Virus record (IMG/VR): IMGVR_UViG_3300021962_000134
Coordinates: 1 to 54,512 of that record
Length of the DNA: 54,512 nucleotides
Source of the DNA: a virus
Strand: one strand, 5' to 3'
Part shown: positions 1-54,512 of the stretch, in pieces
Layout of the letters: the number at the start of each line of letters is the position of its first letter
Numbering within the stretch: position 1 is the stretch's first letter
Translations under genes and position numbers: made by a program
The notes under the pieces: generated by a model
The model's input: the letters and a program-made list of their open reading frames with translations, nothing else
What the model was told of the DNA's origin: nothing
The model's database searches: none

Positions 1-288
1 GAATCTAGAACTTCTATGGTTGTCCGTATTAATGAAATGAACATGGATCAGGTGGCGGCAAACTTTGAGACAGTTTATGACGCACAGGCACAGGCGGTAG
101 CAGTGGCTTTAATGACAATGACCGCACCACAATACAAAGATTTAAAACAAATACCAGATGCCAAGTTTTACGACGATGTAACTATTAAAGATAACCGTAA
201 ATTTAAAGACAGGCTCTGGAGTTCTATATACCGAGACGAGAAAGTCTGGGCAGAAATGGTGGATTCGCAATATGAGTACGGAAATTAA
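1..288 (+). CDS. C-terminal part of a late gene cut by the window edge
   Basis: The frame is open from base 1; the first ATG (16) has no ribosome binding site before it, so this is more likely the 3' end of a longer gene than a complete one. The visible 95 residues are soluble and alpha-helical looking (Ala/Gln/Val-rich stretch around residues 20-40, then a charged Lys/Asp region). Its stop lies inside the next gene (17-nt overlap). If the genome is circular, the natural partner is the open gene at 53764-54512, but direct joining of the two ends puts them in different frames. Function unknown. Confidence 0.6.
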   Translation, partial: ESRTSMVVRINEMNMDQVAANFETVYDAQAQAVAVALMTMTAPQYKDLKQIPDAKFYDDVTIKDNRKFKDRLWSSIYRDEKVWAEMVDSQYEYGN

Positions 289-1018
289 TATTGGTGGTAT
301 AAAGCTGACTGGTGGCAGGATGTTCGCGGTTTTGACCGCTTTGGGCAGTGCCGCCGGTATTGTTTGGGGAGCTGCACTTTTCTGGGACGACTACGAAGGG
401 TTAAAATCAAAACTTCGTAATCTGGACCCAAAAGCCATTTCCACGCAAGTGGAAACATCTATGATTAAAGTCGAGGAGGCAATTGATTATGCTAGGGCTA
501 TTAAAGAAGATTTACGGGATGATGTTATCGGTGTTGAACAAGCTATGGATGATGTTGAAAATGCTATTCGGGATGTTGAAGGGCGCAATCGTCAAGCTAT
601 ATCAGAAGCTAAAGGGTATTTTGACGAGCGTGTTTCGTTAGTAGATTCCAGAGCGAAAGAAAACGAGATATCTAACCGTAAATATATACAAGAGTTGCAA
701 AAGCAATTTGATGGACGGTTAGATGCTCTTAACACTGCTGCTCGTGGTAATCAAAAAGATGACCAAAAAGCTATGCAAGATTTTAAAACGTGGTTTGAGG
801 GTAGGATAAAAACTGCTGAATCACAGTTTGCAGAGCAGATAAAAGCCGTTAGTGTTCAAATGAAAAACAACGAAGCGGATAATAGGCTGATGGTTGAGAA
901 CGCTCAAAAGTGGGTTGACGGACGGATTGTTTCAATGGATGCTCAGATGAAGGAATTAGAAGAGCGTATGAATAAACGGATTGACCGAGCCTTAACTAAC
1001 ATCTTGGCTGACCAATAA
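272..1018 (+). CDS. Membrane-anchored coiled-coil protein
   Basis: 248 residues. A hydrophobic, Gly/Ala-rich segment at about residues 17-38 looks like one membrane span. The rest is charged and helical with heptad-like spacing, including several similar blocks containing WFEGR, YFDERV or WVDGR cores, which suggests internal duplication of a coiled-coil unit. It starts inside the preceding gene and is followed after 9 nt by the holin gene, which has a strong AGGAGG site. The position just before holin and endolysin suggests a lysis accessory or spanin-like role, but no family is recognised and a structural role remains possible. Confidence 0.65.
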   Translation: MSTEINIGGIKLTGGRMFAVLTALGSAAGIVWGAALFWDDYEGLKSKLRNLDPKAISTQVETSMIKVEEAIDYARAIKEDLRDDVIGVEQAMDDVENAIRDVEGRNRQAISEAKGYFDERVSLVDSRAKENEISNRKYIQELQKQFDGRLDALNTAARGNQKDDQKAMQDFKTWFEGRIKTAESQFAEQIKAVSVQMKNNEADNRLMVENAQKWVDGRIVSMDAQMKELEERMNKRIDRALTNILADQ

Positions 1019-1027
1019 GGAGGACAT

Positions 1028-1435
1028 ATGGCAATACCATTTTTAAGTTCATTAATTGAGCCAGTTACAGGGCTTTTAGATAAGGTCATTGAAGATAAAG
1101 ACCAGAAAGCGAAGTTAGCCCATGAAATTGCTACTATGGCTGATCGGCATGCACAAGAGCTGGCATTGGCTCAAGTCGAGGTTAACAAAGCCGAAGCAGC
1201 TAGTAATTCGACTTTTAAAGGCGGTTGGAGACCTTTCGTGGGTTGGGTTTGCGGTACTGCCTTTGCTTATCATTTCGTTATACAGCCTTTGGCTATTTTT
1301 GTTTTGGCTTATTACGGGCTTCAAACTCCTCCTCTACCTGATTTTGACATGGGTCAATTAATGACTGTGCTTATGGGTATGTTAGGTCTTGGCGGTTTGC
1401 GTAGTTTTGAGAAATACAAAGGAGTGACCAAGTAA
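1028..1435 (+). CDS. Three-TM holin-like protein (GTA-holin family)
   Basis: 135 residues. The N-terminal half is a charged amphipathic helix ending in the sequence FKGGWRPFVGWVCG; after it come hydrophobic segments at about residues 73-100 and 112-128. This layout, with the GGWRPFVGW signature, matches the holin family with three TM segments described for gene-transfer-agent release. Its role would be to permeabilise the inner membrane at lysis. It has a strong AGGAGG ribosome site and its TAA overlaps the next ATG. The endolysin lies 140 nt downstream, which supports a lysis cassette. Confidence 0.8.
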   Translation: MAIPFLSSLIEPVTGLLDKVIEDKDQKAKLAHEIATMADRHAQELALAQVEVNKAEAASNSTFKGGWRPFVGWVCGTAFAYHFVIQPLAIFVLAYYGLQTPPLPDFDMGQLMTVLMGMLGLGGLRSFEKYKGVTK

Positions 1436-1578
1436 TGGCCAAAGCATCTTTCAGCGAGAATGCCAGACCTAAAACCGATTTCAAACACAGGACTAGTATT
1501 GGTTACTCATCGAACTCGAGGCCAAGACATAAATACGCCAAAATGAGTTGGAAAAAATACAGAGGGCAAGGCAAATGA
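1435..1578 (+). CDS. Small basic conserved phage protein (47 aa)
   Basis: The start ATG overlaps the holin stop (TAATG) and the stop overlaps the endolysin start (ATGA), so it is tightly coupled on both sides. The protein is very basic (ARPKTDFKHRTS near the N-terminus, SWKKYRGQGK at the end) with no hydrophobic segment. Similar tiny Arg/Lys/Ser-rich proteins occur beside structural or lysis genes in many marine phages, from general knowledge of the group. Function unknown. Confidence 0.75.
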   Translation: MAKASFSENARPKTDFKHRTSIGYSSNSRPRHKYAKMSWKKYRGQGK

Positions 1579-2024
1579 GTTTTAAGCTATCCCAGCGCAG
1601 TATCGATAACTTAGACGGGGTCAAAAAAGACCTCGTCGATGTTGTTAAGCGAGCCATTGAAATTACGGAAATAGACTTTGGTGTTACCGAGGGTTTACGA
1701 ACGGTTGAAAAACAGCGAGAATTGTTCGAGAAGGGAGCCAGCCAAACGATGGCAAGTAAGCATATTACAGGTGATGCTGTAGATTTGGTTGCTTATATTG
1801 GACCAAAAGTGTGCTGGGAGCTTAACGTTTATGATGAAATTGCGGATGCGATGCGTCAGTCAGCAGAAGAACTCAATGTGAATTTGCGTTGGGGTGCTGC
1901 TTGGCACAAGAATCTGACTGGTTCCGGAATGACAGGTGAAGACCTAATGAACGAATATATTGATCTGCGTCGTTCGGAAGGGAAAAGACCTTTTATCGAT
2001 GCACCACACTTTGAGTTAGCCTAA
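1575..2024 (+). CDS. Endolysin, L-alanyl-D-glutamate peptidase-like (M15 family)
   Basis: 149 residues from the ATG that overlaps the previous stop; an upstream extension to 1548 is open but would run inside the preceding gene. The motif SKHITGDAVDL (His63, Asp70) and the C-terminal DAPHFEL (His145) match the zinc-binding HxxGxAxD...H pattern of D-Ala-D-Ala carboxypeptidase/VanY-like phage endopeptidases such as T5 endolysin. It should cut the peptide stem of peptidoglycan. No signal peptide, so export through the neighbouring holin fits. Overlaps the tail gene downstream by 1 nt. Confidence 0.88.
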   Translation: MSFKLSQRSIDNLDGVKKDLVDVVKRAIEITEIDFGVTEGLRTVEKQRELFEKGASQTMASKHITGDAVDLVAYIGPKVCWELNVYDEIADAMRQSAEELNVNLRWGAAWHKNLTGSGMTGEDLMNEYIDLRRSEGKRPFIDAPHFELA

Positions 2025-3904
2025 TGCCATTAAAACTATTTAAATTTCAGCCAGGAATTGTTAAAGACATAACTCCGTACAGTGCTGGTAAAAATGGCCC
2101 TTTCTGGACAGACTCTAACAATGTCCGGTTTGTTAACGGTTACCCACAAAAGATTGGTGGCTGGACCGAGGAAGGTATGTACCATTCTTCTGAAGGTTAT
2201 GGGGTTGAAGTAGTCCCATACGGAGTTCCTAGAAATCTTCAATATTGGACTGCTTTTTCTGATGGGTTAGGGTATTTAGGGATAGGAACTCATAACCATC
2301 TTTATATAACTTATCAGCTGTTGCTGTATGACATCACACCAGTTCGAGCAACTCAGGCTGGGCTTTCTGACCCATTCACGACGGTTGACACCAGCTCTGT
2401 GGTGACAGTGGCGGATACAGGTCATGGCGCATCAGACGGAGACTGGGTTGTATTTTCTGGGGCAAGTGCCACAAACGGTATTCCAGCCGAGACAATTAAT
2501 GACGTTTACGGGTATCAATTAACATATGTGGATGCAAACTCTTACACTGTGGATTTTGGGGTTGCTGCAACATCCTCTGGATCTGGCGGTGGAACAGTCA
2601 CAGCTACTTACTTAATTGGGGCTGCTGCTGGGCTTGGTGTCAGAACTTCTCTACCTAATGCTGGTTGGGGCGTGAGCACTTGGGGAACTTCAACATGGGG
2701 AACCCCGAGAACAATATCTGTTAGCTCAGTTGAGAACTCTCAATGGTCATTGGTTAACTGGGGCGAAGATTTAATAGCTTTGGTCAGGAATAATGCTCTT
2801 TATTATTGGGACACAAGCGCAGGTCCAAGTGCTCGAGCAGTTTTAGTATCTGGGCTTGTTGGGGCTTCTGACGTTCCGGCTGCAAGCAAATTTGCTACGG
2901 TTTCTTTCCCAGACAGACATTTGGTCTGTGGCGGATGTACGCCAGTAGGCGGTGGAGCACAAGAGCCAATGCTGGTCAGGTGGTCGGATCAAGAGAATTT
3001 TAAAGATTGGACTCCAACCTCGACCAACACAGCTGGTGATCAACAATTAGAAATTGGCACAAAAATAGTTTCAATGGTTCCAACCAGAGACGAAACATTT
3101 ATCGCTACAGACGAAGCTGTTTACGGTATGAACTTTGTTGGCCCACCATTCACCTTTGCCTTCAGGTTAGTGGGTACTAACTGTGGGGCGGTTGGTAGAA
3201 ATGTCGTGGCTAATGTCGATGGAAGTATTTACTGGATGGGCCGAGACACATTCTTCTTCTACAATGGTGCAATGTCAGAATTGTCTTGTCCGGTTAAATT
3301 CTATGTATTTGATAGGGCGAACTTATATTATGCGGACAAATTCTTTGTGGCTCATAACAAGAAGTTCAATGAGGTTACTTGGTATTACGTCAGCCAAGAT
3401 CAAGTTGCTACAAACCCGCTTGACCCAGAACCAGACTCTTATGTGACTTTTAATTACGAGCTTAATGTTTGGTCGATAGGACAAATGAATCGTACTTGTT
3501 GGAATGATTCGATAGGAACTAGATTATTCCCGTTTGCGTTCACTTATGACGGGTATCAATACAACCATGAAGATGGAACAAATGCTGACGGGGCAGCTCT
3601 TGGGGCTTATATACAAAGTTCCCCGATGGAGATATCTCAGGATGGGGATTTCTTAATGCTGGTAGACAAAGTTATACCAGATGCGACCATGACAGGAGAC
3701 TTAAATCTGACGATAACGTCAGAAAAGTACCCAAATGGCACTGTAACGACCAAAGGACCATTTTCTTTTAACTCAGATTCAAATAAAATAAGTGTTAGAG
3801 TTAAAGGTCGCCAGATGGCTTTAAAGTTCGAGAACACAGGAACTGATGAGTCGTGGGAGCTTGGAGATTTCCGAGCCAACATTAGACAGGATGGTCTCAG
3901 ATGA
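2024..3904 (+). CDS. Virion structural protein, tail hub or head-completion type
   Basis: 626 residues beginning KLFKFQPGIVKDITPYSAG, followed by WTDSNNVRFVNGYPQKIGGW. This opening is typical of large podovirus virion proteins that may act like P22 gp10 (tail hub or DNA-stabilisation). The body is beta-rich with many Trp/Gly repeats (for example GWGVSTWGTSTWG near residue 210), consistent with beta-propeller or beta-sandwich folds. It is stop/start coupled to the genes on both sides. The exact position in the tail cannot be set from sequence alone. Confidence 0.72.
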   Translation: MPLKLFKFQPGIVKDITPYSAGKNGPFWTDSNNVRFVNGYPQKIGGWTEEGMYHSSEGYGVEVVPYGVPRNLQYWTAFSDGLGYLGIGTHNHLYITYQLLLYDITPVRATQAGLSDPFTTVDTSSVVTVADTGHGASDGDWVVFSGASATNGIPAETINDVYGYQLTYVDANSYTVDFGVAATSSGSGGGTVTATYLIGAAAGLGVRTSLPNAGWGVSTWGTSTWGTPRTISVSSVENSQWSLVNWGEDLIALVRNNALYYWDTSAGPSARAVLVSGLVGASDVPAASKFATVSFPDRHLVCGGCTPVGGGAQEPMLVRWSDQENFKDWTPTSTNTAGDQQLEIGTKIVSMVPTRDETFIATDEAVYGMNFVGPPFTFAFRLVGTNCGAVGRNVVANVDGSIYWMGRDTFFFYNGAMSELSCPVKFYVFDRANLYYADKFFVAHNKKFNEVTWYYVSQDQVATNPLDPEPDSYVTFNYELNVWSIGQMNRTCWNDSIGTRLFPFAFTYDGYQYNHEDGTNADGAALGAYIQSSPMEISQDGDFLMLVDKVIPDATMTGDLNLTITSEKYPNGTVTTKGPFSFNSDSNKISVRVKGRQMALKFENTGTDESWELGDFRANIRQDGLR

Positions 3905-4149
3905 GTGTATTGAACATCAGATTGCCAACACCTCCCAAAGAATGGGATGAAAATTGGGGTAGAAGGTTAGTCAGCACTATTGAGCTTCAAATTAAATATT
4001 TAGACTCGACTGCTTCTCCAGAGCCTTATATTGTTTCAAATGTTACTACAGACAGGACTTACGACGCAGATTCCACGACCCTAGCTGAAATTGCAGATGT
4101 TTTGGGCACTTTAATAACAGATTTAAAGAATAAAGGAGTTATAAGCTGA
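3901..4149 (+). CDS. Small virion-region protein (82 aa), unknown
   Basis: Starts in an ATGA overlap with the large tail protein and ends in an overlap with the next gene. The middle reads YIVSNVTTDRTYDADSTTLAEIADVLGTLITDLKNKG, a beta-hairpin-helix pattern common in small marine phage proteins encoded beside tail genes. No signal peptide or TM segment. Function unknown; probably made in fixed ratio with its neighbours by translational coupling. Confidence 0.75.
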   Translation: MSVLNIRLPTPPKEWDENWGRRLVSTIELQIKYLDSTASPEPYIVSNVTTDRTYDADSTTLAEIADVLGTLITDLKNKGVIS

Positions 4150-5846
4150 TGGCTGTTAATGCATATAATTTATCAGAAACGCCTATAGTAGATCAGCTAG
4201 GCATACAAATGAGACCATTGGAAGGTCTTGAAGGAGTTGGCGCCCTTGGTGAACTTCCTCCTTATAAAGAAGGATATGACCCAAATATACAATTGGACAT
4301 TAAGAGGATGCCTGGACCAGATTACGTTGAGCAACAAGAAACCATACCGATTTATCAAATACAGTCTCAGACTCCAGACCCATATATTAATCTGCAAGAC
4401 GTATATGGAACATCATATATGCCGATGTTCGAGTGGGTTAAAAAGATACAGGTCGGTGAGAAGCTCTACGACCCTTTTTCTCCGGAAGATTCAGAGCTAG
4501 TAGAACAATATAAAGAATTTGTTGATAAATATGGTGTTCCAGAAGGATTGCCAGACCCATACGACTGGAAAGCAATAGGCAAAGAAGTCGGCAAAGCAAC
4601 CCTAGTCGCATCCGCACCATCAATAGCTGGGAACATATTAGGAGCTGCAACAGACCCATACATAACTGGTGGTGCTGGGGAAAGGTTCATGGCAGGAGCA
4701 AAACAATTTTTGCCATTCACAGACCCGTTGCCTTCAGAGATAGTTGGATTGGAAGCTGCAAAAGGCATGGACCTAGTCGGTAAGCTTGGTTCTAACGAAG
4801 TATTCATCCCAGAACTTGCCAACAAAGCAGCAGCAGAGGCTTCTGGTAACCTAAACCTTTATAACGCATTGAATGCTGGTGATGCATCTACCGCCGTTTT
4901 TAATCCAACTGGGATGCAGTTTCAAGCCGGTGCAAGGACTGTTGGTGGGCAACAAGTTTATAACGCAGATATACTGGCAAATAATGGTGTGTTTGCCAAC
5001 GCAGATGGTAGCGTAACTTTAGCAAAAGGCTCTGGTGCCAACATATCCAACATGAGCAAAGCTATCACAGCCAATACACAGCCTGTTGGATATTTGGCAG
5101 GAGTTAAAGATAAATTATATGGTGCTCAAGCTGGACAGACTTGGGGGCAAGCTGGAACTATGGCTCTAGTCAGTTTCGGTTTAAACGTAGCCACAGGCAT
5201 GAAACCAGTGGAAGCTGCAAAATCCGCAGGAGCATCAGCTGTGGCATATGCATTAGGAACTGCACTCTTTGGACCAGTTGGTGGCTGGATTGCTTCCACA
5301 GTTCTAGCCAAGCCTATCCAGAAAGCCGGATCAAAACTTGTTAAAGAAACCAAAGGTGCGCTAGATAGCGTCGGAGATTTCGTTGGTGATATATTCGGTG
5401 GTGCCGCAAGTGGATTTGAAAAAGCAGGTTCAGCAGTTTCTTCAGGACTTGGGAAAGTTGCTGACACTGTTTCGGACGTCGCTAAGAAAGTTACTGGCAG
5501 GGTTATCTGTAACGAACTACGTCGACAAGGATTGCTTGAGACCAAGCACGTTCTGCTCGATTACAAGTTCACCAAAGAACATCTCACTCCACAGCACGTT
5601 GCTGGATACCATTTCTGGGCTGTTAACGTTGTTAAACGTCTCAGAAAAGGCAAAGGTGTTAAGTTTTGGAAACACATCGCCGGACACAGAGCCAATGAGA
5701 TCGCGTATATCTACGGCGAGCGCGACAAGCCGGATTATCTGGGCAAGTTGTACAGGAAGATTTTTGAACCTGTTTGCTGGGGCATCGGGCTATTCTGCAA
5801 AGAAACAGATTGGTCCGTACTTTATGAAGATAAGGAGATTTGCTAA
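4149..5846 (+). CDS. Large internal-virion / ejection-type protein with glycine-zipper region
   Basis: 565 residues. The N-terminal 170 residues are Pro/Tyr/Asp-rich. Then comes a Gly/Ala-rich central part with hydrophobic segments (about residues 335-385: MALVSFGLNVATGM, then GASAVAYALGTALFGPVGGW), which resembles a glycine zipper able to insert into membranes. The C-terminal 110 residues form a distinct basic domain starting at ICNELRRQGLL with conserved-looking His, Trp and Cys. This architecture, in a podovirus tail region, suggests a protein ejected with the DNA. The inference rests on architecture and context. Confidence 0.65.
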   Translation: MAVNAYNLSETPIVDQLGIQMRPLEGLEGVGALGELPPYKEGYDPNIQLDIKRMPGPDYVEQQETIPIYQIQSQTPDPYINLQDVYGTSYMPMFEWVKKIQVGEKLYDPFSPEDSELVEQYKEFVDKYGVPEGLPDPYDWKAIGKEVGKATLVASAPSIAGNILGAATDPYITGGAGERFMAGAKQFLPFTDPLPSEIVGLEAAKGMDLVGKLGSNEVFIPELANKAAAEASGNLNLYNALNAGDASTAVFNPTGMQFQAGARTVGGQQVYNADILANNGVFANADGSVTLAKGSGANISNMSKAITANTQPVGYLAGVKDKLYGAQAGQTWGQAGTMALVSFGLNVATGMKPVEAAKSAGASAVAYALGTALFGPVGGWIASTVLAKPIQKAGSKLVKETKGALDSVGDFVGDIFGGAASGFEKAGSAVSSGLGKVADTVSDVAKKVTGRVICNELRRQGLLETKHVLLDYKFTKEHLTPQHVAGYHFWAVNVVKRLRKGKGVKFWKHIAGHRANEIAYIYGERDKPDYLGKLYRKIFEPVCWGIGLFCKETDWSVLYEDKEIC

Positions 5847-6172
5847 TGGCAATGATGGAAGAACAAATGATGATGGAAGGCGCGTCTATGCCTAGAGGTG
5901 AAGGTATGCAGATGCCTAGCATGGAACAGGCTATCCCGCCAGAAGCGATGCAGATGATGATGCAACCGGATGACGCAATAACTTCTGTGCTTTTGGTCAG
6001 ACTTAACAGCATGACGGAACAGGATTTGGCTCTTTTGGATAAAGTTATAACCAAAGAGGCAGCACCAGTTTTAATGAAGTTGTTACCAGAGTTCAAAGAT
6101 ATATTTGAAGCAATCTCAGCCAGAGAAGAACAACCAGAAGGATCAGATATGGGAGCACTGGGCGGTCTTTAA
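5846..6172 (+). CDS. Met-rich small protein (108 aa), unknown
   Basis: The ATG at 5846 overlaps the previous TAA and has AAGGAG upstream (5832-5837), which fixes the start. The first 45 residues are strikingly rich in Met, Glu and Gln (MAMMEEQMMMEGASM), followed by a compact helical part (SMTEQDLALLDKVITKEAAPVLMKLLPEF). Acidic and soluble. Similar Met/Gln-rich chaperone-like or scaffold-like small proteins are common between ejection-protein genes, but no function can be assigned. Confidence 0.75.
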   Translation: MAMMEEQMMMEGASMPRGEGMQMPSMEQAIPPEAMQMMMQPDDAITSVLLVRLNSMTEQDLALLDKVITKEAAPVLMKLLPEFKDIFEAISAREEQPEGSDMGALGGL

Positions 6173-6612
6173 TGCAAATTAGAAGGGCAAACATTTTAGA
6201 CATTAGCCCGTTGCTCGCTATGTTATACACAATGCATAACGAGACAGAAATTAAAGTTCCGGAGATAAATCCGGCAAAACTCTCGGTAAAGGTCAATGAC
6301 GCTATAAACCGAGGGGCTGTAGTTGTGGCTATGAATGACCAAAATAAGTTGTTAGGATCAATTGGCGGTATCGTAAGTAGCGATTGGTGGTCAGAGGAAA
6401 CATTCCTAGCAGATATGTGGTTTTATGTTTACCCGATGCATCGTAGTAGTTCAGCAGCAATAAAGTTGGTTAAGGAGTTTTTAAAAATAGGGCAAGAGGC
6501 TAAACTTCCAGTAAGATTAGGTCATATCTTCTCGGGAGACTTGGACCGTAAAGACAAGTTATTTGAGCGTCTTGGTTTAATTAAAGCTGGTTGCGTTTTC
6601 GTGGAGAGTTAA
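6172..6612 (+). CDS. GNAT-type N-acetyltransferase-like protein
   Basis: 146 residues. It opens with the usual GNAT beta1 and helix (MQIRRANILDISPLLAMLY), has the beta4 strand MWFYVYPMHRSSSAAIKLV, where GNAT proteins carry the acetyl-CoA pyrophosphate loop, and ends with FERLGLIKAGCVFVES, the typical last strand. The canonical R/Q-x-x-G-x-G/A loop is replaced by HRSSSAA, so CoA binding may be altered. Such genes sit among internal-virion genes in several podoviruses; the substrate is unknown. Coupled by overlap to the gene before it and directly abutting the next. Confidence 0.75.
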   Translation: MQIRRANILDISPLLAMLYTMHNETEIKVPEINPAKLSVKVNDAINRGAVVVAMNDQNKLLGSIGGIVSSDWWSEETFLADMWFYVYPMHRSSSAAIKLVKEFLKIGQEAKLPVRLGHIFSGDLDRKDKLFERLGLIKAGCVFVES

Positions 6613-7599
6613 ATGGGCGGTTTATGTACAACTGGGGTTGAGACCCTACCAGATCCAAGGCTGGTTATTACCGGAACAGAGATACCTGAGTGGGTGTCGG
6701 CTGGCGGTCAAAAACTTTTCCAACAGGCAGCATCACTAGCTGAAAGTCCTTACCCGACTTACACAGGTCCAAGGATCGCGAGCTACGACGGATCGAAGCT
6801 GACCGCCGAGGAACGGCAAGCTGCACAAATGCTGACCGAAGGGGCTACCAGCTACCAACCTTATATTGACGAGTCTTATGCGAGAAGCATGCAGTTAGGT
6901 CAGGGTTATAACCCGATGACTGCTGAACAGCTCATGGGACAGCAATTCAGTATTGAAGAGGCACAGCCTTATATAGATATGTACCAAAGGGCGATGGACC
7001 CTGCGGTTGAAGAGATACAAAGACAGCTGGATCGTAAACTGATCGCTGACCGAGCAAAGGCAGTTGGGTCAGGCGCATTCGGCGGATCTCGGGCATACAT
7101 TGGTGAGATCGAATCAGCTGGTGAGGCAGCACGATCTGCGGCAGCATTAAGAAAACAGGCTGGGGTTGAAGGTTTAGGTTTTGCAGCTCAACAGCGAGAA
7201 CAAGACCGAGCAGCTAGGTTCGGAGCAGAGCAGGCACGACGTGGTGCTTACGAAACCGAAGAATCAGCCAGAATCAGTGCAGCTCAACAGATCGGACAAT
7301 TTGCTCCGGTGATACAAGGCTTACAGCAACAAGCAGCATCTGGACTTTTGAGCGCAGGGGAAGCAAAACGAACGCTCGATCAGATGGCTCTCGACTTGGC
7401 ATATGCAGATTATGTCGAGCAACGTGAGTACCCGTTCCAGATGGTTAACTACGCGCTGGGAGCATTGAAGGGTGTTCCATATGAAACAACCCAGACGAGC
7501 TTGCAACAAGGTCAGCAATACATTCAGACGCCTAGCATTTACGGTCAAACAATTGGTGGGCTTGGAGCTCTCGCTAGTGCTTACTACTTGAACCGATAA
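6613..7599 (+). CDS. Internal virion / DNA-ejection-associated protein (328 aa)
   Basis: Helical, Ala/Gln/Arg-rich protein. It has an N-terminal low-complexity part and a long helical region from about residue 115 with GAFGGSRAYIGEIESAGEAAR. The C-terminal block YPFQMVNYALGALKGVPY followed by a Gln-rich tail and a final Gly/Ala hydrophobic stretch is, from general knowledge, recurrent in marine podovirus proteins encoded next to ejection proteins. The gene starts immediately after the acetyltransferase stop. Likely packaged inside the capsid; function inferred. Confidence 0.65.
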   Translation: MGGLCTTGVETLPDPRLVITGTEIPEWVSAGGQKLFQQAASLAESPYPTYTGPRIASYDGSKLTAEERQAAQMLTEGATSYQPYIDESYARSMQLGQGYNPMTAEQLMGQQFSIEEAQPYIDMYQRAMDPAVEEIQRQLDRKLIADRAKAVGSGAFGGSRAYIGEIESAGEAARSAAALRKQAGVEGLGFAAQQREQDRAARFGAEQARRGAYETEESARISAAQQIGQFAPVIQGLQQQAASGLLSAGEAKRTLDQMALDLAYADYVEQREYPFQMVNYALGALKGVPYETTQTSLQQGQQYIQTPSIYGQTIGGLGALASAYYLNR

Positions 7600-7611
7600 T
7601 AAGGAAACACG

Positions 7612-9696
7612 ATGGCTTCATACGAAGATATCAGGAATAAAAGAGAAACCCTACAGAGAACTGCTAGGGATCTTGATTTCTCATTGAATCAAATAGATCG
7701 AAGGCTTCCTGTTTCTAGAATGGCGATGGGGACTTTTTCTAGCCCAACGCGATCTAAAGAAGCTCGTTATGAAACGATGTTGAGGCAATATGAGATATTG
7801 GAAAATCAATATAAATCTTTGGCACAACGACCAGAAACAAAAGCCCAAGCTGTAGCATTACAGCCACAGATATTAGAGTTGCGCTCAGAAATCGCAAGGC
7901 TCTCGCCAGATATAAATATTGGCGGGTATCCTCAAGGAAAGTTAAAGATTGCTCCAGTTAAAGCACTGGAAGCAAAAACGCTGGGTGCTCCGGCTTTACA
8001 ACCTTTAGAGCGCGAAGGATACGTTTTTAATCCAGAAACAAATCTTCTGGAGCCTACTGAAGAAACAATAAAGAAAGAATTAGGAACAAACACTGGTGCA
8101 GTCTTACAAACAGAACAAGCGGATTATGTTCCAAAATTTTCTGGTCAAATGGTATCTGGATTGCCATTCGCAGACCAATCATTGGAAAAGCCACTCGAAA
8201 ATCCACGTTCAGAAATCGAGGCAAACAGCGCAAGACCAGCAGATGGAGTTCTTTCTGCAGAGAGAATGTTGTTGCCGCAAGAAGAGCCACAACAAGATTT
8301 TGGAGTTTCCGGAACACGGTTCGAGGATTTATCAGAAGGTGCACTCGCGGCACTCGGCGGAGCAAGCAACCTTGGGTACGCTATGGAGATCGCAAAAGCA
8401 CTACAACCAGAATACAAAGGGATTGATCCGGCTTTGTTGGCGTTTCAGTTCTTCACAAATATGGCAGCAGAGGCAAGCAAGCCAGGAGCAACAGCTCTAG
8501 GAGCTGCAAGCACAGCTTCATTGGAGCCAGCCAAGTATCTGATGGAAGATTACAAACGTAAAAGAGATGCTGAAGATGCCTTAACGGCTAATGCCTTAAA
8601 AGTTGCAGAATTTATAAAGCCAGAAAAAGGCACAGGTGTTGGCCAGAATTTCAAAAAAATTGGTCCAGTGACTAATGAAGACGGAACTTTGGTCAGGAAC
8701 ACAGAAGGCGCAGTAATGTTCCGGTATCAAGTAACCGATAATGCTGGCAACCCGATCGGGGTAGTAGATCAGCCAGACCCAGGAACAATTGAAAAGCCAG
8801 ATAGAACTATTAAGACTGTTGGTTCAGGAACTCTGGCAAAATACATGACCCGAGAGGATGCGATTGAGTTCGTTAAAGGTCAAGGGATGTCGGAAGAAAA
8901 TACGAACTTCCAAACAAACGTCGATATGTTAACTGCACCGAACGACGAGATGGTTGGCAAAACTATCACAGACGGTGGTGTTTATTTAGAGATTGTCCCA
9001 CTCGCGAAAGGTGGTGAAGTAATCAATCTTCAGCTAACACCATCAAAAACTGCTGCAGCACCTTATTTCACAACGTATGTAGAAAAGCGTCTGCCGCTGA
9101 TTGCAAAAGCAACAGACACATATAATACAACTGCTCGTGAAGTTCTTCCGAGGGTTGACGAAGCTATGTTGTTGCTGAAATCCGGTAAAGTGCAAACAGG
9201 AAGATTACAGCAAGCATTGTTGCCACTCAAGCAAACATTTAATCAGTTGTTTGGTATAAATGATCCTGAGATTATGGGACTTGAATCATTACAAGCAACC
9301 TCTAATTTCTTGGCTCCAAAAATGCGTCCAGTCGGTTCAGGTTCAACTTCCGACATGGAATTCCGTGCATACCAGCAAGCTGCATTATTTATCGGCAACA
9401 CTCCCGAAGCTAACTACATCTCTCTGTACGCTTTCAAAAAGATGGCAGAAAACGGGGTACGTCTGAATCAGCTCGAGCAAGAATTGCTGACTTCTGGTGA
9501 ATATAACAACATGGCAGCTGTTAACAAACAGCTTAATAATTTCGATTCTGGAATATTTGAAAAATACACAGGCGACCCAGACGATCAAAAAGCTGTACAA
9601 AAGTGGTACGACAGTCTGCCAGACGGAGCTGTTATCATAAACAATGATATATTCGACACAGACGACATTTACATCATTAAAGGTTGGGGTGAATAA
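7612..9696 (+). CDS. Large internal virion protein (694 aa)
   Basis: Preceded by AAGGAAACACG. The N-terminal 110 residues are coiled-coil-like (long Arg/Glu/Gln helices, for example ETMLRQYEILENQYKSLAQRP). A Pro-rich linker follows, then a helical middle with Gly/Ala-rich FFTNMAAEASKPGATALGAAS, and a mixed C-terminal domain ending VIINNDIFDTDDIYIIKGWGE. No enzyme motif is visible. Size and position before another large helical protein resemble the paired internal-core proteins of T7- and P22-like phages. Ends in a TAATG overlap with the next gene. Confidence 0.65.
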   Translation: MASYEDIRNKRETLQRTARDLDFSLNQIDRRLPVSRMAMGTFSSPTRSKEARYETMLRQYEILENQYKSLAQRPETKAQAVALQPQILELRSEIARLSPDINIGGYPQGKLKIAPVKALEAKTLGAPALQPLEREGYVFNPETNLLEPTEETIKKELGTNTGAVLQTEQADYVPKFSGQMVSGLPFADQSLEKPLENPRSEIEANSARPADGVLSAERMLLPQEEPQQDFGVSGTRFEDLSEGALAALGGASNLGYAMEIAKALQPEYKGIDPALLAFQFFTNMAAEASKPGATALGAASTASLEPAKYLMEDYKRKRDAEDALTANALKVAEFIKPEKGTGVGQNFKKIGPVTNEDGTLVRNTEGAVMFRYQVTDNAGNPIGVVDQPDPGTIEKPDRTIKTVGSGTLAKYMTREDAIEFVKGQGMSEENTNFQTNVDMLTAPNDEMVGKTITDGGVYLEIVPLAKGGEVINLQLTPSKTAAAPYFTTYVEKRLPLIAKATDTYNTTAREVLPRVDEAMLLLKSGKVQTGRLQQALLPLKQTFNQLFGINDPEIMGLESLQATSNFLAPKMRPVGSGSTSDMEFRAYQQAALFIGNTPEANYISLYAFKKMAENGVRLNQLEQELLTSGEYNNMAAVNKQLNNFDSGIFEKYTGDPDDQKAVQKWYDSLPDGAVIINNDIFDTDDIYIIKGWGE

Positions 9697-11978
9697 TGGC
9701 AATACCATTACCAAAAGGTGCAGTCGGAGCAAGTGCGAGCAAACGCGCTGAATCAGAAAACGAAGAAGATCTGACACTTGACGAGCAGATTGAAGAAGGC
9801 ATTGAAGAATTCACCACAAACTTATCAGAGCTACCAGAGAATCTGCTCACAGTTAGTGATGACGGAGAGCTAGAGTTCCCGAATGTCCCTTCAGCAACCG
9901 AGATAAATTCTGTTGGATTTTTCGAGAGCCTTATACCTAACATTGAAGGTATGTTTGTGAGAGATGATTTCGGCAAAGCTGAAATTATAGAAAAAGCGTT
10001 CAAAGGTGATAAAAGGTTTGGTGGTATTTATAAAGATAAATACGCAAACCCGATGTTGGTCTGGGAAGGTGCTCCGTATTACGTTAATAAGCCAGGATTC
10101 GGGTTGCCAGATTTGGGAACTTTCACCGGAGAGATAATTAAATACCTACCAGCTACTAAATTCGTTGCTGGGGCAAAAAACATAGCACAAACTATCGCTA
10201 GGGGTTTACCGACTTACAGCGCAACAGAAACAGCAGGACAAGCACTTGAGTCTGTACTCACTCCAGAAACCACAAGGGCAAAAAGTAAAACAGCAGGCGA
10301 CATTGCAAAAGAATCAGCAACCGCAGGTGTTGTTGGAACTGGGGTTGACGTTTTGTTGCCACCAGTTGCAAAGCCAATAGTCCAAGGTGTTAAAGCCGTA
10401 ACCAGAGAAGGTGCAAAACAGGCTCGTAAAGTTTTCCCAGATTTTATACCGGAGAAAGTTCTGAGCAAAGCTGTACTTCAAAAATCCAAATACCCATTGA
10501 CACAAGGTCAGCGCACTGCCCCGTTGCCTGAGCGTGGACCAACAGAGAAAGTTACTGCACAACTTGAGCAAGAAGATATTTTACGTCATGCACCTTCAAC
10601 CGATGAAGCAGGTTCGCTAATAATCCGTGGCTTTGACGAGAAACAGCTCGATCAGATTAGAGCAGATGCAACCGAACTACAAGAAGAGTTTGGTTCTGGG
10701 ACTATGTCTGGTTTACGAAGTGTAGAAATTCCACCTGCTGCAGCCGAATCAATACAGAACATAGGCGTTGCACAATCTCAGGCTCTTAAAGAAAGAGCCA
10801 AGTTGGCTTACCAAACTGTTAAAGAAGCAGACATGCAACCTATAATGACGCGGGAAGGCATATTACAGACTTCCAAAAACATTATAGATATGATAACAAA
10901 AGGTGGCGACGAAGGCTTGGGTATAACTGCTCGTGAACTTGCAGACATGCCTTTGTTACGCAGAGAGCTAGAATATCTTAAGAAGATAAGCAAAATCGCC
11001 GGTAACACACGCTTCAAAGGTCAACCGCTCAGAGTTCTTCACGGATACCAGAAATCTCTTAACAGAGCTGCACGTTCCGCACAACAAGGCTCTCCAGAAG
11101 CAATGGCATTGAACCGTATTAAAGGTATGGTGGACAGCGCGATCTTTGATGGAATTGAAAAAGGAATTATGGCTGGGGATGAAGCAATCCTTCAGGAACT
11201 CAAGTCTGCAACAGAGCTTTACAAACAATACATGAATCTGATAGGAAAAGGTGGTGGGAAAGATACGCAGGAAAAAGCAGCAAACAGGATACTACAAATG
11301 ATCACGAATCCTAACTCCACTCCACCCCAGATTGTTAATGCTTTGTTCGGTCATGCAAAGTTTAATCCAAACCAGTCAATGATTCTGGTCATAGACAAAT
11401 TAAAGAACAATCTTCCAGACGGAACTGCGGAAGAAGTTATGGCTTTGCTGAAAGATGGGATACTTGAAAAAGCATTTTCTGGTTCTGGCAAGTCCGGACT
11501 CACAAGAACTAACATTGTTAATAATTATGACGACATTTTTATTAAGAACAGAAAGATTATTGAAGCCATATTCACTCCTCAGGAAATAAAACAAATTCAG
11601 GCTTTCCGCCAGAATGTTCTCCCGACACTTTGGGCCGAGATTAAATTGAACCCTCCTGGGACTGGTTACATTACTCTTTCAGGTATGGCACATAAAGGTT
11701 TGTTGAAATATGCTCAGTTAGTCCCGATAGTTGGCACCGGCACTATTCCTGCTATTCAACAGATAAGATCATCTTCAATTGCTATGGACGCAATCCGGCA
11801 GCAAGTCAACAGGATGAACAGACCTCTGTTCTCTGGCGCGATACAAGCAACGGTGCGTCCAGAAACCGTAGAGACAATGAGCAGACCTTATAATTCCAGA
11901 ACTCTTAAAGATATAGTGAACGATGCGCCACCTTCCTTGCTCAGAAAGCTGGAAGAGAGTGCTACGCTTCTTCCGTAA
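9696..11978 (+). CDS. Large internal virion protein (760 aa), last late gene
   Basis: Acidic N-terminus (residues 17-60), a Gly/Ala-rich region around 170-240 that could contact membranes, then a long helical body. The C-terminal 130 residues contain a hydrophobic patch (LAQLVPIVGTGTIPAIQQI-like, around 680-700). No catalytic motif is seen. It is the last gene of the rightward late block: its 3' end overlaps the 3' end of the leftward nuclease gene by 17 nt. Probably an ejection or internal-core protein by position and composition. Confidence 0.65.
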   Translation: MAIPLPKGAVGASASKRAESENEEDLTLDEQIEEGIEEFTTNLSELPENLLTVSDDGELEFPNVPSATEINSVGFFESLIPNIEGMFVRDDFGKAEIIEKAFKGDKRFGGIYKDKYANPMLVWEGAPYYVNKPGFGLPDLGTFTGEIIKYLPATKFVAGAKNIAQTIARGLPTYSATETAGQALESVLTPETTRAKSKTAGDIAKESATAGVVGTGVDVLLPPVAKPIVQGVKAVTREGAKQARKVFPDFIPEKVLSKAVLQKSKYPLTQGQRTAPLPERGPTEKVTAQLEQEDILRHAPSTDEAGSLIIRGFDEKQLDQIRADATELQEEFGSGTMSGLRSVEIPPAAAESIQNIGVAQSQALKERAKLAYQTVKEADMQPIMTREGILQTSKNIIDMITKGGDEGLGITARELADMPLLRRELEYLKKISKIAGNTRFKGQPLRVLHGYQKSLNRAARSAQQGSPEAMALNRIKGMVDSAIFDGIEKGIMAGDEAILQELKSATELYKQYMNLIGKGGGKDTQEKAANRILQMITNPNSTPPQIVNALFGHAKFNPNQSMILVIDKLKNNLPDGTAEEVMALLKDGILEKAFSGSGKSGLTRTNIVNNYDDIFIKNRKIIEAIFTPQEIKQIQAFRQNVLPTLWAEIKLNPPGTGYITLSGMAHKGLLKYAQLVPIVGTGTIPAIQQIRSSSIAMDAIRQQVNRMNRPLFSGAIQATVRPETVETMSRPYNSRTLKDIVNDAPPSLLRKLEESATLLP

Positions 11979-12378
11979 TTATATCAGCGAGCTTTGCCCA
12001 GTCGCCTTGGTCCATTCTTCCGAACTTTTTAAACACTAGGCAGTCAAGGAACTCTGGAACGGTGATTTTCTCGTAAACCTTACGAGCATCACTGCCTTTA
12101 ATCATGCCGACAAAGTCTTTGCCGATTCTGATCAATATCCAGCATCTGCCTTTCAGCTCGTCGTATTCGTTTAACCAGAAAGACTGATTCAGCCTTAACC
12201 CGACGCAGATCTTGCTCTTTGGCCAGTCGTCGAGGTATTTAAGTTCTATCCAGCCAGATTTGCCGTTGCGGATATAATGAACATCGGGCATCCCCTCAGA
12301 GACTCGATTCTCGACGCGGTACATTTTAACATCTGGTAAAGAACTCCGTACATAATTCCAAAAGTTACGTTCACTCAT
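11962..12378 (-). CDS. VRR-Nuc-like nuclease (PD-(D/E)XK type)
   Basis: 138 residues. The core motif GMPDVHYIRNGKSGWIELKY fits the G-x-PD...(W)hE-h-K signature of VRR-Nuc/Holliday-junction-resolvase-like nucleases (catalytic Asp near residue 32, Glu and Lys near 44-46). The N-terminal SERNFWNYVRSSLP supplies the usual leading Glu/helix. It overlaps the helicase gene by 8 nt (GATGAGTGA), so it is the last gene of the replication operon. Probable roles are junction resolution or host DNA degradation; the choice cannot be made here. Confidence 0.82.
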   Translation of the reverse strand: MSERNFWNYVRSSLPDVKMYRVENRVSEGMPDVHYIRNGKSGWIELKYLDDWPKSKICVGLRLNQSFWLNEYDELKGRCWILIRIGKDFVGMIKGSDARKVYEKITVPEFLDCLVFKKFGRMDQGDWAKLADIITEEA

Positions 12379-14062
12379 CGTCCATTAAAAACAGGGATAT
12401 CGGGTCTTTGGTGATAACATCGGCTAGGTTCTTTTTGCTACGCAGAGCTTTGATGATTTTCGTGTCTACGGTTTTGGGTGCTTCTAGGTCAATGTAGGTT
12501 ACATTGTTCTTGGTACCGATACGGTGACATCGATCCTCAGACTGAAGCCGAGTCTCTAGGTCAAAGCTGTTAGAGTAATAAACCGCATAATCTGCCGCAG
12601 TCAGCGTTAAACCAATTCCACCAGATTGCGGTTGTCCTACAAAATACCGTATTTTTGGATCGTTCTGAAAACGCTCTACGGCGTCCGCTCTGGCGTCGTT
12701 GGACACTTCTCCATGGTAAGCAACAGCCAAACTCCCTAGCGCATGCTCTATAGCCTTTAAATCGGCTTTAAATCGTGCCCATATAATCACCTTTGAGTCA
12801 ATGTCACTTAAAATCTCCAAAAGAGCGTTTAATCTTGGGTTTTTATCCTCAATTGGTTTTACCTCAGTTTCTGTCGGGAACCACCCGCAGACAATCTGTT
12901 GTAAACGCAAAAGCCGAGTTATTGTCGCAGGAGCATCAATCTGCTCACCCTCGAGTTCTGCAATGTAGGTTTTGCGCATTTGGTCGTAGAGTTTGCGTTG
13001 TTTTTCCGATAACTCCACTGGGTAACGCTGATATATTTTATCTGGCAGGTCTAAGCAGTCTTTTTTAAGAACTCGGAAGGAATGCCCCTCGATGTTCTTG
13101 GTCAGCTCGTCCACATTCTGATAAGCCACAATCTGCTTGTTCTCAAAACCACCCATGATGCAATATCTGGCTTTAAAACTGTAAAAGCTGTCGTAGCCCA
13201 ATATCTGCGGATCCAAAAACTTAAACTGGCTGTAAATGTCCTCTGGTCCTTTTGTGACAGGGGTTCCGGTCATGATCCGGCGGTATTTACATAGGTTAGA
13301 CAACTTGGTGATGACTTTTGTGCGCTGTGCTCCTGGACGTTTAATTCTTGAGCTTTCGTCCACAACGAGCAGAACCTGATTGGCTAGCATTATTTTATTG
13401 ATCAGATTAACAGCATTTTTGCTCACAAACGCTTCAACATTGAAAGTGAACACTTTCATTTTATCGTGTGTGTTCATTACCTCTTCAAAACGCTCGGTGT
13501 CTTTTTTCTTCATCCCTGAGTAATAATACACAGACTCGTACGGACACCAATCCGGCAAGTGCTCCGGTATCTCTTTCCGGATCCAGTTCCGGTGAACCCC
13601 GTTGGGTGCGATTACAACCATGCAATTAATCTTGCCAGCCCCATACAAATATGCGGCATTGTCAATGATCACTTTTGTTTTACCAGTTCCTTGCTCCATC
13701 AACAACGCAAATGTCTCGCTGTCTCGGCTCATGTAAAAGGCTTTACGCTGGTGGTCGAAGGGCTTGGTCTTAAATTTAAAGTCGTCCTTTTCTGGCAAAG
13801 GTGCAGTTTTCCGTTCTCGGATCTCTTCGGTACTTTTTAGCTTTGTAATGTATTCATCCAGTATATGGGAAACAGAAGCATCCCATTTTGCTTCTGGCCA
13901 GAACTTACGGATATGATCTATGTTTGCTCCGGTTGCGGCAAACATTAACTCTCTGCCAACCCATTTTTTGAATCCTGGAAGCGCAGAGAGCCTTTGAACA
14001 GTTTCGGAATTAAGCGGTGTTTTTGCTAAACAATAATTTCTGCTAGCTTTTGTTATGAGCAT
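12371..14062 (-). CDS. SNF2/SF2-type DNA helicase
   Basis: 563 residues. Walker A LLMEQGTGKTK is at about residues 121-130, motif II is VVDESSRIK (DESS instead of DEAH), motif III is MTGTPVTKGPEDIYSQFKFL, and the C-terminal RecA-like domain ends with LQSEDRCHRIGTKNNVTYIDL (motif VI with the QxxxRxHRIG signature). These are the Swi2/Snf2-like hallmarks found in short phage helicases. The N-terminal 90 residues are unique. It is TAATG-coupled to the small gene upstream and overlaps the nuclease downstream, so helicase and nuclease may act together in replication or recombination. Confidence 0.9.
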   Translation of the reverse strand: MLITKASRNYCLAKTPLNSETVQRLSALPGFKKWVGRELMFAATGANIDHIRKFWPEAKWDASVSHILDEYITKLKSTEEIRERKTAPLPEKDDFKFKTKPFDHQRKAFYMSRDSETFALLMEQGTGKTKVIIDNAAYLYGAGKINCMVVIAPNGVHRNWIRKEIPEHLPDWCPYESVYYYSGMKKKDTERFEEVMNTHDKMKVFTFNVEAFVSKNAVNLINKIMLANQVLLVVDESSRIKRPGAQRTKVITKLSNLCKYRRIMTGTPVTKGPEDIYSQFKFLDPQILGYDSFYSFKARYCIMGGFENKQIVAYQNVDELTKNIEGHSFRVLKKDCLDLPDKIYQRYPVELSEKQRKLYDQMRKTYIAELEGEQIDAPATITRLLRLQQIVCGWFPTETEVKPIEDKNPRLNALLEILSDIDSKVIIWARFKADLKAIEHALGSLAVAYHGEVSNDARADAVERFQNDPKIRYFVGQPQSGGIGLTLTAADYAVYYSNSFDLETRLQSEDRCHRIGTKNNVTYIDLEAPKTVDTKIIKALRSKKNLADVITKDPISLFLMDDE

Positions 14063-14259
14063 TAATGTACCAGTCGTATGTCTTCAAACGAGTGCTCCCA
14101 CTCTTGTGGCTCTTCAAAGCCGGATGTTACTTGGAGTTCCATTTGGTCGGCGATTTCTTTCTCGCTCGGCATATTGTCTGGGTCGCATTCGACCTCGACT
14201 AAAACATCGTAGTAAATCCGCTTGACCACAGTTCCGGTGAACTTATGAAGTTTTTTCAT
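14062..14259 (-). CDS. Small protein of the replication operon (65 aa)
   Basis: Begins in an ATGA overlap with the ExoX-C-like gene and has GGAGGCAGC before its ATG; ends in a TAATG overlap with the helicase. The sequence is a beta-strand-rich opening (KFTGTVVKRIYYDVLVEVECDPDN) followed by an acidic helix and a C-terminal Trp. It resembles small OB- or ferredoxin-like folds only in a general way. Function unknown; translational coupling suggests a partner of the helicase. Confidence 0.75.
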   Translation of the reverse strand: MKKLHKFTGTVVKRIYYDVLVEVECDPDNMPSEKEIADQMELQVTSGFEEPQEWEHSFEDIRLVH

Positions 14260-15080
14260 GCTGCCTCCTTCATGACTTCAATTAACTTTGGTCTTTTGAG
14301 TATAGTTGATTTTTCTTCGTTGTAAATATCGTGTTTGGCGACAAGACCAGCAATCTTGATCTTGCCACCTTTGATAACATTTTGACGGAAATAAAATCCT
14401 GTTTCGTCTTTAACCTCTTCATCCAACCAGCTTGCATTGGTGAATGTTTTAACAACATTTCCATTTTCGTCAACCATGATCAGCATAGTTGATCCACCAA
14501 ACTTGGTGCTAACGTTCTTGCGCAAAACAACTTTAAGTTCGATCTCGATCTTCTCACCAACTGTGCCGACGAACTCTGAAGTCTTTTTCTCAACAACTGG
14601 CTTTGCAACTTTTTCTGGGATTGAAAGAACACCCTCTTCGCAAAGCTGTTGAACAGCAACCATAGTTAATTTAAAAGTAGGCTGTTTGATTCTGATATTG
14701 ACTTCTTCAGACTTTAACCATTGCATGTACTGAGGGTCTTTCTCGACGATTTCAGAAAAAGTTCTGCCACGATATTTACCGAAGTTAATGATCTGGTGCT
14801 CTTTAATGAAAGCTATAACACGATTGTTGAGTAACTCGTTATTTTTGTGAGCACGAAGATCAAAGTCAGCATACCCAGTCAACAAAGAACCAGTTCGGGA
14901 TGCATATTGTTCAGCCATCTCATCAGCTTTTTTAGGGTCTGTTGAAAGATTCTTAATGTATCTGTCGCTGAACATCCAACCATTATTTGGGTCGGTTGAA
15001 TAAATAACTTTTCTCAATGTGTAGAACCCAGTTAGCTCGCCTGTCCCGATGTAAACTTCACGCTTGATATGGTCTGTCAT
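14256..15080 (-). CDS. ExoX-C-like / OB-type DNA-associated protein
   Basis: 274 residues. Around residues 97-120 the block INFGKYRGRTFSEIVEKDPQ followed by YMQWL matches the C-terminal accessory domain found in exodeoxyribonuclease X-like proteins (FGKY+G+...DPxYxxWL). The rest is beta-rich: an N-terminal 60 residues, and a C-terminal 110 residues (KIEIELKVVLRKNVSTKFG through KGGKIKIAGLVAKHD) that look like an OB fold. No exonuclease active site is present, so a binding or loading role is more likely than catalysis. First gene after its own promoter; leader GAGAAAGGA at 15088-15096. Confidence 0.7.
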   Translation of the reverse strand: MTDHIKREVYIGTGELTGFYTLRKVIYSTDPNNGWMFSDRYIKNLSTDPKKADEMAEQYASRTGSLLTGYADFDLRAHKNNELLNNRVIAFIKEHQIINFGKYRGRTFSEIVEKDPQYMQWLKSEEVNIRIKQPTFKLTMVAVQQLCEEGVLSIPEKVAKPVVEKKTSEFVGTVGEKIEIELKVVLRKNVSTKFGGSTMLIMVDENGNVVKTFTNASWLDEEVKDETGFYFRQNVIKGGKIKIAGLVAKHDIYNEEKSTILKRPKLIEVMKEAA

Positions 15081-15109
15081 TTTGCTTTCCTTTCTCAGTA
15101 TTTATAATA

Positions 15110-15138
15110 ATTATACTGTATTCCGCCACTTATTAAAA
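15110..15138 (-). promoter_or_regulatory. Early promoter P1
   Basis: On the minus strand: TTTTAA (15138-15133), 17 bp, TATAAT (15115-15110), 29 nt before the start of the ExoX-C-like gene. The -10 is a perfect sigma70 hexamer; the -35 is weak. It is one of six similarly built sites. The shared leader box GAGAAAGGA lies between it and the ATG. Confidence 0.6.
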
Positions 15139-15175
15139 CAAATTTCTTCATGTTTTAAAACAAAGGTTTACAGGG

Positions 15176-15209
15176 ATATTTCCCCTCTTTTTGAGGGGAT
15201 TTCCCATCA
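15176..15209 (-). terminator. Hairpin after the papain-like gene, possible weak terminator
   Basis: CCCCTC-AAAAA-GAGGGG (6-bp GC-rich stem) extended by partly paired GGGAAAT/ATATCCC flanks. It covers the stop of the upstream gene on the minus strand. No U-run follows directly, so it may be a processing hairpin or an inefficient terminator. It separates the papain-like gene from promoter P1. Confidence 0.45.
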
Positions 15210-15653
15210 GAATCTGGGTCTGCTCAGGATCGGGAAGAAGTATTTCACGAACCTGTTCTTGTGCTCAGACTCACTTATGTGTTTCCACTCCCCAGCTGTC
15301 CAGCTGTCGGTTATGCTGTTGTCCCTGCCGTCGACCAATACCCAGTGGTTCCCCACACAAACGATGTACAATTTATTGTCCATGTTCTCGCGCAGGTAGT
15401 GGTAGAGTTTTTTACGTTTTGTTGGGCGTTCGACTTTTCCAGAATCGACCCCGAACTGCTCCAGAACAGCTCGGCACTGCCAGTGTGAAGTTCCGGCAAC
15501 GTGGCGTTTGCCGGTGTGAGTGCGGAAAGCCTGATAAGAGGTCTCGTAGTCAATCTTGGCTACTGCTGCAACTACGTATGGTCCACACCAAGTTCTCCTA
15601 CGTGTTCCGTAACAGTCGAAAACTTCGCGTTTCTGTGGTGCTGGTTTTTCCAT
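15207..15653 (-). CDS. Papain-like (C39-like) cysteine-peptidase-fold protein
   Basis: 148 residues. The ATG at 15653 has the shared GAGAAAGGA leader 7 nt upstream; a longer open frame upstream covers the promoter and is not used. TWCGPYVVAAVAKIDYETSY (Cys23 at the start of a helix) is followed by GTSHWQCRAVLEQFG and then NKLYIVCVGNHWVLVDGRDN (His103, with Asp108/Asp111/Asp116). This Cys-helix, then strand-His-strand, then Asp order is that of papain-like and C39/bacteriocin-leader peptidases. An early-operon protein of this kind could process a phage protein or act on a host target. Activity is inferred; no substrate is visible. Confidence 0.65.
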   Translation of the reverse strand: MEKPAPQKREVFDCYGTRRRTWCGPYVVAAVAKIDYETSYQAFRTHTGKRHVAGTSHWQCRAVLEQFGVDSGKVERPTKRKKLYHYLRENMDNKLYIVCVGNHWVLVDGRDNSITDSWTAGEWKHISESEHKNRFVKYFFPILSRPRF

Positions 15654-15660
15654 CTTTTGT

Positions 15661-15690
15661 TCCTTTCTCAAAAATCGGGAAACATTTCCC
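15661..15690 (-). promoter_or_regulatory. Hairpin / U-tract / GAGAAAGGA leader module
   Basis: The stem GGGAAA/TTTCCC with a 2-nt loop is followed by GATTTTT and GAGAAAGGA, then 7 nt and the ATG. The layout is that of an intrinsic terminator fused to a ribosome binding site and recurs at four other places in the early region. It may act as an attenuator or as a 5'-end stabilising structure. Confidence 0.5.
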
Positions 15691-15699
15691 AATACATTA

Positions 15700-15728
15700 A
15701 TTATACTTTTTTCTGCCAGAGAAAGCAA
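15700..15728 (-). promoter_or_regulatory. Early promoter P2
   Basis: Minus strand: TTGCTT (15728-15723), 17 bp, TATAAT (15705-15700), 46 nt before the papain-like gene. Between it and the start codon lie the hairpin GGGAAA-TG-TTTCCC (15690-15677), a T-run and the GAGAAAGGA box (15669-15661). Confidence 0.62.
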
Positions 15729-15785
15729 CACTTTGCTTACAGCCCTTACGGTTATTAGGTTTTTAAATTCAATCACTTGTAAAAT

Positions 15786-18599
15786 TTATTCGAGCTTCCT
15801 CCACTTTTCAACATAAATCTTACGGAATCCAGCTCTTAAATTCCCTTTTATCAAGTACCAATCTCCAATGCGTCCATCCTCGACTATTTGTTTACCGATT
15901 TTACTGTACTTGAAACGGTCAATGGTCGCGATGATTGGACCAGTGTCATCCTCAAAAGTCATGTTCAGCCATAGATTGTTCGAATCAACCCGACGACCGC
16001 CACGCTTTGCGAGGTTGACGGTTTCGTTCATGTCTCGTAAGTTTTTCTCTTTCAGCTTACCGAAAAACACAAATGTTCCTGGAGTGTCTGCGTCGAGTTT
16101 TTCAATGTCAGTGATTTGTGTACGGATGTTGTACTTTTCCGGATCACGCTTTATGTGACCGAACTTGCGGTCGCACTCGAAAATATCGTCATATGGGGTT
16201 GTGCCCTCGTTCAGCAGTTTTTCCTGACGTGGTGTCAATGGTTGTTTGAGTTTTCTGCGCTCAACAATGTCCTCTGCCATTTTTGGACCAATGCCTTTAA
16301 TACCGCCCAGCCCACCAATCAGCTCTCCATCCTGCACAGACCAGTTTTGCTTCGACTTGAATTTATCAAACGGTTTATAGCCCAGACCCTCTTTCACCAC
16401 TTCACGTAAGAGACGAACCGCTTGCTCATCATCTTTAACGTTACGCAAACACGCAGCAGCAAACTCAAGAGGAAATCTAGACTTAAGAACACAGCACCAA
16501 TAAGATACAAGCCCATAAGCAATGGCATGAGAGCGATTAAAAGCCCAACTGCCCATAGTGTTGATATTATCCCAAATGCGCTGGGCTTGTTCCTCAGATA
16601 TTCCATTTTCAGCTGCACCAACTTTGAACCTTTCCCAGAATGTGTCAAAATATTCCTTTCCGTAAGATTTGGACATCGCTTTGCGCAAAGTCGAAACATC
16701 CTCCCATGACAACTTGCCAACATCGCGTGCAATCGTCATGACCTGTTCCTGATAAACAACAACCCCGTTGGTGACTTTTGTTATTTTTTCAGTTAATGGG
16801 TGCAAATACTCCACCGGAGCTTCACCAGTGTGACGTTTAATATACTCGGTTGTGCCTCCGGAGTTAAGTGGTCCAGGACGCGCCAAAGCTGTGATTGCGG
16901 CAATGTCCTCAAAGCTATGAACCTTCATTTGGTGAGTGACGGATTGTAGCGCATAGCCCTCGAACTGGAAAATGCCTGCGTACTTGGCAGTGTTTAAAAC
17001 TTCAAATGCAGCTTCATCCTGCAAAGGGTAATTGATCAGCTTGTCTCTGTCCCACCCTACTTGATCAAGCACATCCTGCAAAACAGAAAGTGTGCGCAAT
17101 CCGAGTGCATCAATCTTCAACAGATTAAGTTCTTCAGCATCTTTTTTATCAATCTGTGCTGCACCTGTCTGACCAGAAACAGAACAGTACTCACTCACTG
17201 GGTGCTCAGTTACAATAATCCCTGCGGCATGAACCCCGTTGTGCCGAGCGTGGTTTTCCATATCTGCGGCAACTTTCATCTGTGGGTATTTTTCCAGCAC
17301 AGCCCTGCCAACATCCAATTCATTAAATGTGTCCAGGATACAAAACGCGGCACGTGAATCTCCAGAGCTACGCTCTATAATTGCACCTTTCAAGTCGTTC
17401 ACTTCCCAAGACGGGATGCCGAGCTCTTTGGCAACTTCTGCGATTGTGCTCTTGGCTTTGTAACGGGAAACTGTCCCCAAGTGTGCAACTTTCTCTGCAC
17501 CGTATTTAGCTCGCAAATATTCAAATACCATTTCTCTTCGATCATCCTGAAAATCAATATCAATATCTGGCAAGTCCTCACGAGTGATATCGATGAAACG
17601 CTCAAACAACAAATCATGTTCAATTGGGTCAATGTCGGTTATGTCAATCAAATAACAAACCAGAGACCCAGCTGAAGAACCACGCGCTGGTCCGACCAAC
17701 ATATGTTGCTTTGCGTACTTGATCATATCCGCGATGACGTAAAAATAATCTTCAAAGTTTTTCTGCGCAATCATATCCAGCTCACGCTTGAGCCTTGCGG
17801 CATAAACCTCGTCGTCCAAATTTATATTTTTACGCTTTGCACCTTCCTCACACATTTGTAGCAAAGTCTTCTGGCTGTGGAAGGAAACCATCTGTGCGGT
17901 CGGTAGATTAACATCGCACATCTGTGCAATTTTGTAAGTATTCTCCAGTGCAATCTCAGGTGCCCAAGGGAGTGCATCTCTCCACTCCCATTCATTTAAA
18001 ACGTGCATCGGGGCAGTACGGTCTGTGCGGTTTTTACCAACCAGCACCTCGTACGCTTTTTTGTCTCTCACTGTTGGGTAAAAATTATCTGAAGTCGCCA
18101 CAACCTGAAAACCTTTTTTCTCTGCAAACTCCAGAGCCTTGCGTGAGCTCATTGGGTTCAGCTCTATGAAAAGGTTTTCTTTCTTTGTTAACGGTAACAA
18201 ACCCCAATCCGGTGTTGTTCCGCTCAGCATAATGATGTTTTCACTCACATCGAACAAATCATCGTACCCAAGCCGAGGATAATAATAAAAATGTTCTTTG
18301 TCAGTGCTCTTTGTCACCAGCTTGTAAATTTCTGTCAGCCCAGCATTGTTACGGGCGATGAAAGCCATCTCGTTGGCGGGTTGCTTGGAACGTTCTGTTG
18401 CATCTCCAACAACAGGAATCTCAACCCCGAACAGAGGCTTTTTGCCAGCAGATTTGCAAACCTTGCTAAAGTTTACATGACCCCAAGTGCCAGAATCACA
18501 TATCCCGATTGCATCTCCGCTGACAGATTCTACTATTTTATTAACCGAGCCGAACGCTTTACGGAAACAGTACTCAGTTCTGACTCGGATATTGATCAT
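15786..18599 (-). CDS. dnaE: DNA polymerase III alpha subunit (DnaE-like)
   Basis: 937 residues, shorter than cellular DnaE (about 1160). It has an N-terminal PHP domain (1-200), then the polymerase core: VGPARGSSAGSLV at 302-314, catalytic PDIDIDFQDD at 344-353, HNGVHAAGIIV near 453-463, the finger region with YQEQVM (616-621) and FNRSHAIAYGLVSYW (687-701). A helix-hairpin-helix GGIKGIGPKMAED is at 765-777, and an OB-like domain is near the C-terminus. The PHP metal-binding residues look degenerate: the usual RVHSDYS is RVRTEYC and TDHGN is CDSGT, so PHP nuclease activity is unlikely. Proofreading would come from the exonuclease encoded just upstream. This is the replicative polymerase. Confidence 0.95.
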   Translation of the reverse strand: MINIRVRTEYCFRKAFGSVNKIVESVSGDAIGICDSGTWGHVNFSKVCKSAGKKPLFGVEIPVVGDATERSKQPANEMAFIARNNAGLTEIYKLVTKSTDKEHFYYYPRLGYDDLFDVSENIIMLSGTTPDWGLLPLTKKENLFIELNPMSSRKALEFAEKKGFQVVATSDNFYPTVRDKKAYEVLVGKNRTDRTAPMHVLNEWEWRDALPWAPEIALENTYKIAQMCDVNLPTAQMVSFHSQKTLLQMCEEGAKRKNINLDDEVYAARLKRELDMIAQKNFEDYFYVIADMIKYAKQHMLVGPARGSSAGSLVCYLIDITDIDPIEHDLLFERFIDITREDLPDIDIDFQDDRREMVFEYLRAKYGAEKVAHLGTVSRYKAKSTIAEVAKELGIPSWEVNDLKGAIIERSSGDSRAAFCILDTFNELDVGRAVLEKYPQMKVAADMENHARHNGVHAAGIIVTEHPVSEYCSVSGQTGAAQIDKKDAEELNLLKIDALGLRTLSVLQDVLDQVGWDRDKLINYPLQDEAAFEVLNTAKYAGIFQFEGYALQSVTHQMKVHSFEDIAAITALARPGPLNSGGTTEYIKRHTGEAPVEYLHPLTEKITKVTNGVVVYQEQVMTIARDVGKLSWEDVSTLRKAMSKSYGKEYFDTFWERFKVGAAENGISEEQAQRIWDNINTMGSWAFNRSHAIAYGLVSYWCCVLKSRFPLEFAAACLRNVKDDEQAVRLLREVVKEGLGYKPFDKFKSKQNWSVQDGELIGGLGGIKGIGPKMAEDIVERRKLKQPLTPRQEKLLNEGTTPYDDIFECDRKFGHIKRDPEKYNIRTQITDIEKLDADTPGTFVFFGKLKEKNLRDMNETVNLAKRGGRRVDSNNLWLNMTFEDDTGPIIATIDRFKYSKIGKQIVEDGRIGDWYLIKGNLRAGFRKIYVEKWRKLE

Positions 18600-18655
18600 G
18601 GGAAAAGTATAACCGCAACCAACACAGCTATAAAATTAATAACTATTGGATCCAT
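18596..18655 (-). CDS. 19-residue hydrophobic peptide bridging exonuclease and polymerase genes
   Basis: ATG at 18655 overlaps the exonuclease stop (TGATG), and its TGA (18598-18596) overlaps the polymerase ATG (CCATGATC). The predicted peptide MDPIVINFIAVLVAVILFP is a single hydrophobic helix. A purine-rich stretch (GGAAGGG) inside the end of the exonuclease gene can serve as its ribosome site. No clear Shine-Dalgarno lies before the polymerase ATG, so this ORF probably delivers ribosomes to the polymerase by coupling; whether the peptide itself does anything is unknown. Confidence 0.5.
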   Translation of the reverse strand: MDPIVINFIAVLVAVILFP

Positions 18656-19188
18656 CAGATGTGCCCTTCCTTTCTGTACCATTTTAAAATTTTCACTGTT
18701 GCTTCAACATCCGCAATCGAACGGTGTGCGCCAGTGTGCTCTTCCCCAGTAACCTCGAAATAAATATCTCCGAGTTTACGGAACTTGCCCCAAACAGACT
18801 TGCTTATTTCCATAGTGCAAATATGATCTGGTGGCCATGGGAACTTTGTAATCTTGTCTATCCTTTCTAGTTCGAACCGCAGTATTCTACGGTCGAAAGA
18901 TAAATTATGCGCCACGAGCTGACTTTCGCCAAGGAAAAAATCACACAATGTTTTGTAATTCCCTATGAAAGGTTTTTCATCCTTCAGCATTTCGTCGGTG
19001 ATGCCTGTGATCTTGGTGATCTGAGGATCTAACTCATGACCAGGATTGCAGAAAAACTCCAACCGAGCAACCTCGTTCAGATCTGCGTCGAGTTTCAATC
19101 CACCAAACTCGATGATCTTCGGTTGTATTTCTAGGTCAGAACCTTCTGCTTTTGGCAAGCCGGTCGTTTCCAAATCATACACTATCAT
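18655..19188 (-). CDS. DnaQ-type 3'-5' exonuclease (DEDDh, epsilon-like)
   Basis: 177 residues from the ATG at 19188 (AAAGGA 9 nt upstream; a longer frame would run deep into the previous gene). DEDDh catalytic residues: YDLETTG (Asp5, Glu7), HNLSFDRRI (Asp99) and GAHRSIADVEAT (His155, Asp160). The family includes the DNA polymerase III epsilon proofreading subunit. Its position directly before the alpha-type polymerase, linked through the 19-codon ORF, argues that it is the proofreading partner. The start overlaps the zinc-ribbon gene by 14 nt. Confidence 0.92.
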   Translation of the reverse strand: MIVYDLETTGLPKAEGSDLEIQPKIIEFGGLKLDADLNEVARLEFFCNPGHELDPQITKITGITDEMLKDEKPFIGNYKTLCDFFLGESQLVAHNLSFDRRILRFELERIDKITKFPWPPDHICTMEISKSVWGKFRKLGDIYFEVTGEEHTGAHRSIADVEATVKILKWYRKEGHI

Positions 19189-19348
19189 CAGCAGTTTTCC
19201 TTTTGAAGCCAGATGGCTTTTTCTTGGCCAAACAAACATCACATCGCCAATGTCGTTGCCCGTTCTTCAACAATATTCTTTTGAATGCTGGACGAGTCCT
19301 ACAGCCTTGACAAGTTTTGCTGGTTTCGCCGTTAATTATTAATGTCAT
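19175..19348 (-). CDS. Small zinc-ribbon protein (57 aa)
   Basis: Start chosen at the ATG that overlaps the end of the MazG-like gene by 17 nt. CQGCRTRPAFKRILLKNG followed by WRCDVCLAKKK gives two CxxC knuckles spaced by about 18 residues, a classic zinc-ribbon pattern; the tail is Lys/Arg-rich. Probably a nucleic-acid-binding or protein-adaptor protein. It lies between the nucleotide-pool gene and the proofreading exonuclease. Function otherwise unknown. Confidence 0.78.
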   Translation of the reverse strand: MTLIINGETSKTCQGCRTRPAFKRILLKNGQRHWRCDVCLAKKKPSGFKRKTADDSV

Positions 19349-19619
19349 GATCCAAAGACTCCAACATGAACGCATAAACTCCCATATCGTGGACTGAATC
19401 AATATGAGTGTCTGGCCAATTTTGAGCGTACCGCGTCAACTTGGCAACAATCATGTTAACAATCCCGAAACGATTCCACTCCTCCTCAGTACGCAGAGTT
19501 ATACCATCCGGAAACAAAGCTGTCATAACTTTTCCGTGCTGAAGGTAGTTCTGCCCGTAGACTTTGCTCCGCTCTCGGAAAGTTTCCAGAGCTTGTTCCA
19601 TGCATTGTTCAGGAGTCAT
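19332..19619 (-). CDS. MazG-like / DUF6378-like nucleotide pyrophosphohydrolase candidate
   Basis: 95 residues, all helical. RERSKVYGQNYLQHGKVMTALF, then IVNMIVAKLTRYAQNWPD and HIDSVHDMGVYAFMLES match the pattern of small all-alpha NTP-pyrophosphohydrolase relatives in phages (helix with E/R-YG, K-hxRhA, then Dxx-D-x-x-xY). The metal-binding acidic set is only partly visible, so activity is inferred. AAGGA before the ATG. A role in shaping the dNTP pool would fit with ThyX nearby. Confidence 0.65.
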   Translation of the reverse strand: MTPEQCMEQALETFRERSKVYGQNYLQHGKVMTALFPDGITLRTEEEWNRFGIVNMIVAKLTRYAQNWPDTHIDSVHDMGVYAFMLESLDHDINN

Positions 19620-19848
19620 AATGTTCCTTTTCTTTGTTCATTGCTTCAATCAGCCCTTGCCGGTATCCGTCTTGCCAACCTTCAGAGTATGCAGTTTGCC
19701 AACTCATGCCTTCCTCTTCTCGGTCGATGTAAGTTCTCTCGATTGCTTTTTCTAAATTGTAACGCATCGTGCCAACAATGTCGAAAACCCGCGCAACCTT
19801 TTCCCCGTCAAGTTCCAAATCATTTCCGTTCAATTTAAGTTCTGGCAT
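19609..19848 (-). CDS. Small protein (79 aa), unknown
   Basis: The start at 19848 follows AGGAGATATGTG and overlaps the phosphatase gene stop by 1 nt. Residues 1-25 are beta-like (ELKLNGNDLELDGEKVARVFD); the remainder is acidic helix with an aromatic patch (WQTAYSEGWQDGYRQG). No TM or metal motif. Overlaps the MazG-like gene by 11 nt. Function unknown. Confidence 0.72.
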   Translation of the reverse strand: MPELKLNGNDLELDGEKVARVFDIVGTMRYNLEKAIERTYIDREEEGMSWQTAYSEGWQDGYRQGLIEAMNKEKEHYDS

Positions 19849-20282
19849 CACATATCTCCTGGAGCAACTTGTAAACAATGAACACCTTCCCCACGCCACA
19901 TGTCCACACAACTGCTTTTGTCCTCAAGCACAAACCAAACATCTTTGTAATTAAAATTGTCCTGAAAGATTTTTTGTTTGCAGTCTGCGTCTGAAAGGTG
20001 ATTGTCGTTTGGTCTCATCAGCAATCTGTCGTAAGGTATATCGTTCAGCTTCAACCAACGCTCGGTCTCTGTCCGGTTGCGCTCAGTTCTCGCAGTCATG
20101 ATAACAACCTCTGTCTCTGGGTCTTTTAACCTACGCAGTATGTTGCAGATGGCTTCAATCGGTCTGTCTTTAATTCCTTCTGCGTTGAATTGTTCATACT
20201 CACGCTTTTTATAGAGCTCAACCCTATGACCATAATCCCCTAACGTACCGTCTAAATCTGAAATAATTACGCGCTTATCCAC
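19848..20282 (-). CDS. HAD phosphatase, polynucleotide 3'-phosphatase (PNKP)-like
   Basis: 144 residues with a GTG start at 20282 (GAGG 7 nt upstream). HAD motif I is ISDLDGTLGDYGHR (nucleophile Asp9, acid Asp11), motif II is IMTART (Thr63, Arg65), and motif III/IV is VWFVLEDKSSCVDMWRGEG (Glu120, Asp121). The last block closely resembles the phosphatase domain of T4 polynucleotide kinase/phosphatase, which removes 3'-phosphates from nucleic acids. The kinase half is absent and no ligase is seen in the window, so it acts alone or on nucleotides. Overlaps the gene upstream by 16 nt. Confidence 0.82.
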   Translation of the reverse strand: MDKRVIISDLDGTLGDYGHRVELYKKREYEQFNAEGIKDRPIEAICNILRRLKDPETEVVIMTARTERNRTETERWLKLNDIPYDRLLMRPNDNHLSDADCKQKIFQDNFNYKDVWFVLEDKSSCVDMWRGEGVHCLQVAPGDM

Positions 20283-20761
20283 GATGGAGCCTCTCTGTTT
20301 GTGTACTTTGTTGCAAAAGAAATTTTTTCACCTACAATGTAATCGCGGTACGCTTGCACTGCGCGGTTGGGGTGTTGTTTGTATTGATCCGGCATACACT
20401 GTGGTGGTTGAGTCCAAGCAACGTCCGGAATGTTTTTGGGTAACTCTTTAAGAGCTTGTAACAGCTTTTGCTCGGTCTTGTGGACTTTGCCGTAACGGTG
20501 AGTGTACTCTTTGCAGAGCGATGCAAAAAGCTCATAAGCCCAACGGTAATGTTTGATTGAAGAACGTACCCAAACTGCTGACGGGTGATTCTTGTGAGTG
20601 GACTTGTACATACCGAGCGCGTCTGCGTTGGTGTCGCCGTCCAACTCTCGGTGTGCGGTGCTGAGCAACTGCGCGGTCTCGAGAATCATCTTAACACAAT
20701 GCTTGTCACAGTGTGCTATTGCTGCAAGAGGCGCGTAATGGTGTAGATAAAATATGTTCAT
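20267..20761 (-). CDS. Conserved phage protein with CDKHCVKM motif (164 aa)
   Basis: Opens MNIFYLHHYAPLAAIAHCDKH, followed by CVKMILETAQLLSTAHREL. Then come HKNHPSAVWVRSSIKHYRW and LFASLCKEYTHRYGKVHKTE, and the C-terminus is AYRDYIVGEKISFATKYT. These blocks are, from general knowledge, shared by a family present in many marine and enterobacterial phages with no agreed function. The many conserved His/Cys/Asp residues suggest a metal site or nucleotide-related enzyme. It has the GAGAAAGGA leader (20777-20769), which also contains the stop codon of the preceding small gene. Confidence 0.72.
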   Translation of the reverse strand: MNIFYLHHYAPLAAIAHCDKHCVKMILETAQLLSTAHRELDGDTNADALGMYKSTHKNHPSAVWVRSSIKHYRWAYELFASLCKEYTHRYGKVHKTEQKLLQALKELPKNIPDVAWTQPPQCMPDQYKQHPNRAVQAYRDYIVGEKISFATKYTNREAPSWISA

Positions 20762-20775
20762 CTTTTGTTCCTTTC

Positions 20776-20934
20776 TCAGAAAATTTCAATGTCAATATTG
20801 TTTAATGGCGTCTCACCAGATTCATGATCCTTTAACAGCTTTTCAATTTCTTTCAAAACCGAAGCAGAATCATCACAACGTATCGGATATTTGAACCCGA
20901 GCTCATTAGTGAAAAACACTATGAATTTTTCCAT
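20776..20934 (-). CDS. Small protein (52 aa) of the early operon
   Basis: ATG at 20934 with GAGAAAGGA at 20948-20940; stop TGA at 20778-20776, which is itself part of the GAGAAAGGA leader of the next gene. The sequence starts MEKFIVFFTNELGFKYPIRC and ends in an Ile/Glu-rich tail; one Cys. It is the first gene after promoter P3. Function unknown, but promoter, leader and gene packing support it as real. Confidence 0.72.
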   Translation of the reverse strand: MEKFIVFFTNELGFKYPIRCDDSASVLKEIEKLLKDHESGETPLNNIDIEIF

Positions 20935-20961
20935 ATTTTTCCTTTCTCAGTAAGAACCATT

Positions 20962-20990
20962 ATTATACTCTGTAATTGATCAAAAGAAAA
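20962..20990 (-). promoter_or_regulatory. Early promoter P3
   Basis: Minus strand: TTTTCT (20990-20985), 17 bp, TATAAT (20967-20962), 27 nt before the 52-residue gene. The -35 lies inside the 3' end of the HTH gene. Same -35 and spacing as P4 and P5. Confidence 0.6.
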
Positions 20991-21174
20991 GCCTGAAAAC
21001 CCTTCTCAGGAGCCCAGTTTTCTTGCGTTTACTCAGCAGGTACTGGACTGTCTTTTTGCCCTGCCAGCCCATCTCCTCGGCTATTTGTAGGTAGGTTTTG
21101 CCCTGTTTACGGAGAGCGTGGACCTTATCAACACAAGCCTGATCATATTTGAAACTTTTGTATTTGGACATCAT
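20980..21174 (-). CDS. Small helix-turn-helix DNA-binding protein
   Basis: About 64 residues; two consecutive ATGs (21174, 21171) follow AAGGAG, the second with the better spacing. The helix pair CVDKVHALRKQGKTYLQIAE and EMGWQGKKTVQYLLSKRKK has the Gly-containing turn and spacing of a recombinase/sigma-like HTH. The tail is strongly basic (RRVFRLFF). It is the only obvious small DNA-binding regulator candidate in the early block, so it may control the phage promoters; this is inference. Confidence 0.75.
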   Translation of the reverse strand: MMSKYKSFKYDQACVDKVHALRKQGKTYLQIAEEMGWQGKKTVQYLLSKRKKTGLLRRVFRLFF

Positions 21175-21181
21175 TTTCTCC

Positions 21182-21373
21182 TTAAATGCTGTATGGACAC
21201 CAAGAATTAAAAACATACCTCTGAACATATTTGCAATCATAATCCATGCAGTACGTTCCTACATATTTGAACCCTTGCGCAGTGGAAACTCCCTCGCACC
21301 GCAACAGCGTGGCGGACATGGCAGGGATCGCAACCGAACAATACAGAACAGCAATAGCTAACAACTTTTTCAT
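21182..21373 (-). CDS. Small exported Cys-rich protein (63 aa)
   Basis: AGGAGG before the ATG. Residues 1-20 form a signal peptide (MKK, hydrophobic core LLAIAVLYCSVAIP, then AMSA with a likely cut after Ala). The mature part of about 43 residues has five Cys and many Tyr. It would be exported to the periplasm. Such a gene inside an early operon, 8 nt after the ThyX stop and before an HTH gene, suggests a cell-envelope or superinfection-exclusion role; this is speculative. Confidence 0.7.
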   Translation of the reverse strand: MKKLLAIAVLYCSVAIPAMSATLLRCEGVSTAQGFKYVGTYCMDYDCKYVQRYVFNSWCPYSI

Positions 21374-21381
21374 AAATCCTC

Positions 21382-22026
21382 CTATGGGTTAAGTGCTTTG
21401 TACATGGATGGTGCAGCCCACTCAGTGGGTGTCAAAAACGGTTCAGCCCATGGGTGGACTTTAACAACTTCCCCAACCATCAGCTTGAACACTTCTTGGT
21501 ACTCGCCTTGCGCACGTGGTGAGAGCCGAGACTTGGCCATTTCACTCAGTGTGCGCAGATTGAATTTTGCAACGATGTTTGTATGAATGTTTGTCGGTAA
21601 TACACCGCGAGCATCCTCAGCCGGAACTATCTTGCGTAGTTTTTGGTAGTAGATGTTGATTGTTTTCATACACTCGTCGTAATACGTTTTTGCATCTTCG
21701 TTTTCCTCGATGCGTGGCGGAGTGTAATAACTGAAACCAGTCATATCAACTGTGCGCTGAGACTGCTGTGCGTACGAGCCTTGTCTGGTGCGAACGAACT
21801 GGTGGGTGAATCCTCGGGTCACATCTCTCACATTAAAAGTGTAATCAATGAACTCCCAAGAGGAGCGGATTGTTTTAAGCATATAATCCAACTCCTCTTG
21901 TTTCTGTTCTTCAGTCCAATTGGAAATTTTCTTGTACGCATCGTCGTCGTTCATTAAGCGAGTGTTCTTGGTGAACAACAACAGATTAACTGCATCATCG
22001 GTGTAACTTATCAACTCAACCTTCAT
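21382..22026 (-). CDS. thyX: Flavin-dependent thymidylate synthase
   Basis: 214 residues. The ThyX signature appears as RTRQGSYAQQSQR (79-91): R-x-R, seven residues, then Ser89, with the usual His of RHR replaced by Thr as in some variants. GFTHQFV just before and the C-terminal KFNLRTLSEMAKSRLSPRAQ (substrate-binding and active-site Arg region) agree. It makes dTMP from dUMP with FAD, NADPH and methylene-tetrahydrofolate, supplying DNA synthesis. Its leader CAGAAAGGA lies inside the last codons of the flavoprotein gene upstream. Confidence 0.94.
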   Translation of the reverse strand: MKVELISYTDDAVNLLLFTKNTRLMNDDDAYKKISNWTEEQKQEELDYMLKTIRSSWEFIDYTFNVRDVTRGFTHQFVRTRQGSYAQQSQRTVDMTGFSYYTPPRIEENEDAKTYYDECMKTINIYYQKLRKIVPAEDARGVLPTNIHTNIVAKFNLRTLSEMAKSRLSPRAQGEYQEVFKLMVGEVVKVHPWAEPFLTPTEWAAPSMYKALNP

Positions 22027-22027
22027 T

Positions 22028-22969
22028 TTATTTTCCTTTCTGAGAATGCATCCAACGTGAATAGTCAGATTCTTTCGAGACGAACTCGTCTATGATTTTT
22101 AAATCCTCAACAACATCATCCATTAACAGCTGTCGCCAAGTGGCAAACCGCCCAACGGAGTAAATGTTGTGTTTGGTGGTCATTTCAAAAATAAACTGCT
22201 TGCGTAACCGTTCGTCGATTGGTCGGATCTTCCCGAACTCCTGAGAAGATTCTTTTATATCGACGAGCTTGGTTGGCTTTATACCGAAATCATCCATCAG
22301 CGTGATCATTGTGTGCTGTCCAGCGTTCATGTTAGGCTTGCGGATGAATTCAGATATCACCGTATCACCCACGACTGAAACTCGGTAGTGATCTGTGATT
22401 GGGTCAGGGTAGTAAACGGTTTGGTGAACCGCGCACTCCATGTCTATAATGCGTGCAGTCTGTGTGTAGATTTTTTGCTTAGGGAACTCTGGCACATCTG
22501 GCCAACCAACAATCTTCATCAGTATCGGCATCGGTATTGTGGAGATGATTGGGGTGTTGTACTTTTTTGCATCCTCTATCGACTGCATCGTCATTGGATC
22601 ATTGTACAATATGTTGCAGTTTTTAGACATTGCGCTTATGAGTTCCCAAGGAGCAATGTAACGGTCAACCGGATCCAAATTGCTGATCGAACGGCTCAGT
22701 ATCGCACCTGTGACTTTTTGTGAATACAAATTGCTCAAGAAAAGATTCGGCGTTGTCACGAGTTTGCCATCGTACTTGATTGCTTTGTGAACGCGAACTT
22801 TCCTGAACGGTATGTTACAGGCTGTGCCGACTTTGTCAGTTCGGAACCGCAACAGAGCTCCATGGTTGTTTGGCAGAGAACCTTGCGACTCACAAATGGT
22901 AGGATCAAACCTACGCAAAGCGTGTGCCGCCAACAGACCTGCCAATCCTGCTCCATAAATAAACATCAA
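22028..22969 (-). CDS. FAD/NAD(P)-binding Rossmann flavoprotein, UGM-like
   Basis: 313 residues. It starts MMFIYGAGLAGLLAAHALRR, with the GxGxxG dinucleotide-binding loop at 6-11, and Glu near residue 28 (TICESQG) suited to bind ribose. The C-terminal YSVGRFATWRQLLMDDVVED resembles the FAD-closing motif of amine-oxidase/UDP-galactopyranose-mutase-like enzymes (GRYATW). Substrate unknown. It is immediately upstream of ThyX and its last codons (SQKGK) contain the ThyX ribosome site, so the two are coordinately translated. It may supply reduced flavin or modify a nucleotide or sugar; both are inferences. Confidence 0.78.
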   Translation of the reverse strand: MMFIYGAGLAGLLAAHALRRFDPTICESQGSLPNNHGALLRFRTDKVGTACNIPFRKVRVHKAIKYDGKLVTTPNLFLSNLYSQKVTGAILSRSISNLDPVDRYIAPWELISAMSKNCNILYNDPMTMQSIEDAKKYNTPIISTIPMPILMKIVGWPDVPEFPKQKIYTQTARIIDMECAVHQTVYYPDPITDHYRVSVVGDTVISEFIRKPNMNAGQHTMITLMDDFGIKPTKLVDIKESSQEFGKIRPIDERLRKQFIFEMTTKHNIYSVGRFATWRQLLMDDVVEDLKIIDEFVSKESDYSRWMHSQKGK

Positions 22970-23439
22970 TTAACCTCGACATTCCCTTTTTTAATATCCC
23001 AAGCCAAGTCTTGCAACCTTCCACCTTTCGAGACAAACATCTCGTAGCTGATTGGGGAGTTGTCGATAATTATTTGCAAAGATGTGTAACCGTGCGTGTC
23101 TTTGCGACGATTGTTGTCTTGAGTTTTGGCTACGAGGTTTTTCCCTGCGTAACCAGATTTGCGTCCACGTGTGCTTCCGCTTTTGACTTGTTTAACTTTA
23201 ACTTCTACGACTTCCATAGTTTTACCTTTCAGTCTTTGTTTAATGTCGAGCAATTCCTCATGAGCTGATTCCCAACTAAATTGGATATTGCCTGTTTTGT
23301 GAAACTCGTGCCAATCTCTTTTGTATTTCTTTTTGAAAACTTTAAGATCAGCACTGATGTGTACGTAGCCACGAGGCAACTGCTCCACGCTTATTTGCAT
23401 GGAGTCAGCTAGCTTCTGGCAGTTTTGTTTTGCGCTCAT
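22966..23439 (-). CDS. Basic protein (157 aa), unknown
   Basis: Overlaps the flavoprotein start by 4 nt and begins 1 nt after the previous stop. The middle is strongly basic (VKVKQVKSGSTRGRKSGYAG) and flanked by two alpha/beta parts; the C-terminus is THGYTSLQIIIDNSPISYEM. No catalytic motif is recognised. Probably nucleic-acid binding from charge alone. Neighbours are nucleotide-metabolism and helicase genes. Confidence 0.72.
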   Translation of the reverse strand: MSAKQNCQKLADSMQISVEQLPRGYVHISADLKVFKKKYKRDWHEFHKTGNIQFSWESAHEELLDIKQRLKGKTMEVVEVKVKQVKSGSTRGRKSGYAGKNLVAKTQDNNRRKDTHGYTSLQIIIDNSPISYEMFVSKGGRLQDLAWDIKKGNVEVN

Positions 23440-23440
23440 G

Positions 23441-23803
23441 TTAGTCTAATCTTGACTGTGGGTAAGCGTCAATGTTGTTCTTTCTGAGCACCTCGGAGAA
23501 TGCTTGTGCGTAGGCGCGTTTGCGTTCATGGCTTTGATTAAATTCATTAACCCAAATTGTGTACCCAGTCTCAAACTGAGACTTGCGCCCAATGTTGTTG
23601 TCTTTCAGAAACTTCACAAACTTACCGCGTGCTGGGTGGATTTTAATCCAAGCAAATCCACACAACCCATCACTAACAACTTCACGCTGTGGTTGGTTGT
23701 TGCTGTCGGTCCAAGTCACAATCATCGGTTGTGGCGTATGACGTTGTCCGGCGATGATTCCTGCATTGTGCGCTTCTAAATAAATCTCGGCTGCTTTACG
23801 CAT
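23441..23803 (-). CDS. Conserved phage protein (120 aa), unknown
   Basis: The start at 23803 has GAGAAAGGA 7 nt upstream; the six extra codons upstream lie over this box. The core GLCGFAWIKIHPARGKFVKF then GYTIWVNEFNQSHERKRAYA ending in YPQSRLD has the look of a small alpha/beta protein seen in other phages in early clusters. It is the first gene after P4, the most elaborate promoter of the region. Function unknown. Confidence 0.75.
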   Translation of the reverse strand: MRKAAEIYLEAHNAGIIAGQRHTPQPMIVTWTDSNNQPQREVVSDGLCGFAWIKIHPARGKFVKFLKDNNIGRKSQFETGYTIWVNEFNQSHERKRAYAQAFSEVLRKNNIDAYPQSRLD

Positions 23804-23810
23804 GTTAAGT

Positions 23811-23842
23811 TCCTTTCTCAAAAAAGACAGTTAATTCTGTCA
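23811..23842 (-). promoter_or_regulatory. Hairpin / U-tract / GAGAAAGGA leader module
   Basis: GACAG-AATTAA-CTGTC stem-loop (23842-23827), seven T residues, then GAGAAAGGA (23819-23811) and, 7 nt later, the ATG. Arm sequences overlap the promoter-proximal copy of the 12-bp operator-like repeat, so the element can act at both DNA and RNA level. Confidence 0.5.
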
Positions 23843-23880
23843 GTTTAATAATTATCTCTTAATTCTGTCAAAAAGAAAAC
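23832..23880 (-). promoter_or_regulatory. Early promoter P4 with operator-like direct repeats
   Basis: Minus strand: TTTTCT (23880-23875), 17 bp, GATAAT (23857-23852). Two identical 12-bp direct repeats, TTAATTCTGTCA on the plus strand at 23832-23843 and 23860-23871, are 28 bp apart. One fills the -35/-10 spacer and the other covers the expected transcription start. That placement is typical of repressor sites. An overlapping TTGACA (23872-23867) is present but lacks a matching -10. Confidence 0.62.
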
Positions 23881-23924
23881 AATTTTAATCAATTTTATTT
23901 TCATTTAAAAACAAAGAGTTATCA

Positions 23925-25385
23925 TTAAATTTCATAGTGCCTCAGACCTCTTGGTCTGATTAACATCAGATTTTGACGAGTTCTGGTCACTGCCACATAC
24001 CAAACTCGGTTCTCCTCATCCTTGTGAGAGTTCTCCCAACTCAGCTTGCCCATGTCGGTGATTAACGCAACGTTGTCTGCCTCGCCACCTTTTGATTGAT
24101 GAATGGTGGATATTGTGATCCTTGGTTTCTCGAAAAACTTCTCCCCATTGCGTAAACATGACCGTAGATACTCACGCTCGTCTGGGGCAATCCCGCGCAA
24201 CATCCGCATCCAATCAAACTCCCGAGCTGCATCCGGAAAACCAAAATCTTTAAAAACGTATGTGTCTTGTTTTTTCAGCCTCGGTTTTTCAATCAGAAAC
24301 TGAATCATGTTTTTATATTCGAACAGTGTGATCTTTCCACCACTGCGTAACCGTTCCCAACTCAATATGGCGCGAGTCTCTTCAGTCTCCAAAGAGTTTT
24401 GTCCGTTGTATAAATATGCGTAGCCTTGCTGTCGAGCAGACAGTCTGAAGCGATTCAGTAGGTACTTGCTCCGGCTCATGCAAAGCCATGTGCCATCTTT
24501 TGCGAAATCGATTTGTTGCTCATCTGCGATGTACTCGACTGAGCCAGCATCTGTGCGTGGTGACCATGGTTTCACATAACGATTTTTAATCCTACTGACA
24601 ATGTTGAGTGCGAGTTTGTGAACCGAACGCGGGATGCGGTAACTTTGCGGGAGTATCTTACGGTCTCCAGATAAATTTAAAAACTTGTTAACATCTGCAC
24701 CAGCCCAACCAAAAATTGCTTGGTCATCGTCGCCGGCAATGTAAACTTCCTTGGCACAGGATGCGGCTTTGATTGCCATTTTGTATTGTAGTGAGCTCAG
24801 GTCTTGTGCTTCGTCAATGATGCAAATGTCGATGTCGAGTTCGGTGTTGTAGGATTCGAGCATGTCGGTGAAATCGAACAGACCTAACTCTTTTTTATAT
24901 GCACGCAAAGATCTGTCGTATTGTCGAGCTGCATGAAGTGTTAAATCGTTCACAGAGGTTATATGGTATTGATCCTCAACAGAACGTAACCCAACACGCG
25001 CCAAACTCTCGATGCGTGAACATTTATCTCCCAGCCCATCACCAGTGTGAATCCCCAAGTCTTCATCGTAGATGCCTCTGAACTCAACCCCGAGTGCTTT
25101 GCCAAGTTTGCGGTAATGGTTATCAGTCATGACCTCGTCGCGCTGTAACCCCAGCTCTCTGAATGCCAACGAGTGCAACGTTCTGAAAAACGGGAAGCGT
25201 GCCTCGTCGAATCCGAACTGTAACATTGCTCGCTCTTGTGCCTCGTATGCAGCTTTGCGGGTGAACGCCAAGTAAGCAATGCGCTCTGGCGGAACACCAC
25301 GTGTTAATGCATCTTCAACAATGCGTAGGAGCGTAGTTGTCTTGCCAGTTCCTGGCGGACCAAGTATTACTTGAACGTGTCTCAT
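23925..25385 (-). CDS. UvrD/Rep-like SF1 helicase
   Basis: 486 residues. Motif I GPPGTGKTTT (9-18), motif Ia LAFTRKAAYEAQERA, motif II IIDEAQDLS (189-197), motif III GDDDQAIFGWAGA (218-230), motif IV LPQSYRIP, motif V STIHQSKGGEADNVAL and motif VI VWYVAVTRTRQNL are all in order. It is smaller than cellular UvrD (about 720), lacking the larger 1B/2B insertions, like other phage SF1 helicases. Likely a 3'-5' helicase for replication or recombination. ATGA-coupled to the small gene upstream. Confidence 0.93.
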   Translation of the reverse strand: MRHVQVILGPPGTGKTTTLLRIVEDALTRGVPPERIAYLAFTRKAAYEAQERAMLQFGFDEARFPFFRTLHSLAFRELGLQRDEVMTDNHYRKLGKALGVEFRGIYDEDLGIHTGDGLGDKCSRIESLARVGLRSVEDQYHITSVNDLTLHAARQYDRSLRAYKKELGLFDFTDMLESYNTELDIDICIIDEAQDLSSLQYKMAIKAASCAKEVYIAGDDDQAIFGWAGADVNKFLNLSGDRKILPQSYRIPRSVHKLALNIVSRIKNRYVKPWSPRTDAGSVEYIADEQQIDFAKDGTWLCMSRSKYLLNRFRLSARQQGYAYLYNGQNSLETEETRAILSWERLRSGGKITLFEYKNMIQFLIEKPRLKKQDTYVFKDFGFPDAAREFDWMRMLRGIAPDEREYLRSCLRNGEKFFEKPRITISTIHQSKGGEADNVALITDMGKLSWENSHKDEENRVWYVAVTRTRQNLMLIRPRGLRHYEI

Positions 25386-25645
25386 TCTTTGTCAGCGTGA
25401 TAAGAATTATTTTTAATCCAACGCATGAAAGAAAGAAACTTCATCATTGACTCTTTAACATCTTTTTCCATTGGCCAGAGTTTTACAAAATCTTCGTCGA
25501 GATATTGTGCGACAGATTTCATGTGTCCGACTATCTCGGAAACTTGCCTTGGTGATAAACTAGTCCATAGTTCGTGGTAAGTTCTCATGGTGTTAATCTC
25601 CCAAATCATTTTTTCGATCTTGGATCGGTCTCTTGGGTCCATCAT
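25382..25645 (-). CDS. Small helical protein (87 aa) between primase and helicase
   Basis: Begins in a TGATG overlap with the primase stop and ends in an ATGA overlap with the helicase start. All-helical with conserved-looking Trp/Tyr residues (WEINTMRTYHELWTSLSPRQ, then EDFVKLWPMEKD). No known motif. The perfect double coupling suggests a subunit or loader for the primase or helicase; this is inference. Confidence 0.75.
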   Translation of the reverse strand: MMDPRDRSKIEKMIWEINTMRTYHELWTSLSPRQVSEIVGHMKSVAQYLDEDFVKLWPMEKDVKESMMKFLSFMRWIKNNSYHADKE

Positions 25646-27183
25646 CAGAACTGCTCCTGTACGGCAGTTGGTATTTCTAAATCATCCTCGTCGTCGTAGA
25701 ACTCTGGTGCTGGAACCGACCATACTTTAACTGGTTTGGACTTAATTCGAAAAGTCTTCCGGTCTCCACCAGATGAGCGCAACCAACTCCACACCTGATG
25801 CTGAGAGGGGTATCTGAAACGTCTTCCTTCGAGATATATAAATAAGTCCTCGGAGCGGAAGTAGACTTTGCCCTCGTCTGGGTCATGCCATGGCTTGGCG
25901 TTCATAATTTCGTCGCGATGTCTTGCTTGAACTTTTCCAGTTAAGAACGAGTCCAACATTTTCTCAAACTGACCTTGTGGCGATGCGTCGTCTGGGTCTT
26001 GTATGACTTCAACAGTGTTAAGCAATTCGTTAATGCGTTGCTCCCAACGTTGTGCAGGCATTTTTGCTGGGCACTTGTTCAGTTTCTCAACGCATATTTT
26101 TTGCAACTGGCTTTGGTCGAGGAGTTGTTGGGTTGTGACCTCGATGCGCTCGCCTTGTATCTCTAAGTACCAGCGCACAGAACTGCGGTTCTCGGTTTCG
26201 TACTTTGTGATTGCGTCGATCTCAATCGCCAACCCACCACCAACACCACCAATCCCGAACTCACGCTTCATGCACTTGGACTTCTCACAATAGTTACAGA
26301 TTGGTGCTTGCTTACAGGTGTATGCGTAATCTTTTTTGCTCACGGATTTTATTAACCCATTGACCTCACCAGATGGCAGGGGTGCTGGCATGCTTTCATA
26401 ATTAAACCGCATCAAGTCCTCTTGCCAGTCGTCAGGGTTCTTTTTCCGGAAGTACACCCCAACGTTAAACAACGAGATGTTGCGACCACCTTCTGGGAAG
26501 CCCATCGTCATGATATGTTGAAGGCATGGCGGACCATCGTCGAAGTGAGATGTTAAGTCTGGTTCGAACGTTTGTAGCTTTTCCCATGTGGTTGTTTTCT
26601 TTTCTGCAAACTCTACAAAACTTTCCAATGAAAGTTTTTTGCCTTTGTGAATTGCGAAACGCTCAGTGTTGTCTCCATCCCAATAACACAAGTTAATCCA
26701 GTTGCCTCGGTCTCGGTCGTTGGCTCGGCTGATTTGCTTGGGGAATATTTCCGCACCACCATAACCCAACGTTGCGGCAAACTCGTTAAGTTTGGCCACC
26801 ATGTCGATTGCAGCAATAGCCGGTTCACAAAATAAGTACAAGTGTGCACCACCACTCTTCGATCTACAAAGCACAAGTGGGGTGTCTCTAATTTTTTTCT
26901 CCAACTGTTCCAAAGATTCGTTCAGCTTAACTTCGCCACGGATATCGATGTCGATCACACCAAAGTTGCACGAGTTATCATCACGCAACATGATCACACC
27001 GAGTATGAACTCGCCACCTTTTAAATGAGATTCGTAGTGTTGCAGAGTTGCCGGTTCGGAAACGGTTACGGCTCTGCCCGACATTTTGCCGTCGGCTTCG
27101 CGCTTGGAAACGCGGTATTCCCCGTGGGCTTGCGAGTAGCCACGAAACAATTTCATGAAGCGTTTAATTAACGGTGCTTCCAT
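25645..27183 (-). CDS. Archaeo-eukaryotic-type primase (AEP), TOTE/prim-pol-like
   Basis: 512 residues from the ATG at 27183, which lies 9 nt after the AGGA box; an ATG at 27192 abuts the box and is less likely. Catalytic acidic pair GVIDIDIRG (Asp78, Asp80), then SKSGGAHLYLF (Ser110, His114) and AEIFPKQ, the AEP core. A C-terminal primase domain follows: PPCLQHIMTMGFPEGGRNIS with Cys220, and a cluster Cys290, Cys296, Cys299, Cys304 that could bind zinc or an Fe-S centre. It should make primers for the DnaE-type polymerase; no DnaG- or T7 gp4-type primase is seen. Confidence 0.85.
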   Translation of the reverse strand: MEAPLIKRFMKLFRGYSQAHGEYRVSKREADGKMSGRAVTVSEPATLQHYESHLKGGEFILGVIMLRDDNSCNFGVIDIDIRGEVKLNESLEQLEKKIRDTPLVLCRSKSGGAHLYLFCEPAIAAIDMVAKLNEFAATLGYGGAEIFPKQISRANDRDRGNWINLCYWDGDNTERFAIHKGKKLSLESFVEFAEKKTTTWEKLQTFEPDLTSHFDDGPPCLQHIMTMGFPEGGRNISLFNVGVYFRKKNPDDWQEDLMRFNYESMPAPLPSGEVNGLIKSVSKKDYAYTCKQAPICNYCEKSKCMKREFGIGGVGGGLAIEIDAITKYETENRSSVRWYLEIQGERIEVTTQQLLDQSQLQKICVEKLNKCPAKMPAQRWEQRINELLNTVEVIQDPDDASPQGQFEKMLDSFLTGKVQARHRDEIMNAKPWHDPDEGKVYFRSEDLFIYLEGRRFRYPSQHQVWSWLRSSGGDRKTFRIKSKPVKVWSVPAPEFYDDEDDLEIPTAVQEQF

Positions 27184-27192
27184 CAGGATCAT

Positions 27193-27228
27193 TCCTTTCT
27201 GAAAAAGAGAGGGGGCTCAGCCCCTCTC
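27193..27228 (-). terminator. Intrinsic terminator fused to the primase ribosome site
   Basis: GAGAGGGG-loop-CCCCTCTC (27228-27207), then TTTTT and CAGAAAGGA (27201-27193). It lies after the 263-residue gene and just before the primase start. Strong 8-bp stem with a U-tract, so partial termination or attenuation of the downstream primase is likely. Confidence 0.7.
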
Positions 27229-27235
27229 GTCAGTT

Positions 27236-28027
27236 TTACATTACGTCGGTTTCGTCGACTTCTTGTGCTACTTTGACTTCGCCTGATGTTGCGGATTGTC
27301 GGAATGATCTTGCGGCAAGATACAAATCTTTGCCATTTGGGAGTTGCTCGATGATGCCACCGCTTTGTGCATCGTACAACATTTTAATGGACCAACCAAA
27401 CCATGAACCCTGATCGTTTTCCTCGGGCACAGTCGTGAGTTGGTACGCGGTCCAAAATGAAGCGGCAGGTATGCTTTGACCGTTCACATTGATTGTGAGA
27501 CGTTGCATCATTGCGTTCCACTGTCGAGCTTTTTTGCTTTGGCTCTTGGACATGCTGATTGAAGCAGGAATGTAAGAACCATCCTCGTTCACCACAAGCA
27601 CAATGAACTCAGAGGTGGGAACAACTTCGTTTCCGTCGGGAGTTAAATACTCCCCACGTGAACCTCTGGTCAGTGTTGTGAGACAAGAACTGTCTGGTCC
27701 ATGATCCGCGACAAATCCACCTCTGTCCGCTTTCCACTCAAGATGTGCTTTGCGGAAGTGGACCGGAATCACTGTGAGACCTTTTGCTCCGTCGTACACA
27801 GCTTGCGCAACGTTGTCGTAGATCGAGCCTTGCTCTGCGCCTTCGATGTATGCTCCGTCGCGTTTGTTAACTTGTGGACTTAACGCTTGCAGAATACTCA
27901 GGCGTGGAATCATTATATCGTCACGTGTGACGTTTTCCAGCCCTGCTCCTGCGTCTTCTAAAAGTATTGATGAGTCAAATGCGACCACATCGGTGTTTTG
28001 CTTTTTTGCTACTTCTGCTTTTGCCAT
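27236..28027 (-). CDS. Conserved phage protein, possible ssDNA-binding/replication accessory (263 aa)
   Basis: AGGAG 9 nt before the ATG, overlapping the previous stop. The core, IMIPRLSILQALSPQVNKRD and KGLTVIPVHFRKAHLEWKAD, then IPASISMSKSQSKKARQWNA and GSWFGWSIKM, is a beta-rich pattern recurrent in phage early regions near primase or recombination genes. The acidic C-terminus (VAQEVDETDVM) resembles the tails of ssDNA-binding proteins. No canonical SSB is otherwise present. SSB function is plausible but not shown. Confidence 0.6.
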   Translation of the reverse strand: MAKAEVAKKQNTDVVAFDSSILLEDAGAGLENVTRDDIMIPRLSILQALSPQVNKRDGAYIEGAEQGSIYDNVAQAVYDGAKGLTVIPVHFRKAHLEWKADRGGFVADHGPDSSCLTTLTRGSRGEYLTPDGNEVVPTSEFIVLVVNEDGSYIPASISMSKSQSKKARQWNAMMQRLTINVNGQSIPAASFWTAYQLTTVPEENDQGSWFGWSIKMLYDAQSGGIIEQLPNGKDLYLAARSFRQSATSGEVKVAQEVDETDVM

Positions 28028-28032
28028 AATGA

Positions 28033-28626
28033 TTATCTCCTAATGTTGGCACGACGACCAGTGTAAACTCTGAACAACTCCATGGGCACATCACGACCCT
28101 CCGTCAAACGCTCTTTCATAAAACTGTTAAGTGTCTGGGGGTGGACGCTGGTTGCCCGTTTGTAATTTAGATGTTGGTCACGCAAAGCTGCAGTGAATGC
28201 GTTTGCTGCCTCGTCCTCATCACGTCCAAATTGAACCTCAACTGCGCTCTTGATCAGATCCCCGCCACCATTGGCGCGTAACCAATCAAAGCACTGCTGT
28301 TGGAGTAACAACAACTCTGCCCGCACAGATTCCTCTTTGGCGCGGTCGATTGCACCTTGCGAGGGAATGCTTGCTTGGATCACATCCTTCACGTCGATCT
28401 TCGAACCATCGTTCAGTTCAAAGCTACGGATGTTGAGCTCTTGCATCAGATCTGGTAGATCGTTCTCCGCCAACACTTTGAGATCCTGCTTCTTTTGCTT
28501 CAACAGCTCTTCCATGCGTTCAATCTCAGCTTCGAGATTGACCATGCGTTGAGCCATGTCTGCGACTGCACCAAGTTCTGTGGACGCTGGTGCCACGTCC
28601 ATGAGCAGATCAATGTCGGTTGACAT
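28033..28626 (-). CDS. Coiled-coil conserved phage protein (197 aa)
   Basis: The ATG at 28626 follows the box TAGAAAGGA, which lies in the end of the upstream gene. Residues 20-65 form a coiled coil (VNLEAEIERMEELLKQKKQD), followed by a beta part (IRSFELNDGSKIDVKD) and a helical domain ending HPQTLNSFMKERLTEGRDVP and ELFRVYTGRRA. Such proteins are common in phage replication regions; function unknown. Located between two other conserved early genes. Confidence 0.75.
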   Translation of the reverse strand: MSTDIDLLMDVAPASTELGAVADMAQRMVNLEAEIERMEELLKQKKQDLKVLAENDLPDLMQELNIRSFELNDGSKIDVKDVIQASIPSQGAIDRAKEESVRAELLLLQQQCFDWLRANGGGDLIKSAVEVQFGRDEDEAANAFTAALRDQHLNYKRATSVHPQTLNSFMKERLTEGRDVPMELFRVYTGRRANIRR

Positions 28627-28630
28627 ACGT

Positions 28631-28996
28631 TTAGTCTTCCTTTCTAAACTCGAGCGCAACGGGCATGTACCAACCTTTCCGCCTGTCGCGTTCGCCTTCT
28701 TCGAGATTGCGCTCCCAACGGAGCACTCGTACTGTGTTGGCCTTTTCACGTGCGATCATCGTAACAATCATCACCGCAATCGGGTCACCACCTCCTGGCC
28801 AAAGAATATAATCTTCTGCCGAGAAGTCTTTCATGATGCGACGAGCTTTTTGTATGCTCGGCACCGGCAAGAACTGCGGACGGTCGTTTTCCTCGAAAAC
28901 GATCTCGAGTGTACCGTAACGCGCAGCATCACTTAAATCTGGAGTCCACCCGAACTTGTTACGAGTTGGGCGGTTGACTACGTAAACTTTTGGCAC
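28631..28996 (-). CDS. Conserved phage protein (121 aa), first gene of the leftward early operon
   Basis: Leader GAGAAAGGA at 29011-29003. The sequence VYVVNRPTRNKFGWTPDLSD, then AARYGTLEIVFEE, then FSAEDYILWPGGGDPIAVMI is an alpha/beta pattern found in many phage early regions (Vn..hD.s.A..yG...l....eDyhl..G). Function unknown. Its last codons (RKED) hold the ribosome box of the next gene. It is transcribed from promoter P5. Confidence 0.78.
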   Translation of the reverse strand: MPKVYVVNRPTRNKFGWTPDLSDAARYGTLEIVFEENDRPQFLPVPSIQKARRIMKDFSAEDYILWPGGGDPIAVMIVTMIAREKANTVRVLRWERNLEEGERDRRKGWYMPVALEFRKED

Positions 28997-29025
28997 TTTC
29001 TGTCCTTTCTCATCGTTGAAGATTA

Positions 29026-29054
29026 ATTATCGTTGTTTTCGGTGCTGAAGAAAA
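29026..29054 (-). promoter_or_regulatory. Early promoter P5, head of the leftward operon
   Basis: Minus strand: TTTTCT (29054-29049), 17 bp, GATAAT (29031-29026), about 29 nt before the first gene. It has the same layout as P3 and P4 and faces away from P6. Confidence 0.6.
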
Positions 29055-29182
29055 GAAAAATTTTGCGTTTCCGGTTGTTTCCTTATTTTTCAACAACGAA
29101 ACCGCCGAACCCAGACTTTTGGATCGAGTTGTTTTGGACCCCGTCCTTGGAAATTGGTCGGCTTATTATAAAGGAGGATTTT

Positions 29183-29293
29183 GTGTGTTGTTGTGTGTGT
29201 GAAATTTCAGAGAATCTGTGGTTTCTGGTTTCGGTCTGCTGTTTTATTGAGCAAAAACAAAAGGTTACGGACGAAACCGAAAAACATTATTAG
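29183..29293 (+). CDS. Candidate 36-residue Cys-rich peptide
   Basis: GTG start at 29183, 5 nt after a perfect AAGGAGG (29171-29177). The predicted peptide opens VCCCVCEISENLWFLVSVCC, with six Cys in the first 20 residues, then turns hydrophilic. The strong ribosome site is the main argument. No promoter was identified directly upstream, and the Cys run comes from TGT repeats, so it could be fortuitous. Confidence 0.3.
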   Translation: MCCCVCEISENLWFLVSVCCFIEQKQKVTDETEKHY

Positions 29294-29379
29294 CGGAAAC
29301 GTAACCCAGAGTCTGGGAACTTTTTTTAATATTTTTTGTAAGTCTTTGTTTTAAAACAGAAACAAAAGTGATAAAAATG

Positions 29380-29408
29380 TTGCTCTGTTCCCCGAAAAGA
29401 GAGATAAT
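29380..29408 (+). promoter_or_regulatory. Early promoter P6, head of the rightward early operon
   Basis: TTGCTC (29380-29385), 17 bp, GATAAT (29403-29408), 45 nt before the ATG at 29454. It is followed by the stem-loop CGGGA-AATAAA-TCCCG (29417-29432) and GAGAAAGGA (29439-29447). Same design as P2 on the other strand. Confidence 0.62.
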
Positions 29409-29453
29409 TACTTCATCGGGAAATAAATCCCGCCAACTGAGAAAGGAAATAAA

Positions 29454-29792
29454 ATGTCTACATTGGTTTGTGTTTGGCAACAAGACTGGAACAACAACAA
29501 CGAACTCCGCATGGTGGCTGTTGTGGATGCTCCAACCGACAATAACACTCTTGCACTCAGCGATGCTTATGCAATGACGCAAACGGTTGATGATTACTGG
29601 TGGAACAACGGTGCTGTTCAAAAATGTTTCACTGGCAAGGGTTGTGCTTCGACTTCGGTTGGTGATGTGTTGCACACTTCACAAGGTTGGTTCCGAGTTG
29701 AGCCAGTTGGGTTTAAGCGCGTTGACTTAGAAGATTTGAATTTTGGTAAAGAAATTGTTGAGACCAAAAGCGTTGAGGAAATTGATTTATAA
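29454..29792 (+). CDS. Early protein (112 aa), unknown
   Basis: ATG 6 nt after GAGAAAGGA. The sequence opens STLVCVWQQDWNNNNELRMV, is rich in Trp and Asn, and ends in an acidic tail (VDLEDLNFGKEIVETKSVEEIDL). No TM segment or metal motif. As the first gene behind P6 it may be a host-takeover protein, but this rests on position only. A terminator follows 8 nt after the stop. Confidence 0.75.
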   Translation: MSTLVCVWQQDWNNNNELRMVAVVDAPTDNNTLALSDAYAMTQTVDDYWWNNGAVQKCFTGKGCASTSVGDVLHTSQGWFRVEPVGFKRVDLEDLNFGKEIVETKSVEEIDL

Positions 29793-29799
29793 TTTACAC

Positions 29800-29834
29800 G
29801 AGGGGGGCTTATCCCCCTCATTTTTGAGAAAGGA
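29800..29834 (+). terminator. Intrinsic terminator fused to the next ribosome site
   Basis: GAGGGGG-loop-CCCCCTC (29800-29819), then ATTTTT, directly followed by GAGAAAGGA (29826-29834) and an ATG at 29843. Same architecture as the minus-strand module at 27193-27228. Confidence 0.72.
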
Positions 29835-29842
29835 AACAAGTT

Positions 29843-30166
29843 ATGAAAAAGTTTTGCAACCAACACCTCTACAGCGACATTGAGCCTTACGAAGTTGTCC
29901 GAGTGATCTCAGAGAAAACAATTGAGATTCGTCAGATGAAAGCAGTCGAAACAAATTGGGGCAGGGAGTTTATCCCAGGAGGATTTTTTGGACACACCCC
30001 AAATCAGGATCAGCAAAAGTGGTTGATTACGTCGGACGAAACAAAACCAATCATCCGCGCTCGGTTCAATAAACCAAAGGGCTACAAGCACGGGTTCTGG
30101 AGAAGCAAGCATGGTCGGCACTACCTAGCCGATGAGCCAATTAAATTCTACGATTACAACTTTTGA
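29843..30166 (+). CDS. Conserved phage protein (107 aa)
   Basis: Opens MKKFCNQHLYSDIEPYEVVR, followed by VISEKTIEIRQMKAVET, and ends KHGRHYLADEPIKFYDYNF. These blocks (SD..P.EVV.V.S..TIE.R.M.A, then a final FYDYNF) are, from general knowledge, shared by a widespread phage family of unknown function. It has two Trp-containing loops in the middle. Ribosome box GAGAAAGGA 8 nt upstream. Confidence 0.78.
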   Translation: MKKFCNQHLYSDIEPYEVVRVISEKTIEIRQMKAVETNWGREFIPGGFFGHTPNQDQQKWLITSDETKPIIRARFNKPKGYKHGFWRSKHGRHYLADEPIKFYDYNF

Positions 30167-30176
30167 GGAGAAGTGT

Positions 30177-30392
30177 GTGGGACTTGTTAAAAGCAGAATG
30201 ATTTTGGAGAACTCCCGAGAGGAGTTCTTCACCTTAAAATTTAACAGAGAAGAACTGCGGTATTTGCTGGATGCGGTTCAGCTTTACTTTCCGGTGGTGG
30301 AAGAAAAATACGACCGACAACAAGAGTTCGAACATAATCTGGCGGTTTTGGGTCACATTGAAAAGAAAATTGAACAACATTTGAGGAGTTGA
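30177..30392 (+). CDS. Small helical protein (71 aa)
   Basis: The GTG at 30177 is preferred because GAGGAG lies 7 nt before it, right at the stop of the upstream gene. An ATG at 30132 in the same frame would overlap that gene by 35 nt and has no such site. Residues are charged and helical (REELRYLLDAVQLYFPVVEE), ending in a second helix. Function unknown. The next gene starts 2 nt after the stop. Confidence 0.65.
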   Translation: MGLVKSRMILENSREEFFTLKFNREELRYLLDAVQLYFPVVEEKYDRQQEFEHNLAVLGHIEKKIEQHLRS

Positions 30393-30394
30393 AC

Positions 30395-30559
30395 ATGGGT
30401 GATAAAAGCAATTGGACATTACGTTATAACAGAACTGCTCGGGATATTTACGGCAAGAGCCTAATCAGATCAGACTTCGTTGAGCAGAAAGACGAGCGCG
30501 TTGTGGAGTTGTTTATCTGGTGTATGATTGGTTTGGTGCTTGGGGCTTTAATTTTTTAA
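30395..30559 (+). CDS. Small tail-anchored membrane protein (54 aa)
   Basis: Preceded by GAGGAGTTGAAC. The first 36 residues are charged (GDKSNWTLRYNRTARDIYGK), and the last 18 form a hydrophobic segment (LFIWCMIGLVLGALIF) ending at the stop, which is a C-terminal membrane anchor. Last gene of the short rightward early operon. An early membrane protein could affect the host envelope or superinfection; no family is recognised. Confidence 0.65.
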   Translation: MGDKSNWTLRYNRTARDIYGKSLIRSDFVEQKDERVVELFIWCMIGLVLGALIF

Positions 30560-30563
30560 AAAA

Positions 30564-30607
30564 GGGGAGCATAATTCGGGGTGAGAATTTCACATTCTCT
30601 CCTCCCC
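30564..30607 (+). terminator. Nested hairpin after the rightward early operon
   Basis: Outer arms GGGGAG (30564-30569) and CTCCCC (30602-30607), inner arms GAGAAT (30583-30588) and ATTCTC (30594-30599). No U-tract follows, so it may pause or process rather than terminate. Confidence 0.45.
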
Positions 30608-30621
30608 TAAGGTAAGTCTTT

Positions 30622-30652
30622 GGGCTACTGAAACTGGTAGCCCTTTTCTTTT
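30622..30652 (+). terminator. Intrinsic terminator before the late genes
   Basis: GGGCTAC-TGAAACTG-GTAGCCC (30622-30643) followed by a T-rich TTTTCTTTT. It should end early transcription before the terminase genes, so late genes need their own promoter or read-through. Confidence 0.75.
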
Positions 30653-30671
30653 GCCGTAAAATCAGCGATAC

Positions 30672-30700
30672 TTGTTGACAGTTAGTTGAACTGTTGACCA
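30672..30700. promoter_or_regulatory. Operator-like element upstream of the terminase genes
   Basis: TTGTTGACAGTTAGTTGAAC, then CTGTTGACC, contains the inverted repeat CAGTT/AACTG and two GTTGAC copies. The segment GACAGTTAGTT (30677-30687) matches GACAGTTAATT in promoter P4 (23827-23837) at 10 of 11 bases. TTGACA at 30675-30680 has no convincing -10 at 17 bp. It is a candidate site for late-gene control. Confidence 0.4.
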
Positions 30701-30720
30701 CAGAAATAAAGGTTTTGACC

Positions 30721-31296
30721 ATGGAAAATGGTAAATCAGAGAATAAAAAACGTGTTGGACGTCCTCCAAAAGAAAGAGGAGAGGAAATAATTGTCCAAAG
30801 ACCAGTTAAAGATGGTCCTCCCGTTCAGCCAGAGACTTGGGACGGCAAATTTAAATCAGTTGAGCCGATGAAGTACCAAAAGCCTGCACGCAAAAGCCGG
30901 TACAAGTGGAATCACCACGCAACAATCAATTGGATCATGGGTCAAGCAGACCCTGTCGGGTTTTTGTCGCTTGTGATGCAGGGCAAAGAGATATTCCCAG
31001 TTTACACAAAAGACTCACAAGGCAACGCAACACAATCTGGCAAAATTGCAGCCGATCCCGAACTCAGAGTTCTGGCGGCAAAGACTTTGCTCGGTAAATG
31101 CGTTCCCGATTTAAAAGCAGTGGAAGTAAAAGCACAAGTTGAACAAACACGAGTTTTGGACATAAACAGACTAACAGATAATGACCTCACAACAATTGAA
31201 CGAGTTCTTGAGCACGCTGTCATTGACGGAAGTGAGAGCGGAGAAGATGAGGAGATCACTGAAGGAGTTTACCAAGAGGTCTTGGCAGACGATTGA
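30721..31296 (+). CDS. Terminase small subunit candidate
   Basis: 191 residues from the ATG at 30721 (AAAGG 9 nt before; a TTG at 30694 is in frame but lies in the leader). The N-terminus carries an AT-hook-like KKRVGRPPKERG, then a central helical domain (NHHATINWIMGQADPVGFL) and an acidic C-terminus. It is the first late gene and precedes the large terminase, which is where small terminases that recognise packaging sites are found. Sequence similarity to known TerS is not obvious, as is usual. Overlaps the large subunit by about 50 nt. Confidence 0.62.
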   Translation: MENGKSENKKRVGRPPKERGEEIIVQRPVKDGPPVQPETWDGKFKSVEPMKYQKPARKSRYKWNHHATINWIMGQADPVGFLSLVMQGKEIFPVYTKDSQGNATQSGKIAADPELRVLAAKTLLGKCVPDLKAVEVKAQVEQTRVLDINRLTDNDLTTIERVLEHAVIDGSESGEDEEITEGVYQEVLADD

Positions 31297-32692
31297 GCCA
31301 GGACGTGATTTTCACGACAACTGGCACATAGACGCAATCAGCGAACATCTGCAAGCGGTCGTTGAAGGTAAAATCCGGCGGTTGATCATTAACATACCGC
31401 CTCGTCACATGAAGTCTATTTCTGTGGCTGTGGCTTTACCGGCTTGGACTTGGACCATCCAGCCACAAAAGCGTTTTTTGTTTGCTTCGTACGCATCTTC
31501 GCTTTCCATCAGGGATTCAGTTAAGTGTAGGCGGTTGATTGATTCGCCTTGGTATCAACAACACTTCGGGCAAACTTTCCACTTGACCGGAGACCAAAAC
31601 CAGAAACAACGTTTTGAGAACAGCCAAACCGGATACCGCATAGCGACTTCGGTGGATGGTGCGTTGACGGGTGAAGGTGGTGATATTATTGTGATTGATG
31701 ACCCGCACAACGTTCGGGAAGCTGAAAGTTCCGCAGTCAGGGAAGGTGTTCTCGAATGGTGGGATCAGGCGATGCAATCCCGACTCAATGACCCGAAAAC
31801 AGGTGCATTCATTATTATTATGCAGCGAGTGCACGAAAAAGACCTGACCGGACACATTCTGGCGAATGAACTTGGGCAAGAGTGGGATCACCTTTGTCTG
31901 CCGGCAAGGTACGAGATCGGACATCCGACACCGACTTTTTCTTCACTCGGTTTCACTGACCCGAGGACTGAGGAAGGCGAACTGTTGTGGCCAGACCGCA
32001 TCGACGAACCAACGCTTCGGAATCTTGAGCGGTCTTTGGGCAGTTATGCGTCTGCTGGCCAGTTACAGCAAAGACCAATGCCGAAAGGTGGTGGAATTCT
32101 GAGAGCTGAGTGGTGGGTTCCTTGGGATAAACCAGATCTGCCAGATATTGAGTACGTTATCCAATCTTGGGATACGGCTTTCAGCACAAAAGAGAAAACC
32201 TCGTATTCTGCCAGAACCACTTGGGGAGTTTTCAAAAGCCGAGGACAGACCAATGCGATTGTTTTAGATATGTGGTATGACCGCGTGACATATCCGGAGT
32301 TGAGGAGAATAGCTCAAGAAGCGTATAATTCCTACGAACCAGACGCAGTGCTTATTGAAAAGAAGGCATCTGGCCAGAGTTTGATTCAAGATTTACGGGT
32401 TGCAGGAGTTCCAGTGATTGAATACATGCCAGACCGCGATAAAGAAGCACGCGCACATGCAAGTTCTGCATTGCTCGAAGACGGAAGAATTTACTTTCCA
32501 TCAGACAAAAAATGGGCTAAAAACTTAATTGACATCTGTGCAGCCTTTCCAGCCACGGAAAATGACGATATAGTTGACACTTGTACACAGGCTTGGTTGA
32601 GATTACGAAAAGGATGGTTTGTGACTCACTCGCAAGACTACGACGATGACGATTCTGAACTGCCCAAACAGAGGGTAACAATGTATGGCTGA
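31247..32692 (+). CDS. terL: Terminase large subunit
   Basis: 481 residues if started at 31247 (an in-frame ATG at 31181 would add 22 residues inside the previous gene; the conserved part begins at FTKRSWQTIEPG, favouring the later start). ATPase: the block IRRLIINIPPRHMKS carries a deviant Walker A (about 51-57), and GGDIIVIDDPHN a Walker B (146-153). Nuclease: YVIQSWDTAFSTKEKTSY with catalytic Asp, ending TENDDIVDTCTQAW. It is the motor that cuts and packages DNA into the prohead. The start is coupled to TerS and the end overlaps the portal gene. Confidence 0.93.
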   Translation: MRRSLKEFTKRSWQTIEPGRDFHDNWHIDAISEHLQAVVEGKIRRLIINIPPRHMKSISVAVALPAWTWTIQPQKRFLFASYASSLSIRDSVKCRRLIDSPWYQQHFGQTFHLTGDQNQKQRFENSQTGYRIATSVDGALTGEGGDIIVIDDPHNVREAESSAVREGVLEWWDQAMQSRLNDPKTGAFIIIMQRVHEKDLTGHILANELGQEWDHLCLPARYEIGHPTPTFSSLGFTDPRTEEGELLWPDRIDEPTLRNLERSLGSYASAGQLQQRPMPKGGGILRAEWWVPWDKPDLPDIEYVIQSWDTAFSTKEKTSYSARTTWGVFKSRGQTNAIVLDMWYDRVTYPELRRIAQEAYNSYEPDAVLIEKKASGQSLIQDLRVAGVPVIEYMPDRDKEARAHASSALLEDGRIYFPSDKKWAKNLIDICAAFPATENDDIVDTCTQAWLRLRKGWFVTHSQDYDDDDSELPKQRVTMYG

Positions 32693-35147
32693 TCCGCTAG
32701 AAGATAACGTGATCCCGTTTGCCGAGGGATCTCCCGCAGATGATTTACAGGTTGAAGCGTTCGGTGAGGATGTTTTAATCGGAGACCCAACACTAGATTT
32801 AATGGACCAAGAGCCAGAGGTTGCGTTCGATGCGAACTTGGCAGAGGTGATTGATGAAAGGACACTTGGTCGGAAGGCTTCAGACCTTATTCATTATTTC
32901 GAGTCCGATAAATCAGCCCGAGCTGAATGGGAGATGCGTTATAAGGAAGGGTTGAAAACGCTGGACCCAGACGGTGGTTTAATGGAGTCTGAGGAAGAGC
33001 GAGCCAGCCGAGGATTGAGCACAGTCGTTCATCCGCTGATCGCTGAAGCTGCGACCCAGTTCAATGCTCGAGCCATAGCCGAGCTTTACCCATCTGGTGG
33101 TCCAGTCAAAACAATCATCGTAGGAAATCCTGACGAAGAGACTGAAGACCAAGCACGACGTGTCAGAGAATTCATGAATTACCAGATCACCGAGCAAATG
33201 CCGGAATACTTCCCAGATCTGGATCAAATGTTGTTTCAGTTACCGCTTGTCGGACAGACATTTAAAAAGGTTTGGTGGGATGCGAACTTGGATCGTCAGT
33301 GCTCACAGTTCGTGAACGCTGAAGACTTTGTTGTTGCTCCGGAAAGCAAAGACCTTTACACATCGCCCAGATACACCCAGTTGATCAGGCTTCCGCGCAA
33401 CGACTTTAATAAGTACGTTCAGGCTGGTTGGTACTTGCCAGTTGAGTATTCTGGTGACGGTATTGACCCATCTGGTAGCACGACTGATGACATCGAGGGT
33501 GTAAATCCATACGCTGATGACCAGCAAGACGAGGTCATGAACCTTTTGGAGATGCACGTTTACGATACTTTTGATGGCATCGATGGGATATCCAAAGAAG
33601 ATGAAAACGACACCAATACTAATATGGTGGCGTTCCCTTATGTGGTAACGATTGACTATGACTCGCAGAAAATCGTTTCAGTTCGACGCAACTGGTACGA
33701 AGGCGACGAAAACAAAAAGCGCAGAGATTGGTTCGTGAGCTATAAGTTCTTGCCAGGAGTTGGATTCTATGGTTTTGGACTTTATCACATTATTGGTGGA
33801 TTGGGCAAAGCTGCAACCGGCGCATTGCGCGCACTTTTGGACTCTGCTGCGTTTGCAAACATGCAAGGTGGCTTTAAACTGAAGGGTCGAGTGAGTGGTG
33901 GCGAGATTGACGTTAATCCAGGAGAGTTTATAGATTTAGACTCGACTGTTGACGATGTGAACAAGGCTATCATGCCGTTACCGTTCAAAGAGCCATCGAG
34001 CACCTTGTTCCAGTTGCTTGGCTTTATTGTTGACGCTGGTCGGAGGTTTGCAAGCACTGCAGACTTGAACGTTGGGGATGTGAACCCGAACGCACCAGTT
34101 GGTTCTACGGTTGCGCTGATTGAGCAAGGTTCAAAGTCGTTCTCAGCGATTCATAAGCGGTTGCACTACTCGCAGGGTCAAGAGTTCAAGATGCTCGCAA
34201 AACTCAACTCTCTCTATCTACCAGAGGAGTTCAGATTCGCAGTTTCTGGCCAGACCGAAGTAATTTTTGCAGCTGATTTTAATGATCGTGTTGACGTGAT
34301 CCCAGTAAGCGACCCAAATATCTTCAGCACCGCACAACGCATCGCTCAAGCACAAGCCATTCTTCAAATGGCACAAACCGCTCCACAGCTTCACGATATG
34401 TACGAAGCCTACAAGCGAATGTACGAGGCGATCCGCATCCCGAACATTGACGAGATTTTGAAAAAGCCAGAAGAGGCTCCAAGGCTCGACCCAATCGACG
34501 AGAACATGTCGGTGCTTTACGGCAAACCGATCCGAGCATTCCCAGAACAAGATCACGACGCACACATTGCGGTTCATATGCAGTTTATGCAAGACCCATC
34601 GTTGGCAGGCAATCCTGGAGCGAAAGCATTGCAACCAGTGCTGATTGCTCACATTGCGGAACACGTGGCGTTGCTTTACCGAACCAGAATGGAGGCAAGC
34701 ATCGGAGTTCCGTTGCCAGCTCTGCCAGATTTGGGAGATAAAAGGTTCGAGTTCGAGGATGTTGATCCGAGGATGGACATGTTGATCAGTCAGCGTGCCG
34801 CACAAGTCGTTCAGCAAGCACCACAGATGCAAGCCATACGTTCACTTCAGCAAGGACAACAACAAGGACAAGGTGGCGAGTTGCAGTACGCTCAACAGCT
34901 GGCACAGCTCGAGGCTCAAGCACTTCAGGCTCGCACCCAAGCACAGATTCAAGCCGACCAAGCTCGGGCACAGTCTGATATCCAGATCGATCAAGCAAAA
35001 GCACAGCAATCTTTGGAGATTCAAAAAGCCAAAACACAAGCTGACCTTGAAGCGAAGATCGCCAAACTACAAGCCGAGCTTCAATTGGAACGAGAAAAGA
35101 ACATGATGAAAATGCAAATGGAGGCACAACGTGGCATCAATCGATGA
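32685..35147 (+). CDS. Portal protein (P22-like)
   Basis: 820 residues. The core has ATQFNARAIAELYPSGGPVK and EEFIDLDSTVDD-like strands, and DLNVGDVNPNAPVGSTVALI with EQGSKSFSAIHKRLH, the block typical of podovirus portals of the P22/N4 size class. From about residue 700 the tail is a long Gln/Ala-rich coiled coil (AQQLAQLEAQALQARTQAQI and onward), like the barrel of P22 portal. It forms the dodecameric DNA channel at one capsid vertex. Overlaps TerL by 8 nt and the next gene by 17 nt. Confidence 0.88.
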   Translation: MADPLEDNVIPFAEGSPADDLQVEAFGEDVLIGDPTLDLMDQEPEVAFDANLAEVIDERTLGRKASDLIHYFESDKSARAEWEMRYKEGLKTLDPDGGLMESEEERASRGLSTVVHPLIAEAATQFNARAIAELYPSGGPVKTIIVGNPDEETEDQARRVREFMNYQITEQMPEYFPDLDQMLFQLPLVGQTFKKVWWDANLDRQCSQFVNAEDFVVAPESKDLYTSPRYTQLIRLPRNDFNKYVQAGWYLPVEYSGDGIDPSGSTTDDIEGVNPYADDQQDEVMNLLEMHVYDTFDGIDGISKEDENDTNTNMVAFPYVVTIDYDSQKIVSVRRNWYEGDENKKRRDWFVSYKFLPGVGFYGFGLYHIIGGLGKAATGALRALLDSAAFANMQGGFKLKGRVSGGEIDVNPGEFIDLDSTVDDVNKAIMPLPFKEPSSTLFQLLGFIVDAGRRFASTADLNVGDVNPNAPVGSTVALIEQGSKSFSAIHKRLHYSQGQEFKMLAKLNSLYLPEEFRFAVSGQTEVIFAADFNDRVDVIPVSDPNIFSTAQRIAQAQAILQMAQTAPQLHDMYEAYKRMYEAIRIPNIDEILKKPEEAPRLDPIDENMSVLYGKPIRAFPEQDHDAHIAVHMQFMQDPSLAGNPGAKALQPVLIAHIAEHVALLYRTRMEASIGVPLPALPDLGDKRFEFEDVDPRMDMLISQRAAQVVQQAPQMQAIRSLQQGQQQGQGGELQYAQQLAQLEAQALQARTQAQIQADQARAQSDIQIDQAKAQQSLEIQKAKTQADLEAKIAKLQAELQLEREKNMMKMQMEAQRGINR

Positions 35148-35439
35148 GCTCGCGCAAAGATTTCAAATTCAACAAGGAGCTATGCAGCCTGTTAACCCTG
35201 CCGCTTTCAGTGGTCAAACAGACCAACGAGCTCCTGGACCACAACCGCAAGCTGGCCAAAGCCTTAATCCGAGCTCGCAAGAGAGTATGCAAGAATACCT
35301 TATTAATAAAGTGATGGAGCTGAAGCAAAGACTCGGGAGAGGTAACGTTGGTGCGCTGGAAGGATTTTTGGGTGGTATGCGTAATGTGAAACCACAACAA
35401 CCCGAACCACAACCCGAGCAATCTGCTCGTACAATTTAA
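35131..35439 (+). CDS. Small Gln/Pro-rich protein after the portal (102 aa)
   Basis: Starts inside the portal gene. Gln- and Pro-rich and unstructured looking (QPVNPAAFSGQTDQRAPGPQ), then one short helix (YLINKVMELKQRLGRGNVGA). Unknown function. The position after the portal suggests a head accessory protein. Confidence 0.7.
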   Translation: MASIDELAQRFQIQQGAMQPVNPAAFSGQTDQRAPGPQPQAGQSLNPSSQESMQEYLINKVMELKQRLGRGNVGALEGFLGGMRNVKPQQPEPQPEQSARTI

Positions 35440-35450
35440 GGAGAGCAGAG

Positions 35451-35771
35451 ATGCCAGGATATGCAGACACAGGTGCTTTATCAGGACTTGGTCAAGTTTC
35501 AGACCGAGAAATGCAATCGTTTAACCAAGCAACACCGAGTGAGGGGATTAACCCTTACACATATGAAAATTTAATGCGTTTGCCTGTTGCTGATCAGGTT
35601 ATTCAGTACATGGCGGACAGCACTGGTTTGGCTGTTGAAGACATTGTTGGTCAGATGCAAAGCGGTAAAATACCGCCAGAGGGCATGAAGATGCTTTTCG
35701 ATGAGGCATTTAATATTATGTCAGCACCCAAAGGCGGTTCAGCAATGGATCGTTATAACCAGAGAAGATAA
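35451..35771 (+). CDS. Small head-region protein (106 aa)
   Basis: GGAGAGC before the ATG. The first part is Gly/Ser-rich; the second is helical (LAVEDIVGQMQSGKIPPEGM), ending in an Arg-rich tail MDRYNQRR. No known family; a virion or assembly factor is likely from position. Confidence 0.7.
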   Translation: MPGYADTGALSGLGQVSDREMQSFNQATPSEGINPYTYENLMRLPVADQVIQYMADSTGLAVEDIVGQMQSGKIPPEGMKMLFDEAFNIMSAPKGGSAMDRYNQRR

Positions 35772-35784
35772 TCAGGAGAGCAAA

Positions 35785-36117
35785 ATGGCTGAAGTCAATG
35801 TAGCGAATATTGAAGAGCAAAGAGAGATGTTCGAGATGCAGATGGGTTTCCCAGCTGATTCAGAAGGTCTCGATCTGACCGATGAGCAAGTTGTCAACTT
35901 CATGTTGCTTTGTCACAAAGAGATGGTAGCCCCAGAAGAAATGGAAGAAGATGAAGGCTACGAGGAAGAAGAAGGTCCAGAGCATGAAATGATGGAAGAG
36001 ATGATGCCGGAAGAAGGTGAAATGAAAGTTAAAGTCATCAAGCTCGGAGCTGGCGACATTCAGAATGTGATGGACGACATACTCGGTGCTGGTGGTCCAA
36101 AGATCGAAGGCTATTAA
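35785..36117 (+). CDS. Acidic small protein (110 aa)
   Basis: Start fixed by GGAGAGCAAA; an upstream extension lies in the preceding gene. Strongly acidic, with a low-complexity Glu/Met stretch (MEEDEGYEEEEGPEHEMMEE) and a C-terminal block KVKVIKLGAGDIQNVMDDIL. Acidic proteins near the scaffold often help capsid assembly; unproven here. Confidence 0.72.
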   Translation: MAEVNVANIEEQREMFEMQMGFPADSEGLDLTDEQVVNFMLLCHKEMVAPEEMEEDEGYEEEEGPEHEMMEEMMPEEGEMKVKVIKLGAGDIQNVMDDILGAGGPKIEGY

Positions 36118-36120
36118 CCA

Positions 36121-36270
36121 ATGCCAGTCCGGAAAGTCGAAGGTGGTTACAGATGGGGTAAAAGCGGTAAAGTTTACCCAACCAAAGAGCAAGCTGAACG
36201 CCAAGCTCGTGCCATTTACGCTTCCGGATACACAGGTAATAAAAAGGTGAAGAAACGTGGCAAGTCGTAA
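36121..36270 (+). CDS. Conserved basic phage peptide (49 aa), GGYRWGKSGKVYP family
   Basis: Starts 3 nt after the previous stop. MPVRKVEGGYRWGKSGKVYP followed by TKEQAERQARAIYASGY is a recurring small phage protein, recognised from general knowledge, with no assigned function; basic C-terminal tail. It opens a run of overlapping or abutting tiny basic genes. Overlaps the next gene by 14 nt. Confidence 0.82.
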   Translation: MPVRKVEGGYRWGKSGKVYPTKEQAERQARAIYASGYTGNKKVKKRGKS

Positions 36271-36493
36271 ATTCAAACCTCAGCCAAAAACCAAAGGCGG
36301 TGTTAATGTAAGTTATGTTCGTGGGGCAAAAAACCCAAAGGCTCAAGAGGCAGAGATTAAAAGCACTGCAAAAAAGTACCGAGAAGGAACTCTTACTAAA
36401 TCAGAAATGGAACGCATAGCCAAAAAAAGGTCAGCCAATGTCACAAAAAGCTACAAAAAAGCCAGCGAAAAAAGAAGCAAAAAGCTCTCCTAA
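36257..36493 (+). CDS. Small basic protein (78 aa), GTG start
   Basis: GTG at 36257 with AAGGTG 8 nt upstream. Highly Lys/Ser-rich helices (AQEAEIKSTAKKYREGTLTK, then a Lys/Ser tail). Overlaps the next gene by 56 nt. Function unknown; possibly DNA- or head-associated by charge. Confidence 0.68.
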   Translation: MASRKFKPQPKTKGGVNVSYVRGAKNPKAQEAEIKSTAKKYREGTLTKSEMERIAKKRSANVTKSYKKASEKRSKKLS

Positions 36494-36731
36494 AGGTGGA
36501 AGCTCTCTGAATGCTGCTATTGATAAATACAGCAAGTCGTCTGGTATCTCCAAAGACAAACTCCGCAAAGTGGCAAAGCGTGGCATGGGAGCTTATTATT
36601 CTTCAGGTTCAAAACCAGGACAAACTCCAACGTCTTGGGCGATTGGTCGGGTGAGGTCTTTTGCTACTGGCAAAGGTGGTGCACGTAAAGCTGATGCAGA
36701 TTTGTTAAAAGGTAAAAAGAAAAATGGCTAA
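36438..36731 (+). CDS. Conserved phage protein with GGARKAD motif (97 aa)
   Basis: Lys-rich N-terminus, then GMGAYYSSGSKPGQTPTSWA and a C-terminus GKGGARKADADLL. This YYSSGSRPGQTP...GGARKAD pattern is a common marine-phage family (DUF5824-like) encoded near head genes. Function unknown. Its end overlaps the next gene by 8 nt. Confidence 0.8.
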   Translation: MSQKATKKPAKKEAKSSPKGGSSLNAAIDKYSKSSGISKDKLRKVAKRGMGAYYSSGSKPGQTPTSWAIGRVRSFATGKGGARKADADLLKGKKKNG

Positions 36732-36897
36732 AGGTGTGAAACATTTTTTTAAAGACGGCACTGAGTATAAAGGTGCTACTCATAAAGACGCAAAAGGCAA
36801 AATAATGTCTGGTGCTCGTCACACTCCCAACAGCAAGTATCTGTATCACATTGGAGATCTTTCAGACCGTGCCAAAACAAAAGCGAGGAAATCTTAA
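36724..36897 (+). CDS. Conserved phage peptide (57 aa), MAKGVKHFFKDGTEY family
   Basis: MAKGVKHFFKDGTEYKGATH followed by KDAKGKIMSGARHT is a typical small conserved protein of marine and other phages. The stop TAA overlaps the next ATG. Basic, soluble; unknown function. Confidence 0.8.
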   Translation: MAKGVKHFFKDGTEYKGATHKDAKGKIMSGARHTPNSKYLYHIGDLSDRAKTKARKS

Positions 36898-37154
36898 TGG
36901 CGACGTACAAAGGAAAAAAAGTTACCTTGAACAAGCCACGCAGGATTGGAAAAGGCGAAACCAGTTACGGGAAAAAGAAGTCTGTCGTTTATGTTCAGGA
37001 TGGCGACCGAGTGAAGCGGGTAACTTTCGGCGACCCAAACATGACGATTAAAAAGAATCAACCAGGACGCAGATCTAATTTCCGATCTCGTCACAATTGC
37101 GATAATCCAGGACCAAAGACAAAAGCTCGGTACTGGTCATGTAAGGCTTGGTGA
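36897..37154 (+). CDS. Conserved phage protein (85 aa), FGDPNM family
   Basis: VTLNKPRRIGKGE, VYVQDGDRVKRVTFGDPNMT and a C-terminal Arg/Cys block ending YWSCKAW match a frequent phage family (FGDPNM followed by a C-x...WSC end; DUF6321-like). Two Cys at the end could bind metal. In some phages the family lies beside capsid maturation genes, but no function is established. Confidence 0.82.
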   Translation: MATYKGKKVTLNKPRRIGKGETSYGKKKSVVYVQDGDRVKRVTFGDPNMTIKKNQPGRRSNFRSRHNCDNPGPKTKARYWSCKAW

Positions 37155-37155
37155 T

Positions 37156-37350
37156 ATGGCAGAAAAGACCGCTATTAAAAAAGTTGCTGCAGCTGAGATC
37201 CGTGCAGCGAAAAGTTTCCTCGAACGTCGAGGCATCACAACCGAAGAAGTGAGTCCGAAGAAATTTGCCAAAGCTGCAAAAGAACTCGACAAAGGTTTTA
37301 AGGAAACTCTGGAAATTCTAGTGCGCGAGCTGTCAGGAGGCCAGGTCTGA
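37156..37350 (+). CDS. Small helical protein (64 aa)
   Basis: Starts 1 nt after the previous stop. Ala/Lys/Glu-rich helices (AAAEIRAAKSFLERRGITTE), ending ETLEILVRELSGGQV. Overlaps the next gene by 1 nt. Function unknown. Confidence 0.72.
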   Translation: MAEKTAIKKVAAAEIRAAKSFLERRGITTEEVSPKKFAKAAKELDKGFKETLEILVRELSGGQV

Positions 37351-37811
37351 TGGAGATGCGCGAGTTTTTAATGTCGTTGAGTGATAAAGTTGCTGCAGCT
37401 CGTGAAGGCAGAGATATGATTGACGAGCGTGCTATGCGCGAGATGCCAGAAGTTCGCCCAATCGACTTGGGTGCTTTTTCTTTTATCCCAGACATCAGCA
37501 TTAGTGGTGGTCGAACCACGAGCATGGGTGGTGAAGAAGGAAACACCAGATTTGTAGAAAATGAAGGTGGTGGCAGGATTGGTGGCAATGTTATTTTGCC
37601 AAGCGGAACCAGCTTTGGTGGTGGGGTGTCAGGTAATTATTACCGAGGCAAGGAAAGCAGTCCGTACCACACCGCTAAGTACGGTCCAGGGGGATCTGTC
37701 GAGGAATACGATGCTTATATGAATTTGCCAAGCGGATTGGGAGCCAACGCGACATACAACCCTAACACAGACGATTATTCAATAATGGCTAGGTACACGA
37801 AAGAATTTTAA
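37350..37811 (+). CDS. Gly-rich protein (153 aa), unknown
   Basis: GGAGG upstream of the ATG. A helical N-terminus is followed by a Gly/Ser/Asn-rich C-terminal half (ENEGGGRIGGNVILPSGTSF) with a regular beta pattern, like short fibre or decoration proteins. Position between head genes suggests a virion or decoration role. Confidence 0.68.
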   Translation: MEMREFLMSLSDKVAAAREGRDMIDERAMREMPEVRPIDLGAFSFIPDISISGGRTTSMGGEEGNTRFVENEGGGRIGGNVILPSGTSFGGGVSGNYYRGKESSPYHTAKYGPGGSVEEYDAYMNLPSGLGANATYNPNTDDYSIMARYTKEF

Positions 37812-38219
37812 ATGGCTGAGAGGGCAAAAGTTCCATCCATAGATAGTTACGGGGAAATGAAAAGTTTCGACCCGACTTACAGGATGAAAACAAGAGATGT
37901 TATCAGTGATTATTTACAAAGCCTTGGTCTGGCTTCGACGCCACAAACAGCTAGAGACATGGCTGAGGGGTTTACCGGATCACCCAATCCTGCCACCAGT
38001 TATGTTGATTCTCTTGGGGTGCTTGATTTTACTCCTGTGGGTTTGGGCTTCGGAGCTGAAGAGGTGAAGCGCGAGTTGAAATCAGCAGAAACACCTGTTG
38101 ATTATGCAGTTGCAGGTGCTGGTGCTATTTTAACAGGTCTAGAGGCTTATCCATTAACCAAAACGATTGCCAGACCTGTGAAGAAATTTTTAAGTAGCCT
38201 CAATGATAAAATTAAATAA
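37812..38219 (+). CDS. Protein (135 aa) with C-terminal hydrophobic segment
   Basis: Starts right after the previous stop. It contains a Gly/Ala stretch (VDYAVAGAGAILTGLEAYPL) that may associate with membranes, followed by a basic tail. No family recognised. Similar in style to the hydrophobic patches of ejection proteins elsewhere in the window. Confidence 0.65.
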   Translation: MAERAKVPSIDSYGEMKSFDPTYRMKTRDVISDYLQSLGLASTPQTARDMAEGFTGSPNPATSYVDSLGVLDFTPVGLGFGAEEVKRELKSAETPVDYAVAGAGAILTGLEAYPLTKTIARPVKKFLSSLNDKIK

Positions 38220-38246
38220 CTCCGGTCATTAAAGAGGGATAATCAT

Positions 38247-39149
38247 ATGGCAGGTGGCGCAAAATTAGCAAAGGCAGTCGTAGATAAAATCTCTGATCTG
38301 CTGACGATGTCTAACAGAAACTTTAAGAAAAAGCAAGCAGCTGCGAGACCAGACGAACGTATTGATACGTCTCCTATGGGAAACAGACCTGATAAAGAAA
38401 CTTTGGATGAAGAGTCGAGAGAGATTGGGGCTCAGATAAATGCATTGCTCAAAGAACCTGTTTGGGAGTCTGACCGCAGTTTCAGAACGTTTGATCCAGA
38501 CACAATCATGAGCTCAGCAAGAAGAGCTCAAAAACCAGAAGATCATCCATACCAGAACATTCAAGACATGCAATGGGTTTTGTCCACTCCGGAGACTCAC
38601 CGCAAATTAAATCCACCTCTTTATTCAGACAATCCAGACTACGAGATTAATGTTCTAGGGACAGACCCGTTTGAAGTTTCAAGCGACAAAGCTAAAGTAG
38701 ACTATTATCGTCGAGCTTATAAAGAACGACTTCCAGAAGATTATCGATTTAACAGAACAACAAAAGATGTTTACACCGGATGGAAACAAATACCAATGAT
38801 GGTTGCGAGGTACGACCCAGATCAAGGTGCAATATTCATCAAAGGTCATGAAGGTCGTCATTTCAGCAGAGCTCTCGAGGCGGAAGGTCAAGGTAGATCG
38901 AATTACCTCACAGAAATATATAAAATGGATCCGGAGAATTTTCCAGATTTGAAAACTCTAGACCCAAACACACCTATTTACAGCGACAGAGGCAGACTTA
39001 CGAGAGACGAGAGTGGTAATTTAAAATTCGGTGAACCAGAAAAAGTTGGAACACTCGGAGAGTTATGGAAAGTTATTTACGGAGTCGGTGGTGTTGGAGC
39101 TCTACAGAATCTTGGTTCATATGAAGAAACAGTTCAGGTGATGCCATGA
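38247..39149 (+). CDS. HExxH-motif protein (300 aa), zincin candidate
   Basis: Separated from the gene before by 27 nt with AGAGGG nearby. The motif IFIKGHEGRHFSRALEAEGQ (HEGRH at 201-205) has the HExxH zinc-peptidase pattern, followed by a helix; a third ligand is not obvious. The GHEGRH block also appears in large phage polyvalent and internal-virion proteins, so it may be a domain shared with them. No signal peptide. Activity is inferred from the motif only. Confidence 0.68.
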   Translation: MAGGAKLAKAVVDKISDLLTMSNRNFKKKQAAARPDERIDTSPMGNRPDKETLDEESREIGAQINALLKEPVWESDRSFRTFDPDTIMSSARRAQKPEDHPYQNIQDMQWVLSTPETHRKLNPPLYSDNPDYEINVLGTDPFEVSSDKAKVDYYRRAYKERLPEDYRFNRTTKDVYTGWKQIPMMVARYDPDQGAIFIKGHEGRHFSRALEAEGQGRSNYLTEIYKMDPENFPDLKTLDPNTPIYSDRGRLTRDESGNLKFGEPEKVGTLGELWKVIYGVGGVGALQNLGSYEETVQVMP

Positions 39150-39193
39150 TTAACAGAAGTGCAGTCTCATCTTTAATTTCTAAAGGAGGTCTT

Positions 39194-39334
39194 ATGAAAA
39201 AGCAAAAGTACAAGGACAAGAAAGACGAGTCCATGGGTATGAAGAATGGCAAAGAAAGCACCAAGAAAGCCAGCATGAAAACCAGACGCAAGCAAAGCTA
39301 CGGCATGAAACGAGCCATGGGCAAAAAAAGCTAA
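39194..39334 (+). CDS. Small Lys/Met-rich protein (46 aa)
   Basis: AAAGGAGG 5 nt before the ATG at 39194 fixes the start over an upstream ATG at 39146. Extremely basic (KKQKYKDKKDE, then KASMKTRRKQSYGMKR and AMGKKS). Such lysine-rich peptides recur in marine phages near capsid genes. Overlaps the next ATG by 1 nt. Unknown function. Confidence 0.72.
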   Translation: MKKQKYKDKKDESMGMKNGKESTKKASMKTRRKQSYGMKRAMGKKS

Positions 39335-39483
39335 TGTCTGAGGAAGAACAAAACGTCGTAAATGTTTTTGTAACAGGGGTTTCGATGAAAGGAAAGTCGA
39401 AGCTGAATAAAGATGACAGTGACAGACCTACTGAAGAAAATCAAAAGCAACCTGAAGAACGAAAAGACGGCGATAGCGAATGA
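39334..39483 (+). CDS. Small charged protein (49 aa)
   Basis: ATG at 39334 overlaps the previous TAA. Sequence SEEEQNVVNVFVTGVSMKGK followed by a strongly charged tail. It overlaps the next gene by 71 nt in another frame, and both frames look phage-like. Unknown function; the coupling and lack of any other start support it. Confidence 0.6.
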   Translation: MSEEEQNVVNVFVTGVSMKGKSKLNKDDSDRPTEENQKQPEERKDGDSE

Positions 39484-39610
39484 TATGGTTGAAGGTCGCA
39501 TGAGCGACTTTCAATCGTATTCTCGAAACGTTGGTTATGCAGAAGGGCTTGAAAAAGCCTGTGAGCTGATCGACGAAACTTTAAAACAACTAGACGAAGA
39601 GGATGATTAA
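39413..39610 (+). CDS. Small helical protein (65 aa)
   Basis: TDLLKKIKSNLKNEKTAIAN, then YAEGLEKACELIDETLKQLD is an alpha-helical hairpin common in small conserved phage proteins (a coiled-coil-like pair). Starts inside the previous gene. Unknown function. 3 nt before the GroES gene. Confidence 0.72.
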   Translation: MTVTDLLKKIKSNLKNEKTAIANDMVEGRMSDFQSYSRNVGYAEGLEKACELIDETLKQLDEEDD

Positions 39611-39613
39611 CAC

Positions 39614-39991
39614 ATGTCTCATCAGCATGAAGAAACGCAGTTGGAAGCAACTGAATATCCCAAACCAATGGGATGGAAAGTTCTAGTCAAACCAAACGAA
39701 GTCAAGAAAACGACCAAGGGTGGCATTATTCTTTCAAACACCAGTCAGGAGAATGAAGAATATTTGACCGCCCATGGGCATATTCTGGCGATGGGAGATT
39801 TGGCTTATCGAGACCGAGATTCTGGTCAGTCATGGAAAGGCTCATGGCCCAGTGTCGGTAACCGAGTTACCTACGGCAAATACGCCGGACAGAAGCTCGT
39901 AATTAACGGGGTTAAACTCTTGCTACTGAATGACGACGAAGTGACGTCGATTCTGCCAGATGGTGCGAGCATAACTTCATATGTCGAATAG
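39614..39991 (+). CDS. GroES-like co-chaperonin (phage Cpn10)
   Basis: 125 residues. PKPMGWKVLVKPNEVKKTTK, then GGIILSNTSQENEEYLTAHG, and VGNRVTYGKYAGQKLVINGV and KLLLLNDDEV give the GroES beta-barrel plan with a mobile loop (KKTTKGGIIL) in the right place. The barrel inserts RDRDSGQSWKGSWP. Phages such as T4 (gp31) use their own co-chaperonin to fold capsid protein with host GroEL. Its location just before scaffold and capsid genes agrees. Confidence 0.88.
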   Translation: MSHQHEETQLEATEYPKPMGWKVLVKPNEVKKTTKGGIILSNTSQENEEYLTAHGHILAMGDLAYRDRDSGQSWKGSWPSVGNRVTYGKYAGQKLVINGVKLLLLNDDEVTSILPDGASITSYVE

Positions 39992-40017
39992 GCGACGAAC
40001 CATGGAGGACGCCAACC

Positions 40018-40959
40018 ATGTCACAAGATGATATTTTAGCAGAAATAGAAGCAGAAATCGGCAGGACCAAGCAGAAATCTGGTGTTGATTCCGACGAGCC
40101 TCTGGAAATAGAGATCGAGGACGAACCAGAAGAGCAAAAAGCTAAACTCAAAGCTGATAAACAACCAAAAGTCGACAAAGAAGAAGATTCCGACGACGAT
40201 GAAGAGGAAGTTTACAGCAAAAAGGTTCAAAACAGGATTAAAAAGCTCGTTGATCAGCGACGACAAGCCGAGTTGCAAACTCGTCAATATCAAGAGCAAA
40301 TGTCTCAGCTTCAGGCAAGATTAGATCGTCTGGAGAAAGGGAACACGAGTCGAGCCGAGCAAGACTTCCAGACCCGTTACAACCAGACCCGCATGGCTTT
40401 AACAAAGGCTGTTGAGGAAGGTGACACCGAAGCACAGGTCAGTTTTCAAGAGCAACTGGCAGATATGCGTGCAGCAATGCGTATCGCCGAGATGCAAAAG
40501 CAACAGCAGCAAAGTCAGGCAATTTCACCAACGGTTGGTCGGGCACAACAAGCTGCAAAAGCACCACCACCACGTTTAGCGATGCAATGGTGGGAGCGTA
40601 ACAATTGGTTTAACAGCAAGGGTTTTGAGCGAGAAACCAACGCGGCAAGAGCCATAGATGTTCAATTGGACATTGAAGGCTTTGATAAAGAATCTGATGA
40701 ATATTATAAAACATTAGATAGACGTTTACGAAAAATGTTTCCGGAGTTAAACTCATCGGAAGAATTTGAAGAACCAAGTAAACCGAAGGAAAAAAGCAGA
40801 GCACCAGTCGCCCCAACTGCTGGCGGTTCGACGGCTTACAAAGGAAATCGAGTTCGGATGTCTCAGGATCAGTTAAGGATGGCGAGGGAACTTGGTATTC
40901 GTGATGAAAAAAGTCTGAAGCTATATGCGGATGAAATACGAAAACAGAACAGGAGCTAA
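40018..40959 (+). CDS. Capsid scaffolding protein candidate (313 aa)
   Basis: Acidic N-terminus (residues 1-75, DEPLEIEIEDEPEEQKAKLK), a long coiled coil (RIKKLVDQRRQAELQTRQYQ and on), Gln-rich linker and a C-terminal domain. This is the general shape of podovirus scaffolds and it lies two genes before the capsid gene. No protease domain is visible. Preceded by GGAGGACGCC. Confidence 0.78.
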   Translation: MSQDDILAEIEAEIGRTKQKSGVDSDEPLEIEIEDEPEEQKAKLKADKQPKVDKEEDSDDDEEEVYSKKVQNRIKKLVDQRRQAELQTRQYQEQMSQLQARLDRLEKGNTSRAEQDFQTRYNQTRMALTKAVEEGDTEAQVSFQEQLADMRAAMRIAEMQKQQQQSQAISPTVGRAQQAAKAPPPRLAMQWWERNNWFNSKGFERETNAARAIDVQLDIEGFDKESDEYYKTLDRRLRKMFPELNSSEEFEEPSKPKEKSRAPVAPTAGGSTAYKGNRVRMSQDQLRMARELGIRDEKSLKLYADEIRKQNRS

Positions 40960-40961
40960 TC

Positions 40962-41447
40962 ATGGCTGATAATAGAAATGTAAGAGCAAACGAAACTCGA
41001 TCAGGCAAACGTGCTGAAGAGGCTAGGCCAGAAACAGCATGGAAACCACCATCAGTGTTGGACGCACCCGAACCCAGACCTGGGATGGTTCAACGCTGGA
41101 TAGCTACCTCGATTCAGGGTAGGGATAATCCAGACAACGTGTACAAACGTATGCGAGCTGGCTGGAACCCTCGCCCTGCTGACACAGTGAAAGATAAGAG
41201 ATACCCAACTATCAATCATGGGCAGTGGGCAGGTTCAATAGGAATAGAAGGTATGTTGCTTTGCGAGATGCCGGAAGACAAGTACAACGCGATGAAAGAC
41301 TACTACCGTGGTCGTAACGTCGAGCAGAACGAGTCGATTCCAGGAGAACTTGATGCGATGGCAAGATCTGGGGGCATTCCTATTCAACAAGATAGGAAAT
41401 CAACAAGTAGTCGTGGTCGGGATTTAACCGTCATGACTGATGATTAA
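40962..41447 (+). CDS. Head-region structural protein (161 aa)
   Basis: 2 nt after the scaffold stop with AGGAGC upstream. The block RPGMVQRWIATSIQGRDNPD and NVYKRMRAGWNPRPADTVKD resembles short virion proteins found next to capsid genes in marine podoviruses. Function unknown; head completion is possible. Confidence 0.7.
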   Translation: MADNRNVRANETRSGKRAEEARPETAWKPPSVLDAPEPRPGMVQRWIATSIQGRDNPDNVYKRMRAGWNPRPADTVKDKRYPTINHGQWAGSIGIEGMLLCEMPEDKYNAMKDYYRGRNVEQNESIPGELDAMARSGGIPIQQDRKSTSSRGRDLTVMTDD

Positions 41448-41470
41448 CTGCTTTAAAGGAGTAGCGAAAA

Positions 41471-42022
41471 ATGGCTAATGCAGATGCAGCCTTTGGGTTC
41501 GTCCCAGTTCGCCACATGAGCGGTAATGCACCTCGTGCTAATAAATACACCATTACTTCAGGTTTAGCTGAAAACATTTTCACTGGTGATGCGGTCATTT
41601 TGACTTCAGACGGTGTTCTTAATGTTGCAGCTGCAACTGAAACAAATATTGTTGGTGTATTCGCAGGAGTTTCATACACTGCAAGTGATGGCTCTTATGT
41701 TTATAGTCAATACTGGCCAAGCGGCACTACTGCTACAGATATCGTGGCTTATGTTTACGATGATCCGTACACAGTGTTCAAAGTTCAATCAGCTGGCTCT
41801 CCAGCCCAAACCAATATCGGCAACTGTGCTGATATCGTAGTTGGGTCTGGTTCAACCAATACTGGTCAATCAGGTATGGAAATTTCCGGTACCATGGCAG
41901 CGACCGCAGCACAAACAAAGATTCTGGCTCTTTATGATGCACCAGAAAATGCGTTTGGCGCGAATGCAGTTATGGAAGTGCTCATCAATGAGCATATCTG
42001 GAAAGATTCAGCTGGTATTTAA
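41471..42022 (+). CDS. Head decoration / structural protein candidate (183 aa)
   Basis: AAAGGAG before the ATG. NADAAFGFVPVRHMSGNAPR at the start, then beta-rich sequence with Gly/Ser/Thr (DGVLNVAAATETNIVGVFAG). Beta-sandwich-like with no Cys pairs, a typical plan for capsid decoration proteins, and it directly precedes the major capsid gene. Role inferred. Confidence 0.72.
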   Translation: MANADAAFGFVPVRHMSGNAPRANKYTITSGLAENIFTGDAVILTSDGVLNVAAATETNIVGVFAGVSYTASDGSYVYSQYWPSGTTATDIVAYVYDDPYTVFKVQSAGSPAQTNIGNCADIVVGSGSTNTGQSGMEISGTMAATAAQTKILALYDAPENAFGANAVMEVLINEHIWKDSAGI

Positions 42023-42035
42023 GGAGGATTGAAAA

Positions 42036-42944
42036 ATGGCAATGAATAGAGCGCAATTTGCGAAAATGCTCGAGCCAGGACTCAACACCCTCTTTGGCTT
42101 AGAGTACGACCAATACCCACCTGAGTGGTCTCCAGTTTTCTCAACAAGTTCTTCTCAAAAAGCATTTGAAGAAGACGTATTGTTGGAAGGCTTCGGAAAT
42201 GCTCCGGTAAAAGCAGAAGGTGCTGCGATCTCTTACGATTCAGCATCACAGCAATGGACAGCTCGCTACCAGCACGAGACCATCGCTTTGGCATTCAGTA
42301 TCACTGAAGAAGCCGAGGAAGATGGACTTTATGGCTCGATAGCAGCTCGTTACACCAAAGCACTAGCTCGCTCAATGGCTTCCACTAAGGAAATCAAAGC
42401 AGCAAACGTATTGAACAATGCGTTCAGTGGTTCAGGTGTAACTGGTGGTGATGGAGTTACCTTGTGTAACACCGCTCACCCAACCAGAGCTGGCAACCAG
42501 TCGAACACACTTTCGACTGCTGCTGACCTTTCTGAGACTTCGCTTGAGCAAATTCTCATCAACATCGCTGATATGAAAGATGATCGCGGTCTGAGAATTG
42601 CAGCACAGGGCAAGATGTTGGTTATCCCAACTGCTTATACCTTTGTTGCAGAGCGTTTGCTTGAGTCACAGTTGAGAGTTGGAACAGCTGACAACGACAT
42701 CAACGCGATTCGCGCTGGCGGTTACTTGCCACAGGGCTATCACGTTATGCGTCGTCTGACCGATTCAGATGCATGGTTCGTTATGACCGATGTGCCTGAT
42801 GGTCTGAAGCACTTCCAGCGTTCACCGCTCAAGAAGGGCATGGAAGGCGATTTTGAAACTGGCAACGTCCGCTACAAAGTACGCGAGCGATATTCGTTCG
42901 GGTTTACTGACTGGCGCGGTGTGTTTGGTTCCGAAGGAGCTTAA
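42036..42944 (+). CDS. Major capsid protein (Mu gpT-like)
   Basis: 302 residues with AAGGAGG before the ATG. LEPGLNTLFGLEYDQYPPEW is the N-arm; RYTKALARSMASTKEIKAAN and VLNNAFSGSG cover the backbone helix; AGGYLPQGYHVMRRLTDSDA is the A-domain; ERYSFGFTDWRGVFG is the C-terminal block. This set is the HK97-fold class of Mu gpT-like capsids common in marine podoviruses. It is followed by a terminator, which could raise its level relative to the downstream genes. Confidence 0.88.
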   Translation: MAMNRAQFAKMLEPGLNTLFGLEYDQYPPEWSPVFSTSSSQKAFEEDVLLEGFGNAPVKAEGAAISYDSASQQWTARYQHETIALAFSITEEAEEDGLYGSIAARYTKALARSMASTKEIKAANVLNNAFSGSGVTGGDGVTLCNTAHPTRAGNQSNTLSTAADLSETSLEQILINIADMKDDRGLRIAAQGKMLVIPTAYTFVAERLLESQLRVGTADNDINAIRAGGYLPQGYHVMRRLTDSDAWFVMTDVPDGLKHFQRSPLKKGMEGDFETGNVRYKVRERYSFGFTDWRGVFGSEGA

Positions 42945-42956
42945 CCAAAAGCGAAT

Positions 42957-42980
42957 GGGGGAGGGCTTGCTCTCCCCTTT
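42957..42980 (+). terminator. Hairpin after the capsid gene, probable leaky terminator
   Basis: GGGGGAG-GGCTTG-CTCTCCCC followed by TTTCTT (42957-42983). Likely partial, because adaptor and tail genes continue in the same direction without a visible new promoter. Confidence 0.6.
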
Positions 42981-43029
42981 CTTGAATCCTGACTGCTTCG
43001 GCAGACATTAGCCACGACAGGAGAACATT

Positions 43030-43485
43030 ATGGCTACTACTACTTTTTCCGGACCAATTAAGGCTGGAACCATTAAAGATACCACTGGTACTACGCTTGG
43101 CACTAACGTTGCTAACGTAGGTTATGTTGTGATGGCGCAATCTGCTGCGATTACTCAAAGCACAACTGCTGCTGGCACAGGAATTATTATTCCAGCAAAC
43201 TCACAGATTCTCGAGATAACAGTTTTTGTAACGACTGCATTCGACAACTCTGCGACTCTCAGCATCGGAACAACATCATCTTCAAACGAGTTGGCAACAG
43301 GTGTTGCAGTTTCAACAGGTAACACAATCAAGCTCGCATCTCAGGCTACAATCCCTGACGCAGATGCTTGGGAAGATGTTGGAACAACAGACGTAGAGAT
43401 TTATGTTGACTCAAGTGCTACTACCGCAGACGCAGGGGTTGCTACTCTGACTGTTACTTACATTCAAAACAATAACCTCGCATAA
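43030..43485 (+). CDS. Small beta-rich virion protein (151 aa)
   Basis: GGAGAACATT before the ATG. Thr/Ala/Ser-rich strands (TTFSGPIKAGTIKDTTGTTL, then TVTYIQNNNLA) with no charged helices. Resembles short capsid-associated or decoration proteins. Function inferred from position after the capsid gene. Confidence 0.7.
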   Translation: MATTTFSGPIKAGTIKDTTGTTLGTNVANVGYVVMAQSAAITQSTTAAGTGIIIPANSQILEITVFVTTAFDNSATLSIGTTSSSNELATGVAVSTGNTIKLASQATIPDADAWEDVGTTDVEIYVDSSATTADAGVATLTVTYIQNNNLA

Positions 43486-43499
43486 TAGGAGGGTGAATT

Positions 43500-43913
43500 A
43501 TGGCTGATATCGTTAATTCAACAACGATAGCCGATAACCCTCGTGAGGCTGTGTTTTCTTTTCAATACCAGTATGTAGATACGGGTAACGAAAGTGCGGT
43601 CACTAAGATCGATGTGTCTTCGTTAGTACCTAGTTCTAACGGGGACACATGCACAGGTGTCAGAATACTTGAGTGTTGGTGGATTATTGAGGGTTTGACG
43701 GTTGAGGTGTTGGCAGATGCCACCACTGACGTAATCATCATGCACCTTGCTGAAAGCCAACAGGGTTACCACAATTTTGAGAAGTTCGGTGGTCTTCCTT
43801 CAAGTTCCTCTTACGGCACAAGCCCAACTGGTGACATTAAATTCACCACGACAGGTTCAACTGCTGCTGGAGACGCTTATCAAGTAGTTCTGAGGGTGGC
43901 TAAAGAGTATTAA
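43500..43913 (+). CDS. Small virion protein (137 aa)
   Basis: AGGAGGG before the ATG. Beta-rich with GDTCTGVRILECWWIIEGL in the middle and a C-terminus VVLRVAKEY. It is one of several similar short proteins between capsid and adaptor genes. Unknown; a neck or decoration protein is possible. Confidence 0.7.
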   Translation: MADIVNSTTIADNPREAVFSFQYQYVDTGNESAVTKIDVSSLVPSSNGDTCTGVRILECWWIIEGLTVEVLADATTDVIIMHLAESQQGYHNFEKFGGLPSSSSYGTSPTGDIKFTTTGSTAAGDAYQVVLRVAKEY

Positions 43914-43928
43914 CAAGGAGAAAATCAA

Positions 43929-44723
43929 ATGGCTCAAGTTTCTTCCATAAGTCGCGTCGGGACAACGGAGCCATTTGAACTCCAAATATCTCGCGGTCAA
44001 ATACCTTTTCATAAAACTGTTTTTAAGTTTGGTTACAACGCTGTTGTTGGATCCACTAAGGAAACTATTTGGGAACAAGGTGGTTTATACGCTTATCCCG
44101 CATCAGCCACAGTAATGACTGTATCAAGCAGTTCAACTGACGACACTGCCGCAGGAACTGGTGCGAGAACAGTAGAAGTTTTTGGTCTAGACGCCGATTA
44201 CAACGAAATAAACGAAGTTGTCATATTAAACGGACAAACGGCTGTTAATACGACAAAGTCTTACTTGCGTATAAATCGCGGCATTGTTCGCAGTGCAGGT
44301 AGTGGTGGCGCAAACGCTGGAACAATTTACGCAGGAACAGGCACAGTGACCGCTGGAGTTCCAGCTAATATTTACTTGAGCATAAATGGTGATGGCGACA
44401 ACCAAACATTGATGGCTCTTTGGACAGTTCCCGCAGGATATACAGCGTTCCTTACAAAGATGTCTTTGTCCACAGGCACATCTACCAACACCAAAGCTCT
44501 TTTAAATGCTAGTCTTGTTGCTAGGCCATATGGGGAAGTGTTTCAAATAAAAGAAAGATTTACTCTTACAGATGGCGCACACGAACAGTTTTATACTTTT
44601 CCATTAAGGTTCACAGAAAAAACAGACTTGGAAATGAGAGCATTTTCTTCTTCAGGCTCAGTTGACTTCAATGTCTCCGCATCAATGGAGTTTGTTTACA
44701 TAAAAAATGATGGAGTGACATAA
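43929..44723 (+). CDS. Virion structural protein (264 aa)
   Basis: AAGGAG before the ATG. Beta-rich sequence with RGQIPFHKTVFKFGYNAVVG at the N-terminus, a central Gly-rich INRGIVRSAGSGGANAGTIY and a C-terminal FTEKTDLEMRAFSSSGSVDF. This plan fits a fibre- or collar-like protein. TAATG overlap with the gp4-like adaptor. Confidence 0.68.
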   Translation: MAQVSSISRVGTTEPFELQISRGQIPFHKTVFKFGYNAVVGSTKETIWEQGGLYAYPASATVMTVSSSSTDDTAAGTGARTVEVFGLDADYNEINEVVILNGQTAVNTTKSYLRINRGIVRSAGSGGANAGTIYAGTGTVTAGVPANIYLSINGDGDNQTLMALWTVPAGYTAFLTKMSLSTGTSTNTKALLNASLVARPYGEVFQIKERFTLTDGAHEQFYTFPLRFTEKTDLEMRAFSSSGSVDFNVSASMEFVYIKNDGVT

Positions 44724-45403
44724 TGGCTACTTCAGGAACAGTTGCGTTTCGACCAGATATTGAAGAGATCATCGCCGAAGCGTTTGAACGCTGTGGTATG
44801 GATTCTCAGGTATTGACCGGATACCAAGCTCTTGCAGCTCGCAGGAGTCTTAACCTTTTGTTCAGTGAATGGGCAAACAGGGGCATAAATTACTGGGCGG
44901 TGCAAAATAACACATTGCCTTTGGTTAATGGGACGACAACTTACACATTACCAGCAGGAACAATCGATTTAATTGACGTAGTTGTGCGCCAAACCACCGG
45001 AGCGACTACGACTGATACTGTTGTTGAGCGGATCAGCATTGAGGAATACAACCAGTTGCCAGATAAAAGCTCTTCTGGGCTTCCGACGCAATATATGCTC
45101 AATAAACAGTACACACCAGTCATGTATTTGTGGCAAGTGCCTGATAGTAGCAGTTACAGCCTCATTTATTGGTCGATTAACCAGCTCGAAGACGTAACCG
45201 CAAGTAATCAGGACGCAGATATACCTTATAGATGGTCAGATTGCATTTGTGCAGGGTTGGCAAGCAAGCTGGCCTTAAAATATCAGCCTGAAAGGTTCGC
45301 CGTACTGAATCAAGTGTACGAAAAAGCGTTTGAGTACGCTGCCGACACTGATAATGATGGCGTAACCATGAGGATCAGACCAACAGGGTTAAACTTGTAC
45401 TGA
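44723..45403 (+). CDS. Head-tail adaptor, P22 gp4-like
   Basis: 226 residues. IEEIIAEAFERCGMDSQVLT, ALAARRSLNLLFSEWANRGI and NYWAVQNNTLPLV, then TYTLPAGTIDLIDVVVR are characteristic of the tail accessory factor family that includes P22 gp4. It should bind under the portal after packaging and stabilise the DNA-filled head. Directly coupled to the gene before it; 1 nt from the repeat protein after it. Confidence 0.8.
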   Translation: MATSGTVAFRPDIEEIIAEAFERCGMDSQVLTGYQALAARRSLNLLFSEWANRGINYWAVQNNTLPLVNGTTTYTLPAGTIDLIDVVVRQTTGATTTDTVVERISIEEYNQLPDKSSSGLPTQYMLNKQYTPVMYLWQVPDSSSYSLIYWSINQLEDVTASNQDADIPYRWSDCICAGLASKLALKYQPERFAVLNQVYEKAFEYAADTDNDGVTMRIRPTGLNLY

Positions 45404-45404
45404 G

Positions 45405-46811
45405 ATGGCTTCTGCTCGCAAAGCTAAAGGGAAAAAGTCAGTCGCTATAAGCGACATATCTGGCTTTAAAGTCCCATATAAAGAACTCAAGACTACTTGG
45501 GAAGGCTTTCGAGTAGAGCCAGAGGAGTACGATCCTAAGCAACCCCAGCTAACCCCACCCCGAAATGTTATCGACGCAACCGCGCTGTTTAAACCGCGTC
45601 CTGACACAGATCCTGAGAACGTAGAGATTTACATCGGTTATACATTTGACCCGTTCATCCCTATTCAACAAAGACCAGGAGTTGGAATTGGTTCTTTGGG
45701 TAGTGTTGGTTATGCTGGCAATGTCAGATATGACTACGTTTTCAATGTAACTGGGGTTTCGTCCACTGGCGCGATTGGAACTGTAACCATATCTGATAAC
45801 GAAGATGTGGTGACTACAGGGGTGGCTGCAACCGGAGCAGTTGAAGGGTTTGGAATTACCGGAAACGGTAATGTGATGATCATCGCAACTGGAATCTCTG
45901 GTGTTGGCGCAGTTGGAACAACAGGTGTTGAAACTCCGGGAACTGACGCAGTAGTCACAGGAGTGGCATCGACAGGTGCAATTGGAACAGTATCGCTTTA
46001 CATATCTCTGGATGCATATGTAACTGGAGTCTCTTCTACAGGAGCAACAGGAACTGAAGTTCTTGAAGGTGAGATTACCGAGACTGGGGTTGCCGGAACT
46101 GGTGCAATCGGAACTGAAGTCCCAGAGTCAGAGATAACTGAAACAGGCGTAGCTGCAACTGGAGCAATCGGAACTGAGAGCATTAGCGCAGGGGTGACAA
46201 TCACCGAGACTGGGGTTTCCGCGACTGGTGCAACTGGAACTGTATCACCAGAGTCTGAAATAACCGAGACTGGGGTTGCTGCAACTGGTGCGATAGGAAT
46301 TGAAATACCAGAATCAGAGATATCCGAGACTGGGGTAGCAACAACAGGTCAAGTTGAAGGCTTTGGAATATCAGGTAACGGTAACATCCAGATCATTGCA
46401 ACTGGTATCTCAGGAACTGGCGCAACTGGTAATGTCGGTCTTGAGGAAGCAACCGCTATCATTAATGAATCTAACAATACTGGCTGGGGCGAGCAGGATT
46501 GGGGCGAAGACATATGGGGCGGGCAACCTGAAATTGTTGCTTATGGCGATATTGGAACTGTTTCAATTGATGTGTTCATCGGTCCAAACGTAACAGGTGT
46601 TGCTGGAACTGGAAATGTAGGCTCAGAAACTCCAGAGGCTGAAATAACTGAAACAGGCGTGGCTGCAACAGGTAACATTGGAACAATCAGCAACGAAACT
46701 GAAGAGAGCATCACTGGACTAAGCTCAACCGGAGCAATAGGAACAGCACAAGCATACGTCGATCCGGGATGGGGCGAGGGTACTTGGAGTGAAGGAGATT
46801 GGGGTGAATAA
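45405..46811 (+). CDS. Virion protein with 14 TG-A-G type repeats
   Basis: 468 residues. After an N-terminal 110-residue part, the body is built from 14 copies of a short unit with the core T-G-V-x-x-T-G-A-x-G. Seven adjacent units have the 20-21-residue period with linker TESPESEITE or close variants. Two double units carrying FGIxGNGNxxIIATGISG show that a larger block was also duplicated. WGEGTWSEGDWGE ends it. Low charge and regular spacing suggest a beta-solenoid. It is next to the adaptor genes, so likely a tail or neck spike. Function inferred. Confidence 0.72.
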   Translation: MASARKAKGKKSVAISDISGFKVPYKELKTTWEGFRVEPEEYDPKQPQLTPPRNVIDATALFKPRPDTDPENVEIYIGYTFDPFIPIQQRPGVGIGSLGSVGYAGNVRYDYVFNVTGVSSTGAIGTVTISDNEDVVTTGVAATGAVEGFGITGNGNVMIIATGISGVGAVGTTGVETPGTDAVVTGVASTGAIGTVSLYISLDAYVTGVSSTGATGTEVLEGEITETGVAGTGAIGTEVPESEITETGVAATGAIGTESISAGVTITETGVSATGATGTVSPESEITETGVAATGAIGIEIPESEISETGVATTGQVEGFGISGNGNIQIIATGISGTGATGNVGLEEATAIINESNNTGWGEQDWGEDIWGGQPEIVAYGDIGTVSIDVFIGPNVTGVAGTGNVGSETPEAEITETGVAATGNIGTISNETEESITGLSSTGAIGTAQAYVDPGWGEGTWSEGDWGE

Positions 46812-47435
46812 ATGAATTACACGACTTTGGTAGCCAACATACAAAACTTCGTGGAAGATGATTCCACAGAGCTCGAGGCATCGATCCCTCAGATCATTGC
46901 TCAAGCCGAGGAGATGATTTTCCAAAGATTGCCTAATTTGCCTTGTTTCCGTAAGACCTCGACTGCTTCGATGGTGGCTGGGACAGCAGATTACACATTG
47001 GCATCGGCTAGGATGATCAGACAATTCTCCATAACCAATTCAGGCAATGTGAGCTACTTGGATCATAGGATCGACTCATATTTAAGGGATTATTGGCCTA
47101 ATTCTTCAACACAAGGCACACCGATAATGTACAGCACCAAGACTGCCAGTACTTCTGGTATAACGGTTACGGTGGCTCCAACGCCAGACAGCACATATTC
47201 GTACACAATTGATTATATAGCACCAGAAACGGGACTTTCTTCAGGAAACCCGAACACTTGGATCAGCGATAATGCTGAAGTTGTGTTGCTTTCTGCAAGT
47301 TTATATGAAACTTCTGCTTTTCTTAAAGCCGCAGAAACATTAAACTTGTACAAGGCACAGTTCGATGAGGCTATTCAATTGTTCCAGCAGGAAATGAGTC
47401 GAAACTACAACGCAGAATACAACGGAGGTATTTAA
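46812..47435 (+). CDS. Second head-tail adaptor-like protein (207 aa)
   Basis: MNYTTLVANIQNFVEDDSTE, then IPQIIAQAEEMIFQRLPNLP opens it, and VTVAPTPDSTYSYTIDYIAP plus a helical end (EVVLLSASLYETSAFLKAAE) completes it. This helical-beta-helical order matches small adaptor/gatekeeper proteins of podoviruses (DUF6682-like). Begins immediately after the repeat protein. Confidence 0.72.
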   Translation: MNYTTLVANIQNFVEDDSTELEASIPQIIAQAEEMIFQRLPNLPCFRKTSTASMVAGTADYTLASARMIRQFSITNSGNVSYLDHRIDSYLRDYWPNSSTQGTPIMYSTKTASTSGITVTVAPTPDSTYSYTIDYIAPETGLSSGNPNTWISDNAEVVLLSASLYETSAFLKAAETLNLYKAQFDEAIQLFQQEMSRNYNAEYNGGI

Positions 47436-47437
47436 TC

Positions 47438-47854
47438 ATGGCTATCACTCAAGCAATGTGTACCAGCTTCAAAGAAGATTTACTTCAAAAAGAGCAGGAT
47501 TTAGACACAGATACTATTAAAATTGCGCTTTACACTTCTTCAGCCACGCTCGATGCAAGCACAACCGCATATACCGCAAGTAATGAGGTCAGCGGAACGG
47601 GCTATACGGCTGGTGGCGTAACACTCACAGGTGCAACAATCGGCACAAGCAGCACAACTGCTTATGTGGATTTTGACGATCCAGAGTGGACAAGTGCATC
47701 TTTCACAGCTCGCGGAGCTTTAATTTATAACAGCACAGCTTCAAACCAATCAATTGCGGTTCTGGATTTTGGCGGTGACTTCACTGTTTCTTCCGGTACT
47801 TTTAGAATTGTGTTTCCAGCAGCTGGTGCAACCGCTATCATTAGATTAGATTAA
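47438..47854 (+). CDS. Small beta-rich virion protein (138 aa)
   Basis: QAMCTSFKEDLLQKEQDLDT, then IKIALYTSSATLDASTTAYT, and YVDFDDPEWTSASFTARGAL form a pattern shared by many marine phage proteins of the adaptor/fibre region. Beta-sandwich-like; unknown function. Two nt after the adaptor gene. Confidence 0.75.
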   Translation: MAITQAMCTSFKEDLLQKEQDLDTDTIKIALYTSSATLDASTTAYTASNEVSGTGYTAGGVTLTGATIGTSSTTAYVDFDDPEWTSASFTARGALIYNSTASNQSIAVLDFGGDFTVSSGTFRIVFPAAGATAIIRLD

Positions 47855-47865
47855 GGGGTAATTAA

Positions 47866-49152
47866 ATGCCTAGTACATACGTTAATAATCTCCGATTGGA
47901 GGAGATGGCCACCGGAGAAAAGTCCGGGACTTGGGGGACCATAACCAACACCAATCTTGAGCTGATTGGCGAAGCACTGGGCTATGGTACTGAGGCTATG
48001 GCTTCAGATGCGGACACAACCATCACGATGCAGGATGCAACAGCTGATGGAGTCCGCGCTCTTTATCTTAAAATCACTTCTGGTGTAAGTCTGACAACAA
48101 CCAGAACGGTTACACTCGCCCCAAATACAGTAAGCAAGGTTTGGATTATTGAAAACGCCACCACTGGTAGCCAATCAATATCCATAGCTCAAGGCAGTGG
48201 CGGAACGGTAACAATCCCGAATGGGGCAGTTAAAGTTGTTTACTCTGACGGGGCTGGTGCTGGCGCAGCTGTGACCGATGCATTGGTTGATCTTGATCTT
48301 GCGTCTTTCAGCATTGCCGGAACTGCGGTAACTTCCACAGCAGCAGAACTTAACATCCTAGATGGCGTAACTGCTTCAACCGCAGAACTTAACTACAACG
48401 ACATCACCACGCTCGGAACTGTCGAGGCATCCAAGACTGTAACTGCTGACGCAAACGGAGATGTTAAATGGGGCGATGGTGACAAAGCTATATTTGGCAC
48501 TGATTCTGATCTAAGAATTGAGCATGATGGAAGTAACGCTTATATAGATAACGTCACAGGCGGAACTTTTATTAGAACTAATAACACAGAGAACTCAATA
48601 GTAGCTTTGGCAAATGATGGTGTGACTCTTTACTACGACAACGCAGCCAAACTCGCCACAGCAACAGGCGGAGTAACCGTTACTGGTACTGTGACTGCTA
48701 TAAATGCAGCAACGCAAGACGCAATGATTGTCTCTGGTCGAGCTGGTGGATCAAGCTCTTACACAGTTACGCTTCAGCCAGCCACTCTGTCAGCAAGTCG
48801 TTCAGTAACTTTCCCAGACGGTGGCGGTAACTACAGTGTTGGTTATCAAAACTTACCGGCTGTTGGAACAAAAACAGGTTCTTACACTTTAGCAGTTGCG
48901 GACATTGGAAAATATGTTCAAGTTGGATCTGGTGGCTCGATCACCATCCCAGACGCAACATTTGCTGAAGGCGATGCAATTTCTATATTTAATAACACCA
49001 CTGGTGACATAACAATCACTTGTTCAATCACAACTGCTTATATAGCAGGGACTGATTCAGATGTTGCCACAGCAACATTGGCTACTAGGGGTGTTGCTAC
49101 TATTTTATTTATCTCTTCCACCGTCTGTGTGATCGCAGGGAATGTGAGCTAA
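47866..49152 (+). CDS. Tail-fibre-like protein (428 aa)
   Basis: The start region, NNLRLEEMATGEKSGTWGTI followed by TNTNLELIGEAL, is the conserved N-terminal attachment module of marine podovirus fibres. It is followed by beta-rich Gly/Thr repeats, the twin short repeats TSTAAELNILDG and ASTAELNYNDI, and a C-terminal beta domain (ITIPDATFAEGDAISIFNNT). Probably a receptor-binding fibre or its tail-proximal part. 3 nt before the Gly-rich gene. Confidence 0.8.
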   Translation: MPSTYVNNLRLEEMATGEKSGTWGTITNTNLELIGEALGYGTEAMASDADTTITMQDATADGVRALYLKITSGVSLTTTRTVTLAPNTVSKVWIIENATTGSQSISIAQGSGGTVTIPNGAVKVVYSDGAGAGAAVTDALVDLDLASFSIAGTAVTSTAAELNILDGVTASTAELNYNDITTLGTVEASKTVTADANGDVKWGDGDKAIFGTDSDLRIEHDGSNAYIDNVTGGTFIRTNNTENSIVALANDGVTLYYDNAAKLATATGGVTVTGTVTAINAATQDAMIVSGRAGGSSSYTVTLQPATLSASRSVTFPDGGGNYSVGYQNLPAVGTKTGSYTLAVADIGKYVQVGSGGSITIPDATFAEGDAISIFNNTTGDITITCSITTAYIAGTDSDVATATLATRGVATILFISSTVCVIAGNVS

Positions 49153-49155
49153 TAA

Positions 49156-51576
49156 ATGACCGGAATACTCCAGATTGTCCTAAGTGCTTTCCAAAGCGGA
49201 ACCCCATTAGATATTGATTATCTAGTTATTGCCGGAGGTGGTGGTGGCGGCGGAGGCAATGTCAACAATGGTGGCGGAGGAGGAGCTGGTGGATACAGAA
49301 CCTCTGCTGGTACTTCTGGAGGCGGTGGATCTGCCGAAACTACTTTTAAAGCGTCAGTTGGACAAGCATACACAATTACTGTAGGAGCGGGTGGATCTGG
49401 TGGACAAGCCTCTGATGATGCTTCTGGAGTTGGTAATAATGGTTCAAACTCTGTTTTAGGATCAATTACTTCACTTGGTGGTGGAGGTGGAGGTGCTTTC
49501 CAAAACAACGGATCTAGCGGTGGTTCTGGTGGTGGAGGTGGTGGTTCTGCCTCTGCTGGAGCTGGAACTGCTAACCAAGGATACGCAGGAGGAAATGGAA
49601 TTGGTGGCGGAGGAGGAGCTGGTGCTGTCGGTGGTAATGGTAATCCAAATCCCGGAGGTACAGGTGTCTCTTCTTCAATAACTGGAAGTGCTGTCACTAG
49701 AGGTGGCGGTGGCGGTGGATCAGCTTTTGGTTCTGCTGGTGGATCAGGTGGCGGTGGAACGGGTGGTAACTATAATCCGGGATCTGATTCAAGTGCAGGC
49801 ACTGCCAATACAGGCGGTGGTGGCGGTGGTAATGGATACCATGTACCCGGAGTTGGAGGAACAGGCTCAACAGGCGGTTCTGGAGTTGTAATTCTAAAAG
49901 TTCCAACAACCCATAGCGCATTTTTCTCTAGTGGTGTTACTTATTCTGTTAGCACTTCAGTTTCCGGTTACAACATTTATACAGTAACCGCTACATCGAC
50001 CACATCGGAGACCGTTACATTCTCTGAGGGTGTTTCTGCTGACTATTTAGTTGTTGGATCTGGTGGTGGTGGAAAAAACTATCAGGGTGGAGGTGGTGGT
50101 GAGGTTAGTTCGTACAATAATCAAAGTTTTTTACTTGAAACAGCTTATACAGTTACAGTAGGTGCTGGTGGCGCGATAAATACTGACGGTAATGATTCTG
50201 TCTTTATAAACACAGCAAGTAAAGGATTTCGCGGAAGTCAGGTAAATAGTTTTGCTGTTGCTGGTACGAGCGGAAGTGGTAATGCTGGAGGTGTTGGAGC
50301 TAACCTTGGCAACCCGTTTTTAGGTGGTGGCGGTGGTGGTGATTCTGCCGTTGGTGGAAATTCTTCCGGATCAACATCGGGATCAGGCGGTGCAGGAACT
50401 GCTAATTCAATCACAGGATCAAGTGTTACAAGAGGTGGCGGTGGCGGAGCTGGTGTAGAAGGCAGTGGATCTCGCGGCACTGGTGGTGCAGGCGGTGGTG
50501 GTAATGGCTCTGGCCCTAATTCTAATAATGGTTCAGCAGGAAGCGCAAACACAGGCGGTGGTGGCGGTGGTGGAGATGGTGGGAACACAAATAGTGGATA
50601 TGCCGGAGGTTCTGGTGTTGTAATTATTAAAGTTCCAAATAACGTAGCAGCAGTTTTCTCTGGTGGTGTAACTTCATCACTTTCAACCGCTGTGTCGGGT
50701 TACAGAGTTTATTCTGTAACTGCAACAAGCACCACAAGCGAAACAGTTACTTTTGTTCAAGACTTCCCTGCTAATATCCTTGCTCAAGCAGGTGGTGGAG
50801 GTAGTGGTAATGGTACTGTTCCCGGATCTCCCGGAACAGGTGGTGGAGGTGGAGCTGGCGGCTTAGTCTATGCTGAGAATTATTATCTTGCTGTAGGAAC
50901 ATCTTATACTGTTACAGTAGGTGGCGGAGGAGGTGCTCAATCTAACGGTAGCAACTCTGTATTTGGTCCTGCAACTGCAAACGGTGGCGGTGCTGGTCAA
51001 CAAACTGGAACAGGATCAACAGGTGGTTGTGGTGGCGGAGCTGGAACAAATCCGTTTGGTACAGCATACCCTGCAGCACCAAGTAATCAATCGTCAACTC
51101 CAGCTACAGGCTTTACTGGGTATGGTAATGCTGGTGGATATCGTGTTATTTATGGCGGGTCTGGCGGTGGTGGAGGTACTGGTGCTGCTGGTCAAGGTGA
51201 AGGTTCTAGGGCAGGTGGAGTTGGTAGAGATTACTCTTCAGTATTTGGTTCAAGCGTTGGAGACTCTGGGTACTTTGGTGGTGGCGGTGGAGGAGCTGCT
51301 GGAGGACCGGGAGGTACTGGTGGTGGCGGTAATGGCATCACAAATGGACAAGGAATTTTTGGAACAGCTAATACCGGAGGAGGTGGTGGGGGTACTCACA
51401 ATTATTCGCCGGGATCGTCAGGTGGTTCTGGAGTAGTTTTGATTAAAGTACCAGACACAAGAACTGCTAACTTCTCAGGTGGTGTAACTTATTCTACTGA
51501 TACATCTATGACTGGATATAAGATATATGAGGTAACCGCAACTTCAACTACATCTGAAACAGTATATTTCACATAA
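49156..51576 (+). CDS. Triplicated glycine-rich tail-fibre / adhesin protein
   Basis: 806 residues. Three tandem modules (about 1-290, 291-535, 536-806). Each begins with an ADYLVVGSGGGG-like strand, continues with long polyglycine stretches, and ends with SGVVILKVP plus a short beta hairpin closing in TATSTTSETVTF. Gly-rich domains of this type can form polyglycine-II helix bundles and serve as receptor-binding tips in other phages. The protein is Cys-poor and Lys-poor. Follows the fibre gene with 3 nt between them, so the two probably form one fibre. Confidence 0.8.
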   Translation: MTGILQIVLSAFQSGTPLDIDYLVIAGGGGGGGGNVNNGGGGGAGGYRTSAGTSGGGGSAETTFKASVGQAYTITVGAGGSGGQASDDASGVGNNGSNSVLGSITSLGGGGGGAFQNNGSSGGSGGGGGGSASAGAGTANQGYAGGNGIGGGGGAGAVGGNGNPNPGGTGVSSSITGSAVTRGGGGGGSAFGSAGGSGGGGTGGNYNPGSDSSAGTANTGGGGGGNGYHVPGVGGTGSTGGSGVVILKVPTTHSAFFSSGVTYSVSTSVSGYNIYTVTATSTTSETVTFSEGVSADYLVVGSGGGGKNYQGGGGGEVSSYNNQSFLLETAYTVTVGAGGAINTDGNDSVFINTASKGFRGSQVNSFAVAGTSGSGNAGGVGANLGNPFLGGGGGGDSAVGGNSSGSTSGSGGAGTANSITGSSVTRGGGGGAGVEGSGSRGTGGAGGGGNGSGPNSNNGSAGSANTGGGGGGGDGGNTNSGYAGGSGVVIIKVPNNVAAVFSGGVTSSLSTAVSGYRVYSVTATSTTSETVTFVQDFPANILAQAGGGGSGNGTVPGSPGTGGGGGAGGLVYAENYYLAVGTSYTVTVGGGGGAQSNGSNSVFGPATANGGGAGQQTGTGSTGGCGGGAGTNPFGTAYPAAPSNQSSTPATGFTGYGNAGGYRVIYGGSGGGGGTGAAGQGEGSRAGGVGRDYSSVFGSSVGDSGYFGGGGGGAAGGPGGTGGGGNGITNGQGIFGTANTGGGGGGTHNYSPGSSGGSGVVLIKVPDTRTANFSGGVTYSTDTSMTGYKIYEVTATSTTSETVYFT

Positions 51577-51585
51577 GGACATAAC

Positions 51586-51981
51586 ATGGCGCATTTTGCA
51601 AAATTAGATGAAAACAATATCGTGGTCTATGTCACAGTTGGTCGTGATGAAGATAACGGCAAAGAAGATGAGCTGACTGCTCGAACTGGGGATGTGTATA
51701 AACAAACGTCTTATAATACAAAAGGCGGTGTTCATTACGACCCAGAAACAAATGAGCCAAGCGCAGATCAATCCAAAGCGTTCAGAAAAAATTATGCTGG
51801 ACTAGGTTATACCTACGATGCTGGCAGGGATGCTTTTATTCCACCAAAGCCGTTTGCTTCTTGGGTGCTTAATGAGACAACGTGCTTATGGGATGCGCCA
51901 ATTCCTCTTCCATCAGATAGCGATACTGTTGAATACATTTGGGACGAAGACACTACGTCTTGGGTAGTTTACAATCCATGA
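51586..51981 (+). CDS. Fibre-region protein (131 aa)
   Basis: MAHFAKLDENNIVVYVTVGR, a Tyr/Gly-rich middle (FRKNYAGLGYTYDAGRDAFI) and an end with DAPIPLPSDSDTVEYIWDED recur in cyanophage and other marine phage fibre regions. Function unknown; may be a fibre chaperone or tip. ATGA overlap with the next gene. Confidence 0.78.
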   Translation: MAHFAKLDENNIVVYVTVGRDEDNGKEDELTARTGDVYKQTSYNTKGGVHYDPETNEPSADQSKAFRKNYAGLGYTYDAGRDAFIPPKPFASWVLNETTCLWDAPIPLPSDSDTVEYIWDEDTTSWVVYNP

Positions 51982-52580
51982 TATTCGGACTTTTTGCTAC
52001 ACCAATTGGACGACATGATATTGAAAGAGAATTAACAGAAAAGGAAATTTCTTTTGTTAAAAATCTGGAAACAACAAAAAATGAAGGCAATGTTAATAGT
52101 GTAAATACTTACATTTTAAATGAGCCAGAGTTAAAAGATATAAATGAATTTTTAGAGACAAAGGTTAAAGAATATTTTTTAGAAACATATATACCTAAAG
52201 ATGATTTTGATTTAGCAATAACACAATCTTGGTCAAATGTTACTAAAAAAGATGAATATCACCACAAACATAGTCATGCAAATTCACTTATATCTGGAGT
52301 TTTTTATGTTCAAGCGGATGAAAACAAAGACAAAATACATTTTTTTAAAGAACAGATTAATACGTTAGATGTATATTCTGAAAATTTTAATGAGTGGAAT
52401 GCGCAAAGTTGGTGGTTTCCAGTTAAAACAGGACAACTTTTTTTGTTTCCCTCAAGATTACATCACATGGTAGAACGTTTAGATCATGATCAAGAAAGAA
52501 TTAGCATAGCGTTTAATACATTCCCATACGGTTTGTTAGGTAGGAAAGAAAGTTTAACTCAACTCAAAGTTAACAGGTGA
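51978..52580 (+). CDS. 2-oxoglutarate/Fe(II) oxygenase-like protein (200 aa)
   Basis: The start ATG at 51978 overlaps the previous stop. YHHKHSHANSLISGVFYV (HxH then the LSGV(F/Y)Y strand), GQLFLFPSRLHHMVERL (third His) and RISIAFNTFPYG (Arg) match the phage and cyanophage 2OG-Fe(II) oxygenase family placed next to fibre genes. Target unknown; a fibre or nucleotide is possible. The gene looks more AT-rich than its neighbours and uses AAA/ATT-type codons heavily, which suggests recent acquisition. Confidence 0.82.
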   Translation: MIFGLFATPIGRHDIERELTEKEISFVKNLETTKNEGNVNSVNTYILNEPELKDINEFLETKVKEYFLETYIPKDDFDLAITQSWSNVTKKDEYHHKHSHANSLISGVFYVQADENKDKIHFFKEQINTLDVYSENFNEWNAQSWWFPVKTGQLFLFPSRLHHMVERLDHDQERISIAFNTFPYGLLGRKESLTQLKVNR

Positions 52581-52583
52581 TTA

Positions 52584-52781
52584 ATGAAACTTATTAAAGT
52601 TACAAATGCAACAAAAGGAAGGATAGGGGAAGGTCTAATAATTAACACTGACCTTATTGTTTCTTTTTTTGAGCACACTCAAGAAGATGGTGAAAAGGTG
52701 ACTGTTGCTTTCGGGATGAATAATAATACTTGGGAAATTAAAGAAACCATAGACGAAATAAACGCTTTGATACAAGAATGA
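52584..52781 (+). CDS. Small protein (65 aa)
   Basis: MKLIKVTNATKGRIGEGLII, then TDLIVSFFEHTQEDGEKVTV: a beta-sheet-like pattern ending in an acidic helix. Shares the AT-rich style of the oxygenase. Start 3 nt after its stop; overlaps the next gene by 4 nt. Unknown function. Confidence 0.72.
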   Translation: MKLIKVTNATKGRIGEGLIINTDLIVSFFEHTQEDGEKVTVAFGMNNNTWEIKETIDEINALIQE

Positions 52782-52990
52782 ACGAACAGAACATCAGCCC
52801 TAAAGAATTTGGCGCATTACAAGCAGACGTTAAGAACCTTGCACGAGAGATCAGTTTGCTACGCAAAGATATGGCGCAAGTGAACGCGGTGATCAATCAA
52901 AGCAGAGGTGGGATTTATGTTGTGATGTTTGTCGCAGGATTAATCGGTTCTGCGATCACATTAGGTATTAAAAAGTTGCTGGGGCTGTGA
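52778..52990 (+). CDS. Small coiled-coil plus TM protein (70 aa), holin-like
   Basis: Residues 10-44 are a helix with heptads (FGALQADVKNLAREISLLRK), and 46-66 are a TM segment (IYVVMFVAGLIGSAITLGIK). This plan is seen in XhlA-like/holin-accessory proteins encoded near lysis genes. Overlaps the genes on both sides. Confidence 0.68.
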   Translation: MNEQNISPKEFGALQADVKNLAREISLLRKDMAQVNAVINQSRGGIYVVMFVAGLIGSAITLGIKKLLGL

Positions 52991-53211
52991 TGACAGCCGA
53001 AGCGTTTTTAAAATTAAAAATACTGCCCCGATTAATGATGGCGATCATGACCGTTATGAGTTGGCGAGTGGTGGAATGGTTCATGACTTTGCCAGACCCA
53101 AGTCCTAGTCAAGCTGGGTTGGTATCGGTGGTGACAGGAGCGATGACTGGTGCTTTTGCGATTTGGATGAACCATGAAAAAGAATCCTCGAGACCCGCTA
53201 GTCAGCCTTAA
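52990..53211 (+). CDS. Two-TM holin-like protein (73 aa)
   Basis: The ATG at 52990 overlaps the previous TGA; a GTG at 52987 is possible. Two hydrophobic helices (LPRLMMAIMTVMSWRVVEWF; SQAGLVSVVTGAMTGAFAIW) with a charged C-terminus. This is the small class holin/antiholin pattern common in cyanophage-like podoviruses. A second holin-type gene exists at 1028; together they may form a holin/antiholin set. Overlaps the next gene by 38 nt. Confidence 0.7.
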   Translation: MTAEAFLKLKILPRLMMAIMTVMSWRVVEWFMTLPDPSPSQAGLVSVVTGAMTGAFAIWMNHEKESSRPASQP

Positions 53212-53785
53212 AAATTTAATAAGCATTGGATCTTTTTTATTAATTGTTCCAACCAATGCTTTTGCCGTAGATACTGTAACCAGCAGCACTGTCTCGAGCA
53301 CTGTCTCGAGTTCCTCTAACACCGTCGGGACTACAACCGTAGACCGCACCCCATCAACCGCCAGCTCACCGAGCATCAGTGTGATTAACTCTGATATCTG
53401 TACAACGGGGGTTTCTGGTGCAGTGCAAACACAGATATTTGGTATCTCTGGTGGAACAACCATTCGAGATGTGAACTGCGAAAACTTAAAATTATCCAGA
53501 CAGCTTTACGCTATGGGTATGAAGGTTGCAGCTGTGGCTTTGCTTTGTGAAGCGGATTACAGAGTGTTTCAGGCAATGTGGGATGCTGGGACTTATTGTC
53601 CTATTGACGGGCTGATTGGTAAAAAAGCTAAAACCCAATGGCTGGCGAACCTAGATCGAGTTCCAGATGGTGCATTGGTTAACGAAAAACAAAAGGTTGC
53701 AATGCTTTACGAAGAAGGTCTGAAGAAAGATCGTGAAGCTCGTTCAGATAAAGCTAAACAGCAATGGCCTCACTACGCCCGTTAA
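53174..53785 (+). CDS. Exported protein with signal peptide (203 aa)
   Basis: Begins inside the holin-like gene. After a charged start, residues 13-32 are hydrophobic and end in AFA, a likely signal peptidase site. A Ser/Thr/Val-rich linker (TVSSTVSSSSNTVGTTTVDR) is followed by a domain with four Cys (DICTTGVSG, VNCENL, LLCEADYRVF, YCPIDG) and a basic tail. Proteins of this design are encoded in several marine phages. Probably periplasmic; function unknown. Confidence 0.75.
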   Translation: MKKNPRDPLVSLKNLISIGSFLLIVPTNAFAVDTVTSSTVSSTVSSSSNTVGTTTVDRTPSTASSPSISVINSDICTTGVSGAVQTQIFGISGGTTIRDVNCENLKLSRQLYAMGMKVAAVALLCEADYRVFQAMWDAGTYCPIDGLIGKKAKTQWLANLDRVPDGALVNEKQKVAMLYEEGLKKDREARSDKAKQQWPHYAR

Positions 53786-54512
53786 TATTCCTGCTAGTCC
53801 CCAGCATTGGTTTTTGCCAAGAGACCACAGAGAATCTTATTGATGATACTCAATGGGAGATCGACGGAGATGTGGACTTTTGGCAATATGATAATGATAG
53901 CGTTGTATGGGTATATACCAACACTGAAGCCACAGTTTCTCAAAGCATAGATTTAAGTGCTTATGATTACATCGGGGATATTCGTTATGGGATGTCGTCT
54001 TACGGATGTAACAACACTCCTAGTGGAGCATGGTGCGATCAAACCACTGACACTAGTTACTACGACACAATCACTGTGAAGGTCGAGTACGGTGGTGAGA
54101 CTTATACAGATATCGTAACGCTGAATTACAATAATTACTTCGTGGACTATTCTTTCTCGTTCACAGCTACAGCCGACTACGACACAGCCACGATCAGCTT
54201 CACAGCACAAGACGTTGGGGGCTGGAGCGGTTACTATGCCAGCGCGACCAAAGATGTGTTTTTTGAGCTTGACTACAATACTTACACTGATCTGATACTT
54301 ATAGATCCGACCATAACCAATCCTGATCCAGTGGACATTGCGTTTGTTGATCCAGTTGATGTGGCTGATTCAATCGGGGATGTTTCGATTATGGATGTTC
54401 CAGTTGTAGACATCCCAGATATCACGATGGATATGCCAGTCGAGCCAATTGCAACCGATATGAGCGCAGACATGGGGGCAATAGACATCCCAGATATGCA
54501 GATCGAAGAGAT
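53764..54512 (+). CDS. Exported repeat protein, 3' end cut by window edge
   Basis: ATG at 53764, inside the end of the previous gene. Residues 1-18 form a signal peptide (MASLRPLIFLLVPSIGFC) ending with a Cys, which would allow lipoprotein processing only if a lipobox fits; it is weak here. The body of about 150 residues is beta-rich and Tyr/Asp/Thr-rich, followed by acidic Asp/Pro/Met repeats (VDIPDITMDMPVEPIATDMS). It is still open at base 54512 with no stop. The rest may be the open gene at 1-288, but the frames do not match on direct joining. Confidence 0.72.
   Translation, partial: MASLRPLIFLLVPSIGFCQETTENLIDDTQWEIDGDVDFWQYDNDSVVWVYTNTEATVSQSIDLSAYDYIGDIRYGMSSYGCNNTPSGAWCDQTTDTSYYDTITVKVEYGGETYTDIVTLNYNNYFVDYSFSFTATADYDTATISFTAQDVGGWSGYYASATKDVFFELDYNTYTDLILIDPTITNPDPVDIAFVDPVDVADSIGDVSIMDVPVVDIPDITMDMPVEPIATDMSADMGAIDIPDMQIEE

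What the first reader, a model, noticed from the sequence alone, without database searches (positions are those of the whole stretch)
49156..51576. Threefold repeated glycine-rich adhesin
Three modules of about 240-290 residues each end in the same KVP...TATSTTSETVTF cap, with polyglycine blocks in between whose lengths differ. The gene pattern (GGTGGN repeats) makes slippage and module exchange easy, so it may be a fast-evolving host-range determinant.
Basis: partly seen in the sequence, partly recalled or inferred. Interest (0 to 1): 0.55.

Follow-up and report, generated by a model that had tools for sequence, protein, structure and literature searches.

The report
Three-headed glycine-rich phage adhesin
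A virus of water bacteria carries a gene for a probable host-gripping tail protein built from three copies of the same glycine-rich head, made with its own folding helper and swapped between viruses as a block, which would let such viruses change what they can grip.

Summary
In detail: 49156-51576 encodes 806 aa (32% Gly) with three tandem Gly_rich_2 (PF21722) modules, each followed by a conserved 35-residue 'cap'. A high-confidence model of module 1 (pLDDT 94) matches the TNF-like plus glycine-rich head of the cyanophage Pam3 tail fibre (Z 13.5) and a Bxb1 tail-tip protein (Z 14.2), and weakly the LTK/ALK glycine-rich domain. The next gene (51586-51981) has only two structural neighbours, both fibre chaperones (Pam3 gp25, Mu Tfa). 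It follows a Gly-rich adhesin directly in 72 of 80 loci. Best reading: a multi-headed receptor-binding adhesin docked on the preceding fibre, with a dedicated chaperone. Relatives carry 1-5 modules. Slippage is not the main engine: there is no tandem-repeat DNA, only 1 of 83 modules is closest to a module of its own protein, and modules keep their position. Instead the tip-adhesin-chaperone block is replaced as a cassette: 89-98% identical relatives carry a one-module version or none. Unexpected: the cap lies C-terminal here but N-terminal in other members, which looks like natural circular permutation with tandem arrays as possible intermediates. This is a new variant of a known kind. Receptor, stoichiometry and chaperone activity are inferred.

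The parts
49156..51576 (+). Tandem three-module glycine-rich adhesin, 806 aa
   Evidence: phrog_2295 E 4e-91
49162..49188 (+). N-terminal hydrophobic helix aa 3-11 (MTGILQIVLSA...), proposed docking peptide
   Evidence: model helix H3-11, pLDDT 65-80; type follows the upstream fibre-tip type, 15 of 15. Docking is inferred.
49207..49905 (+). Module 1 core (TNF-like sandwich with Gly-rich loops), aa 18-250
   Evidence: model pLDDT 94; Z 13.5 to Pam3 fibre, Z 14.2 to Bxb1 tail tip
49918..50022 (+). Cap 1 (beta hairpin), aa 255-289
   Evidence: strands 255-257, 261-266, 272-280, 286-289; outside the sequential match to Pam3
50041..50637 (+). Module 2 core, aa 296-494
50650..50754 (+). Cap 2, aa 499-533
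50770..51453 (+). Module 3 core, aa 539-766
51466..51573 (+). Cap 3, aa 771-806 (C-terminus)
51586..51981 (+). Probable dedicated fibre chaperone, 131 aa (phrog_7759); AAGGA at 51575-51579 overlaps the adhesin stop
   Evidence: model pLDDT 95; only structural neighbours Pam3 gp25 and Mu Tfa; follows a Gly-rich ORF directly in 72 of 80 loci
47866..49152 (+). Tail fibre, 428 aa; its C-terminal tip (about 48703-49149) is the proposed dock
   Evidence: weak hit to tail fibre phrog_8745; tip shared with unrelated phages
51981..52580 (+). 2OG-Fe(II) oxygenase inside the exchanged block
   Evidence: PF13759, 79.5 bits; a different gene in L167 and two in L186
52584..52781 (+). 65-aa gene of unknown function travelling with the block
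   Evidence: found in 32 loci that carry the chaperone; no Pfam, NCBIfam or PHROG match
48281..52789 (+). Block replaced in same-species relatives (left edge 48280 in L186/L247, 48696 in L167; right edge 52790 in all three)

Best explanation
It is a phage receptor-binding adhesin with three heads in one chain. Each head is a TNF-like beta sandwich from which glycine-rich loops project as a stiff stem, with variable loop ends that meet the host receptor. A short N-terminal helix docks the chain on the tip of the preceding tail-fibre protein. The next gene makes a chaperone that holds the Gly-rich heads while they fold and trimerise, and probably leaves before the virion is mature. Shown here: the three modules, the fold by model and fold match, the conserved gene pair, the tip/N-terminus association, module number 1-5, and block replacement. 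Inferred: receptor binding, docking, trimer (as in Pam3), chaperone release, and host-range change through replacement of the tip-adhesin-chaperone block by recombination in its conserved edges.
For: Fold: module 1 model pLDDT 94.1, pTM 0.91; VIA-align Z 14.2 (Bxb1 tail tip) and 13.5 (Pam3 fibre, rmsd 2.9 over 173 aa), then LTK/ALK at 5.5-4.4 and background below 4; Foldseek's first three rows are Bxb1 and Pam3. Pam3 gp24 itself hits PF21722 at 23.8 bits, just under the 24.3 cut-off. Partner: of 275 chains only Pam3 chaperone gp25 (Z 5.0) and Mu Tfa (Z 2.1) reach Z 2; the Pam3 paper shows a 3:3 complex with gp25 embracing the TNF-like/Gly-rich head and gp25 not detected in virions (PMC9608196, abstract and passages). 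Gene pair: 72 of 80 chaperone-query loci have the Gly-rich ORF directly upstream, 3 more within one gene or overlapping, 3 are at contig ends, 2 lack it. A different Gly-rich ORF in L169 is followed by a PF16778 tail assembly chaperone. Conserved stems with variable inserts: insertions relative to the window in 68-99% of rows at five places near aa 111-200, none in the main strands. Docking: tip type and adhesin N-terminus agree in 15/15 against 7/91, and 13/14 against 0/92. Cassette.
Against: No sequence-level link to Pam3: A1 against gp24 and A2 against gp25 give hhalign probabilities of 3% and 1%, and tblastn of the adhesin finds nothing among 50,697 phage records, in part because low-complexity masking hides it. 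gp25's helical trimerisation domain has no counterpart in the 131-aa partner. Z 5.0 over 55 residues is modest. Only module 1 was modelled, as a monomer. No receptor, host or virion proteomics is known. The regexes for tip and N-terminus were written after looking at the table, and related loci are not independent.
Confidence: 0.8

Rival explanations
1. Phase-variable or slippage-driven adhesin: GGN repeats expand and contract and modules recombine within the gene, giving rapid in-place host-range change.
For: Module number 1-5; Gly runs of 2-9 before the last strand; one 33-nt in-frame indel starting in a Gly run between otherwise identical contigs.
Against: No tandem array in the gene; longest pure triplet tract 12 nt; nearest module in the same protein for 1 of 83, same position for 65 of 83 against 28.7 expected, maximum 46 in 2000 shuffles; same-species differences are whole-block replacements.
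Confidence: 0.1
2. The 131-aa partner is not a chaperone but a permanent tip component (as the S16 adhesin gp38 or Mu Tfa stay on the virion), so the receptor binder is the pair.
For: Strict adjacency; its C-terminal half is beta and Trp-rich, unlike the trimerising helices of gp25; Mu Tfa has been found in mature phages (PMC9608196, passage).
Against: Its only fold neighbours are fibre chaperones; it is far more conserved than the adhesin (downstream DNA 89-95% identical where adhesins are about 65%), unlike a receptor-contacting tip.
Confidence: 0.2
3. Single-chain pseudotrimer: the three modules of one chain fold as one three-fold head, replacing the homotrimer of one-module relatives.
For: Pam3 heads trimerise (PMC9608196, abstract); three modules is the commonest multi-module number (14 of 32 counted as multi-module).
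Against: Relatives with 2 (10, after dropping L028), 4 (5) and 5 (2) modules exist; one docking helix per chain suggests three chains.
Confidence: 0.1

Closest known systems
Pam3 tail fibre gp24 with chaperone gp25 (PDB 7YPX, 7YFW; PMC9608196)
   Same: TNF-like plus glycine-rich head (Z 13.5); dedicated chaperone gene next door whose N-terminal domain resembles our partner (Z 5.0)
   Different: One module, not three; long N-terminal helical shaft on the baseplate instead of a 17-residue N-terminus behind a separate fibre; edge strand N-terminal to the core and bare C-terminus, here a C-terminal cap; gp25 ends in a helical trimerisation domain
Bxb1 tail-tip glycine-rich ('brush') protein (PDB 9D93)
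   Same: Best fold match (Z 14.2, 32% identity over 174 aa)
   Different: Mycobacterial siphovirus tail tip; the Bxb1 and mycobacteriophage papers are not held, so module number and chaperone were not checked; 'brush domain' is from a passage of PMC13243795
Salmonella phage S16 / T2-type gp38 adhesin (PDB 6F45)
   Same: Separate adhesin protein capping a fibre tip; Gly-rich stem with variable loops (PMC6851490 and PMC12892980, passages)
   Different: Scaffold is a beta-helix with ten polyglycine-II helices; attaches by three Trp-bearing helices; one gp38 per fibre; no separate chaperone next door reported in the passages read
LTK/ALK TNF-like and glycine-rich (TG) domain
   Same: Same overall arrangement, Z 5.5-4.4; the Pam3 authors report the same likeness (PMC9608196, passage)
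   Different: Animal receptor kinase ectodomain; no gene-level or functional link

Membership tests
Pfam PF21722 Gly_rich_2 | Score above gathering cut-off | tested here: met
   148.6 bits against 24.3, three stretches
Pam3 gp24-type tail fibre | TNF-like plus Gly-rich head fold | tested here: met
   Z 13.5, rmsd 2.9, 173 aligned; prediction of module 1 only
Pam3 gp24-type tail fibre | N-terminal alpha-helical shaft for docking and trimerisation | tested here: not met
   Only about 17 residues precede the core, with one helix aa 3-11
Pam3 gp24-type tail fibre | Dedicated chaperone gene directly downstream | tested here: met
   72 of 80 loci plus fold match; chaperone activity not tested
Pam3 gp24-type tail fibre | Homotrimer, 3:3 with chaperone | not testable with these tools
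   no complex prediction available
T2/S16 gp38 adhesin | Beta-helix plus polyglycine-II sandwich | tested here: inconclusive
   not among the chains listed, which does not exclude it
T2/S16 gp38 adhesin | N-terminal attachment helices with conserved Trp | tested here: not met
   N-terminus MTGILQIVLSAFQSGTP has no Trp and one short helix
Tfa / tail fibre assembly chaperone (partner gene) | N-terminal beta domain as in gp25 and Mu Tfa | tested here: met
   Z 5.0 and 2.1, residues 1-87, the only rows at Z 2 or more of 275; modest scores
Tfa / tail fibre assembly chaperone (partner gene) | C-terminal helical trimerisation domain | tested here: not met
   model is beta with two short helices
Tfa / tail fibre assembly chaperone (partner gene) | Match to a curated chaperone family | tested here: not met
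   no Pfam or NCBIfam match; phrog_7759 has no function assigned
Diversity-generating retroelement target | Reverse transcriptase in the genome | tested here: inconclusive
   no PF00078 match in the record, but the record may be a fragment

The most novel reading that the evidence does not exclude
A family of multivalent phage adhesins in which one host-recognition head exists in two circularly permuted forms, with the edge 'cap' strand N-terminal (Pam3, phiPsal1) or C-terminal (this window), and in which tandem arrays of 1-5 heads, reading as both forms at once, are the intermediates by which one form became the other. The arrays give many receptor-binding heads per fibre end, and the unit 'fibre tip, docking helix, heads, chaperone' moves as a cassette among podo-, sipho- and myoviruses of aquatic bacteria.
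Probability: 0.45. Interest if true: 0.62.

Novelty: new variant of a known kind. Interest (0 to 1): 0.5.

Why it matters
The Gly-rich genes and the phrog_7759-type gene beside them are mostly 'hypothetical protein' in the ten annotated phage stretches opened, including isolates on Pelagibacter, Roseobacter-group and Synechococcus hosts. If the pair is adhesin plus chaperone, the receptor binders of many aquatic phages, cultured and uncultured, can be named from two neighbouring genes, and expressed in soluble form by co-expression. Tandem heads with natural length variants, and permuted single heads, also give a direct test of whether valency or head identity sets host range.

Tried and rejected
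Searches that led nowhere: tblastn of the adhesin in 50,697 phage records and the PF21722 search of the own record found nothing, although hmmscan finds the domain directly; I take this to be a filter effect. PDB sequence searches gave only one chance-level row (E 0.28) for the adhesin and none for the partner, and only E 0.14 to Pam3 for the module profile, below a monobody at 0.063. The chaperone profile search gave only unrelated enzymes and a fusion protein at 0.23 or worse. Reverse transcriptase (DGR): no match. tRNAs: none. Promoter-like and terminator-like patterns around the genes were not used.

Counts I discarded or corrected: one search printed loose profile hits (up to 12 per protein) that count Gly blocks as modules; with a looser rule also overcounted; one search is the one used, and in it L028 (288 aa, counted 2) is an overcount. 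Seven complete proteins scored 0 because they lack a C-terminal cap; these led to the permutation idea. The 109 complete adhesins come from loci fetched with the adhesin (biased), with the chaperone and from annotated phages. In one search the oxygenase was translated in the wrong frame; it was redone (6 loci). The strict regex caught 2 of 7 N-side caps; by eye all 7 printed sequences show one; the profile test puts 4 of 7 above all 147 controls (L157, L160, L161, L163), L158 in the right place but under the best control, L060 and L164 not. At the stricter E-value only 2 of 7 remain, against 0 of 102 C-cap proteins with a cap before the first core.

Single-chain pseudotrimer and slippage: see rivals.

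Papers: PMC9608196 outline, abstract and passages; PMC7289586, PMC6851490, PMC12892980, PMC13243795 passages only; PMC3157838, PMC10062164 and PMC12124961 not held. I found no paper on tandem or permuted Gly-rich heads in the searches; that covers open-licence PMC only.

Full report
WHAT IS THERE. The window is the whole of a 54,512-base IMG/VR virus record that encodes a DNA polymerase, helicase, primase, terminase, portal and major head protein and SU10-type adaptors. The finding's ORF is exact: 49156-51576, 806 aa, ATG to TAA. It is 32.4% glycine and carries three PF21722 Gly_rich_2 stretches at 148.6 bits. Modules are about 289, 244 and 273 aa. The three are alike as protein, not as DNA: in the 15 residues of the cap motif 12-13 are shared, but only 4-6 of these use the same codon. 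There is no tandem-repeat array in the gene, and the longest perfect triplet tract is 12 nt.

WHAT THE MODULE IS. Module 1 (aa 1-290) was modelled from an alignment of 124 modules: mean pLDDT 94.1, pTM 0.91. Against solved structures the top rows are a Bxb1 tail-tip chain (Z 14.2, 174 aligned), the Pam3 tail fibre (Z 13.5 and 13.1), then LTK/ALK TG domains (Z 5.5 to 4.4), with unrelated folds below 4; Foldseek agrees. The Pam3 paper describes this head as a TNF-like domain with a glycine-rich domain of six extended loops, a conserved stem and a variable tip proposed to bind the receptor, and notes the likeness to the animal receptor kinase (PMC9608196, abstract and passages). In our alignment, the main strands are conserved without insertions, while between aa 111 and 200 most rows have insertions relative to the window (68-99% of rows at five places). 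That is what a fixed stem with variable loops would give.

WHAT THE NEXT GENE IS. The 131-aa protein at 51586-51981 was modelled at pLDDT 95.3. Of 275 chains compared, only two reach Z 2: the Pam3 chaperone gp25 (Z 5.0, our residues 1-87 on its 3-57) and the Mu Tfa chaperone (Z 2.1). That the partner of a Pam3-like head has the Pam3 chaperone as its best fold neighbour is independent support, although the scores are modest and hhalign sees no sequence link. Its C-terminal half is beta-rich and not the trimerising helical bundle of gp25, so it works like a Tfa/gp25 chaperone but fails one defining feature of that family. In BFVD its closest relatives are uncharacterised proteins. A search seeded with this protein alone gave 80 loci: 72 have a Gly-rich ORF directly upstream; L096 and L138 have it one gene upstream and L102 overlapping by a few bases; L084, L121 and L145 are at contig ends; L128 and L131 have none. 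Relatives of the partner occur in 39 phage records, including Pelagibacter, Roseobacter, Methylophilales, Pontimonas and Synechococcus phages. In the regions opened, the Gly-rich neighbour is mostly annotated 'hypothetical protein'. In locus L169 another Gly-rich ORF is followed by a curated tail assembly chaperone, PF16778.

HOW IT IS PROBABLY MOUNTED. The adhesin has only about 17 residues before its first strand, with a predicted helix at aa 3-11. Across 106 complete non-redundant adhesins with an upstream ORF, the N-terminal type follows the C-terminal tip of the preceding gene: tip type A goes with 'M.GI.Q.LL' in 15 of 15, against 7 of 91 elsewhere; tip type B with 'MF.A..FF' in 13 of 14, against 0 of 92. 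The one exception, L088, reads MFGALDFLF. The patterns were written after seeing the table, and lineages are not independent. A telling pair is L098 and L115: the same upstream-gene N-terminus, different tips, and in each the adhesin N-terminus that goes with the tip. Module number is spread within both classes (A: 1-5, B: 1-4), so docking type and number of heads vary separately. One helix per chain would suit three chains on a trimeric tip; this is inference.

MODULE NUMBER AND HOW IT CHANGES. In 109 complete non-redundant relatives: no C-terminal cap 7; one module 70; two 11 (one of them an overcount, L028); three 14, the window included; four 5; five 2. Among 83 modules from multi-module proteins the nearest relative is in the same protein once; it is in the same position (first, middle, last) 65 times against a shuffled mean of 28.7 and maximum of 46, and this holds when close pairs are excluded (56-62 of 83). 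So the duplications are old, with little conversion between modules. In contrast, pairs of loci with 89-97% identical neighbours have adhesins only 65.5% identical (L001/L087 over 2450 nt, L005/L026 over 3231 nt), or different module numbers: L097 two and L099 one with downstream DNA 94.2% and upstream 88.5% identical; L085 one and L087 three with downstream DNA 94.4%. The clearest case is the window's own species. L186, L247 and L167 match it at 89-98% on both sides, but between 48280 (48696 in L167) and 52790 the block is replaced: L167 has another fibre end, a one-module adhesin and a 123-aa partner; L186 and L247, probably one allele, have another fibre end, no Gly-rich ORF and two other genes. 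Conversely, loci with near tips and chaperones (L080, L083, L001, L085, L087, L110, L112, L026; also L098) match the window only in tip, chaperone, the 65-aa gene at 52584 and, in L098, a short adhesin piece (these loci are at most 12.4 kb, and the adhesin is largely masked in that search). The unit that moves is therefore tip, adhesin, chaperone and sometimes the small gene. Small in-frame indels in Gly tracts exist too: L003 and L011 differ by one 33-nt indel and nothing else in the adhesin, though an assembly error is not excluded; the other near-identical pair, L100/L101, has 17 substitutions and no indel.

AN UNEXPECTED POINT: THE CAP MOVES. Seven relatives lack a C-terminal cap; six stop within nine residues of GSGIVIVRY-like ends, and L164 ends the same way by eye. 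Directly before their first glycine core they carry a segment like GGYKYHTFTSSGTFTV that resembles the cap of the others. A profile built only from 89 C-terminal caps finds it N-terminal of the core in L157, L160, L161 and L163 above every one of 147 shuffled or reversed controls, in L158 in place but below the best control, and not in L060 or L164. None of 102 C-cap proteins has a cap before the first core. Pam3 gp24 looks to be of the N-terminal kind: RTVVLTAASGNLPIPSDVSVLNWVRAVGGGG, with a bare C-terminus. In tandem proteins the cap-to-next-core spacing is 6 residues in 37 of 61 junctions, the same as in L157 (L163 has 17). This fits circular permutation of the head with tandem arrays as intermediates, the textbook duplication route (recalled). 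A non-sequential superposition is needed to prove that the cap occupies the same place.

VERDICT. This is a new variant of a known kind, the chaperone-assisted TNF-like/glycine-rich phage fibre head, here concatenated, permuted and mounted on a separate fibre.

Noticed in passing
window 45405-46811: A 468-aa repeat protein with 60-nt tandem repeats (ETGVAATGAIGTE units; TRF 46071-46336). Its length varies in relatives (210 aa in L198, 310 in L174, 521 in L172, 469-472 in same-species contigs). This, not the adhesin, is the gene where repeat-number change is plausible.
   Followed up: partly
L157 4093-5001 (MG835450.1, Pontimonas phage phiPsal1): The public annotation calls two ORFs (phiPsal1_022, _023) in a different frame over the 302-codon Gly-rich frame; the real adhesin gene appears to be missed.
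   Followed up: yes
window ends 54512 and 1: In L247 the window's end (54512) and start (3) lie about 200 nt apart in one contig with a 411-aa ORF across the join, so the record is probably a nearly complete circularly mapping genome cut open, lacking about 200 nt.
   Followed up: no
L014, L149, L154, L070, L169, L138, L021, L095, L146: Adhesin genes and adhesin-chaperone pairs also occur side by side: the ORF before the adhesin is another chaperone-like or another capped Gly-rich protein, so arrays exist at gene level as well as module level.
   Followed up: no
window 52584-52781: A 65-aa protein with no family match travels with the adhesin block in 32 loci; the exchanged block ends a few bases after it, at 52790.
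   Followed up: partly
window 51981-52580; L186 4964-5548; L167 6850-7404; L096 5397-5999; L138 5363-5992: 2OG-Fe(II) oxygenase genes recur inside or beside the exchanged tail block, different ones in different alleles, sometimes between adhesin and chaperone (the L167 and L138 genes were judged by their sequence endings only). A link to adhesin or receptor modification is untested.
   Followed up: no
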